Assembly (NCBI GenBank): GCA_009926865.1
Contig: RFOD01000019.1
Coordinates: 1 to 43,019, forward strand
DNA length: 43,019 nt
DNA from: Gammaproteobacteria bacterium
Lineage (GTDB): Bacteria; Pseudomonadota; Gammaproteobacteria; Steroidobacterales; Steroidobacteraceae
Direction: 5' to 3'
Each line of letters begins with the position of its first letter. Position 1 is the first letter of the stretch. Position numbers and translations under genes: made by a program. This document shows, in pieces, positions 1 through 43,019 of this stretch. Under the pieces are notes generated by a model. The model did not search any database, was not told where the DNA came from, and saw only the letters and a list, made by a program, of their open reading frames with translations.

Positions 1-59
1 TCTCTTCACCATGAAGTTGGTCAATCACTTTCACAGGCTCTAGATCACTGTTGTGACAG

Positions 60-1442
60 TCAATCATCGGTACGTCTGTCTGTGATCTTGTCCTGATTCT
101 GTAATAGTTTCGCAATCGTCTTATTCAATGTCTGTATCGTTTCATTGAGCGTATTGATCGTCTTCTTAGCTTCGTCAAGTTCGCTCTTTTCTTTAGCGCG
201 CTTCTTTCGACGCCGTTCTTCTAACCCACTGAATTCCGCGGCACGATCCTCGACCTTGAACTTGCTGTAATGCCGTTCAAGCATCGCTCTGCTTGTACCC
301 ATCTGTATAGCGAGATCATCCCAACTAACGCCCTGTCGCAAACGAGTCGTGGCGTAGGTATGTCGAAGGCTATAAAGCGTCCTGATCTGCCCTTCTTTGT
401 CTGTTAGTAAGTCGTGTTTCGTCAGAAAGACCTTGAATGCCTTGACGAGTCGTTCGTGCGCAGGACGCCGTCCATCTGCTGTCCTAAACACATACGCATC
501 AACTTGATAGAGTTCTTTGTCACTCAAGTCTTTGAGATCGGGAAACCTTTGTTGAATACGCTTGAGTGGTGTAGTGACATTCTTGCCGATATCTCGACAG
601 ATCAAGGTTCTGGCTCGTTTCTTACCTACCACTGAGAACTTCAAGACCGTGATCTTCTCTCGATTGACTGATCGCTCGTCAATCTCTGTCGTGCGCTTGA
701 TCTGATTCCATTTCAGATTGAGCGCCTCCTCACCTGTACGCATACCTGTATTTGCCAAGATCAATGCGTAGTCCCACAACAAGTCACGCAGTTGTCTTGC
801 TACCTTCTTATGCCCTGTCCCTGCGAACTCACGAAGATTACGACTGACTCGTTGGTAGTCAGTGGGATCAAAGTAAGGTCTCGCTCTGGGAGGTCTTCCA
901 CGATTTACAAGTTGTGGGACTTGAAGTGGCAACAAGAAACCACGATCCACAGCTGTCTTGAAGACTCTTCTCAACGCCGCGTTATGAGTGTTGATCGTAC
1001 TGCGATTGGGTTCTCGTTTGAGAAGCTTGGTTCTGTACGCATCAAGCGCAAGCAAAGCTTTGTGATCTATTTGCTGAATCTGATACTTCCCAAGCGCAGG
1101 GATCAGATAGCGATTGATCACTTGCTTGTAGTCACGATTGACGACCTTGCCTACGCCTGCTTGGACCTCAGCATCGAGATGACTGATCGTGAGTTTGGCG
1201 ACATCGACAAAACGTCTGCTGACATCGACCAACCCACTCGATTGCGCTTGCTGTAGTTGTCGTTGACGCTCGAGTGCGACTTTCTTGGCTTGCTCAAAGT
1301 CGCTCGTCCCACACGACATCGCAAACCATTCGTTGGAGGTTCGTCTGATCCTCGCTTGCCAACGAGTGCTTCTTGCTCGCTTGTAGAGGAACAAACCCTC
1401 GTTCAGTTGTCTTTGATTTAGGTCGTTAGTGTGACTGTCCAA
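60..1442 (-). CDS. Tyrosine recombinase (phage/island integrase)
   Basis: Site-specific recombinase of 460 aa that would insert and excise the element joined to the adjacent tRNA-Phe gene. The N-terminal part (about residues 15-60) resembles an arm-binding domain, the SAM-like core-binding domain spans about 80-170, and the catalytic domain about 190-410. Visible catalytic residues are Arg235 in NTGMRTGEE, a basic residue near 274-275, Arg360 in LYSLRH and the nucleophile Tyr392 in RHYSKF. The first position of the HxxR box is Tyr357 and the usual second His/Trp is replaced (MGTS), a pattern common in one branch of element integrases. Residues 410-450 form a heptad-repeat coiled coil. The TTG start has a GAGGTG ribosome site just upstream. 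Base composition is visibly more AT-rich than the neighbours. It reads in the same direction as tRNA-Phe, whose 3' end lies 139 bp upstream. Confidence 0.93.
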   Translation of the reverse strand: MDSHTNDLNQRQLNEGLFLYKRARSTRWQARIRRTSNEWFAMSCGTSDFEQAKKVALERQRQLQQAQSSGLVDVSRRFVDVAKLTISHLDAEVQAGVGKVVNRDYKQVINRYLIPALGKYQIQQIDHKALLALDAYRTKLLKREPNRSTINTHNAALRRVFKTAVDRGFLLPLQVPQLVNRGRPPRARPYFDPTDYQRVSRNLREFAGTGHKKVARQLRDLLWDYALILANTGMRTGEEALNLKWNQIKRTTEIDERSVNREKITVLKFSVVGKKRARTLICRDIGKNVTTPLKRIQQRFPDLKDLSDKELYQVDAYVFRTADGRRPAHERLVKAFKVFLTKHDLLTDKEGQIRTLYSLRHTYATTRLRQGVSWDDLAIQMGTSRAMLERHYSKFKVEDRAAEFSGLEERRRKKRAKEKSELDEAKKTINTLNETIQTLNKTIAKLLQNQDKITDRRTDD

Positions 1443-1581
1443 ACGAGCACCTCGAAAGACAGAAAGTGATGTAACACCGAACCTTGCTGTTCTTACGAGT
1501 GTATAGCCTCAAAACCTTGTGCGACAGAAGTGTCACAGGGATTTTGGGGTGTCGATGAAACCGTGAAATACTATTTAAAAA

Positions 1582-1657
<76 letters not shown>

Positions 1658-1668
1658 ATCTGAATTGA

Positions 1669-1688
1669 CCCTTGGGGACCCCCAAGGG
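1669..1688 (-). repeat. Perfect palindrome in the tRNA-Phe leader
   Basis: Inverted repeat with 9-bp arms CCCTTGGGG and CCCCAAGGG separated by 2 bp. It begins 11 bp before the mature tRNA 5' end and sits about where transcription would start from the predicted promoter, so the 5' leader could fold into a hairpin. Its role is unknown; a processing signal or a protein-binding site are both possible. Confidence 0.6.
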
Positions 1689-1694
1689 ACGGGT

Positions 1695-1724
1695 ATTAGA
1701 CCGCTCCGCCTGTCAGCCCGTCAA
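1695..1724 (-). promoter_or_regulatory. Predicted sigma-70 promoter of tRNA-Phe
   Basis: On the minus strand a TTGACG -35 element (1719-1724) and a TCTAAT -10 element (1695-1700) are separated by 18 bp, about 40 bp before the mature tRNA. Two copies of CCTGTCAG (1709-1716 and 1730-1737), 21 bp apart, flank the -35 element and could be a regulator site. Confidence 0.5.
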
Positions 1725-1764
1725 GCGAACCTGTCAGGCAAGAGCTGCGCTAGAATCACGCTCT

Positions 1765-1890
1765 ATGTCTGACAAACACTCCATGACTGCTTTTGAATTC
1801 GCTGTGCTGCTCGTCGTGCTGGCAGGGGCTGTGATTGCGATTGCTGCGCTTTTTGGCGCAGAAATCGCGGGGCTCTTCGGCGGCGCTTAA
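1765..1890 (+). CDS. Small hydrophobic protein (41 aa), hypothetical
   Basis: Short ORF encoding a protein with a charged N-terminus (MSDKHS) and one long hydrophobic helix of about residues 10-35, ending in LFGGA. A single inner-membrane span is the only visible property and I do not recognise a family. There is no ribosome site; a TAGAAT -10-like hexamer (1751-1756) only 8 bp before the ATG would give a leaderless transcript. Its stop codon overlaps the yggX stop on the other strand, with TAA at 1888-1890 here and at 1887-1889 there. An internal ATG at 1783 is an alternative start. The coherent hydrophobic segment and tight convergent packing argue for a real gene, but evidence is weak. Confidence 0.35.
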   Translation: MSDKHSMTAFEFAVLLVVLAGAVIAIAALFGAEIAGLFGGA

Positions 1891-2168
1891 CTCGGGGGCA
1901 CGTAGCCTTCGGGGCGGCTTGCGCCCTCGCCGAATAGGAATTTCTGCATTTCGGCTTCGAGAAACTGACGGGCTTTGGGCTCGATGGGGACCAAACGGTA
2001 CTCATTGATCAGCATGGTTTGATGCGCAACCCAGCGTTGCCACCCCTCTTGCGACACCTCGCGCCAGATCCGCACGCCGAGCTCCCCTGGGTAGACGGGG
2101 CGCACAAGGCCTGGGGCCTCACGCTTTAGCACCGCACATTGCACCGTCCGTGTCGATCCTTCAGTCAT
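1887..2168 (-). CDS. yggX: Probable Fe(II)-trafficking protein YggX
   Basis: Small cytoplasmic protein (93 aa) of the YggX family, which is linked to iron handling and protection of Fe-S proteins from oxidative damage. Family hallmarks are the N-terminal VQCAVLKRE with its conserved cysteine, then YPGELG, the QTMLINE motif in the middle and the C-terminal EGYVPP. The ATG at 2168 is chosen over an upstream TTG at 2174 because GAGGG lies 8 bp before it. It follows mutY by 15 bp on the same strand, an arrangement conserved in E. coli. It could help keep the MutY iron-sulfur cluster intact, but that is inference. Confidence 0.95.
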   Translation of the reverse strand: MTEGSTRTVQCAVLKREAPGLVRPVYPGELGVRIWREVSQEGWQRWVAHQTMLINEYRLVPIEPKARQFLEAEMQKFLFGEGASRPEGYVPPS

Positions 2169-2183
2169 TCGCAATCCCTCTTT

Positions 2184-3296
2184 TCATCTCTCATTGTCGC
2201 TATCGAACAAGTCCTGAGGGGACAGCCTAGCACTCAGCAATTGCTTGATGGGTGCAGGGAGTCCGATTTCCACTTCATTCAGCCGATACCAAAGACTACG
2301 ATCACCCTCGAGCACCGCGTTCGCGCGCTCGCTGACGGTGATCGCAAGCGGTTCGATCCGCAAATCAAAATGCGTGAACACATGATCAATGGCGGCGAGT
2401 GCGAGGGGCTCCGACTGCGCTTCAAAATGATTCGCAAGATACATCAGCGCCGCGTCTTTAGAGTCAAACTCAGGCAGACACCATAAGCCACCCCAGATCC
2501 CTCTTTCGGGTCGGCGCTCAAGGAACACCTCGCCGCTTGAGCGCGTGAGTAACAGCATCCAGCATTTCTTTGACACTCGCGGCTTTTGGCTACGCGGCTT
2601 TTTGGGCGCCGGTAAGCTCTGCGTACGGCCATGGCGATACGCGAGACACTCATTCTGCAAGGGACAGAGCACGCAGGCAGGCTTACTGCGCGTGCAGATT
2701 GTCGCCCCGAGATCCATGATGGCCTGTGTGTAGGTCGCGACGCCCACGGCAGGCGTCTCTGCTTCGGCCAATTGCCATAATCTTTGCTCAATCGCGCGCT
2801 CAGCAGGATTACCATCGATCTCAAAGAATCGACATAAGACGCGCTTCACATTGCCATCCAAAATCGCATGACGTTGATTAAGCGCCAGCGCCAAAATGGC
2901 CCCTGCGGTTGAGCGTCCGATTCCGGGCAAGGCGGCGACCGCCTCAAAGTCTTCGGGGAACCGCCCCCCGTGCTGCGCCATGACCGTCTGGGCGGCCTTG
3001 TGCAGGTTACGCGCGCGGGCGTAATACCCAAGCCCCGTCCAAAGATGGAGTACCTCATCAAGCGGCGCGGCTGCGAGCTTTTCAATCGTCGGAAAGCGCG
3101 CCATGAAACGTTCGTAATAAGGGATCACCGTGGCCACTTGCGTCTGCTGCAACATGATTTCAGAGACCCAGACGCGATACGGGCTGCGCGTAGACTGCCA
3201 CGGTAAATCGTGCCGGCCTGCGCGTGCATGCCAGGCGATCAGCGGGCGCGCAATCATCGCTGTCTGTCCTGACTCCGGAGGCAAAACGCTGCTCAT
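2184..3296 (-). CDS. mutY: A/G-specific adenine DNA glycosylase MutY
   Basis: Base-excision repair enzyme (370 aa) that removes adenine mispaired with 8-oxoguanine. The HhH-GPD domain occupies about residues 20-230. The catalytic Glu46 lies in EIMLQQTQV, the helix-hairpin-helix is [10 protein letters not shown] (123-132) and the catalytic Asp147 is in ILDGNVKRV. The [4Fe-4S] ligands are Cys201, Cys208, Cys211 and Cys217 with C-x6-C-x2-C-x5-C spacing. Residues 245-360 form the NUDIX-like domain that reads 8-oxoG. Length is typical of the family. It is followed by yggX. With mutM at 21.8 kb it supplies two of the three arms of the GO system; mutT is not in the window. Confidence 0.97.
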
Positions 3297-3434
3297 GCGG
3301 GGATTCTATCGAACCTCAAGGAATCGCGGCCGAGGGCCTGCAGTCGACCGTTGTGTGGCGGCGCGTCCGGTCACGCTCGGGGGATTTGGCTAGGCTTTGC
3401 TAGGCTTGCCCTGGGCTTTAACGGGGGTTTAATC

Positions 3435-4124
3435 GTGGAAGACTTGAGTCTTTGGCATGGGCTGGTCAAGTACCTGCACATCCTGCTGTTTGTGTATTGG
3501 CTGGGCGGTGATGCCGGCGTATTTTACTCCAGCAAATTTGTCACCAATCCGAATCTGTCGCGCGACGCCCGACTGACCGCCTTCAAAATATTTATCAATC
3601 TCGACATGCTGCCGCGCTATTGCTTAGCGCTGATGCTCACGGTGGGCGGCGTCCTCGCTGAATTTATCGGCTACGAGCATCCCTTGTGGCAGACGATCGC
3701 GATTGTGGCCTTGGGGCCGATCTGGGTCTGGGTCGTTCACACGATTCATGCGCGTGAGGGCAGTGACTTTGCCAAACAACTCGCGGATCTCGATCGCAAG
3801 TTTCGGGTGTTCATGATCATCGCGCTCATCGCCTCCGTGGGCTATCACTGGGTCACGGGGCCCTTGCAGCCCTACCCCTGGCTCGCCGCCAAACTTTTGA
3901 TCTTTGCTTTCTTGATTTTCTGCGGCTTCATGATTCGGCTGAAACTACCGCCCTTCATCGAAGGCTTCCGTACGCTCGCCTCGACCGGGCCAACGCCGGA
4001 AAGCGATCAAAAAATGATCGATGGGATGGCAGCCTGTCGCCCGTATGTACTTTTGATCTGGGCGGGTGTGGCGATCTCAGCATTGATCGGGGTACTCAAG
4101 CCCGGGCAGAGCCCGCTCGGTTAA
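3435..4124 (+). CDS. Six-TM membrane protein, CopD/DUF2269-like
   Basis: Integral membrane protein of 229 aa if translation begins at the GTG at 3435, which has a GGGGG ribosome site 8 bp before it. Hydrophobic segments lie near residues 11-31, 62-80, 86-104, 124-142, 150-168 and 203-221. The start KYLHILLFVYWLGG resembles the first helix of CopD-type copper-resistance and DUF2269 proteins, in which such histidines may bind metal or haem; that family assignment is tentative. It ends 15 bp before the export adaptor gene and could be cotranscribed with it. It is divergent from mutY. Its biochemical function is unknown. Confidence 0.8.
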   Translation: MEDLSLWHGLVKYLHILLFVYWLGGDAGVFYSSKFVTNPNLSRDARLTAFKIFINLDMLPRYCLALMLTVGGVLAEFIGYEHPLWQTIAIVALGPIWVWVVHTIHAREGSDFAKQLADLDRKFRVFMIIALIASVGYHWVTGPLQPYPWLAAKLLIFAFLIFCGFMIRLKLPPFIEGFRTLASTGPTPESDQKMIDGMAACRPYVLLIWAGVAISALIGVLKPGQSPLG

Positions 4125-4139
4125 GAGGCCTAACCGCTC

Positions 4140-5159
4140 ATGCGTAACTGGCGTCGATGGGCGGTACTCTTAGTGATTCTCGGGGCTGCGGGCTACGCCT
4201 TTTGGCTACGGCTCCAGCCCCTTGAGCTCGCAGTCGCCACGGCAACCCGGGGCCCTGCGATCGATGCCGTGTACGCGACGGGCATCGTCGAGCCCTCGCT
4301 CGAAGTACGTATCGCGCCGCGTGTGGCCGGTCGACTTCGCGCGCTTCTCGTCGATGAAGGGGCAGAGGTCCGTGTTGGCGAGCCACTCGCGCGTCTAGAA
4401 GATGCGGATCTACGCGCAGCCACAGCGGAACTCGAATCGCGCGCCGCTTACGCGAAAAGCCAGTTCGAACGACTGAGTGAACTACGCCAATCGGGTCTCA
4501 TCTCGCTCGATGCGTTAGAGCGGGCGCGGGCAGACCTTGAAGCGGCCCAAGCTGCGCTTTCGCGCAGTCGCGAGCAGCTTGCCTTCATGACGCTACGTGC
4601 GCCCATGGCGGGCGTGGTCATTCGTCGCGATGGTGAGATCGGCGATCTGATACCCGTCAATCAGGTGCTCTTTTATTTGGCGAGTCTTGATCCCCCGCGC
4701 ATCAACGCCGACGTGGATGAGGAAGACCTCCCGCGCCTGCAAGTGGGGCAACGCGCACTCATTCGCGCCGATGCGTTTCCTGGTGAACTCTTTGAAGGCG
4801 AGGTCGCGGAGATCACGCCGCGAGGCGATCCGATCTCGCGCTCCTATCGGGTACGCATCAGCTTGAGCGCGGACACCCCGCTCGTGATTGGGATGACCGC
4901 GGACGTCAATATCATCATCGCGGAGCGTAACGAGGTGCTGTTGATTCCGACCTCTGCCTTGCAAGTCGATGGCACGGATAATTTTGTGTGGCTGCTCGAG
5001 GGCGAGCGTGTGGTTCGACGCGCGGTGAGCGTCGGTGTTCGCTCACCTGAACGAGTAGAAATCATGGAGGGGCTCCGTGATACCGATGTGTTTGCCATCC
5101 GTCCGCCCGACGATCTCAACGAGTCGGTGACGGTGCGCGCAACGGTCGCGAGCCCTTAA
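4140..5159 (+). CDS. Periplasmic adaptor of an ABC export system (HlyD/MacA-like)
   Basis: Membrane-fusion protein of 339 aa that would connect the inner-membrane ABC pump encoded next to it with an outer-membrane channel. A single N-terminal membrane anchor covers about residues 8-24. Two lipoyl half-motifs (about 52-86 and 153-185) bracket an alpha-helical hairpin rich in Ala, Glu and Arg (about 87-150). A beta-barrel domain then follows, with the typical GMTADVNI stretch near 250-257. The permease and ATPase genes follow at once, in the adaptor-permease-ATPase order also seen in cyanobacterial DevBCA. No outer-membrane factor gene is in the window, so a shared TolC elsewhere is presumed. 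Substrate unknown. Confidence 0.9.
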   Translation: MRNWRRWAVLLVILGAAGYAFWLRLQPLELAVATATRGPAIDAVYATGIVEPSLEVRIAPRVAGRLRALLVDEGAEVRVGEPLARLEDADLRAATAELESRAAYAKSQFERLSELRQSGLISLDALERARADLEAAQAALSRSREQLAFMTLRAPMAGVVIRRDGEIGDLIPVNQVLFYLASLDPPRINADVDEEDLPRLQVGQRALIRADAFPGELFEGEVAEITPRGDPISRSYRVRISLSADTPLVIGMTADVNIIIAERNEVLLIPTSALQVDGTDNFVWLLEGERVVRRAVSVGVRSPERVEIMEGLRDTDVFAIRPPDDLNESVTVRATVASP

Positions 5160-5174
5160 GCGACTCGAGCGCCC

Positions 5175-6431
5175 GTGCGACTCGCACTCGATATTGCGCT
5201 CTCTCATCTCGGCGGACGGCGTCGACAAACGCTCGTCTCCTTGCTCGGCGTGATGCTGGGGGTCGGGTTTTTTCTCGCGGTCTCAGCGCTCATGCGCGGC
5301 TCTGAAGCGGACATCATCAAGCGTCTCGTCGATAGCGCGCCGCACATCACTATTCGCGATGAATTTCGCATGGTCGCGGCGCAGCCTGCCGAATTAGCCT
5401 ACCCGAGTGGCGCGGTCGCGATTAGCAGCCTCAAACCTCGTAATGAGCCTCGCGGTATTCGCCAATACCGGCGTCATCTCGCCTCGATTGATGCGCTTGC
5501 CGACGATGTCGGTGGCTTGCAAGCCGCGCCCATTCTGATCGGCCAGGCAATCTTCAGCTTCGCCGGTCGCAATGAAGCCGTCACGCTCTCGGGCGTGGTC
5601 CCCTCACGCATGATGAATGTGAGTGCGGTCGAGGAAGATATCATTGACGGTAGTCTTGCCGATCTCGATGCCGACTCCAATGGCATTATTATCGGTCTTG
5701 CACTCGCCAAAAAATTAAGCCTTGAGCGCGGCGAAAATGTCACGGTGGTGTCCCCCACCGGCAATATCCGCGCGATGAAAATCGTCGCGCTATTTTCGAC
5801 AGGCAATGTGTCTTACGACGAATCCCAAACTTTTGCCAATCTAACGCGAGTACAGGCACTACTCAATCGACCTAATACCGCCAACAGTATTATCGTCAAA
5901 TTGAATGACGCCTCTCAGGCTCGCGATGTCGCTGCAGACGTCGAGCGCACCATTGGTTATAAGTCAGTCTCTTGGCAGGAAGCGAGCAAAGATTTGCTCG
6001 ATACACTCATCGTCCGAAACGTCATCATGTACACCGTGGTAGGAGCGATCTTGCTAGTCGCCTGCTTTGGTATCTACAACATCATCTCAACCGTCGTACT
6101 TGAAAAAACCCGCGATATCGCGATCTTGAAATCGATGGGGTTTCATGCTGACGACATTCGGCAAATCTTTGTCATTGAAGGCGCCATCATCGGCGTGGCG
6201 GGGAGTCTCCTCGGAATCGCGATGGGCGCCGCAATGACCTATGCACTCGGGCAAGTCGAGATTCAGCCACCCGGATCCACCGAGGCCATCAACTTGCCGG
6301 TTTATTGGGGTGTAGATCAGTTTTTATTGGCGGCGAGTTTTGCGATCGGCTCTGCCGTGATGGCTGCTTGGCTCCCCGCCCGCAAAGGCAGTCGCGTGGA
6401 GCCCGTCGACATCCTGCGCGGGGCCGTGTAA
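5175..6431 (+). CDS. ABC exporter permease (MacB/FtsX superfamily)
   Basis: Inner-membrane subunit of 418 aa, starting at GTG 5175, 15 bp after the adaptor gene. Topology is that of MacB/LolC-type permeases: one N-terminal span (about residues 20-42), a large periplasmic MacB-like domain (about 45-270), then three C-terminal spans near 278-300, 325-352 and 375-398 that form the FtsX-type core. The coupling segment EKTRDIAILKSMG lies after the second span, as in the family. It lacks a fused ATPase; the separate downstream gene supplies it. Together with its neighbours it makes a three-gene mechanotransmission exporter. Lipoprotein, glycolipid or toxic small-molecule export are all possible. 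Confidence 0.93.
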   Translation: MRLALDIALSHLGGRRRQTLVSLLGVMLGVGFFLAVSALMRGSEADIIKRLVDSAPHITIRDEFRMVAAQPAELAYPSGAVAISSLKPRNEPRGIRQYRRHLASIDALADDVGGLQAAPILIGQAIFSFAGRNEAVTLSGVVPSRMMNVSAVEEDIIDGSLADLDADSNGIIIGLALAKKLSLERGENVTVVSPTGNIRAMKIVALFSTGNVSYDESQTFANLTRVQALLNRPNTANSIIVKLNDASQARDVAADVERTIGYKSVSWQEASKDLLDTLIVRNVIMYTVVGAILLVACFGIYNIISTVVLEKTRDIAILKSMGFHADDIRQIFVIEGAIIGVAGSLLGIAMGAAMTYALGQVEIQPPGSTEAINLPVYWGVDQFLLAASFAIGSAVMAAWLPARKGSRVEPVDILRGAV

Positions 6432-6434
6432 TCG

Positions 6435-7124
6435 ATGAGCATCCTGCGCGCTGAACACATCACCCGTCGCTTAACGGGCGAAATCGACGTCACGCTCGTC
6501 GAAGATGCCAGCGTCAGTATCGAACAAGGTGAGTTTGTGGTGATCAGGGGACCTTCGGGATCGGGTAAGTCGTCGCTGCTCTATCTGCTCGGTTTACTGG
6601 ATCAGCCCACCTCGGGGCGACTTTTGCTGGAAGGCGAAGACACCAGTCTCTTCAATGAAGATCAGCGTGCCGATCGACGATTACGAAAACTCGGCTTTGT
6701 ATTTCAGTTTCACTTTTTGCTGGTCGAGTTCTCAGCGCTTGAGAACGTCATGATGCCGATGCGTCGGCTCGGGGCCTTGAGCGCGAGCGATCAAAGAAAG
6801 CGTGCAGCGGATATCCTCTCTCGATTGGATCTCGCCGATCATATGCATAAGCGACCCTCACAGCTCTCCGGCGGTCAGCGTCAGCGCGTGGCGATTGCGA
6901 GAGCACTTGCCAATGATCCACGCATTATTCTTGCAGATGAGCCAACTGGCGCGCTCGACACGAAATCGAGTGAGAACGTGCGTGATATCTTGCGGCGACT
7001 CGCGAGCGAGGAGGGTCGAAGCATCATTGCCGTGACCCATGACTTACATTTTGCTGAAGCCGCCGACCGTCAAATTGAAATCGTGGATGGCCGCATCGTC
7101 AGCGGCGGCGGCGCCATCAACTAA
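6435..7124 (+). CDS. ABC exporter ATP-binding subunit (LolD/MacB-type)
   Basis: Cytoplasmic ATPase of 229 aa driving the adjacent permease. Walker A is GPSGSGKSS (about residues 39-47), the Q-loop falls near FVFQFHFLL, the signature LSGGQRQR is intact, Walker B is IILADEPTGALD and the H-loop histidine is in AVTHD. It starts 3 bp after the permease stop, so the three genes are one operon. Its stop overlaps that of the convergent quinone reductase gene by two bases. Confidence 0.95.
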   Translation: MSILRAEHITRRLTGEIDVTLVEDASVSIEQGEFVVIRGPSGSGKSSLLYLLGLLDQPTSGRLLLEGEDTSLFNEDQRADRRLRKLGFVFQFHFLLVEFSALENVMMPMRRLGALSASDQRKRAADILSRLDLADHMHKRPSQLSGGQRQRVAIARALANDPRIILADEPTGALDTKSSENVRDILRRLASEEGRSIIAVTHDLHFAEAADRQIEIVDGRIVSGGGAIN

Positions 7125-8095
7125 GGCAATAGCACTGTCGAGCCCGTGGTTTTGCGCGCCTCGAGATCGCGATGCGCTTGAGCGGCTTCAGAGAGTGGAT
7201 AGGTTTGGCCGATACGCAATTTCACCTTGCCCGACTTCACGACCGAAAAAAGCTCCCGCGCGGCGGCATCGAGATCTTCGCGTTTCGCGATATAGGCAAA
7301 CAGAGAAGGCCGAGTCAAAAAGAGCGAGCCGCGTTTGGCGAGCTCCATGGGCGACATGACGGGCGGTGGCCCTGAAGCATTCCCGTACGAGACCATCATG
7401 CCAAGGGGCGCCAAACAATCGAGAGAAGCCATGAAGGTCTTAGCACCGACTGAATCATAGACCACGCGCACCCCCGCGCCCTTGGTCAACGCACGCGTAC
7501 GGGCGACGATGTCATCGCGACCTTCAATCAACACATGTTTGCAACCGTTGCGCTTAGCGAGTGCCGCCTTGGCATCGCTACCGACGATACCGATCACTTT
7601 AGCGCCCAACGATTTCGCCCATTGGCACAAAATCAAGCCGACACCGCCCGCGGCTGCGTGCACCAAAATCCAGTCGCCTTTGGCGACTTTGCAGGTACGA
7701 CGCAAAAGATATTGCGCGGTCAGGCCTTTCAACATCATCGAGGCGGCCTGCTCGTCACTGATCGCCCGTGGAAGTTTCACAAGGACTGACGCGGGCACTA
7801 AGCGCTCTTCGCAGTAGCTTCCTGGCTGAGTGTGGACGTACGCGACCCGATCGCCCGGCTTGAATTCTTTGATTCCACGGCCACAAGCGAGCACCACGCC
7901 CGCCGCCTCCCGACCGAGCCCTGCCGGCAAAGGCATGGGGTATAGGCCGGTGCGATCATAGACATCAATGTAATTGAGACCGATGGCGGTGTGTCGTAAT
8001 AACACCTCCCCTGGGCCCGGTCGGCCGGGGTCGCTCTCTTCCCAACGTAACTCTTCCGGGCCACCGACCCGGTGAAGACGAATCGCCTTAGGCAT
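7121..8095 (-). CDS. NADPH:quinone reductase-like zinc-independent MDR protein
   Basis: Soluble medium-chain dehydrogenase/reductase (324 aa) of the QOR branch, expected to reduce quinones or related enones with NADPH. The GroES-like fold (residues 1-125) includes the family segment GLNYIDVYDRTGLYP. The Rossmann domain carries AAAGGVGLILCQWAKSLGA near 147-165. The structural-zinc cysteines of alcohol dehydrogenases are absent, as expected for QOR. An AAGGAG ribosome site lies 6 bp before the ATG. It begins 10 bp after the glnK stop on the same strand, so it is probably read from the nitrogen-responsive glnK promoter. Confidence 0.93.
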   Translation of the reverse strand: MPKAIRLHRVGGPEELRWEESDPGRPGPGEVLLRHTAIGLNYIDVYDRTGLYPMPLPAGLGREAAGVVLACGRGIKEFKPGDRVAYVHTQPGSYCEERLVPASVLVKLPRAISDEQAASMMLKGLTAQYLLRRTCKVAKGDWILVHAAAGGVGLILCQWAKSLGAKVIGIVGSDAKAALAKRNGCKHVLIEGRDDIVARTRALTKGAGVRVVYDSVGAKTFMASLDCLAPLGMMVSYGNASGPPPVMSPMELAKRGSLFLTRPSLFAYIAKREDLDAAARELFSVVKSGKVKLRIGQTYPLSEAAQAHRDLEARKTTGSTVLLP

Positions 8096-8105
8096 GCCGC
8101 TCCTT

Positions 8106-8597
<492 letters not shown>

Positions 8598-8614
8598 TCA
8601 AGCGGGCGCCCTCA

Positions 8615-8631
8615 TGCACCAAGATAGCGCA
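8615..8631 (-). promoter_or_regulatory. Candidate NtrC enhancer site for glnK
   Basis: The half-site TGCACC (8615-8620), a 5-bp gap and AGCGCA (8626-8631) approximate the NtrC dyad TGCACC-N5-GGTGCA (10 of 12 positions). It lies about 110-125 bp upstream of the predicted glnK start, a normal distance for NtrC. A further GGTGCG half-site is seen at 8658-8663. Confidence 0.5.
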
Positions 8632-8696
8632 CAGCGGTCTCAGACTCGCTCGGCGGTGGTGCGCAGCGGTTGAGAGCCGTATCCTCGTCACCTGAC

Positions 8697-9911
8697 ATGA
8701 AGCACATCGTTGTCATCGGCGCAGGCCAAGCAGCAGCCCAATGCGCGGAGAGTTTGCGCCGCAAGGGGTTTGACGGAGCCCTGACCTTGGTGGGGCGTGA
8801 GGCACACCTCCCCTATCAACGCCCACCGCTATCGAAGAAGTATCTCGCGGGAGAGCTCGGCCTCGATCGGATGCTGCTGCGACATCAAAGCTTTTTTGAT
8901 GAACAAAACATCCAAGTGCGGCTCGGTCGCGAGGCGATCGCCATCGATCGAGCAGCTCAAGTCGTACAACTCGATGATCAATCCACGCTGCCTTATAGCG
9001 AACTCGTATTAGCGACCGGCGCTGCCGTCCGACGCTTATCGCTACTGGGATCTGAAGGCGCGGGCATTCACTACCTGAGACATCTCGCCGATGCCGATCG
9101 CCTGCGCGCGGCGATTGTGCCGGGTCAACACGCGGTGATTGTAGGAGGCGGTTACATCGGGCTTGAGGTCGCCGCCACGCTGCGTCAGCAGGGTATGGCG
9201 GTCACCGTGCTGGAGATGGCCGACCGCGTCATGAATCGCGCCGTCGCCGAACCCATCTCACGCTACTACGAGGCCGAGCATCGCAGCCACGGCGTCGATA
9301 TCCGGCTCGGCGTGCAACTTCAGCGCTTTGAATGTGACGCCGAGGGACACGTTCGCTTTGCCATCACCGATCAGGGCCCTGTGCCCGCAGATCTCGTGGT
9401 GATTGGAGTGGGCGTGACACCCAACGATGCACTCGCCCGTGAAGCGGGACTCGCTTGCGAGAACGGCATCGTGACCGATGAGTATTGCCGAACCGACGAT
9501 CCAAAGATTTGGGCGATTGGCGATTGCAGCAATCACCCCTCACAGCATTACGGCATGCGCGTACGACTGGAATCCGTCGATAACGCGTTTGAGCAAGCAC
9601 AAACCGTAGCCGCTAATTTGACTGGTACACCACAGGTCCACCACAAAGTGCCGTGGTTTTGGTCAGATCAATACCATCACAAGTTACTGATCGTGGGGCT
9701 CTCACAGGGACACGACCACATGATCCTGCGAGGCGACCCGGCCGCTCACAGCTTCTCCTGCTGCTACCTTAAAGCCGGTGAGCTCATCGCAATTGATACA
9801 GTCAACATGGCCAAAGATCAGATGGCTGCGCGCAAGCTCATTGCCGCCCACGCGCGACCTGACCCTGAAAAATTACGCGATATCACCATTTCACTCAAAG
9901 ATTGCCTTTGA
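8697..9911 (+). CDS. Ferredoxin/rubredoxin reductase-like FAD oxidoreductase
   Basis: Flavoprotein of 404 aa of the putidaredoxin/rubredoxin reductase group, expected to pass electrons from NAD(P)H to a small iron-sulfur or rubredoxin partner. The FAD-binding motif GAGQAAAQ is near residues 8-15, followed by the family segment YQRPPLSKKYL (40-50). The NAD(P)H motif is VIVGGGYIGLEVA, and IWAIGDC is the second FAD contact. A C-terminal reductase domain follows. The ATG at 8697 is chosen because the protein starts cleanly at the FAD motif; a TTG at 8670 would add nine unremarkable residues. No ferredoxin, P450 or oxygenase gene is nearby, so the partner is unknown. It overlaps the end of the convergent MFS gene by 17 bp. 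Confidence 0.9.
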   Translation: MKHIVVIGAGQAAAQCAESLRRKGFDGALTLVGREAHLPYQRPPLSKKYLAGELGLDRMLLRHQSFFDEQNIQVRLGREAIAIDRAAQVVQLDDQSTLPYSELVLATGAAVRRLSLLGSEGAGIHYLRHLADADRLRAAIVPGQHAVIVGGGYIGLEVAATLRQQGMAVTVLEMADRVMNRAVAEPISRYYEAEHRSHGVDIRLGVQLQRFECDAEGHVRFAITDQGPVPADLVVIGVGVTPNDALAREAGLACENGIVTDEYCRTDDPKIWAIGDCSNHPSQHYGMRVRLESVDNAFEQAQTVAANLTGTPQVHHKVPWFWSDQYHHKLLIVGLSQGHDHMILRGDPAAHSFSCCYLKAGELIAIDTVNMAKDQMAARKLIAAHARPDPEKLRDITISLKDCL

Positions 9912-11325
9912 CCGAGGGTGAATCGGCGGTCGGTAACTCAGGGTAGGGTCCTAAGCGCAAGATCATCACTGCCGAGATCAAAAACAGCGCGACGTACACC
10001 CAGAGTACTGGCGTGTGCGACCCGAGCACGTCATACACACGGTTTGTGATAATGACGGCCGTCCCCGAACCGAAGGTCCAGGCGGCGTATTGCCAACCAT
10101 AATTTTCGCCATAGGCGCGGTTACCAAAGTAACGCGTGATCAGCACCGCAATCACATCAAGCTCAGCCCCCGCGGCCACACCGATACAGACCGCTGCGAT
10201 CAAAGCCGACGTGCTACTGCCATCCACCGCGAGCAAGATCACGCCTAAGACCGGAAAGATGAGGATGATCACGGCCACCAAGGGTGCAAAAAAACGATCC
10301 ATCAAAAATCCCGCAAAAGCACGCCCGAGGATGAGCGCGAGCCCCAGCGCACCCTGCACCGCCGCGGCTTCCTCGGCCGAAACCCCGCGTGCACGGAGGA
10401 TGGGGACGAGCGGAATCAACACCCCACCAATACCGAGCGCCAACAATAAAAACGCACCCAGCATCAACCAAAAACGCGGTCGCGCGCGGGACTCGGCAGC
10501 GGTGTAGCCCACCCAGATCGGCGCCGCTGGAGGCGGCGACTTGACCGGTATCGCACGCTCGTCCGTCGTCGCGGCCTTGCCTGCGCTCAAGGGCTCGCCA
10601 TCCAGCCCCAGCCCCACATCCGCGGGAGAATCTTTGAGCTTCCAAAAAACCAACGGCAAGGTAGTCACCAGCGTCAGGATGCCGAGCCCGGCATACGCGC
10701 CGCGCCAACCCACCTCCGTAATGAGAAACTGCGACACCGATGATAAAACCGCGCCGCCGATACCGATCCCCGCGAGGGCTGCGCCAAAGGCTTGTCCGCG
10801 TCGCTGATCAAACCACGCGGCGATCACCCGTGAATAAGCGATCGATGAAGTCCCGGCGCCAATGAGCGGAATGAGCGCGAACACGGCATAGAAATGCAAC
10901 AGGCTCGGTGTTAGCCAGTACAAAGAAATCAGTGCGATCGCGAAAAGCACAATGCCAATCAACGCCCAGCGACGCACGCCCTGACGGTCAAATAATTTAC
11001 CGATGTATAGCGAGGAGATGACGGTCACTACGGTGCCGACCAAGGTCACCACGGCGTACTCGGTTTGACTCCAACCAAACTCAGCGGTGATCGGCCCCTG
11101 AAAAATACCGATCGCAAACAGATTGATCGAAGCGATGCCCGTGGCTAGGCCGATCATGGTGGAGAACACTACCCCGCGCGTCCCTCGCGGTAGTGCCGAG
11201 AGCACCACCGCGGCAATCGCCAGCGCAATCACGGCGCCGCGAAAAAGCGGCGGCACCCATGCTGTAGCCAGCAGTAACACCGCTGCGACCGCAAGTACCG
11301 GCTTATCAAAACGTACATGGGTCAT
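9895..11325 (-). CDS. MFS transporter (OFA-like)
   Basis: Inner-membrane secondary transporter of 476 aa with about twelve hydrophobic segments in two bundles and a central cytoplasmic loop with charged and Pro-rich residues (about 215-260). The intracellular loop after helix 2 contains GKLFDRQGVRRW, the MFS signature region. General layout resembles oxalate/formate antiporter-like (monocarboxylate) carriers. The ATG at 11325 is preferred over a GTG at 11346 because AAGGGGGG lies about 8 bp before it. Substrate unknown. It is divergent from the asparaginase gene, so amino-acid or dicarboxylate transport is possible, but this is only a context guess. Confidence 0.88.
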   Translation of the reverse strand: MTHVRFDKPVLAVAAVLLLATAWVPPLFRGAVIALAIAAVVLSALPRGTRGVVFSTMIGLATGIASINLFAIGIFQGPITAEFGWSQTEYAVVTLVGTVVTVISSLYIGKLFDRQGVRRWALIGIVLFAIALISLYWLTPSLLHFYAVFALIPLIGAGTSSIAYSRVIAAWFDQRRGQAFGAALAGIGIGGAVLSSVSQFLITEVGWRGAYAGLGILTLVTTLPLVFWKLKDSPADVGLGLDGEPLSAGKAATTDERAIPVKSPPPAAPIWVGYTAAESRARPRFWLMLGAFLLLALGIGGVLIPLVPILRARGVSAEEAAAVQGALGLALILGRAFAGFLMDRFFAPLVAVIILIFPVLGVILLAVDGSSTSALIAAVCIGVAAGAELDVIAVLITRYFGNRAYGENYGWQYAAWTFGSGTAVIITNRVYDVLGSHTPVLWVYVALFLISAVMILRLGPYPELPTADSPSVKGNL

Positions 11326-11382
11326 CAGCTTGCCCCCCCTTGGCACAGCGAATCGATTTCGCGCTGACTATCGCACACTGAA

Positions 11383-11388
11383 TATAAT
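11383..11388 (+). promoter_or_regulatory. TATAAT -10 element for the asparaginase gene
   Basis: Exact TATAAT hexamer with a predicted start near 11395, about 42 bp before the ATG. The -35 region (for example TTCGCG, 19 bp upstream) is poor. Confidence 0.4.
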
Positions 11389-11436
11389 GCCCACCCGATC
11401 ATAGCGAGCCGGCAAGCTCATGCAAGGAGTGTTGGT

Positions 11437-12438
11437 ATGTCATCTCATTTACGCACCTTCCTTTGGCTGCTGGTCACTAGTGTCACCCTCGCGACGGCAC
11501 ACGCGGCCGATCAGGAGCCCAAAATGATTTCGATTGCGATCCATGGCGGAGCCGGCGTGATTGCACGCTCACAGCTCGGTGAAGATGGGGGCCTTGCCTA
11601 TCGCGAAGCGCTCGGCGCCGCGCTCGATGCCGGTTACGCGGTACTCGAAGCGGGCGGTAGCAGTCTCGATGCGGTCAGCACCGCCGTACGCGCGCTCGAA
11701 GATAATCCGCTTTTCAACGCCGGCAAAGGCGCGGTGCTCACGCATGACGGGAGCGCCGAACTCGATGCGTCCATCATGGATGGCGCGACGCTAGCGGCCG
11801 GTGCCGTGACAGGGGTTCGCCATGTGCGTCATCCCATCGATCTTGCGCGCCGTGTGATGGAAGACTCGCCTCACGTCATGCTCTCGGGCGCCGGCGCCGA
11901 AGAATTTGCGCTGCAACGTGGTTTTACGCTAGTCCCCAACGAATACTTCATCACGCCTACTCGTAAGCGCCAACTCGAGCGCGTCTTGCAAGGTCGGCGC
12001 ACCCCACGCAATGAACTCGATGGACTCGGTACGGTCGGCGCAGTCGCCCGCGATGCCACAGGCAATTTGGCGGCCGCAACCTCAACAGGTGGCATGACCA
12101 ACAAGCGATGGGGCCGTATCGGCGATTCGCCCATCATCGGCGCGGGCACCTACGCCAATAACGCAAGCTGCGCCGTCTCAGCGACCGGCCATGGCGAGTA
12201 CTTCATCCGCTCGGTTGTGGCCTATGATATTTGCGCACTCGTGGAATATCGCGGGATATCTTTGGCCGAGGCCGCGCGCGAAGTCGTACAGAACAAGTTG
12301 CGTGAGCGAGGCGGCGAAGGCGGCATCATCGCCGTCGACGCAAAGGGAAATATCGTACTGGAGTTCAATAGCCCGGGCATGTTCCGAGGCCTACGCACAA
12401 GTACTGGCGAACGACTGATTGCGATCTACGCTGACTGA
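11437..12438 (+). CDS. Secreted plant-type asparaginase / isoaspartyl peptidase
   Basis: Ntn-hydrolase of 333 aa that would cleave L-asparagine and isoaspartyl dipeptides after self-processing. An N-terminal signal peptide (about residues 1-23, ending AHA) points to the periplasm. The mature protein opens with the family motif IAIHGGAG (33-40). The autocleavage site is Gly198-Thr199 in DGLGTVGAVA, making Thr199 the nucleophile. Substrate-contact segments include STGGMTNK and GRIGDSPIIGAGTYA. AAGGAG lies 7 bp before the ATG. Length and motif order are normal for the family. It has its own promoter and stands alone between an MFS gene and gshA. Confidence 0.95.
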   Translation: MSSHLRTFLWLLVTSVTLATAHAADQEPKMISIAIHGGAGVIARSQLGEDGGLAYREALGAALDAGYAVLEAGGSSLDAVSTAVRALEDNPLFNAGKGAVLTHDGSAELDASIMDGATLAAGAVTGVRHVRHPIDLARRVMEDSPHVMLSGAGAEEFALQRGFTLVPNEYFITPTRKRQLERVLQGRRTPRNELDGLGTVGAVARDATGNLAAATSTGGMTNKRWGRIGDSPIIGAGTYANNASCAVSATGHGEYFIRSVVAYDICALVEYRGISLAEAAREVVQNKLRERGGEGGIIAVDAKGNIVLEFNSPGMFRGLRTSTGERLIAIYAD

Positions 12439-12470
12439 TAGATTTTACGTTTGCGCGCTAAGCGATCGAT

Positions 12471-14051
12471 TTAAGCAAAATAATCGGCAAGAAACTCAGC
12501 AAAAGGTTTTTGAGGAGCCGCGGCGACCGCTTCGGCTTGCTGCAAAGACTGCTCGGCTGACTCAGCAAACGTAGCCAAACGATTTTGATCTGGCTGATAA
12601 ACCTGTGCGAGTGTCTGTTTGTGCTGCTGCGACATCGCAAGGGCGTGATGAAAAAAGCTCTCAGCTGAGCTTTCGACTTCATGGACGAGTCGCGCTGATG
12701 GGGTGAGCGAGACATCGTCGATTTTCGCGCGCTGTAAATCAAGCGCGCGGGAGTAAGGTCGGCTGACGTCCGTACTATCAAGCAACTCACAGACGCCCTG
12801 CATCTGATCGAGTATTTCTTTGGCCCAGACTGTCATGGGGAGCGTTCGACCCTGATCGTTAAGCATCAGATCGGGGTCGCGCCCAGCACTCGCAACGGCA
12901 ACGTGATTACCATCGAGCAAGACCTGATCGTCCGCGCTCATCAAGGGGCTGTCGCGCATCACACAAAACGCCAAAAATGCCTCGACAAAGCGCAGTTCAT
13001 CCTCGGCGACACCCAGCGGATCGAACGCGCTGATATCAAGCGAGCGAACCTCTACATACTGCACACCTGCTCGTAACAAGGCCTTCGTAGGCCGCTCACC
13101 TGAGAGCGCCACGCGCTTAGGACGAATGAACGCGTAGTACTCGTTTTCGATCTGCAAAAGATTGGCGTTGAGCTGGCGATATATCCCATCGACCTGCACA
13201 CCGAGTTTTTCATAGTCAGCGTTTGGCGTCATGATCGCGCGCGTTAAATCGCGCACATACTCTTCGATGCTGTTGAGCGAGACCGCGAGCTCCGCTTGGC
13301 TGCGATTGCGATACCCAAGATCACTCATGCGCAGTGAGGTTGCGTACGGACGCCAAGCAGTTCCTGCAATGAAATCCGGCAAGGCTTCGCCACGGGCGCG
13401 GAGAAATGACTTACACACCATCGGCGAGACGCCAAATAAATAGAGTGTGAGCCAACCGTAGCGTCGATAATTTCGCAGGAGATCAAAATAACTGCGCGAG
13501 ATGAAATCCGAACCAGTCTCGCGTGACTCGCGGACCGCCGCCCAGGGCTCCCAGAACACATCGGGAAACGAGTAATTGAAATGCACACCCGCAATCGCCT
13601 GCATGACGCGGCCATAGCGCAACCCCAGCCCTTCGCGATAAATACGCTTCATCTGCCCTACGTTGGAGGGCCCATACTGCGCAATCGGTATGCTCTCATC
13701 ACTCTCAATGCGGCAAGGCATGCTCGTCGCCCAGAGCAACTCATCACCCAAGTGCTGATACACGAAGTGATGCAAGTCCGAGAGATAGGCAAAGAGACTC
13801 GTATTGTCGGCGAACGTGGGCGTCACCAACTCAATCAAGGCTTCTGAGTAATCGGTGGTGATGTTCTCGCTCGTCAGCGCCGAGCCTAGTCCACGGGGAT
13901 GTGCGGTTTGCGCGATATATCCCTCAGGCGTCACACGCAGAGATTCTTTTTCGACGCCACGACGACCACCAGACAACGCCCGCTCTGCGCGCGCATTGAT
14001 CAGGGCAGCCAATCGGCGCTCAAAGGCGCGGTCAATACGAGTGGTGGGCAC
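12471..14051 (-). CDS. gshA: Glutamate-cysteine ligase
   Basis: First enzyme of glutathione synthesis (526 aa), joining glutamate and cysteine with ATP in the cytoplasm. It belongs to the E. coli-type class: the N-terminal GVEKESLRV, then LGSALTSENITTDYSEALIE, MPCRIESDESIPIAQYG and the HFNYSFPD motif are all present, as is YVEVRSLDISAFDPLGV for nucleotide and substrate binding. The GTG at 14051 is chosen because AAGGA lies 6 bp upstream; a TTG at 14057 abuts that site. It follows the DUF962 gene by about 70 bp on the same strand. gshB is not in the window. Confidence 0.96.
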   Translation of the reverse strand: MPTTRIDRAFERRLAALINARAERALSGGRRGVEKESLRVTPEGYIAQTAHPRGLGSALTSENITTDYSEALIELVTPTFADNTSLFAYLSDLHHFVYQHLGDELLWATSMPCRIESDESIPIAQYGPSNVGQMKRIYREGLGLRYGRVMQAIAGVHFNYSFPDVFWEPWAAVRESRETGSDFISRSYFDLLRNYRRYGWLTLYLFGVSPMVCKSFLRARGEALPDFIAGTAWRPYATSLRMSDLGYRNRSQAELAVSLNSIEEYVRDLTRAIMTPNADYEKLGVQVDGIYRQLNANLLQIENEYYAFIRPKRVALSGERPTKALLRAGVQYVEVRSLDISAFDPLGVAEDELRFVEAFLAFCVMRDSPLMSADDQVLLDGNHVAVASAGRDPDLMLNDQGRTLPMTVWAKEILDQMQGVCELLDSTDVSRPYSRALDLQRAKIDDVSLTPSARLVHEVESSAESFFHHALAMSQQHKQTLAQVYQPDQNRLATFAESAEQSLQQAEAVAAAPQKPFAEFLADYFA

Positions 14052-14124
14052 GCACAATCCTTAGCAGCGGGTCACCGACCCACAAAAAAATAGCTCTTAT
14101 TCATTGGGCGATGCCGCGGGGGTC

Positions 14125-14424
14125 TCACCAGCGAATCCGCCCGCGAAGGACCTCAAAGGCCATGGTGAAATCACCGCGCAAACTGTAGAGCGGGTACCGA
14201 AACGTCGCGGGTCTATTTTTTTCAAATACGAAATGACCGACCCACGCAAAACCGTAACCCGTCAGTAGCGCTGTCAACACTAAGATCGGTTCGCGGAGCG
14301 CGATTGCCGAAGCCAACTGCAGCAGCGCGCCCAAGGTGCCGATGACATGCAAACGTCGCGAGGTCCGATTGGCATGCTCCGCCAGATAGTAGGGATAAAA
14401 TTCCTGAAACGAGTTGAAAGCCAT
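14125..14424 (-). CDS. DUF962 / Mpo1-like membrane protein
   Basis: Protein of 99 aa of the DUF962 family. Yeast Mpo1, a distant relative, is an iron-dependent dioxygenase of 2-hydroxy fatty acids. The conserved histidines are visible: His17 in AEHANR, His26 in RRLHVIGT and His64 in WVGHFVFEKNRPAT. Two hydrophobic stretches (about 27-43 and 46-62) lie between them. The C-terminal YPLYSLRGDF is a family hallmark. It precedes gshA on the same strand and may be cotranscribed. No obvious ribosome site is visible before the ATG. Function in bacteria is not established. Confidence 0.88.
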   Translation of the reverse strand: MAFNSFQEFYPYYLAEHANRTSRRLHVIGTLGALLQLASAIALREPILVLTALLTGYGFAWVGHFVFEKNRPATFRYPLYSLRGDFTMAFEVLRGRIRW

Positions 14425-14566
14425 CGCAAACGCGCCGTGTACTTAAGCAGAATGAGGAGTCATCTTGCGCCCAAGGCCCACCTAGCTGCAATCGGATCTT
14501 TGCCCAAAGACCAGTCCGCAGCCTAGACTTGGGTCTATCTGACAGCTAACTGGGGAGCGAAACGTC

Positions 14567-16069
14567 GTGCTATCCATCTCTGATCCCAATACGCGGGCTA
14601 CGCGCCTGCGAACGCGCCACGCCGCTGGGCTGATCGCGACCCTATCGTTGACGCTAGGCGCCTGTGCAAGCTCGAGCGGCCTGCAAACGACCCTGGCCAC
14701 GGCCGCCAGCGCCAATACGCCCGCGGTCGGCGTTTACCCCTCAACGTACACGGCTCCCGCCGCACCGCCCACCCTGATCCGTGGGGCGACGGTGCTCATC
14801 GGTAATGGTGAGCGCTTGGACAATGCCGACGTGCTATTACAGGACGGCGTCATCCAAGCGGTGGGCTCAGCGCTTGCCGCTCCCGCAGACGCTGAAATCA
14901 TTGAAGCCAACGGCAAATGGATCACGCCGGGCCTGATCGATGTGCACTCGCACTTGGGTGTTTATCCCAGCCCAGGCGTCGAAGCGCACTCGGATGGTAA
15001 TGAAGCGACGGCGCCCTCCACCGCCAATGTTTGGGCTGAACACTCCATCTGGCCCCAAGACCCGGGCTTTGAAAAAGCCTTACACGGCGGCATCACGACG
15101 CTGCATGTCTTACCCGGCTCCGCCAATCTCTTTGGTGGGCGTTCGGTGACTGTCAAAAATATCCACTCCGTCACTTATCAAGGCATGAAGTTTCCGGGCG
15201 CGCCGCACGGCCTCAAAATGGCTTGCGGTGAAAACCCCAAGCGCGTCTACGGCAATCGACGCACAGCGCCCTCCACTCGAATGGGCAATGTCGCCGGCTG
15301 GCGTGCCCAATGGATTGAGGCGCAAGAGTACGCCCGCGATCAGCGCGTGTATGCCGATCGATTAGCAAACGGCGGCGCGAACAATCCCATGCTGAGACCG
15401 CCCAAGCGTGACTTGCGTCTTGAGACCTTGGCCGCCGTGCTAGATGGAGAAATCCTTGTCCAGCATCACTGCTATCGCGCCGATGAGATGGCGATCGTGC
15501 TCGATATGGCGCGGGAGTTTGACTACCAAGTCACCGCATTTCATCATGCAACCGAGGCCTACAAAATTTCCAATCTTTTAGCCGAACGCAATGTCTGCGC
15601 TGCGATGTGGGCGGATTGGTGGGGGTTCAAAATGGAATCCTACGATGCCATCCCCGAGAACATGATCATTGTCGATGCCGCGAAAAACAGCTGCGCGGTC
15701 GTACACTCCGACTCCGAAGAAGGCATTCAAAGATTAAACCAAGAAGCCGCTAAAGGCATGGCGTTCGCCAAGCGTATGGGTATCGAGATCACCCCCGAGC
15801 ACGCCATTCGCTGGCTCACATCCAATGCTGCACGGGTCATTGGTCTTGCCGATAAAATCGGCACACTCGAACCGGGTAAGATGGCCGATGTCGTCATCTG
15901 GAATCAAAATCCCTTCAGCGTCTATGCTCTGACGGAAAAGATTTTCATTGATGGCGCACTACGATTTGATCGCAGTAATCCCCCTGCGCTGCCTGAGTCC
16001 GACTTTTTGCTCGGCCAGCCCGCTGCCACGCGCGCCGTCGCGCGCTTCACTTCGGAGGGCGCACAATGA
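14567..16069 (+). CDS. Lipoprotein amidohydrolase (metal-dependent)
   Basis: Amidohydrolase-superfamily enzyme (500 aa) with an imidazolonepropionase-like layout, exported and lipid-anchored. The signal sequence ends in lipobox LGAC with Cys33 as the anchor. Metal ligands can be traced: His127 and His129 in DVHSH, a histidine in VQHHC (about 300), another in AFHHATE (about 326) and Asp382 in VHSDSEEG. The C-terminal GTLEPGKMADVVIW segment closes the composite beta domain. The GTG start has GGGGAG about 10 bp upstream. A possible promoter is TTGCCC (14500-14505) with TAGACT (14524-14529). It overlaps the next amidohydrolase gene by 4 bp, so the two are probably partners. Substrate unknown; peptides or hydantoin-like amides are possible. 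Confidence 0.9.
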   Translation: MLSISDPNTRATRLRTRHAAGLIATLSLTLGACASSSGLQTTLATAASANTPAVGVYPSTYTAPAAPPTLIRGATVLIGNGERLDNADVLLQDGVIQAVGSALAAPADAEIIEANGKWITPGLIDVHSHLGVYPSPGVEAHSDGNEATAPSTANVWAEHSIWPQDPGFEKALHGGITTLHVLPGSANLFGGRSVTVKNIHSVTYQGMKFPGAPHGLKMACGENPKRVYGNRRTAPSTRMGNVAGWRAQWIEAQEYARDQRVYADRLANGGANNPMLRPPKRDLRLETLAAVLDGEILVQHHCYRADEMAIVLDMAREFDYQVTAFHHATEAYKISNLLAERNVCAAMWADWWGFKMESYDAIPENMIIVDAAKNSCAVVHSDSEEGIQRLNQEAAKGMAFAKRMGIEITPEHAIRWLTSNAARVIGLADKIGTLEPGKMADVVIWNQNPFSVYALTEKIFIDGALRFDRSNPPALPESDFLLGQPAATRAVARFTSEGAQ

Positions 16070-17406
16070 TCCGTACTCAAATATTCACTCAGCATCAAGC
16101 ACATAACCACGAGCGCAACCGCGGACACAAGCGCTGGACTTCCGTGCGCAGCGGCTTCAGGGCGCTTGCGATTGCAAGCGCTATCAGTGCCGCGTCGCTC
16201 GCGGAGGCGAGCGACACGCTACTGATCCAAAACGCGACGCTGTATACCGCGGCGCCCGAGGAAACCGCAGCCCAGACCAACATGGATATCCGTGTCGAAG
16301 GCGGCGTGATCACACAAGTCGGCGAGGACTTACCGACGGAAGGCGTTGCGCAGGTGATTGACGCGGCCGGACGCGCCGTGACACCTGGTGTCTTTGGCGG
16401 CATTGGCCGCATCGGGCTTGAGGAAATTGGTCTTGAGAAAACGACCGGCGATTACGCCCAACGACTCGAGCAAATGCGACCTGAGTTCGACGTCACGCTC
16501 GCCTTTAATCCTGAAGCCATGTCTCTTGGCGTACATCTCAAAAATGGCCTGACCTTCAGTGTGCTCGCGCCCGCGTCCGCTCGCGGCGGCAGTTTAGTTG
16601 CGGGCTTGGGTGCGGCGACCGCGCTCGATGGACGCCTGCCCACAGGGCCACGCGTCATGTTTGTGGATCTCGGTGGCGATGCCAATGATTTATCGGGTGG
16701 CAGCCGAGCCGCCCAATTCATGTTGTTGCGCCAAGCTTTTGTGGAAGCGAAAGCCCCCAATCTGGTCATGGTGCATGACGAGCGACTCTTAAGCCCATCG
16801 GGCCGACAAGTCCTCGTCGATTTCATCAAAAATCAGGGTGTGTTCGTCTTTGATGTGGATCGTGCGATCGATATTCAACGAACCATCGATTTTGCCCGTA
16901 GCGAGGGCGTCCGCGCGGTCATTCGCGGTGGCGCAGAAGCCTGGCGCGTAGCGGCGCAGCTCGCGAGCGCTGAGATCCCCGTCATCTTGGATCCGCTTGA
17001 GAACTTGCCATACAGCTTCGATAGCCTCGGGGCCACGCTTGAGAACGCGGCACGACTCCATCAAGCCGGTGTGCAAATCGCGATCTCGCTGCGTAGCCCA
17101 CAGGTGCAAGATGCCGGTAAGACTCGCCAAGCAGCGGGCAATGCCGTCGCGCATGGTCTGCCTTGGAATGTGGGTCTCGCCGCCATTACCCGCACCCCTG
17201 CTGAAATCTTTGGGGTCGCGGATCAGTTTGGGCGCATCAGCGTAGGACGCAAAGCTGATCTGGTGATGTGGAGTGGCGATCCGCTTGATGTCAGCAGCCT
17301 TCCGGATCTCGTGTTGAGTAATGGGCGCGAGCAACCGCTCGAATCACGACATAGCGCGCTTCGAGATCGTCACTACGAACGCGTACGTCAGGGACTCGCG
17401 CGTTAA
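16066..17406 (+). CDS. Amidohydrolase-like protein lacking the HxH metal motif
   Basis: Exported protein of 446 aa with the amidohydrolase fold: the N-terminal beta strands (DTLLIQNATLY), a TIM-barrel region, and the closing RISVGRKADLVMWSGDPL. A hydrophobic segment at about residues 31-47 acts as the signal. Where active relatives have DVHSH after the Pro-Gly, this one has PGVFGGIGRIG (107-117), so both histidines are replaced, and the later metal-binding Asp region reads ISLRSPQ. It therefore probably does not bind metals in the usual way. Its ATG overlaps the stop of the preceding lipoprotein enzyme (ATGA), which suggests coupled translation and a non-catalytic or regulatory partner. A genuinely different catalytic mechanism cannot be excluded. 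Confidence 0.88.
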   Translation: MIRTQIFTQHQAHNHERNRGHKRWTSVRSGFRALAIASAISAASLAEASDTLLIQNATLYTAAPEETAAQTNMDIRVEGGVITQVGEDLPTEGVAQVIDAAGRAVTPGVFGGIGRIGLEEIGLEKTTGDYAQRLEQMRPEFDVTLAFNPEAMSLGVHLKNGLTFSVLAPASARGGSLVAGLGAATALDGRLPTGPRVMFVDLGGDANDLSGGSRAAQFMLLRQAFVEAKAPNLVMVHDERLLSPSGRQVLVDFIKNQGVFVFDVDRAIDIQRTIDFARSEGVRAVIRGGAEAWRVAAQLASAEIPVILDPLENLPYSFDSLGATLENAARLHQAGVQIAISLRSPQVQDAGKTRQAAGNAVAHGLPWNVGLAAITRTPAEIFGVADQFGRISVGRKADLVMWSGDPLDVSSLPDLVLSNGREQPLESRHSALRDRHYERVRQGLAR

Positions 17407-17412
17407 TCCGCC

Positions 17413-18717
17413 ATGCTCGTCGGATCGCAACCTCACCGAGTCGCCATCGTAGGCGGCGTGCGCCTACCGTTTGCACGCGCCTACGGCGCCTACGCCGACG
17501 CAACGAACGCTACGCTGCTCACCGCGAGCTTACGCGGCTTAGTCGAGCGCTACGGCTTACAAGGCGTGCGACTGGGTGAGGTCGCCGCCGGTGCGGTCAT
17601 CAAACATTCGCGTGACTTTAATCTGACCCGCGAGTCGGTACTCGATAGTGGCCTTGATCCGCACACACCTGCTTTAGACCTGCAGCGCGCCTGTGGAACG
17701 AGCCTGGAAGCCGCGATTTTGGTTGCGAACAAGATCGCGCTCGGTCAAATCGACTCAGGCATCGCAGCCGGGGTGGACAGCATCAGCGACACTCCGGTGG
17801 TCTACCCCCGTAGCTACCAAAGAATTCTGATGAAAGCCTTTCGAGCCCGCAGTCTCGGCGCACGCCTTGCGGCGCTCTCGGGTATCCGAGCCAAACATTT
17901 CAAACCACAAGTGCCCGATGCGGGCGAGCCGCGTACCGGGCTCTCAATGGGTGAAAGCTGTGAGCTCATGGCGAAGCGCTGGCAGATCAGCCGAGCACAA
18001 CAGGATGCGCTCGCACTCGAGAGTCATCGCCGCGCGAGCGAAGCATGGGATAACGGATTCTTTGATGATCTTGTGGTACCCCATGCCGGACTCGAGCGGG
18101 ATGACAACATCCGCCCAGCCGCTGATCTACAAAAACTGCCCTCACTCAAACCGTGCTTTGACCGCAGTGGTAGCGGAACCCTGACGGCAGGAAACAGCAC
18201 GCCGTTGACCGATGGCGCATCGAGCGTATTACTCGCCAGTGAATCTTGGGCGCGTGAGCGTGGCTTACCCATACTCGCCTGGCTGCGTTTTGGCAAAGCC
18301 TGGGCCGTGGACTTTGCAGCCAAAGAACCCGACGCTCGTGAAGGGCTACTGATGGCGCCTGCGTATGCGGTCCCCGCCATGCTCGCTGATGCCGGACTCA
18401 CACTCCAAGATTTTGATTACTACGAAATCCACGAGGCGTTTGCGGCGCAAGTGCTGTGCACGCTTAAAGCCTGGGAGTCCAAAGAATTCTGCCAGACACG
18501 ACTCGGCTTCAGAGAGGCGCTTGGATCTATTAACCCTGAGCGTCTAAATGTACGCGGCAGCAGTATCGCGATTGGCCACCCCTTTGCCGCCACCGGTAGT
18601 CGAATCGTAGCCACACTCGCTAAATTACTTGCTCACGATGCAACGGCGCGTCGTGGCTTGATTTCGGTCTGTACCGCAGGCGGTATGGGCGTCACCGCGA
18701 TCTTAGAGAAGAACTAA
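17413..18717 (+). CDS. fadI: Acetyl-CoA C-acyltransferase (thiolase, FadI-like)
   Basis: Thiolase of 434 aa expected to cleave 3-ketoacyl-CoA with CoA in beta-oxidation, or to run the reverse condensation. Catalytic residues are Cys94 in QRACGTS, His389 in GHPFAATG and Cys420 in CTAGGMG; the EIHEAFAAQ motif is also present. Length and the segments GESCELMAKRW and KPCFDRSGSGTLTAGNSTPLTD fit the FadI group rather than the shorter AtoB group. No FadJ-type partner is adjacent. It starts 7 bp after the amidohydrolase pair, so it may share their transcript, although a functional link is not evident. Confidence 0.93.
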   Translation: MLVGSQPHRVAIVGGVRLPFARAYGAYADATNATLLTASLRGLVERYGLQGVRLGEVAAGAVIKHSRDFNLTRESVLDSGLDPHTPALDLQRACGTSLEAAILVANKIALGQIDSGIAAGVDSISDTPVVYPRSYQRILMKAFRARSLGARLAALSGIRAKHFKPQVPDAGEPRTGLSMGESCELMAKRWQISRAQQDALALESHRRASEAWDNGFFDDLVVPHAGLERDDNIRPAADLQKLPSLKPCFDRSGSGTLTAGNSTPLTDGASSVLLASESWARERGLPILAWLRFGKAWAVDFAAKEPDAREGLLMAPAYAVPAMLADAGLTLQDFDYYEIHEAFAAQVLCTLKAWESKEFCQTRLGFREALGSINPERLNVRGSSIAIGHPFAATGSRIVATLAKLLAHDATARRGLISVCTAGGMGVTAILEKN

Positions 18718-18730
18718 AGAGAGGAACTCA

Positions 18731-19237
18731 TCAGCCGCGCCCGCTGCTACCAAAGCCGCCTTCGCCCCGCTGACTCGCGCCAAATTCTTCGACCACTTGT
18801 AAATCCATTTGCAGCACGGGCACCACCACGAGCTGAGCAATCCGCTCACCCGGTTGAATGGCATAAGCCGTCTGCCCACGATTCCAACACGACACCATGA
18901 GCTGACCTTGATAGTCAGAGTCGATGAGACCCACCAAATTTCCCAGCACAATGCCGTGCTTATGCCCGAGCCCCGAACGCGGCAAAATCATTGCCGCAAG
19001 ACCTGGATCATCCAACCAGATTGCCATACCCGTCGGCAGCAAGGTGGTCTCGCCTGGCGCGAGCGTCAACGTGTCATCAATGCAGGCGCGCAGATCGAGA
19101 CCCGCCGAGCCCGACGTGGCATACGTCGGCAGCGGAAACTCAGCACCCAAACGCGGATCCAAAATACGTAGCTTGAGTGGCGGTCGGCGCACCGCCGAGG
19201 CGACCGTATCGTCGGCACTGAGATCACTCGCACTCAT
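18731..19237 (-). CDS. dut: dUTP diphosphatase
   Basis: Trimeric dUTPase (168 aa) that hydrolyses dUTP to dUMP, keeping uracil out of DNA and feeding dTMP synthesis. The five conserved motifs are in order: [21 protein letters not shown], the [11 protein letters not shown] region with the catalytic Asp, [10 protein letters not shown] and the C-terminal [10 protein letters not shown] that closes the site. An N-terminal extension of about 20 residues is not part of the fold. The ATG at 19237 shares its A with the coaBC stop (TGATG), indicating coupled translation; a TTG at 19240 is less likely. coaBC-dut is a conserved gammaproteobacterial pair. Confidence 0.96.
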
Positions 19238-20478
19238 CAAAGACTCCTCGGCATATGCTCGGCAATCAACTTCACTAACTGCGCCGCAAGCTGTGTCTTA
19301 CTCGCCGATGGCAAGCTGACGCGACCCTCGCTCGGCCAAAGCACCAATAGAGCGTTGTCGTCGCAGTCAAACCCACGATCATCGCCCACCTCGTTCGCTG
19401 CGATCATATCGAGACCTTTGCGCTCGAGCTTGTCGCGGGCATAGGACTCCACATCATGGGTTTCGGCTGCAAAGCCCACCGTAAAAGGTTTATTTTGACG
19501 TGCTGCAACCGACGCCAAAATATCCACTGTCTGCTCAAGCTCGATATCCAAACGCTCACCACTTTTTTTGAGCTTGCGGGGTGCGATCTGTATCGGACGG
19601 TAATCAGCGACTGCTGCGGTACCGATAAAAATCTGCGCGTCCTCAATGACGGCCATGACGGCGTCATGCATTTGTGCGGCGGTCAGCACATCGATCCGCG
19701 CGACACCCGGCGGGCTCGCTAATTGCACCGGACCTGCGATCAGGGTGACCTCGGCGCCAGCCGCTCGCGCAGCCTCCGCGATCGCAAAACCCATCTTGCC
19801 GCTGCTGCGATTAGTGATGTAGCGCACGGGGTCAATGGCCTCGCGCGTCGGACCCGCGGTGATGACCACCTTGCACCCCGATAAAGGCCCGTCCGCGTCC
19901 CGCGCTTGGACGTGGGCTTGGGCGTGGGCTTGCGCCATCTGCGCTTCGATGGCCGCGACGATTTCTAGCGGTTCTGACATCCTGCCGTCACCGGTTTCGC
20001 CACAGGCCTGACTGCCATGACCGGGACCGATCACCGTCACGCCACGATTACGCAGGGCCTTGACGTTATCTTGGGTGGCGGGCTTCGCCCACATCAAAGA
20101 ATTCATCGCAGGCGCCACAGCCACCGGGGCGGCCGTCGCCAACAGTAAGGTGGTCAACAAATCATCGGCGCGCCCCGCAGCAATCCGCGCAAGCAGATCG
20201 GCCGTCGCCGGTGCGATCAACACCAGGTCGGCCCAGCGAGCCAGTTCAATATGACCCATCGCGGCCTCAGCGGCAGGATCCCAAAGCTCTGCGCGCACCG
20301 CGCGCCCCGAGACCGCCTGAAAGGTCGTCGCCGTCACAAACTGCTGCGCACCTTGGGTCATCACCACCTGGACCTCAGCGCCACGCTCGCGCAAGCGCCG
20401 AACTAAATCGGGCGATTTGTAGGCCGCGATGCCACCGCTGACCCCGAGTAATATGTTCAGACCCTGAAGTGCACTCAT
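19237..20478 (-). CDS. coaBC: Bifunctional phosphopantothenoylcysteine synthetase/decarboxylase
   Basis: CoA biosynthesis enzyme (413 aa, also called Dfp) that couples 4'-phosphopantothenate to cysteine and decarboxylates the product. The N-terminal flavin-binding CoaC half starts [11 protein letters not shown] and contains [11 protein letters not shown] with the catalytic His, the PAMNSLMW motif and the Cys in [10 protein letters not shown]. The CoaB half contains the NRSSGKMG motif and the late lysine segment [16 protein letters not shown]. The two halves are joined by an Ala/Gln-rich linker (near 190-205). The ATG at 20478 is chosen because the upstream in-frame extension (to 20556) does not belong to the family. 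coaD lies 3.3 kb away. Confidence 0.96.
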
Positions 20479-20631
20479 GTCCCTGCCATACGATCGGCTG
20501 ATATGGGTGGGCGGATTATCGACCATCTGGGCCCCCTCGGCCATGAATCGGGCCATCGGTCGACAATCTGCGCTGGCACGGCGCTTGCGGAAGCGGTCAT
20601 CCTCATCGCCGATTCAGCCACCGTCCACACC

Positions 20632-21282
20632 ATGACTCCGATGATCGAATCCTCCCCCATCAACCTGAGCGTTCCTGAAGCGCTTCGCTCGCTGAGCGAT
20701 GAAGCCCTGTTGCGCCGACTGCTGCCGCGCCCGTCGCGCGCGCTACAACGGCATCTCAAAGCCTGTGGCTCACTCGGCCAGTTACTACGCGAGACCCCTG
20801 CGATCGGGGCGAAGATGGGTATTAATCCTCTCGCTCGGGAATGGCACCGTCTGCACGCCGCACTAGAGCTCGCCCGCCGACACTACGGGGCTCCTTTGAA
20901 CACCGCCTCAGTGCTCGAGAGCCCCGAGGCCACCCGACGCTTTCTGCAAGCACAGCTGCGTGATCGCCCCTACGAGATCTTCGGCTGTCTCTATCTCAAC
21001 ACCCGTCACCACCTCATCGCCTACGAAGAGTTGTTCCGTGGCACGCTCGATGGCGCGGCCGTCCATCCACGCGAAGTCCTGCGCCAGGCGCTCACACACA
21101 ATGCGGCAGCGATCATCGCCGTACACAATCACCCCTCCGGGGTCGCCGAGCCGAGCCGCGCCGATGAGATGATCACTCGGCGATTGGGCGATGCACTCTC
21201 ACTGATCGAGGTCCGACTGCTCGATCATGTGATCATTGCGGGGCCCCATACGGTGTCACTCGCCGAGCGCGGCGTGCTCTAG
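20632..21282 (+). CDS. radC: RadC family protein (JAMM domain)
   Basis: Protein of about 216 aa of the RadC/YicR family, once linked to DNA repair but of unresolved function. The N-terminal part holds helix-hairpin-helix-like turns (about residues 20-60, TPAIGAKMG). The C-terminal MPN/JAMM domain has the metal motif HNHPSG followed by a conserved Asp in SRADEMI. The ATG at 20632 or at 20641 fits the family length; an upstream in-frame extension to 20503 looks non-coding. It is divergent from coaBC and sits next to rpmB, as in E. coli. Confidence 0.93.
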   Translation: MTPMIESSPINLSVPEALRSLSDEALLRRLLPRPSRALQRHLKACGSLGQLLRETPAIGAKMGINPLAREWHRLHAALELARRHYGAPLNTASVLESPEATRRFLQAQLRDRPYEIFGCLYLNTRHHLIAYEELFRGTLDGAAVHPREVLRQALTHNAAAIIAVHNHPSGVAEPSRADEMITRRLGDALSLIEVRLLDHVIIAGPHTVSLAERGVL

Positions 21283-21285
21283 CGC

Positions 21286-21314
21286 TTGCCGAGCGCCTTG
21301 CAGACTGGTATAAA
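21286..21314 (+). promoter_or_regulatory. Sigma-70 promoter of rpmB-rpmG
   Basis: TTGCCG (21286-21291), a 17-bp spacer and TATAAA (21309-21314), with a TG one base before the -10 (extended -10). The start near 21321 gives a leader of about 64 nt before rpmB. Confidence 0.7.
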
Positions 21315-21384
21315 GCTCCCCCTTTTGCTCGGGCGCTATCCGCCCTAGCATACGTAACTAATTGATTTGGAAGGGCTTCGTACC

Positions 21385-21621
21385 ATGTCTCGGGTCTGCG
21401 AAATCACTGGCAAGCGCCCTGTTACGGGCAACCGCGTGTCTCACGCCAATAACAGGAAGCGTCGTCGCTTCCTGCCCAACCTGCATACCCAGCGTTTTTG
21501 GCTGGAGAGTGAGCAGCGTTGGATCTCGCTGCGCGTGAGCACCAAAGCGTTGCGGACGATTGAAAAGAATGGTTTGGATGTCGTGGTCGCCGATCTGCGC
21601 GCCCAAGGCATGAAGATCTGA
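21385..21621 (+). CDS. rpmB: 50S ribosomal protein L28
   Basis: Basic 78-aa protein of the large ribosomal subunit. The family opening [16 protein letters not shown], the [13 protein letters not shown] segment and [10 protein letters not shown] are all present. The ATG at 21385 gives the normal length; a GGAAGGG ribosome site is about 11 bp upstream. It is followed by rpmG after 17 bp in the conserved rpmB-rpmG operon. Confidence 0.98.
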
Positions 21622-21638
21622 GTCGGAGCTCATAGGCC

Positions 21639-21794
21639 ATGCGCGAAAAAGTCAAACTGCTCTCCTCGGCCGGCACCGGCCATTTTTATGTGGCGATGAA
21701 GAACAAGCGCTTACATCCCGAAAAGATGGAAATGCGTAAGTACGACCCAGTCGTACGTAAGCACGTCGCCTACAAAGAAACCAAAATCAAATAA
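21639..21794 (+). CDS. rpmG: 50S ribosomal protein L33
   Basis: Short 51-aa large-subunit protein. It reads [18 protein letters not shown] at the start and ends in VAYKETKIK, both typical of L33. The paired cysteines of zinc-type L33 are absent, so this is the zinc-free form. A GGAG ribosome site is 9 bp upstream. It is cotranscribed with rpmB and lies 35 bp before mutM, the same order as in E. coli. Confidence 0.97.
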
Positions 21795-21798
21795 TTAG

Positions 21799-21817
21799 CC
21801 GGGGCGTATTGCCCCGG
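21799..21817 (+). terminator. GC-rich hairpin between rpmG and mutM
   Basis: Arms CCGGGGC (21799-21805) and GCCCCGG (21811-21817) with a 5-nt loop, starting 5 bp after the rpmG stop. No T-run follows on the plus strand, so it may slow or trim the rpmBG transcript rather than terminate it fully. Confidence 0.4.
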
Positions 21818-21828
21818 ACAGGCGGCCC

Positions 21829-22647
21829 ATGCCCGAGCTGCCCGAAGTCGAAACCACCTGCCGCGGCCTGCTGCCCCACGTGACGGGGCGCCGTGTGCGT
21901 GGGCTCACCCTTTACGAGCGACGCCTGCGCTGGCCCGTGCCTGCCTCGTTGCCCAAAGAGATTGCAGGTCTCTCTATCCAAGCGCTCTCGCGTCGCGCCA
22001 AATATTTACTCCTGCGACTCGAAGATAACTCGCATTTGCTCATCCATCTTGGGATGTCCGGGAGCTTGCGAATCGTCTCGGCTGATACCCCACGACTGAA
22101 GCATGATCATTACGAGCTCGAACTCGATAGCGGGCAGTTACTGCGTTTTAACGATCCTCGCCGATTCGGCTCTCTACATCGACTCGTCGGCGACCCCTAC
22201 TCGCACCCTCTGCTGCGCGCGCTGGGGCCCGAACCTTTATCCACAGATTTTTCTGTGGATTATCTTTGGCCTAAATTAAGAAAACGTCGAGTCGCTATTA
22301 AATCTTTGATCATGAATGCGAATATCGTCGTCGGAGTTGGTAACATCTATGCGAGCGAAGCGCTGTTTCTGGCGGGTATTCGGCCCGGTCGTCAGGCGCG
22401 CGGCCTTACGCGAGAGCAAACCGCGCGACTTGTGACAGCGATCCAGACAGTACTCGCCCGAGCGATCAAAGTGGGGGGGACCACTTTGAGAGATTTTGTC
22501 GGTGCTGATGGCAAACCGGGATACTTCCGACAACAGCTCAACGTCTATGAACGCGCAGGTGACCCCTGTCGGCAGTGCGAAACCCCGGTTCGTACCCGCG
22601 TGCTCGGCCAACGAGCGACTTATTGGTGCCCGCAATGCCAACAGTAG
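21829..22647 (+). CDS. mutM: Formamidopyrimidine-DNA glycosylase
   Basis: Bifunctional glycosylase/AP lyase (272 aa) that removes 8-oxoguanine and ring-opened purines. The N-terminal PELPEVETT provides the catalytic Pro2 and Glu3, and Lys58 is in RRAKYLLL. The H2TH region contains VVGVGNIYASEALF, and the C-terminal zinc finger has CRQC and CPQC pairs. Length is normal. It acts in the same 8-oxoG pathway as MutY at 2.2-3.3 kb. Its 3' end overlaps the next glycosylase gene by 13 bp. Confidence 0.97.
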   Translation: MPELPEVETTCRGLLPHVTGRRVRGLTLYERRLRWPVPASLPKEIAGLSIQALSRRAKYLLLRLEDNSHLLIHLGMSGSLRIVSADTPRLKHDHYELELDSGQLLRFNDPRRFGSLHRLVGDPYSHPLLRALGPEPLSTDFSVDYLWPKLRKRRVAIKSLIMNANIVVGVGNIYASEALFLAGIRPGRQARGLTREQTARLVTAIQTVLARAIKVGGTTLRDFVGADGKPGYFRQQLNVYERAGDPCRQCETPVRTRVLGQRATYWCPQCQQ

Positions 22648-23324
22648 CGAAGACGACTCCCTTGACCCGTCAAAAGCTGCTGCGTCACTTTCGGCAAGTG
22701 GATCCGCGCATGGCGGAGCTCGTGGAACGTGCCGGCCCTTATCGTCTGCAACACACCGCAAAGGAAGCCCCATTTCGCTATTTGGCCCGCGCCATCATCG
22801 CGCAACAAATCAGCGGTCGGGCCGCCGCCACGATCACCGAACGTATGATTAGCGTATGCCTTGCGAGCTATGAAATTCCAGGGACGTCAACCGACAAAGA
22901 TTACTTCCCCAGTCCAAAAGCGCTGCGTGCGATTTCCGCGGAGCGATTACGTAGTGCAGGCGTGTCGAGCGCAAAAGCGCGAGCGCTCCATGATTTAGCC
23001 GATAAAGCTCTGCAGGGTCAGATCCCCGATGCCAAAGCGCTGAATGGCCTCGATGATCAGCAAATCATTGATGAGCTCACCGTCGTACGCGGCGTAGGCC
23101 CCTGGACCGTGCAGATGATGCTGATGTTCCAGCTCGGCCGACCCGATGTGATGGCCGCGACCGACTATGGCGTACGTAAAGGGTTCATGCTTTGGTATCG
23201 CAAACGACGGTTACCAACTCCCGCAGAGCTGACTCAGTTCGGTGCTCGGTGGGCCCCTTATCGAAGTGCCGCCTGCTGGTATCTTTGGCGAGCACTGGAA
23301 CTTAAGAGCGCGGCAGACGCCTAA
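22635..23324 (+). CDS. DNA-3-methyladenine glycosylase (AlkA-like, HhH-GPD)
   Basis: Base-excision repair glycosylase of 229 aa for alkylated purines. The HhH-GPD core contains LARAIIAQQISGRAA, the hairpin VRGVGPWTVQM and the catalytic Asp in MAATDYGVRKG. It lacks the N-terminal domain of E. coli AlkA and the iron-sulfur cysteines of MutY and Nth, resembling the short AlkA/Mag1-type enzymes. The ATG at 22635 lies inside the mutM 3' end, so translation is probably coupled. In E. coli the next gene would be coaD, which here is on the opposite strand. It overlaps the end of the convergent unknown gene by 23 bp. Confidence 0.92.
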   Translation: MPTVAKTTPLTRQKLLRHFRQVDPRMAELVERAGPYRLQHTAKEAPFRYLARAIIAQQISGRAAATITERMISVCLASYEIPGTSTDKDYFPSPKALRAISAERLRSAGVSSAKARALHDLADKALQGQIPDAKALNGLDDQQIIDELTVVRGVGPWTVQMMLMFQLGRPDVMAATDYGVRKGFMLWYRKRRLPTPAELTQFGARWAPYRSAACWYLWRALELKSAADA

Positions 23325-23715
23325 ACATCAACGTTAAATGTAAACGCGCAGTCTCCGCGGGCCCAGAAAAATCTTGGGCTTCCGCAAATGATGAGGGTCG
23401 CTCTGCACCCTCCAACGCGTAGCAGATAGTCAAGAGATCCGTACCAGCTTCATCCACCCCAAGCTCACAGATGGCAGCGATCGACTTTGAAGGGGCGGAC
23501 GACTCCGTATTTAAATCAAGCATCCATGGCTGCGAATTGATTTTGAGCTGATAAGGACCTTGATTGACGGGCTGACCGCCTCGATCAAAGATGACGTAGC
23601 GCTCAGCATCAAATTGCAGATGCGCAACCTGTATCTCCGCCACATCCAGCACGCGACCACTCACCGACGCAGCCACCGGATGCCACGCGCCAATTAGATG
23701 CTGCGCACTCGACAT
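23302..23715 (-). CDS. Unknown protein with a TIGR03067-like (lipocalin-type) domain
   Basis: Cytoplasmic-looking protein of 137 aa. The pattern LIGAWHPVAASVSGRV, then LQFDAERYVIFDRGG, then LLTICYALEGAERPSSF matches what I remember of the TIGR03067 domain, a beta-rich family common in Planctomycetes. In that family the sequence runs as an opening tryptophan strand, a glycine turn and a late KICY-type strand. Function is unknown. The ATG at 23715 is chosen because GGAG lies 5 bp upstream; a GTG at 23772 immediately after the coaD stop would add 19 residues outside the domain. It is the last gene of the rsmD-coaD run. Confidence 0.72.
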   Translation of the reverse strand: MSSAQHLIGAWHPVAASVSGRVLDVAEIQVAHLQFDAERYVIFDRGGQPVNQGPYQLKINSQPWMLDLNTESSAPSKSIAAICELGVDEAGTDLLTICYALEGAERPSSFAEAQDFSGPAETARLHLTLMFRRLPRS

Positions 23716-23772
23716 CCCAACTCCAATAACTCTTTGATGGCTGGCAAAACTTTGCTCGGGGCTAAATCGCAC

Positions 23773-24893
<1,121 letters not shown>

Positions 24894-25007
24894 GCGTGAA
24901 GGTTAGCCGTCTACACGTCGGGCAGCCACTCGCGATTTCACCGGACACGCTCGGGATCCTCTTCATTTGCGTGGTCGCCACTTCAAAAGATCGCCTAAAA
25001 TCGCGGC

Positions 25008-25967
25008 ATGGCTGACTCCCCGCGCTTCTTCCAGCGTTTGCGTAACGTGTTTAGTCGCGCAAGCGATAAACCGAACTCAGGAAGCGGTATCGCGGCCGAG
25101 CTCACTCGGCTGATTGGACCGCGGCGCATTGACGCCGATGCACTCGAGGAGCTGGAGACAAGATTGCTCGCCGCCGATGTGGGTGTTGAGGTCACCGAGA
25201 CCCTGCTAGAGGATTTGCGTCGACGCGTAGCCCGTCAGGAATTGGGTGATGTACAAGCGCTCCTCAACGCGCTACGCGAGGACATCGTGCGGCTCCTCAA
25301 ACCCGTTGAACAAGCGCTCAGCTACGAATCTGCCGAGCGGCCTTTTGTCATCTTAGTAGTGGGCGTCAACGGTTCGGGTAAAACCACCACCATCGGCAAG
25401 CTCGCCAATCGCTTACAGCGCGAGGGCAAACAGGTCATGCTCGCAGCCGGCGACACATTTCGAGCAGCTGCTGTCGAACAACTTGGCATCTGGGCGGAAC
25501 GTAGCGGCGCTGAACTCATTGCCCAAACCACAGGAGCCGATCCCGCTGCGGTCGGTTTTGATGCGCTGGGTGCTGCGCGCAGTCGCGGCGCGGATGTGCT
25601 CATCATTGATACCGCTGGCCGCTTACAAGCGCAGGCGCAGTTAATGGAAGAGCTCAAAAAAATCCGCCGCGTCCTCGGCAAACTGGATCCCACCGCTCCA
25701 CACGAAGTCCTGCTCGTACTCGATGCCAATCAAGGGCAGAATGCCTTGCGACAAGCTGAACAGTTCACGGCCGATGTCGGCGTCAGTGGCCTAGTCCTCA
25801 CCAAACTCGACGGAAGCGCCAAAGGAGGCATCGTGCTCGCTATCGCGCGCAAGCTCAAATTGCCGATCCGCTATGTGGGGATTGGCGAAACCAGCGAGGA
25901 CTTTGGCCCCTTTTCGGCGGAAGCGTTTGCCGATGCTTTGCTCAGTCGAGGGTCGCGGCATGATTGA
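25008..25967 (+). CDS. ftsY: Signal recognition particle receptor FtsY
   Basis: SRP-type GTPase (319 aa) that docks SRP-ribosome complexes at the inner membrane. The NG domain is complete: the helical N region (about 28-100), the G1 loop GVNGSGKTTT (119-128), a DTAGRLQ motif near 200 and TKLDGSAKGG near 265. The acidic A domain found in E. coli is reduced to about 20 residues, as in many bacteria. A TAAAAT at 24996-25001 could be a -10 element giving a very short leader. It heads the ftsY-ftsE-ftsX run and its stop overlaps ftsE by 8 bp. Confidence 0.97.
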   Translation: MADSPRFFQRLRNVFSRASDKPNSGSGIAAELTRLIGPRRIDADALEELETRLLAADVGVEVTETLLEDLRRRVARQELGDVQALLNALREDIVRLLKPVEQALSYESAERPFVILVVGVNGSGKTTTIGKLANRLQREGKQVMLAAGDTFRAAAVEQLGIWAERSGAELIAQTTGADPAAVGFDALGAARSRGADVLIIDTAGRLQAQAQLMEELKKIRRVLGKLDPTAPHEVLLVLDANQGQNALRQAEQFTADVGVSGLVLTKLDGSAKGGIVLAIARKLKLPIRYVGIGETSEDFGPFSAEAFADALLSRGSRHD

Positions 25968-26613
25968 ATTCGAACGCGTATTCAAAAGATATCCGAACGG
26001 CCGTGAGGCCTTGCATGATGTCTCATTGCAGATCGAAGCCGGTGAGTTTGTATTTTTGACCGGACGATCAGGCGCGGGCAAAAGCTCGTTACTCAAATTG
26101 ATCGCGTTACTGGAGCGCCCTACGCGAGGACAACTCATCGTCAATGGACAAGATACGGGCCGTTTGCCGCGTCGAGCCATTCCCGCGTATCGCCGTCGAC
26201 TGGGGATTGTCTTTCAAGACCATCAATTATTGATGGACCGCCCCATTTACGACAATGTCGCGCTGCCTTTGGTCGTCTCGGATACGCGCTTTCGCGATAT
26301 CGACAAACGCGTACGAGCCGCCTTAGATCAAGTGGGCCTCCTTGGGCGCGAACGAGTCTTGCCGGCAGAACTCTCCATCGGTGAACAGCAGCGCGTCGGT
26401 ATCGCCCGCGCGGTCGTTGCGAAACCGACGGTACTCATCGCGGATGAGCCAACGGGCAACCTCGATCATGCACTCGCTCGCGATGTCATGAATCTATTTC
26501 AAAGATTTCAAGAGGTGGGGGTCACTGTCGTGATTGCCACACACGATCTAGCGCTGGTGCAGGAACTCGGACATCGAGAAGTGCATATTGATGACGGTAG
26601 GGTGATTGTATGA
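25960..26613 (+). CDS. ftsE: Cell division ATP-binding protein FtsE
   Basis: ATPase (217 aa) of the FtsEX complex, which activates peptidoglycan hydrolases at the septum. Walker A is [13 protein letters not shown] (about 36-48), Walker B is [12 protein letters not shown] and the H-loop is IATHD. The ABC signature reads [14 protein letters not shown], with Ile where LSGGE is usual in FtsE. The ATG at 25960 removes an unrelated N-terminal extension and fits the normal length. It overlaps ftsY by 8 bp and ftsX by 4 bp. Confidence 0.96.
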
Positions 26614-27536
26614 TTTCCCCTATCACGTATTTGATGCGACATGTACTCGCCTTTTTGGGCGCCTTAGGCCGACTCATGCGTCGACCGCTGGGCACGCTAT
26701 TGACCACCTTCGTGATCGCACTGGCGCTCGCCCTCCCCACTGGCCTCTGGCTACTCGTCAAAAATGCACGGATCGCAACGGGTGGCCTTGCCGAGACCGT
26801 CGAGCTCGCGGTCTACCTGCGAACCGATGTGTCGCTGCCATCGGCTGAAGCCCTCGCTGAGCGCACCCGCAAGCGCGCCGGGGTGGAATCGGTGATTTTG
26901 GTCAGCGCGGATGATGCACTCAAAGAATTTCGCGAATATGCAGGGTTCGGCGATGCGATCGATGCACTCGGTCGTAATCCGCTGCCGCACCTACTGCGAG
27001 TGCGTCCTGCACTCGAAGAAGCGGATCCCGTGAGTGTGGCGGCGCTGCAGCGCGATCTCAGCGCCTGGCCCGAGGTCGAGTCCATCCGCTATGACAGCGC
27101 GTGGTTACAGCGGCTAGAGGCGCTATTCGCGGTACTGCAAGCGCTCTTTCAGGCCCTCGCGGTGGTGTTTTCGCTCGGTGTACTCGCCGTGATCGGCAAT
27201 GCCGTCCGACTGGAAATCGCGAGTCGCCGGGCGGAAATCGAAGTCACCAAACTGGTCGGTGGCAGTGATGCCTTCATCAGGCGGCCATTCCTCTATAGCG
27301 GCCTGCTGTATGGCGTCGTAGGTGGGGTACTGGCGATGTTGATGCTGAGCGCACTCGGTTGGGTACTCGAGGGACCTGTGGCAGCGCTCTCGCTCGAGTA
27401 TGGCAGTCGCTACAACTTAGCGGGGTTACACCCGGAAGAGGCCGGTCTGCTGTTGATCGCAAGCGGCGCGCTGGGGCTGATTGGCGCCTGGGTGGGGGCC
27501 GCTCGGCAGCTCAAGGCCATCGATCCTCAGCCCTGA
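26610..27536 (+). CDS. ftsX: Cell division protein FtsX
   Basis: Inner-membrane partner of FtsE (308 aa). Topology is typical: a cytoplasmic N-terminus, one span (about residues 28-49), a periplasmic domain (about 50-175) that contacts hydrolase activators, then three spans near 180-205, 230-258 and 275-298. The segment RLEIASRRAEIEVTKLVGGSDAFIR after the second span is the expected coupling region. Its ATG overlaps the ftsE stop. Confidence 0.95.
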   Translation: MISPITYLMRHVLAFLGALGRLMRRPLGTLLTTFVIALALALPTGLWLLVKNARIATGGLAETVELAVYLRTDVSLPSAEALAERTRKRAGVESVILVSADDALKEFREYAGFGDAIDALGRNPLPHLLRVRPALEEADPVSVAALQRDLSAWPEVESIRYDSAWLQRLEALFAVLQALFQALAVVFSLGVLAVIGNAVRLEIASRRAEIEVTKLVGGSDAFIRRPFLYSGLLYGVVGGVLAMLMLSALGWVLEGPVAALSLEYGSRYNLAGLHPEEAGLLLIASGALGLIGAWVGAARQLKAIDPQP

Positions 27537-27607
27537 TCGGGCATCTCCGACCCCGCGGGCGGCCGAGGGGGACGCTGGCCGAGCGGGGCTGCGGGGAACT
27601 GAGGGGC

Positions 27608-27634
27608 TTAGCACTCGGTCTATTGGAGTGCTAA
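27608..27634 (+). promoter_or_regulatory. CIRCE operator (HrcA binding site) upstream of rpoH
   Basis: Inverted repeat TTAGCACTC (27608-27616), a 9-bp spacer, and GAGTGCTAA (27626-27634). This is an exact match to the CIRCE consensus TTAGCACTC-N9-GAGTGCTAA, the binding site of the heat-shock repressor HrcA. It ends 25 bp before the rpoH ATG. A weak promoter can be read through it, with TTAGCA (27608-27613) and TAAACT (27632-27637) at 18-bp spacing, so HrcA would cover the promoter. Confidence 0.9.
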
Positions 27635-27659
27635 ACTCGGGCCTGGAGGTATTTCAGTC

Positions 27660-28541
27660 ATGACCACCCACGCACTGGCAACCCGCGATGTTGATCTCGC
27701 GCTGAGCGGCCCGCTCGGGAGTCTCGACGCCTATCTCGAACGTATTTCGAAGGTGCCGGTGCTGTCGCGCGAGCAAGAACTGAGCCTCGCCCAGCGTCTG
27801 CGCGATGAGCAAGACGTCGACGCCGCCCGCACACTCGTGTTGTCGCATCTGAGATTCGTCGTGCATATCGCGCGCGGCTATCGGGGCTATGGCTTGCCGA
27901 TGGGCGATATCGTGCAAGAGGGTAACGTGGGCTTGATGAAAGCCGTCAAACGCTTTGACCCCGAGCTCGGTGTACGGCTGGTGTCCTTCGCGGTGCACTG
28001 GATCCGCGCTGAAATTCACGAATACGTGTTGCGCAACTGGCGCTTGGTCAAAGTCGCGACCACCAAGGCGCAACGTAAGCTGTTTTTTAATCTTCGTCGG
28101 ATGAAGAAAAATTTGTCGTGGCTGTCGGCGGATGAGACCGCAGAAGTCGCTCGTGAACTCGGCGTGTCCACCGCTGAGGTGACGGAGATGGAGCGTCGCT
28201 TGTCCGCACGCGACCTATCTTTTGATCCGTTATCGGCGGAGGGCGACGAAGACGAGAGCTACGCGCCGACGCAGTATCTGCCAGCGCCTGATGCGGACCC
28301 CGCGACCCACGTGGAAGAACACGAATGGGAAGAAAACACGCAGGTGTTACTACGCCTGGCCATTGAAGAGCTCGATCCGCGTAGTCGGGATATTGTGCAG
28401 AGCCGATGGATGGCCGGTGATGGCGATAAAGCGACGCTACACGATCTGGCCGATAAGTATGGCGTCTCAGCGGAGCGTGTCCGACAGCTCGAAGCAAACG
28501 CGATCAAAAAATTGCGTGGCTTGATGCTCGAGCACGCCTAA
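27660..28541 (+). CDS. rpoH: RNA polymerase heat-shock sigma factor RpoH (sigma-32)
   Basis: Sigma factor (293 aa) that directs RNA polymerase to heat-shock genes. Region 2 contains [14 protein letters not shown] and the [13 protein letters not shown] segment. The RpoH box QRKLFFNLR (138-146) separates sigma-32 from RpoD and RpoS. The region 4 helix-turn-helix is in [21 protein letters not shown] lies 10 bp before the ATG. The ftsYEX-rpoH order is conserved in gammaproteobacteria. The short intergenic region carries a perfect CIRCE site, so repression by HrcA is likely in addition to any translational or proteolytic control. Confidence 0.97.
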
Positions 28542-28568
28542 GCGCCCCCTCGCCGTCTCACTACCTCG

Positions 28569-29462
28569 CTAGCCTTTAAGCGCCTCTTCGAACACGATCG
28601 CGTGTAAGCGAGCGGTATACGCTGCATCGCGCGCATAACCCCCTGCCAGGGTAATCACCATCGGTAAGCCCTCGGCACGGGCAAAGTCGAGCACCAGCCG
28701 CTCGCGGGTGCGCAGACCCTCTTCAGTCAGCGTAAAGCGGCCATAGCGATCGCCTGCCATCACATCGACGCCCGCCAAATAAAAGACTAATTCGGGCGCG
28801 CAATGCTGCCGGATGTATCGCAAAGCCTGCTGCAAGGACTCCAGATAGCGCTCATCTCCGGTACCGTCTGGCAACCCTACATCAAGACTCGAGCACATTT
28901 TTTGCGCCGGGTAATTGCGCTCCCCATGCATCGAAAATGTGAACACACGCTCGTCATTCTCAAAGATTTTAGCGGTGCCGTTCCCTTGATGCACATCCAG
29001 ATCGATAATGAGCGCGCGCTGACAGCGCCCCTCATGTTGGAGCTTACGAATCGCCACGGCGACATCATTCAGCACACAGAACCCTTCGCCATGATCGGCA
29101 AAGGCGTGATGAGTGCCGCCTGCTAAATTGCCGCCCAACCCCTCGGCTAAGGCCGCTTCACTGGCTAATACGGTACCGCTGACCGCCAAACGCGAGCGGC
29201 GTAATAAGCGCGCACTCCAAGGCACACCTAGGCGCCTGACCTCTGCCTCGCTGAGCCCATCACCAAAAATACGCTCGAGATAATCCGCAGTATGTACCCG
29301 CGCCAAATGCTCACGCGCAATCTCCTCGGGCAGCATGATGCGCTCAGCCGGTAGTAAACCTTGCTCACGCAGCACGTCATACACCAAGGTGTATTTGGCC
29401 ATCGGGAAGGGATGACCTGTCGGTAGCGGCAGGTAGTAATCGGGGTGGTGACTGACTTTCAA
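28569..29462 (-). CDS. Histone deacetylase-family hydrolase
   Basis: Zinc-dependent deacetylase-superfamily enzyme (297 aa), related to bacterial acetoin-utilisation AcuC and acetylpolyamine amidohydrolases. The opening HHPDYYLPLPTGHPFPMAKY is typical of one bacterial branch. The charge-relay histidines are His118-His119 in GGTHHA. Zinc ligands are Asp156 and His158 in DLDVHQGNGT and Asp233 in AGVDVMAGD. The LAGGY motif near the C-terminus completes the site. The start is a TTG at 29462; the first in-frame ATG would remove conserved residues. It is convergent with rpoH and divergent from the next operon. Substrate unknown. Confidence 0.92.
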   Translation of the reverse strand: MKVSHHPDYYLPLPTGHPFPMAKYTLVYDVLREQGLLPAERIMLPEEIAREHLARVHTADYLERIFGDGLSEAEVRRLGVPWSARLLRRSRLAVSGTVLASEAALAEGLGGNLAGGTHHAFADHGEGFCVLNDVAVAIRKLQHEGRCQRALIIDLDVHQGNGTAKIFENDERVFTFSMHGERNYPAQKMCSSLDVGLPDGTGDERYLESLQQALRYIRQHCAPELVFYLAGVDVMAGDRYGRFTLTEEGLRTRERLVLDFARAEGLPMVITLAGGYARDAAYTARLHAIVFEEALKG

Positions 29463-29509
29463 CTTGGAGCCGAATCCCTTAAAAGGTAGTTAAGAAAAGG
29501 GGGACGTTG

Positions 29510-31246
29510 ATGCGAGCCTTAACGGGCGGAATGGTAGTCAGCCAAGCGCTTGGGCGCTATGGCGTTCGGAGTGTCTTCGCGCTCGCGGGTGCCTCGCATA
29601 CCTATCTGCTCGATGCGCTCCAACAAGATGGCTGGCAGATTTATAGCCACCGTCATGAGTCGGGCTGCGTGAGTGCGGCCGATGGCTACGCGCGCGTCAC
29701 AGGCCAACTCGGTATCGCGCTCATCATCGCAGATCAAGGCATGCCGAATGCCATCAACGGGATTGCCACCGCCTTTCAGGCGGGCTCACCCGTCCTCATT
29801 CTCGTCGCTCGCTTACCCAATTCTTGGACGGAAGCCGAAAGCGAGTACGACAATCTCAAACAGCCGCTGGTCAGTAGCATCAGCAAATGGGCGCGCACTG
29901 TGCCTTCCGCCAATCGGCTCGCTGAATATGTGGATACCGCGGCTAAACGCGCCTTAAGCGGGCGACCAGGGCCTGTGGTTCTACAGATACCCCAAGAATA
30001 TCTTGGTGAAACCGTTGCCCCGGAGACAAGCCTGTCCGCACGGCCCGCCCCTGCAAGTCGTCCCGCTCCCGATGCGGGGGCGATACGGGAAGCCGCTCAA
30101 AGATTGTATCGCGCCAAGACGCCGCTACTGATTACCGGTGCGGGCGCGACCCAATCGGATGCCGCAGAGATCATTGCGCGCTTAGCCAAAGATTTTTCGC
30201 TACCGATCGCAGGCAATAGTCTCGGGCGTGGTCTAGTGGCCGAAAATTTCGTCACGAGTTTCAACTGGCCGTATATGCAGTATGTCGCCCATCAAGCCGA
30301 TGTGGTCTGCGTGCTCGGCTCACGATTAAAACAACGCCTGGGCTACGGTCTACCGCCTCGATTTGCGCGTGATGCGACGTTCATTCAAGTGGATATTGAA
30401 GCCGAAGAGCTCTCGCGCAATCGCCGAGTCGAGATCCCCATCGTCGCGGATGTGCGTCTCGCCTGTGAAGCCTTGTACCGCGAGCTCGAAGCGCTGAGAG
30501 CCGCCGATCCCACTCACGCTGACTCGATCAACCCAGCGCGCCACAATTGGGTTTATCAGGCGCTCGCACCCCGTCGCCAAGCACTCGATGCATTGCGAGC
30601 CTCCGTCAAACCGGCTGCGGGCACGCTACACCCCCTACAGCTTGGCGACCGACTCGCCGCCAAACTCCCTGACGATGCCATCGTGGTGGGTGATGGTGCC
30701 GACATCCAGAACTGGATGTATGCGAGCCTAGCCGTCAAACGTAATCCAGGCTTCATGGATCACTACCCAATGGGCGCCATGGGAGTCGGGACACCGCTTT
30801 CGGTGGGCGCCGCTGCAGCCGCCAAAGAAATATCACAGACGTGCACGAAAAACCTGCGTCAAGTAGTCCTGGTCACGGGAGATGGGGCATTTGGCTTTTA
30901 TCCCGCCGAATTACATGCCGCCGCGCTAGCGGGGCTCAAATTAATTGTCATTATCGGCAATGATGGCGCCTGGGGCACAGAACTACATGGCCAGCTAGCT
31001 ATCCTCGGGCGTAGCGTCAACACGGAGCTACAGCACCTGCCCTATGAAAAGGTCGCCGAAGGGTTTGGCTGTCGCGGCGAAGCCGTCACGGAGCTTGCGC
31101 AATTAGATAGCGCGCTTGAGCGCGCCTTTACCGCTGACGGTCCTTACCTGCTCAATGTGCATATTGACCGTCATGCAGGGGCGCTGCTGAAAACCGAGCC
31201 ACTGGTGCGGATGATCTTATTTGACGATTTGGAAAAGAATCTTTGA
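29510..31246 (+). CDS. Thiamine-diphosphate-dependent enzyme (acetolactate synthase-like)
   Basis: Three-domain ThDP enzyme (578 aa) of the acetolactate synthase/decarboxylase superfamily. The PYR domain has the activating Glu50 in RHESGCVSAADGYARVTG. A central domain spans about 190-330. The PP domain binds ThDP and magnesium through GDGAFGFYPAEL (457 on) with Asn484-Asp485 in IIGNDGAWG. The familiar AHAS residues around the FAD site are not evident, so a decarboxylase or carboligase with another substrate is more likely than IlvB. An AAAAGGGGG site precedes the ATG at 29510. It is followed by an MFS transporter after 18 bp, pointing to a catabolic operon. Confidence 0.9.
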   Translation: MRALTGGMVVSQALGRYGVRSVFALAGASHTYLLDALQQDGWQIYSHRHESGCVSAADGYARVTGQLGIALIIADQGMPNAINGIATAFQAGSPVLILVARLPNSWTEAESEYDNLKQPLVSSISKWARTVPSANRLAEYVDTAAKRALSGRPGPVVLQIPQEYLGETVAPETSLSARPAPASRPAPDAGAIREAAQRLYRAKTPLLITGAGATQSDAAEIIARLAKDFSLPIAGNSLGRGLVAENFVTSFNWPYMQYVAHQADVVCVLGSRLKQRLGYGLPPRFARDATFIQVDIEAEELSRNRRVEIPIVADVRLACEALYRELEALRAADPTHADSINPARHNWVYQALAPRRQALDALRASVKPAAGTLHPLQLGDRLAAKLPDDAIVVGDGADIQNWMYASLAVKRNPGFMDHYPMGAMGVGTPLSVGAAAAAKEISQTCTKNLRQVVLVTGDGAFGFYPAELHAAALAGLKLIVIIGNDGAWGTELHGQLAILGRSVNTELQHLPYEKVAEGFGCRGEAVTELAQLDSALERAFTADGPYLLNVHIDRHAGALLKTEPLVRMILFDDLEKNL

Positions 31247-31264
31247 CTCTTTGCGAGGAAAGGC

Positions 31265-32626
31265 ATGACAACTGAAGTTAAAGCACAACCCCACCCCTAC
31301 CCGCACCCCGCTTACGCTTGGTATGTCGTGGTGGTTTTGCTGCTCGCCTATATCCTCGCCTTTGTCGATCGCGAAATCATCGCGCTCTTAGTGCCGGATA
31401 TTAAAGCGAGCCTCCAAATCAGCGACACCCAAATGAGTCTACTGCTGGGTGGTGCATTTGCCGTGTTCTATACGTTTTTTGGCGTGATCATCGCGTGGTT
31501 TGCCGATCGAGGTAACCGGCGTTGGTTGATCTTTGCAGGAGTGACTTTCTGGAGTCTCATGACAGCCGCCTGCGGGTTTGCGACCTCGTATGCCGCGCTC
31601 TTTCTTGCTCGTGTTGGCGTCGGCGCGGGCGAGGCGGCACTCAACCCCTCAGCGCTCTCTATCCTCAAAGATTATTTTCCACCTGACAAAATCGGTAGAG
31701 CAATTGGTCTTTACACGGCAGGTGTATCAAGCGGCAGTGGTCTCGCATTCATTTTTGGTGGCGCCATCTACCCGAAGATTAAAGCGGCGGGCCCGGTCGA
31801 GCTACCCTTACTCGGTTGGCACGAGCCTTGGCAGCTGATGTTTATTTACGTAGGGCTCCCTGGACTTTTGATCGCGCTGCTTGCGCTGACCATCAAAGAG
31901 CCGGTCCGGCGCGAATTTCTAGCAAGCGGCGTCAAGCCCATTGCTTCACCCGTCAATAAAACGCTGGCCCATCTCTTCAGCCGATGGCGCGCATTTTTGG
32001 TGTTGTTTTTTGCCCTCTCGGGCCTTGCGATCATGGCGTATGGAATCGGCTTTTGGATTCCGGAGTTTCTACGTCGCACTTATGATCTCAGCCCCGAAGA
32101 ACTGGGCTTCTGGGTGCAATGGCGTGGCGTCATTACCATCGTCTTTGGCCTGTCAGGCGTGTTGATCGGCGGCTGGATGAGCGATTATTTCCAGAAGCGT
32201 TATGAAGATGGTTATGTGCGCGTCTGTCTCGCCTCCTTCGTGGTGATGGCGACAGGGTACTGTCTCTTTACGCTGATGCCGACGCCCTTACTCGCGGTCT
32301 TGTTTTTGATACCGGCTACGCTCGGTGCGGCCGCACCGACTGCGGCGGGTGCCGCAGCCGTCGTCGCCATCGCACCGCCCACCATGCGCGCCCAAGTCGT
32401 GGCGTTTTATTACTTTGTTCTGAACGCCGTTGGTTTTTTTGTGGGTCCCACGGCGGTCGCGATGGTCACCGACTTTTACTTTGCCGATGAAGCCCAACTG
32501 CGATATTCAATGTTCGTGGTAGCACTGGTCGTTTCCATCATCGGTACGGCGCTACTGATCTATAACTTGCCACATTTCCGCGCTGCGGCCCGTGAAGCAA
32601 AGCAGTGGGCGGTGGACCCGAGCTGA
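31265..32626 (+). CDS. MFS transporter (sugar acid/organic anion-type)
   Basis: Inner-membrane carrier of 453 aa with about twelve spans. The opening helix LLLAYILAFVDREIIALLVPDIK and the loop AWFADRGNRRW fit the spinster/ACS-like branch of MFS that often sits in catabolic clusters. A loop insertion (about 160-185, FGGAIYPKIKAAGPVE) separates helices 5 and 6. AGGAAAGG lies just before the ATG. It lies between the ThDP enzyme and an unknown protein, with an 18-bp gap before it, and probably imports the operon's substrate. Confidence 0.9.
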   Translation: MTTEVKAQPHPYPHPAYAWYVVVVLLLAYILAFVDREIIALLVPDIKASLQISDTQMSLLLGGAFAVFYTFFGVIIAWFADRGNRRWLIFAGVTFWSLMTAACGFATSYAALFLARVGVGAGEAALNPSALSILKDYFPPDKIGRAIGLYTAGVSSGSGLAFIFGGAIYPKIKAAGPVELPLLGWHEPWQLMFIYVGLPGLLIALLALTIKEPVRREFLASGVKPIASPVNKTLAHLFSRWRAFLVLFFALSGLAIMAYGIGFWIPEFLRRTYDLSPEELGFWVQWRGVITIVFGLSGVLIGGWMSDYFQKRYEDGYVRVCLASFVVMATGYCLFTLMPTPLLAVLFLIPATLGAAAPTAAGAAAVVAIAPPTMRAQVVAFYYFVLNAVGFFVGPTAVAMVTDFYFADEAQLRYSMFVVALVVSIIGTALLIYNLPHFRAAAREAKQWAVDPS

Positions 32627-32667
32627 CCGTTACACTGAAAACGCATTTTTTACTGAGGAGCCTATCG

Positions 32668-33441
32668 ATGTCCAAAGCCCCTGCAGACCCCAAGCTGCCT
32701 ATCCTGCAACGAGATCATCGCAGCGTGATGGGCAAAATCCTCTACACCAGCAACAAGCCAGATCGGTTAGGGCAGGAGCGTGGGCGCGAGTATTTCCGCA
32801 TGGACATGCACGCGGATGGCACGCGGACCTGTACCGCGCACTGCGAAATCGATGATCGGCCCTCCGTCATGCGCGATATCACTTACTCGCTCGATGCCGA
32901 TTGGATGCCGACGGATTGTTTCGTACGTCTATCGGTCGCGAGCAAATTCATGGGTTCGGGCTGGTTTCGCTTTCATCCGCAGTTTGCCGAATGCGAAACC
33001 TACACCTCGCTCGAGGGTCGCGTAACGCAACGTATGGATCTCAGTACACCGCTTCTGACCTTTCAGAACCATGCGATCGCCTGTGATGCATGGCACCTTC
33101 GCCTCATCGATCAAAATAAACCGGGTGTCGTACAACGCATCCCGCAAATGTTGCTCTCCTCACCCGATCACCGCGGGGCAACGGGACCGATGCTGTTTTC
33201 GATCGGACTTAATCTGGTCTTCGTCGGTCCCGAAAAAGTCACGGTCGGCGCGGGCACGTTCGATGCGCTGCATTTCCAGTTTGTGGCCAATCCTGAGCTC
33301 CCCGAAGAGCATCCCCCTTACGACGTCTGGTGTACGGCCGATGGGGATTTCCTCTTCCTGAAGGGTCAGGTGGCCGGCTACATGCAGACCTATTACGAGC
33401 TGGTCGAGCTCTCGCGCGGACCGCACTGGAGTAATCCTTAA
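32668..33441 (+). CDS. Unknown protein (DUF3108-like), third gene of the ThDP operon
   Basis: Soluble-looking protein of 258 aa without signal peptide or membrane segment. It is rich in beta-strand patterns; the region VTVGAGTFDALHFQF near residue 195 recalls DUF3108-like proteins, but I cannot name the family firmly. Conserved-looking features are the CTAHCEIDDRPSVMRDI segment (about 53-69) and a DVWCTADGDF stretch (about 219-228). GAGGAG lies 7 bp before the ATG at 32668. It follows the MFS gene by about 40 bp and closes the operon. An enzyme or binding protein for the same substrate is plausible. Confidence 0.8.
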   Translation: MSKAPADPKLPILQRDHRSVMGKILYTSNKPDRLGQERGREYFRMDMHADGTRTCTAHCEIDDRPSVMRDITYSLDADWMPTDCFVRLSVASKFMGSGWFRFHPQFAECETYTSLEGRVTQRMDLSTPLLTFQNHAIACDAWHLRLIDQNKPGVVQRIPQMLLSSPDHRGATGPMLFSIGLNLVFVGPEKVTVGAGTFDALHFQFVANPELPEEHPPYDVWCTADGDFLFLKGQVAGYMQTYYELVELSRGPHWSNP

Positions 33442-33493
33442 GACTTATTCGCCACAGCTGTTGCGAAAAATTCACACACTTTTGATTCCAAAG

Positions 33494-33502
33494 TGCTAGA
33501 CT
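33494..33502 (+). promoter_or_regulatory. Extended -10 promoter-like motif
   Basis: TGCTAGACT (33494-33502) is an extended -10 element. No good -35 hexamer is seen at 16-18 bp. Start would be near 33509, leading into the structured region and terminator. Confidence 0.35.
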
Positions 33503-33508
33503 AAAACC

Positions 33509-33848
33509 GTCTGTATCGCTGAAGAGACGTGTAATGCGTTGATTTAATAGCGATTTCAGGCGGCTGAAGTGAAAAAGCGTCGCCGCTTAAGCTTTGCAAC
33601 AAAGTTTGATGCGTTGCGCCAACAACACAGCAGCTTTGGTAATCGACGCGGGCACGGTACAAAGCGGCCTCCTTTTGGCGGCTTTGCGCAGCGAACGCAC
33701 GTGAGCACACGTGGGCCAGGTGAGCCGGAGAGTTTCTCCAACGCAGCAGCCGTTATGGATTATCGCTCGCGGGGGGGCTCCTTTGTAGCCGCCGTATAGT
33801 GATGGACCAGAGAGCAACTGAAACCCCGCCCTCGGGCGGGGTTTTTTT
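33509..33848 (+). ncRNA. Candidate structured RNA of unknown family
   Basis: A gap of about 400 bp between the ThDP operon and gltD with no convincing gene. It is dense in short stems: AAGCG/CGCTT (33575-33588), AAGCTTTG/CAAAGTTT (33589-33607), GTTG/CAAC (33613-33623), a 10-bp stem with one mismatch (33660-33669 with 33677-33686), CACGTG/CACGTG with a 4-nt loop (33698-33713) and GGAGA/TCTCC (33727-33739). GCTTTG at 33633 can also pair with CAAAGC at 33660, giving an alternative fold. The unit is framed by an extended -10 motif and a strong plus-strand terminator. It does not match 6S, tmRNA or RNase P RNA as I know them. A GTG-started 76-codon reading frame (33569-33799), rich in Arg at its start, is an alternative explanation. 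Confidence 0.4.
33821..33848 (+). terminator. Rho-independent terminator
   Basis: Perfect 10-bp stem AAACCCCGCC / GGCGGGGTTT with tetraloop CTCG, followed by a T-run up to 33848. It points in the plus direction, and the minus-strand tail lacks a T-run, so it serves the upstream plus-strand unit and overlaps the gltD stop by two bases. Confidence 0.9.
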
Positions 33849-35334
33849 ATGCGGGCAAGTCGCTACGTCCCATCAACCACTCGTCACAGGCGCGTGCGGC
33901 GCCCCGACCTTCGTTGATCGCCCACACAACAAGGCTCTGTCCGCGTCGGCAGTCACCTGCGGCAAAGACGCCGGCTTGGTTGGTCGTATACCGACCATAC
34001 TCGGCTTTCACGTTCTGACGCTCATCGAGTTCCAGTCGCAGATCGTGAGGCAAACCGGTTTCAGGACCGGTGAATCCCATCGCAAGCAGCACTAATTGAG
34101 CAGGTAGGGTTTGCTCGGTGCCCGGCTGCTCGACAACCACCATACGACCCTCGGCATTACGCTCCCAGCCAACCTTGACAGTGACAATTTCTTTGACTCT
34201 GTCATTCTCATCACCTACGAATTTTTTGACTGTAGTCAAAAACACGCGTGGATCGTGACCGAATTTAGCGGCCGCTTCCTCTTGGCCATAATCGGTCTTA
34301 AAGACGCGAGGCCACTCTGGCCACGGGTTATCGTCTGCACGCTCAAGCGGTGGCTTTGGCATGATTTCAAACTGGGTGAGCGTACGGCAGCCGTGACGCA
34401 TGGCGGTACCCACGCAATCGGTACCCGTATCGCCACCACCAATCACCATCACATCTAGACCTTTAGCGTGGATGCTCGCCGAGGCAGGATCTTTGGCGAG
34501 CAAGGCTTGCGTGCTCGTCGTGAGGTAGTCCATGGCAAAGTGCACGCCCGAAAGTTCACGTCCCTCGATCGCCAGATCGCGTGGCTGCGTGGCGCCCGTG
34601 CACAAGACGACCGCATCAAAATCGCGACGCATCAGCTCGGCTTCATAGTTTTCACCGACGGTCACATTGCAGACGAACTTAATGCCCTCTTCCTCGAGCA
34701 AGCGGATACGTCTGGCGACAATATCCTGCTTGTCGAGCTTCATATTTGGGATGCCATAGGTCAGCAAACCGCCTGGGCGATCCGCACGCTCCAAGACGGT
34801 CACCGAGTGCCCGGCCCGATTGAGCTGCGCGGCGGCGGCCAGACCCGCAGGACCCGAACCGACCACAGCGACTTTCTTTCCCGTTCGAACCGCCGGCGGC
34901 TCTGGGACGACCCAGCCTTCTTCAAAGCCTCGCTCAATGATCGCGTGCTCAATATTTTTAATCGTTACCGGTGGCGCATTGATACCCAATACGCAAGAGC
35001 CCTCACACGGTGCAGGGCAGACTCGGCCGGTGAATTCCGGGAAGTTATTGGTCCGGTGCAGACGATCAAGCGCTTCGCGCCATAAGCCTCGATAAATGAG
35101 ATCGTTCCACTCAGGAATCAGGTTATTAATGGGGCAGCCCGTTGCCGAGCCGCTCAACATTTTGCCGGTGTGACAAAACGGCACACCGCAATCCATACAA
35201 CGTGCGGCCTGATTGCGCAGTCCCTTCTCATCCAACTCGTGATGAAATTCTCGCCAATCCTTCACACGCTCGAGCGGTGCCCGATCGAGTGGCGTTTGAC
35301 GCAGATATTCAATAAAACCTGTTGGCTTACCCAT
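33847..35334 (-). CDS. gltD: Glutamate synthase (NADPH) small subunit
   Basis: Flavoprotein subunit (495 aa) that passes electrons from NADPH to the large subunit for glutamate formation. The N-terminal domain holds the iron-sulfur cysteines CMDCGVPFC and [12 protein letters not shown] binding follows at [17 protein letters not shown] (about 149-165), and NADPH binding at [15 protein letters not shown]. The C-terminal segment [19 protein letters not shown] closes the FAD site. Length is typical. It starts 2 bp after the gltB stop. Confidence 0.97.
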
Positions 35335-35336
35335 GA

Positions 35337-38300
35337 TCAGTTCCCACCAACTCGCGAGAGGTCTCGCGAGTTCTCCTCGAATGCCGCCATGATGGCCTCG
35401 TCGCCCGACAAGCCCTGATCATGCGCACGTTTAATACAGGCCAGTACGCGCTTGTAATCTTTGGGGATAACTCGTACGAATTTCGGCAGCATGGTCGGCC
35501 ATGCGTCTAACACGCGCTCGGCAACTCCGCTCGCAGTGTATTCATGATGGCGCCGGAGTAAGTCCTGCAATGCGCGCGCCTCCTCGGCGTCCTCGACTCG
35601 CTCGACCTCGACCATCGCCATATTGATCCGCGACTCAAACTCGCCCTGCTCGTCTAAGACGTAGGCGACACCGCCGGACATGCCAGCGCCGAAATTACGT
35701 CCTGTCGGACCGAGCACCACCACGCGTCCGCCTGTCATGTATTCGCAGCCATGGTCACCGACGCCCTCCACGACGGCGTCCACACCGCTATTGCGCACCG
35801 CAAAGCGTTCACCGGCCTGGCCACGCACGAATAACTCACCGGCGGTCGCGCCGTAGAGCGCGACGTTACCAATGATGATGTTTTGCTCAGGGACAAATGC
35901 CGAATTCTTAGGCGGTAGAATGACTAATTTACCGCCACACAAGCCCTTGCCCACATAATCGTTGGCATCACCCTCGAGCGTGAAGCTCATGCCAGGCGTG
36001 ACAAACGCACCAAAACTCTGCCCAGCCGAGCCGTTGAATCGGATACGAATCGTGTCAGCCGGTAAGCCTTCAGCGCCCCAGCGACGCGTTATCTCGCTTG
36101 CGGTGATCGTACCGACCACGCGATTGACGTTGCGGACCTTGAGTTCAGCTTCCACTTTTTCACCGCGCTCGATCGCGGGACGGCAGATCTCAAGCAGATC
36201 CGTCACATCCAATGATTTATCGAGACCATGGTCCTGCTCCATCTGCTTAAAGCGACCCACTTCAGGTCCCAGATCCGGCTGATAAAGGATGTTGGTGAAA
36301 TCAAAACCATGCGCCTTCCAGTGATCGATCGCTAGCTGCGGCTCGAGGCGATCCACGCGGCCGATCATTTCATCGACGGTACGGAAGCCAAGCTCGGCCA
36401 TGAGCTCCCGCATCTGCATCGCGACGAAGCGCATGAAATTCACGACATGCTCTGGCTTACCCGCAAAACGCTCCCGTAATTGAGGGTTTTGCGTGGCCAC
36501 GCCTGCGGGGCAGGTATTGAGGTGGCAGACCCGCATCATGATGCAACCAACCGATACGAGCGGCGCGGTCGAGAAGCCAAATTCCTCAGCCCCCAGCAAC
36601 GCGGCAATGATGACGTCACGACCCGTCTTTAATTGACCATCGGTCTCGACGGTAATGCGGCTGCGTAAATTATTGAGTACTAAGGTTTGATGCGTTTCAG
36701 CTAAGCCGAGCTCCCACGGCAAGCCTGCGTGGGTGGTCGACGTTAAGGGCGAGGCGCCGGTACCGCCGTCATACCCACTGATGAGCACCACATCCGCGTG
36801 CGCCTTGGAAACACCGGCCGCAATCGTTCCGACGCCCACCTCAGCCACGAGTTTCACGCAAATGCGCGCATCGCGATTCGCGTTCTTGAGATCATGGATG
36901 AGCTCAGCGAGATCTTCGATGGAGTAGATATCGTGATGCGGTGGCGGGGAAATGAGCCCCACGCCAGCGGTCGTGTGTCGCGTCTTGGCAATCCACGGAT
37001 ACACCTTAGTGCCCGGCAACTGACCGCCTTCGCCTGGCTTTGCGCCCTGCGCCATTTTGATCTGGATTTCTTTGGCATTCACGAGATATTCACTCGTTAC
37101 CCCAAAGCGACCCGAGGCTACCTGCTTAATCGCAGAGTTCTTCGAGTCTCCATTCGGCAGCGGCTTGAACCGCTCTGGATCTTCGCCTCCTTCGCCTGTA
37201 TTGCTCTTGCCGCCAATACGGTTCATGGCGATCGCCAAGGTTTCATGGGCTTCTTGACTGATCGAGCCATAGCTCATGGCGCCCGTTTTAAAGCGCCGCA
37301 TGATGCTCTCGATCGGCTCGACTTCCTCCAAAGAAATCGGTTCAGCTTCTTTGAAATCGAGTAGACCGCGCAGCGTGGATAAATTACGGGCGCGATCGTC
37401 GATCAGGCGAGCATACGATTTGAAAGTCTCGTAGCTACCCGTACGAACAGCCTTTTGCAAACGATGGATGCTCTCAGGGTTGAACACATGGAACTCACCA
37501 TCCGCGCGCCATTGATATTGACCACCGGTTGGCAAGACATGGTCTGACACGGTGCGCTCGGGGAACGCCAGTCGATGGCGAATCAGGGTTTCCTCCGCGA
37601 GCGTCTCGAGACCAATCCCACCGATTCGCGATGCTGTGCCCGCAAAATATTCGTCAATCAGATCCTGACGCAGACCAATCGCCTCAAAGACCTGCGCGCC
37701 GTGATAGCTCTGCACAGCAGAGATACCCATCTTAGACATGACCTTAATTACGCCCTTAGTGGCCGCCTTCACAAAGTTGGCGCAGGCCAGTCGATGATCG
37801 ACATTGGGCAGCAACTCTTCGCGGATCATGCCGTCCAAAGTCTCGAAGGCGAGATACGGATTGATGGCGCTCGCGCCATAGCCGATTAACAATGCGAAAT
37901 GATGGACCTCTCGCGCTTCGCCGGTTTCAAGCACCAGCGATACCCGCATGCGCGAGCCTTCACGGATGAGATGATGATGCAGAGCGGACATCGCCAGTAG
38001 AGCCGGGATCGCTGCGTATTCTTTGTTCACGCCACGATCAGTCAAGATCAAAATATTGACCTCATCGCGCTCGATCAAGCGGCACGCTTCTGCTCGGATA
38101 CGCTCAATCGCACGCTCAAGACCCGCCTCGCCCTCGCGAACCTTGAATAGCATCGACAATTGCCCAACCTTAAGCCCAGGCAGCGCGACACGCCGAATCT
38201 TCGCGAAATCTTCGTTGGTGAGGACCGGTGCTTTCAACTCAATGCGGCGACAGTCAGTCGGCTTGGGGTCGAGCAGATTCCCCTCAGACCCTAGCCAAAC

Positions 38301-39971
38301 ATCCGACGACGTGATGATCTCTTCACGGATGCTGTCGATCGGGGGATTCGTGACCTGCGCAAAAAGCTGCTTGAAGTAATCATAGAGCAGGCGTGACCGC
38401 TGCGAGAGTACGGCGAGCGGCGTGTCATTGCCCATTGAGCCGACCGCTTCAACCCCATCACGCGCCATCGGCGCAAGCAGAATCCGCTGGTCTTCAAAGG
38501 TGTATCCAAACGCCATTTGCCGTGAGCGCAGTAGCTCGGGCTCAGGCGCTGGTAGCTCAGGCGCAGCCGGCAAATCTTTGAGATGAACGAGATTTTGCTG
38601 TAGCCACTCGGCATACGGTCGTTCATTGACGATACCGCGCTTGATCTCTTCGTCATCAATGATACGTCCTTGCTCGGTATCGACCAAGAACATCTTGCCG
38701 GGCTGCAGCCGTCCCTTTTGAACAATTTCTTCGGGTGGCAATTCCAGTACGCCCGCCTCCGAGGCGAGCACGACCAGATCATCTTTGGTGACGTAATAGC
38801 GCGCAGGCCGCAAACCGTTACGGTCGAGCACAGCCCCCATACGAACGCCATCGGTAAAGGCGACCGCCGCAGGGCCATCCCACGGCTCCATCAAGCTCGA
38901 GTGAAATTGATAGAACGCCCGACGCGCGGGATCCATGGTTTCATGTTTTGACCAAGGCTCTGGAATCATCATCATCATCGCGTGCGGCAATGAGCGACCC
39001 GCGAGCACCATCAGCTCGAGTACATTGTCGAACATCGAAGAGTCACTGCCGTAGATGTTCACGACCGGAGCGATCTTTGCCGTGTCTTCGCCAAATAATT
39101 CCGATTCAAGCAACGCTTCGCGAGCGCGCATCCAATTGATGTTGCCGCGTAAGGTATTGATCTCACCGTTATGCGCGATGTAGCGATAGGGGTGCGCGCG
39201 ATCCCAGCTGGGGAACGTGTTGGTGCTAAAGCGCGAGTGCACGAGCGCGAGCGCAGTCTCCATCCGCGGGTCTTGCAAATCGAGAAAATATTGATCGAGC
39301 TGCATCGTCAACAACATGCCCTTGTAGACCAAGGTCTTGTGCGACAAGCTCGCCACATAAAACGACTCCGCACCGCCCAAGGTCGATACACGGATTTCGC
39401 TATAGGCGCGTTTACGAATGACGTACAGCTTGCGCTCAAAATCTTCGGCGGTGAGCGTGTCTTCACCGCGTTGAATAAAGAGCTGACGAACGAAGGGCTC
39501 GCTCTGACGGGCGGTATCGCCGAGCATGGAGTTATCGACCGGAACGGTGCGACCCCCGAGGTAGATCTGCCCTTCAGACTGCACGATGCCCGCGAAGACC
39601 TCTTCAATACGACGACGCTGCGTCGCATTGCGCGGCATGAACAGCATGCCGCAGGCATAGTCGCCGGGCTCTGGGAGGCGAATGTGTGCCTGATAAGCCG
39701 CCGCCTTCAAAAACTCGTGCGGCATCTGCATCAAGACGCCGGCGCCGTCGCCCGTGTTGACCTCGCACCCGCACGCACCGCGGTGATCGAGATTTCGTAG
39801 CACTTCGATCGCCTGCCGCAGGATCTTGTTCGAGCGTCGGCCTTTGATATCAACGACGAAACCGACGCCGCAGGCGTCATGCTCGAAGGCCGGATCGTAG
39901 AGACCCTGTTTACCGGGACGCCCCGTCATCGGGGTGGCAACCGGTGCTTGAGTCTCTGGCTGATCTATCAT
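35337..39971 (-). CDS. gltB: Glutamate synthase (NADPH) large subunit
   Basis: Large GOGAT subunit (1544 aa) that hydrolyses glutamine and transfers ammonia to 2-oxoglutarate. The class II amidotransferase domain has its nucleophile at Cys34 in HDACGVGFV, so about 33 residues would be removed. A central domain, the FMN-binding synthase domain (roughly 830-1200), and the C-terminal GXGXG beta-helix domain (roughly 1280-1480) follow. The [3Fe-4S] cysteines are in [15 protein letters not shown]. The ATG at 39971 is preferred to one at 40022 because it gives the usual propeptide length. With glnK at 8.1 kb it belongs to nitrogen assimilation, but no sigma-54 site was found upstream. Confidence 0.97.
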
Positions 39972-40156
39972 GATTCCTGGGCTCCACATGGCAATCTGCA
40001 GGGCGCAAGCACCCCGCATCACAGGCCAAACGCCTGTAACGTACTGATTTTAAACAATCTGTTGAAGGGAGGCTGTCTCGATCCAGCGCCCGATGGGACC
40101 TCTGGACAACCTGCGACCTTGCTATGGGTTCGATCATAGCGGCTCGTGGCCGCCGG

Positions 40157-40969
40157 TCAACTCGGAATCGGTTGTCCGTCATAGGCCCAGAGCCGACCCG
40201 AGTCCTCAACGCTCAGCCGATCGAGGACTTCGATAAGGGCCGCTGCTGAGGCTTGCGGAGTCTGTAACTGCCCTGGCGGGAGCGCCGATTGGAAGGGCGC
40301 TGACAACGCGGTGTCCACGGTCCCAGGATGTAAGCCCACACACAGCGCCTGTGGGTGGCTTAACTTGAGCTCAATGGCAAAGTTGCGCAGCAGCATATTG
40401 AGCGCGGCCTTCGACGCTCGATAACTGTGCCAACCACCGAGACGGTTATCCTCGATCGATCCCACCCGTGCAGAGATCGCTGCGAACACGGCTTTGGCAT
40501 CCCGCCTCAGTTGCGGCAAGCAGTGCTTCGCAATCAACGCGGGACCGACCGCATTGACCTGAAACAGCGTCATCAGCGCTTCACCACTCAGTTGGCGCCA
40601 AGTTTTCTCAGGTCGCAGAGGCGCCGCGTGCAAGAGTCCCGTCGCGACGATGACGAGATCGAGCGGTCCGTTAGCGCTCGCGTTCGCCACCACCTTGGCA
40701 ATACTCGCCTCATCCTCCAAGGTAAAACGCCACGGCTCCTCGGCGCTGCGAGCTGCGCCAAACACCTCGCCGACCTCGGGCTGTGCGCGTAGGTGCTCCG
40801 TCAGCGCCGCACCCAAGCCGCCGCTCGCGCCGAAGATCAGCGCGCGTAGCGGCGCCTGAAAACTCGCGAGTGACCCCAGAGTGGGGGCTGGGCCGGATGC
40901 TGCGTCCGGCGCACTCGCGGATGCGGCCTCTTTGGCAAGCTCAGTACGGGACGGAGACACTTTTTTCAT
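40157..40969 (-). CDS. Short-chain dehydrogenase/reductase
   Basis: NAD(P)-dependent oxidoreductase of 270 aa. The Rossmann motif is FGASGGLG (46-53), Asn139 is in FQVNAVG, and the catalytic Ser166, Tyr183 and Lys187 are in AAISARVG and SYRASKAAL. The layout resembles the CsgA/C-factor-like SDR group. About 35 Ala/Ser/Pro-rich residues precede the fold and may be a flexible extension. The ATG at 40969 has AGGA 8 bp upstream; a longer in-frame extension to 41161 runs over the divergent gene and is rejected. Substrate unknown. Confidence 0.9.
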   Translation of the reverse strand: MKKVSPSRTELAKEAASASAPDAASGPAPTLGSLASFQAPLRALIFGASGGLGAALTEHLRAQPEVGEVFGAARSAEEPWRFTLEDEASIAKVVANASANGPLDLVIVATGLLHAAPLRPEKTWRQLSGEALMTLFQVNAVGPALIAKHCLPQLRRDAKAVFAAISARVGSIEDNRLGGWHSYRASKAALNMLLRNFAIELKLSHPQALCVGLHPGTVDTALSAPFQSALPPGQLQTPQASAAALIEVLDRLSVEDSGRLWAYDGQPIPS

Positions 40970-41098
40970 CGAAGTGATCCTAAGGTATTGCACTCGAGGC
41001 GTCGCTGCCTTAACGTTCGCGCCGCGTCGCGGGGTGTGGTACCGCCCGTGACGTCCAGAGATGGTCGTCCGGGCCCTAGGAGGTGTGGCAAGACCCTG

Positions 41099-41479
41099 AT
41101 GAAAAAGCAAATGTCGTCCCGTGACAACGACCCTGGACCCCGTCTTCTCAAGATCAATCAATACCTCGAGAAGAATTTCCCGGATTTCTTTGCCGAAGCC
41201 CGCTTTCAGGTCGGGGATGACGATTATTTCCTGTATTCACGCTTCGGACAGTACCTCGCCCGCTCCATTGAAAATCGCCGCGCACCGCGATCAAAGATTT
41301 ATCGTGGATTCACGGTACTCAACAAGATGGCGGCGGTCTCGCGCAAAGACCCGAATGTACGCAGCATTCTCGTCTCGGGCCCACTTGAGCACCTGATGGA
41401 TGTGCCACGCGCCCGCGAATTAGCCAAGAAACGTCTCTCGCCGGTAGCTCAGGGCTATCTCGAGAGCTTGTGCGAGTGA
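41099..41479 (+). CDS. Small conserved-looking protein (126 aa), unknown
   Basis: Soluble protein starting MKKQMSSRDND and rich in charged and aromatic residues (NQYLEKNFPDFFAEARFQVGDDDYFLY). No known domain is recognised. The C-terminal half is basic (RARELAKKRLSP) and mostly helical. AGGAGG at 41078-41083 lies 15 bp before the ATG, which is long; ATG at 41111 is an alternative start. Its stop overlaps the GTG of the next gene by 4 bp (GTGA), which supports it as a real translated gene coupled to the racemase-family protein. It is divergent from the SDR. Confidence 0.75.
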   Translation: MKKQMSSRDNDPGPRLLKINQYLEKNFPDFFAEARFQVGDDDYFLYSRFGQYLARSIENRRAPRSKIYRGFTVLNKMAAVSRKDPNVRSILVSGPLEHLMDVPRARELAKKRLSPVAQGYLESLCE

Positions 41480-42201
41480 GCGCCGACTACGGCGCTCGCG
41501 CTCGTCTAGGGGTTGCCACCCCGCAAGCTAACCCCACTGTCGAGCCTGAGCTGCGCGCGCTGATGCCGCACGATGTCGAGGTGTATGCCACCCGCCTCAC
41601 GCATCCTGCGCCCAAGGTTGAGGACCGGCTGGATCACTATATTCAGCACATACCCGAAGCGATTGAAAGCTTCGGCTCATTAAATCTCGTCGCATTCGGT
41701 TTTGGCTGTACGGGATCGAGCTATCGCGTTACGCCAGAAGCTGAAGAGGGGCTGACCCATGCCGCGAGCGAACACGCGGGCATACCCGTCATCACCGCAG
41801 CGCAAGCGATCCGCCAAGCCCTCGAGTCCCTAGGCACGCGTCGTATTGCTCTCGTGTCACCCTATCCTGTGGCGCTCGCCGAAGCCGGTTATCGGTACTG
41901 GGAGGCTTGCGGGATCGAGCTTTGTGCTCGGCTACGCGTTGAAACCTCGCTCACTGATACGCATCGGATCTATGAATTAACGAGTACCGAGGCATATGCG
42001 GCGCTACATGAGATCGATCATTCCAAGGCAGAGGTGATCGTCGCGAGTGGCACGGGTATGCCGACCCTCGCCGCGCTGAGACGTTGGCATGCCGAGTCCC
42101 CAAAGCCCGTGCTATCGTCCAATCTTTGTTTGGCATGGGCTCTGCTCCGTGCCGTCGACCCAACGATCGCGCCCTCGCCGATCAGCCTGCTGCATAGATA
42201 G
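41476..42201 (+). CDS. Asp/Glu racemase-family protein (maleate isomerase/AMDase-like)
   Basis: Protein of 241 aa of the Asp/Glu racemase superfamily, nearest in pattern to maleate cis-trans isomerases and arylmalonate decarboxylases. The N-terminal VATPQANPTVEPELRAL and the first active-site loop GFGCTGSSY with Cys78 are clear. The second loop reads VASGTGMPTL, with Gly where maleate isomerases have the second cysteine (SCT). KPVLSSNLCLAWALLR is the typical C-terminal helix. A single-cysteine enzyme cannot be a classical two-base racemase. The GTG at 41476 overlaps the preceding stop. Substrate unknown. Confidence 0.85.
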   Translation: MSADYGARARLGVATPQANPTVEPELRALMPHDVEVYATRLTHPAPKVEDRLDHYIQHIPEAIESFGSLNLVAFGFGCTGSSYRVTPEAEEGLTHAASEHAGIPVITAAQAIRQALESLGTRRIALVSPYPVALAEAGYRYWEACGIELCARLRVETSLTDTHRIYELTSTEAYAALHEIDHSKAEVIVASGTGMPTLAALRRWHAESPKPVLSSNLCLAWALLRAVDPTIAPSPISLLHR

Positions 42202-42246
42202 CAGTAGGCGTCATCTGGGGCCCCGAGTGACTGTAGGAGTCTCTTC

Positions 42247-43019
42247 ATGAGTCAGCTGTTCACCAAGTCGCCCAACGAGACGTCGCATATCGTGGATCGT
42301 CGCCGAATACTCAAGCTCTCGCTGGCAGCCGCTCTGGCCGGTAGTGCGGGGGCGAACCTCGGCTGGAGCGAAGCCGCGGACAGCGCACTGCTCGTTAAAA
42401 CTATCCCGTCAAGTGGAGAATCTTTGCCAGTCATTGGACTCGGTACCAATAATTACAGTCCCACGACGCCTGAGGAACGCGAAACGCGTCGAGCAGTCGT
42501 CGCCGCGCTCAGCTCGGGCGGCGCGAGTGTGATTGATACGGCGCCTGCTTACCGACAGTCGGAAGCCACCCTGGGCGAACTCATGGCGGATATCGGTAAC
42601 CGATCAAAGATTTTCTTAGCAACCAAAGTCACAGCAGCGAGTGGCGAACGTAGTGAAGGCGAAGCAATGCTTCAGCGCTCGCGTGAGCGACTACGAAGCG
42701 ATACGCTCGATCTCGTGCAAGTGCACAACCTCATGGGTACCGCCAGCCTACTGCCTCTCCTGCGTGAAGAAAAAGCAACAGGCCAGATTCGCTATATCGG
42801 CGTCACCACCTCGCGCGATAGTCAGTACCCAGAGCTCATTGACATCATGCAGCGAGAAACGCTCGATTTCATCCAAGTGGATTACTCTCTCGGTAATCGT
42901 ACGGCAGCCGAGACGATCTTGCCGCTCGCGCTTGATCGCGGGATGGCGGTACTTGTGAACTTACCTCTCGGAGGACGTCGCGGCAGCCTATTCGCCAAGG
43001 TCAAAGATCAGGCGCTGCC
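42247..43019 (+). CDS. Tat-exported aldo/keto reductase (partial)
   Basis: Open reading frame cut by the window end; 257 codons are seen. The N-terminus has a twin-arginine signal, DRRRILKLSLAAALAG (17-32), so the folded protein should be exported, unlike most aldo/keto reductases. The catalytic tetrad is complete: Asp97 and Tyr102 in DTAPAYRQSE, Lys127 in LATKV and His160 in VQVHN. AGGAG lies 7 bp before the ATG. The C-terminal NADPH-binding part is mostly missing. It follows the racemase-family gene by 45 bp and may share its transcript. Periplasmic NADPH is not available, so the cofactor may be bound before export. Confidence 0.9.
   Translation, partial: MSQLFTKSPNETSHIVDRRRILKLSLAAALAGSAGANLGWSEAADSALLVKTIPSSGESLPVIGLGTNNYSPTTPEERETRRAVVAALSSGGASVIDTAPAYRQSEATLGELMADIGNRSKIFLATKVTAASGERSEGEAMLQRSRERLRSDTLDLVQVHNLMGTASLLPLLREEKATGQIRYIGVTTSRDSQYPELIDIMQRETLDFIQVDYSLGNRTAAETILPLALDRGMAVLVNLPLGGRRGSLFAKVKDQAL

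Follow-up and report, generated by a model that had tools for sequence, protein, structure and literature searches.

The window, by which we mean the whole stretch of 43,019 bases analysed here, carries on its plus strand rpoH, which encodes sigma32, the sigma factor of the heat-shock response (27660..28541, 293 aa; TIGR02392, 399.2 bits, cut-off 323.1), with ftsX as its upstream neighbour on the same strand (26610..27536; TIGR00439, 308.5 bits, cut-off 255). The closest named matches of the RpoH protein were records titled Gammaproteobacteria bacterium (L006, 62.5% identity). Between the two genes, at 27608..27634 of the plus strand, lies TTAGCACTCGGTCTATTGGAGTGCTAA, a perfect inverted repeat with the form of CIRCE, the predicted operator of HrcA, which is kept before rpoH in the order and the class. 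Its arms TTAGCACTC and GAGTGCTAA have no mismatch and are separated by nine bases (N9). A stretch of 71 bp separates the repeat from ftsX, and a gap of 25 bp (27635-27659) separates it from the rpoH ATG at 27660; a Shine-Dalgarno-like GGAGG can be read at 27645..27649 (plus strand), 10 nt 5' of that ATG. A perfect CIRCE 25 bp ahead of rpoH is what the sequence-only reading had described, and when arms and spacer were reread the description proved exact, with 0 mismatches. This was the single match with three or fewer mismatches in the window; none of 100 dinucleotide shuffles contained one, so that no match is expected by chance and a chance origin of the site was rejected.

HrcA and the other heat-shock genes of the window's genome

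The same reading had proposed a search of the genome for hrcA and for further CIRCE sites. The gene hrcA was found at G000:C1:202439-203104 (PF01628, 218.3 bits, cut-off 22.2), which removes its absence as an objection, and ORFs that read by eye as grpE, dnaK and dnaJ follow it. A scan of the whole genome (2.32 Mb in 103 contigs, 96.87% complete) at three or fewer mismatches returned two CIRCE-like sites, the one before rpoH with 0 mismatches and one at C33:700-726 with 2, located 52 bp 5' of a groES ORF. Because the control, the CIRCE pattern read backwards, also gave one match in the whole genome, the groES site rests on its position more than on its score. The scan gave no CIRCE-like site at this threshold near hrcA, and autoregulation of hrcA in this genome was rejected, since the only such sites are those at rpoH and groES.

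The chaperone genes also present sequences resembling sigma32 promoters. The groESL operon combines its CIRCE with a sigma32-type promoter match, and grpE and dnaK are preceded by CTTGAAT-N13/14-CCCCAC (score 11) with no CIRCE at three or fewer mismatches; shuffles of the long grpE/dnaK upstream region score 10-12, and these matches therefore rest on position. No sigma32 promoter scoring at least 9/13 was found before rpoH in 27251-27700. The genome also encodes RpoE (TIGR02939, 279.5 bits, cut-off 236.15).

Conservation of CIRCE before rpoH in the order and the class

From the order of the window we sampled 147 genomes, of which 142 had rpoH, 131 had hrcA and 126 had both, leaving 16 with rpoH and no detected hrcA. 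In all 142 genomes with rpoH, the sequence preceding the RpoH domain was read over as much as 400 nt (less in G003, where fewer bases were available) for CIRCE arms with at most two mismatches in total and a spacer of 8-10. These counts omit five genomes without an rpoH match and the second rpoH copies of G136, G071 and G144 (partial); the copies in G136 and G071 have no CIRCE, with best matches of 6 and 8 mismatches. CIRCE arms were present in 126 of 126 genomes with hrcA versus 7 of 16 without detected hrcA (Fisher value 2.3e-10, a guide only, as relatives are not independent), and the backwards control never fell under 5 mismatches in the 142 sequences. The nine order genomes without CIRCE arms are all nine sampled members of one genus (family f12, 66-95% complete). 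The seven that have CIRCE before rpoH without detected hrcA are 73-100% complete and count against the HrcA reading; other members of their families have hrcA, and it is possible that these are missed genes or recent losses of hrcA. Completeness is 92-100% in G003, G013, G019 and G162, genomes of the order or class in which hrcA was undetected and CIRCE was kept before rpoH.

Conservation is concentrated in the operator itself. Pairwise identity was 1.00 and 0.95 in the two arms, compared with 0.26 at spacer positions 4-9 and 0.27-0.28 in the flanks, and from these alignments the arms are invariant or nearly so while those spacer positions and the flanks are free. The N9 spacer alone accounts for 124 of the 126 order genomes with hrcA. 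The remaining two, G105 (N8) and G052 (N10), have perfect arms, and their spacers could be natural spacing variants or sequence errors; HrcA may not accept them. Upstream of rpoH in G156 (stretch in L330) there are two tandem CIRCE-like repeats, each followed by AAT to give TGCTAAAAT. Third CIRCE-like sites with 1-3 mismatches were seen at G030:C46:7142, G016:C14:27574, G063:C27:3866, G042:C299:712 and G007:C107:3867, each lying about 370-400 bp upstream of the match to the HrcA domain, so that some of the order's families seem to have hrcA itself as a predicted HrcA target.

A wider sample of the class comprised 85 genomes from 84 families, with rpoH in 76, hrcA in 56, both in 52 and rpoH only in 24; nine genomes without an rpoH match and the second rpoH copy of G177, which has no CIRCE, are omitted from the counts, and the counted G177 copy had less than 400 bases of readable upstream sequence. 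With CIRCE arms accepted at three or fewer mismatches, the site precedes rpoH in 48/52 genomes with hrcA versus 4/24 without it (Fisher 7.8e-11), and the backwards control reached a minimum of 4 mismatches, in one sequence. Four genomes with hrcA lack the site (G217, G171, G159 and G182) and so count against the HrcA reading; G182 retains the right arm with TGCTAAAAT. The four that have the site and no detected hrcA likewise count against it; among them two are 62% and 81% complete, G162 is 97% complete with one mismatch, and G220 is 99% complete with three mismatches and looks decayed. A decayed CIRCE-like remnant with its right side shortened and TGCTAAAAT retained was observed in G222, a class genome in which hrcA was not detected.

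Among named sequences, at least 112 stretches showed the CIRCE and rpoH pattern; 101 passed the RpoH test, L072 reads as RpoH by eye, and in 10 rpoH was not present or not visible. The figure of 112 is a lower bound: stretches with more than 88 nt between CIRCE and the LD[AS]Y codons fell outside the search pattern, and in the window that distance is 91. The named genomes include Methylococcales, Thiobacillus, Accumulibacter and K189A-clade records, and hrcA was found in 49 of 50 checked out of the 101, the one miss being the genome of L011. One of those with both hrcA and a perfect CIRCE ahead of rpoH is Methylotuvimicrobium buryatense 5G (L105). A perfect CIRCE was also seen in L019 (a Ruminococcus MAG, minus strand, 5143), about 17 bp before an ORF resembling htpG by eye. 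Within the class, sampled members that bear hrcA usually have CIRCE before rpoH. The possibility that the repeat would not be conserved in relatives, raised together with the original description, did not hold in either the order or the class.

Promoter-like elements overlapping the operator

Alignment of 131 order promoters identified three conserved features outside the arms: GGAACT 16 bp upstream, a TAA that opens the spacer, and an AAT that follows the right arm. The first two form GGAACT(T)-N16-TC|TAA, which we take to fit the sigmaE consensus; in most order genomes the two final bases of the left CIRCE arm are also the first two of the -10 of this type. A test pattern (GGAACTT and a TCTNA-like element separated by 15 to 17, before rpoH) scored at least 9/12 in 110/131 order genomes versus 25/131 sequences with flanks and spacer shuffled once, and 89/131 had the pair at one exact register. 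The pair is not universal, being rare in f13 (1/10 at 9 or more) and f9 (0/2). A good -35 of this type stands at the usual place in 33/52 class sites and is faint in 99 named loci. On the other side of the operator, the right arm running downstream forms TGCTAAAAT, a match to an extended -10. CIRCE is followed by the letters N-A/C-T in 131/133 order sites and 49/52 class sites, and of the 99 named loci, 98% have the final T of the extended -10.

All these elements have counterparts in the window, on the plus strand. A sigmaE-type -35-like GGAACTG (27595..27601, 6/7 consensus letters) is followed after N17 by a -10-like TCTAT inside the CIRCE spacer (27619..27623, 4/5 letters). This candidate pair scores 10/12, a value also attained by 5/131 shuffled order sequences; it is weak in this genome and shifted by 3-4 bp from the usual order register, with the -35 moved 3 bp toward CIRCE. 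The start of the left arm reads by eye as a putative sigma70-type -35, TTAGCA (27608..27613), spaced by N18 from the extended -10-like TGCTAAACT (27629..27637), which is made of the right arm and the next three bases and would serve as the promoter's -10. At the level of letters, CIRCE on rpoH is overlapping conserved promoter-like elements. The sequence-only reading was right about the site itself; it missed this overlap and the fact that the arrangement is usual across the class.

The groES copies of CIRCE offered a comparison. Among the matches listed we chose 20 CIRCE loci outside rpoH, 19 of which lie upstream of a groES start. In none of these 19 does the spacer open with TAA, GGAAC stand upstream or AAT follow the repeat; instead, CIRCE sits after a TAT(T/G)AT-like or sigma32-type -10. 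A sigma32-type promoter scoring 10-12/13 is found at a fixed place before CIRCE in 13/19 and in the window's genome, while five other loci score 7-8, no better than the shuffles (6-9 across the set), and the best match of the remaining one lies at another place. Within the same order, the operator letters of groES and rpoH are the same, but CIRCE follows the promoter-like elements at groES and covers them at rpoH.

No hrcA and no CIRCE before rpoH were found in the nine genomes of the genus lacking the operator (G012, G026, G038, G050, G060, G068, G075, G086, G092). All nine have CTTGAAA-N13/14-CCCCA before rpoH, with a score of 12-13 of 13, whereas a score of 12 or more occurs in 0/133 other order genomes (11 in four), and TGNTAAAAT is retained at one place in 9/9. 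As judged from these promoters, it looks like HrcA repression was replaced by sigma32 autoregulation, and as the nine belong to one genus this is one event. In the class sample, genomes without hrcA have no sigma32 promoter like that of this genus, the best scoring 10.

Perhaps the repeat persists chiefly for its role in the promoter, as an extended -10 and a sigmaE -10, with HrcA control being minor. The right-arm letters do belong to the conserved TGCTAAAAT, and TGNTAAAAT persists where CIRCE is lost. However, promoter use explains neither the invariant left arm nor the perfect symmetry, the arms were lost in the hrcA-less genus although the -10 stays, and they are absent from most class-sample genomes without hrcA, so that we regard this explanation as improbable. 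Less probable still, and by some distance, is that the repeat works at the RNA level, forming a hairpin or thermometer in the leader of the rpoH mRNA. The arms pair as RNA in the predicted fold, but the folds are no more stable than those of shuffled sequences (z 0.16 and 0.64) and 27400-28200 has no Rfam match; on these two grounds a thermometer or hairpin around the rpoH start was rejected, although the coding region may contain a thermometer of another kind. In addition, the predicted start from the extended -10 lies after CIRCE, which would leave most of the repeat untranscribed. Finally, a chance match or a functionless remnant in this genome has the slimmest prospect of all: the sigmaE-type part of the window's site is weak and shifted, but both arms are perfect where no match is expected, the genome has hrcA, and relatives carry CIRCE at the same place.

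Proposed regulation of rpoH by HrcA and its possible evolution

We consider it highly probable that these 27 bp are an HrcA operator placed over the rpoH core promoter, and that rpoH and groESL are both under HrcA repression, forming a feed-forward cascade. Repression of rpoH by HrcA, with groESL as second direct target, is very likely judging from the sequences compared here; the control of rpoH by HrcA proposed earlier is supported, as predicted binding, by the presence of hrcA and by the conserved repeat in relatives. GroEL keeps HrcA active, as known from Bacillus. Under low stress, HrcA made active by free GroEL would bind the rpoH CIRCE and exclude sigma70 RNA polymerase and, in most order genomes, probably sigmaE polymerase as well. 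Misfolded protein would then occupy GroEL and release HrcA, raising groESL directly and rpoH at the same time, and sigma32 from the raised rpoH would increase groESL, grpE and dnaK. Such a circuit would be a coherent feed-forward cascade with chaperone feedback.

The closest precedent is Geobacter sulfurreducens, for which Table 8 of a 2004 paper (PMC545781) predicts CIRCE before rpoH at -51. The statement in the sequence-only reading that rpoH is listed in predicted HrcA regulons is therefore correct for at least this species. As here, a perfect CIRCE before rpoH is accompanied by groESL as the other constant target. In the portion seen, the other Geobacter and Desulfuromonas entries of the table are without a CIRCE at rpoH, which is near-universal in our sampled relatives with hrcA, and hrcA-grpE-dnaK also has CIRCE there, unlike hrcA of the window's genome (at three or fewer mismatches). 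The overlap of the operator with promoter-like elements also sets the window's rpoH apart from the Geobacter sulfurreducens case as presented there. According to a review on Xylella (PMC11764788), nitrogen starvation raises hrcA more than 4-fold and rpoH 2-fold, an outcome at odds with simple repression should the Xylella rpoH carry CIRCE. Our literature search, with subscription papers mostly outside it, found no report of the breadth of rpoH CIRCE in this class or of its overlap with the promoter. The work of Permina and Gelfand on HrcA regulons of beta- and gamma-proteobacteria may already include rpoH.

In E. coli, whose control genome has no HrcA match, the rpoH upstream region contains no CIRCE (best 7 mismatches) and reads TGAACTT-N16-TCTGA. 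This sigmaE-type promoter, which we take to be P3, is established as in use, and its layout and spacing are the same as in the usual rpoH promoter of the order. The earlier remark that enterics control sigma32 by mRNA structure and proteolysis thus leaves out this promoter, as matched by sequence.

On balance we lean slightly toward HrcA-repressed rpoH being ancestral to the class, with CIRCE combined with a dual sigmaE/sigma70 promoter. A single element of about 50 bp would then have sensed both envelope stress and free GroEL. In lineages from which HrcA disappeared, including that of E. coli, the operator would have been lost while the sigmaE or extended -10 part stayed, and HrcA control would have given way to sigma32 autoregulation in one genus or more. 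Since the same wiring is present in most sampled relatives that bear HrcA, the circuit of the textbooks, that of E. coli, may have arisen later by simplification.

In the usual account, sigma32 as a positive regulator and HrcA/CIRCE as a negative one act in parallel; here they apparently act in series, through an element that most of the HrcA-bearing families sampled in the class possess. How the heat-shock network evolved becomes testable, as repressor-led first and sigma32-led after loss of HrcA, and in the genus without hrcA the replacement promoter can be read directly. We would predict that many environmental bacteria, including methanotrophs, control rpoH at the level of transcription as well as through translation and stability.
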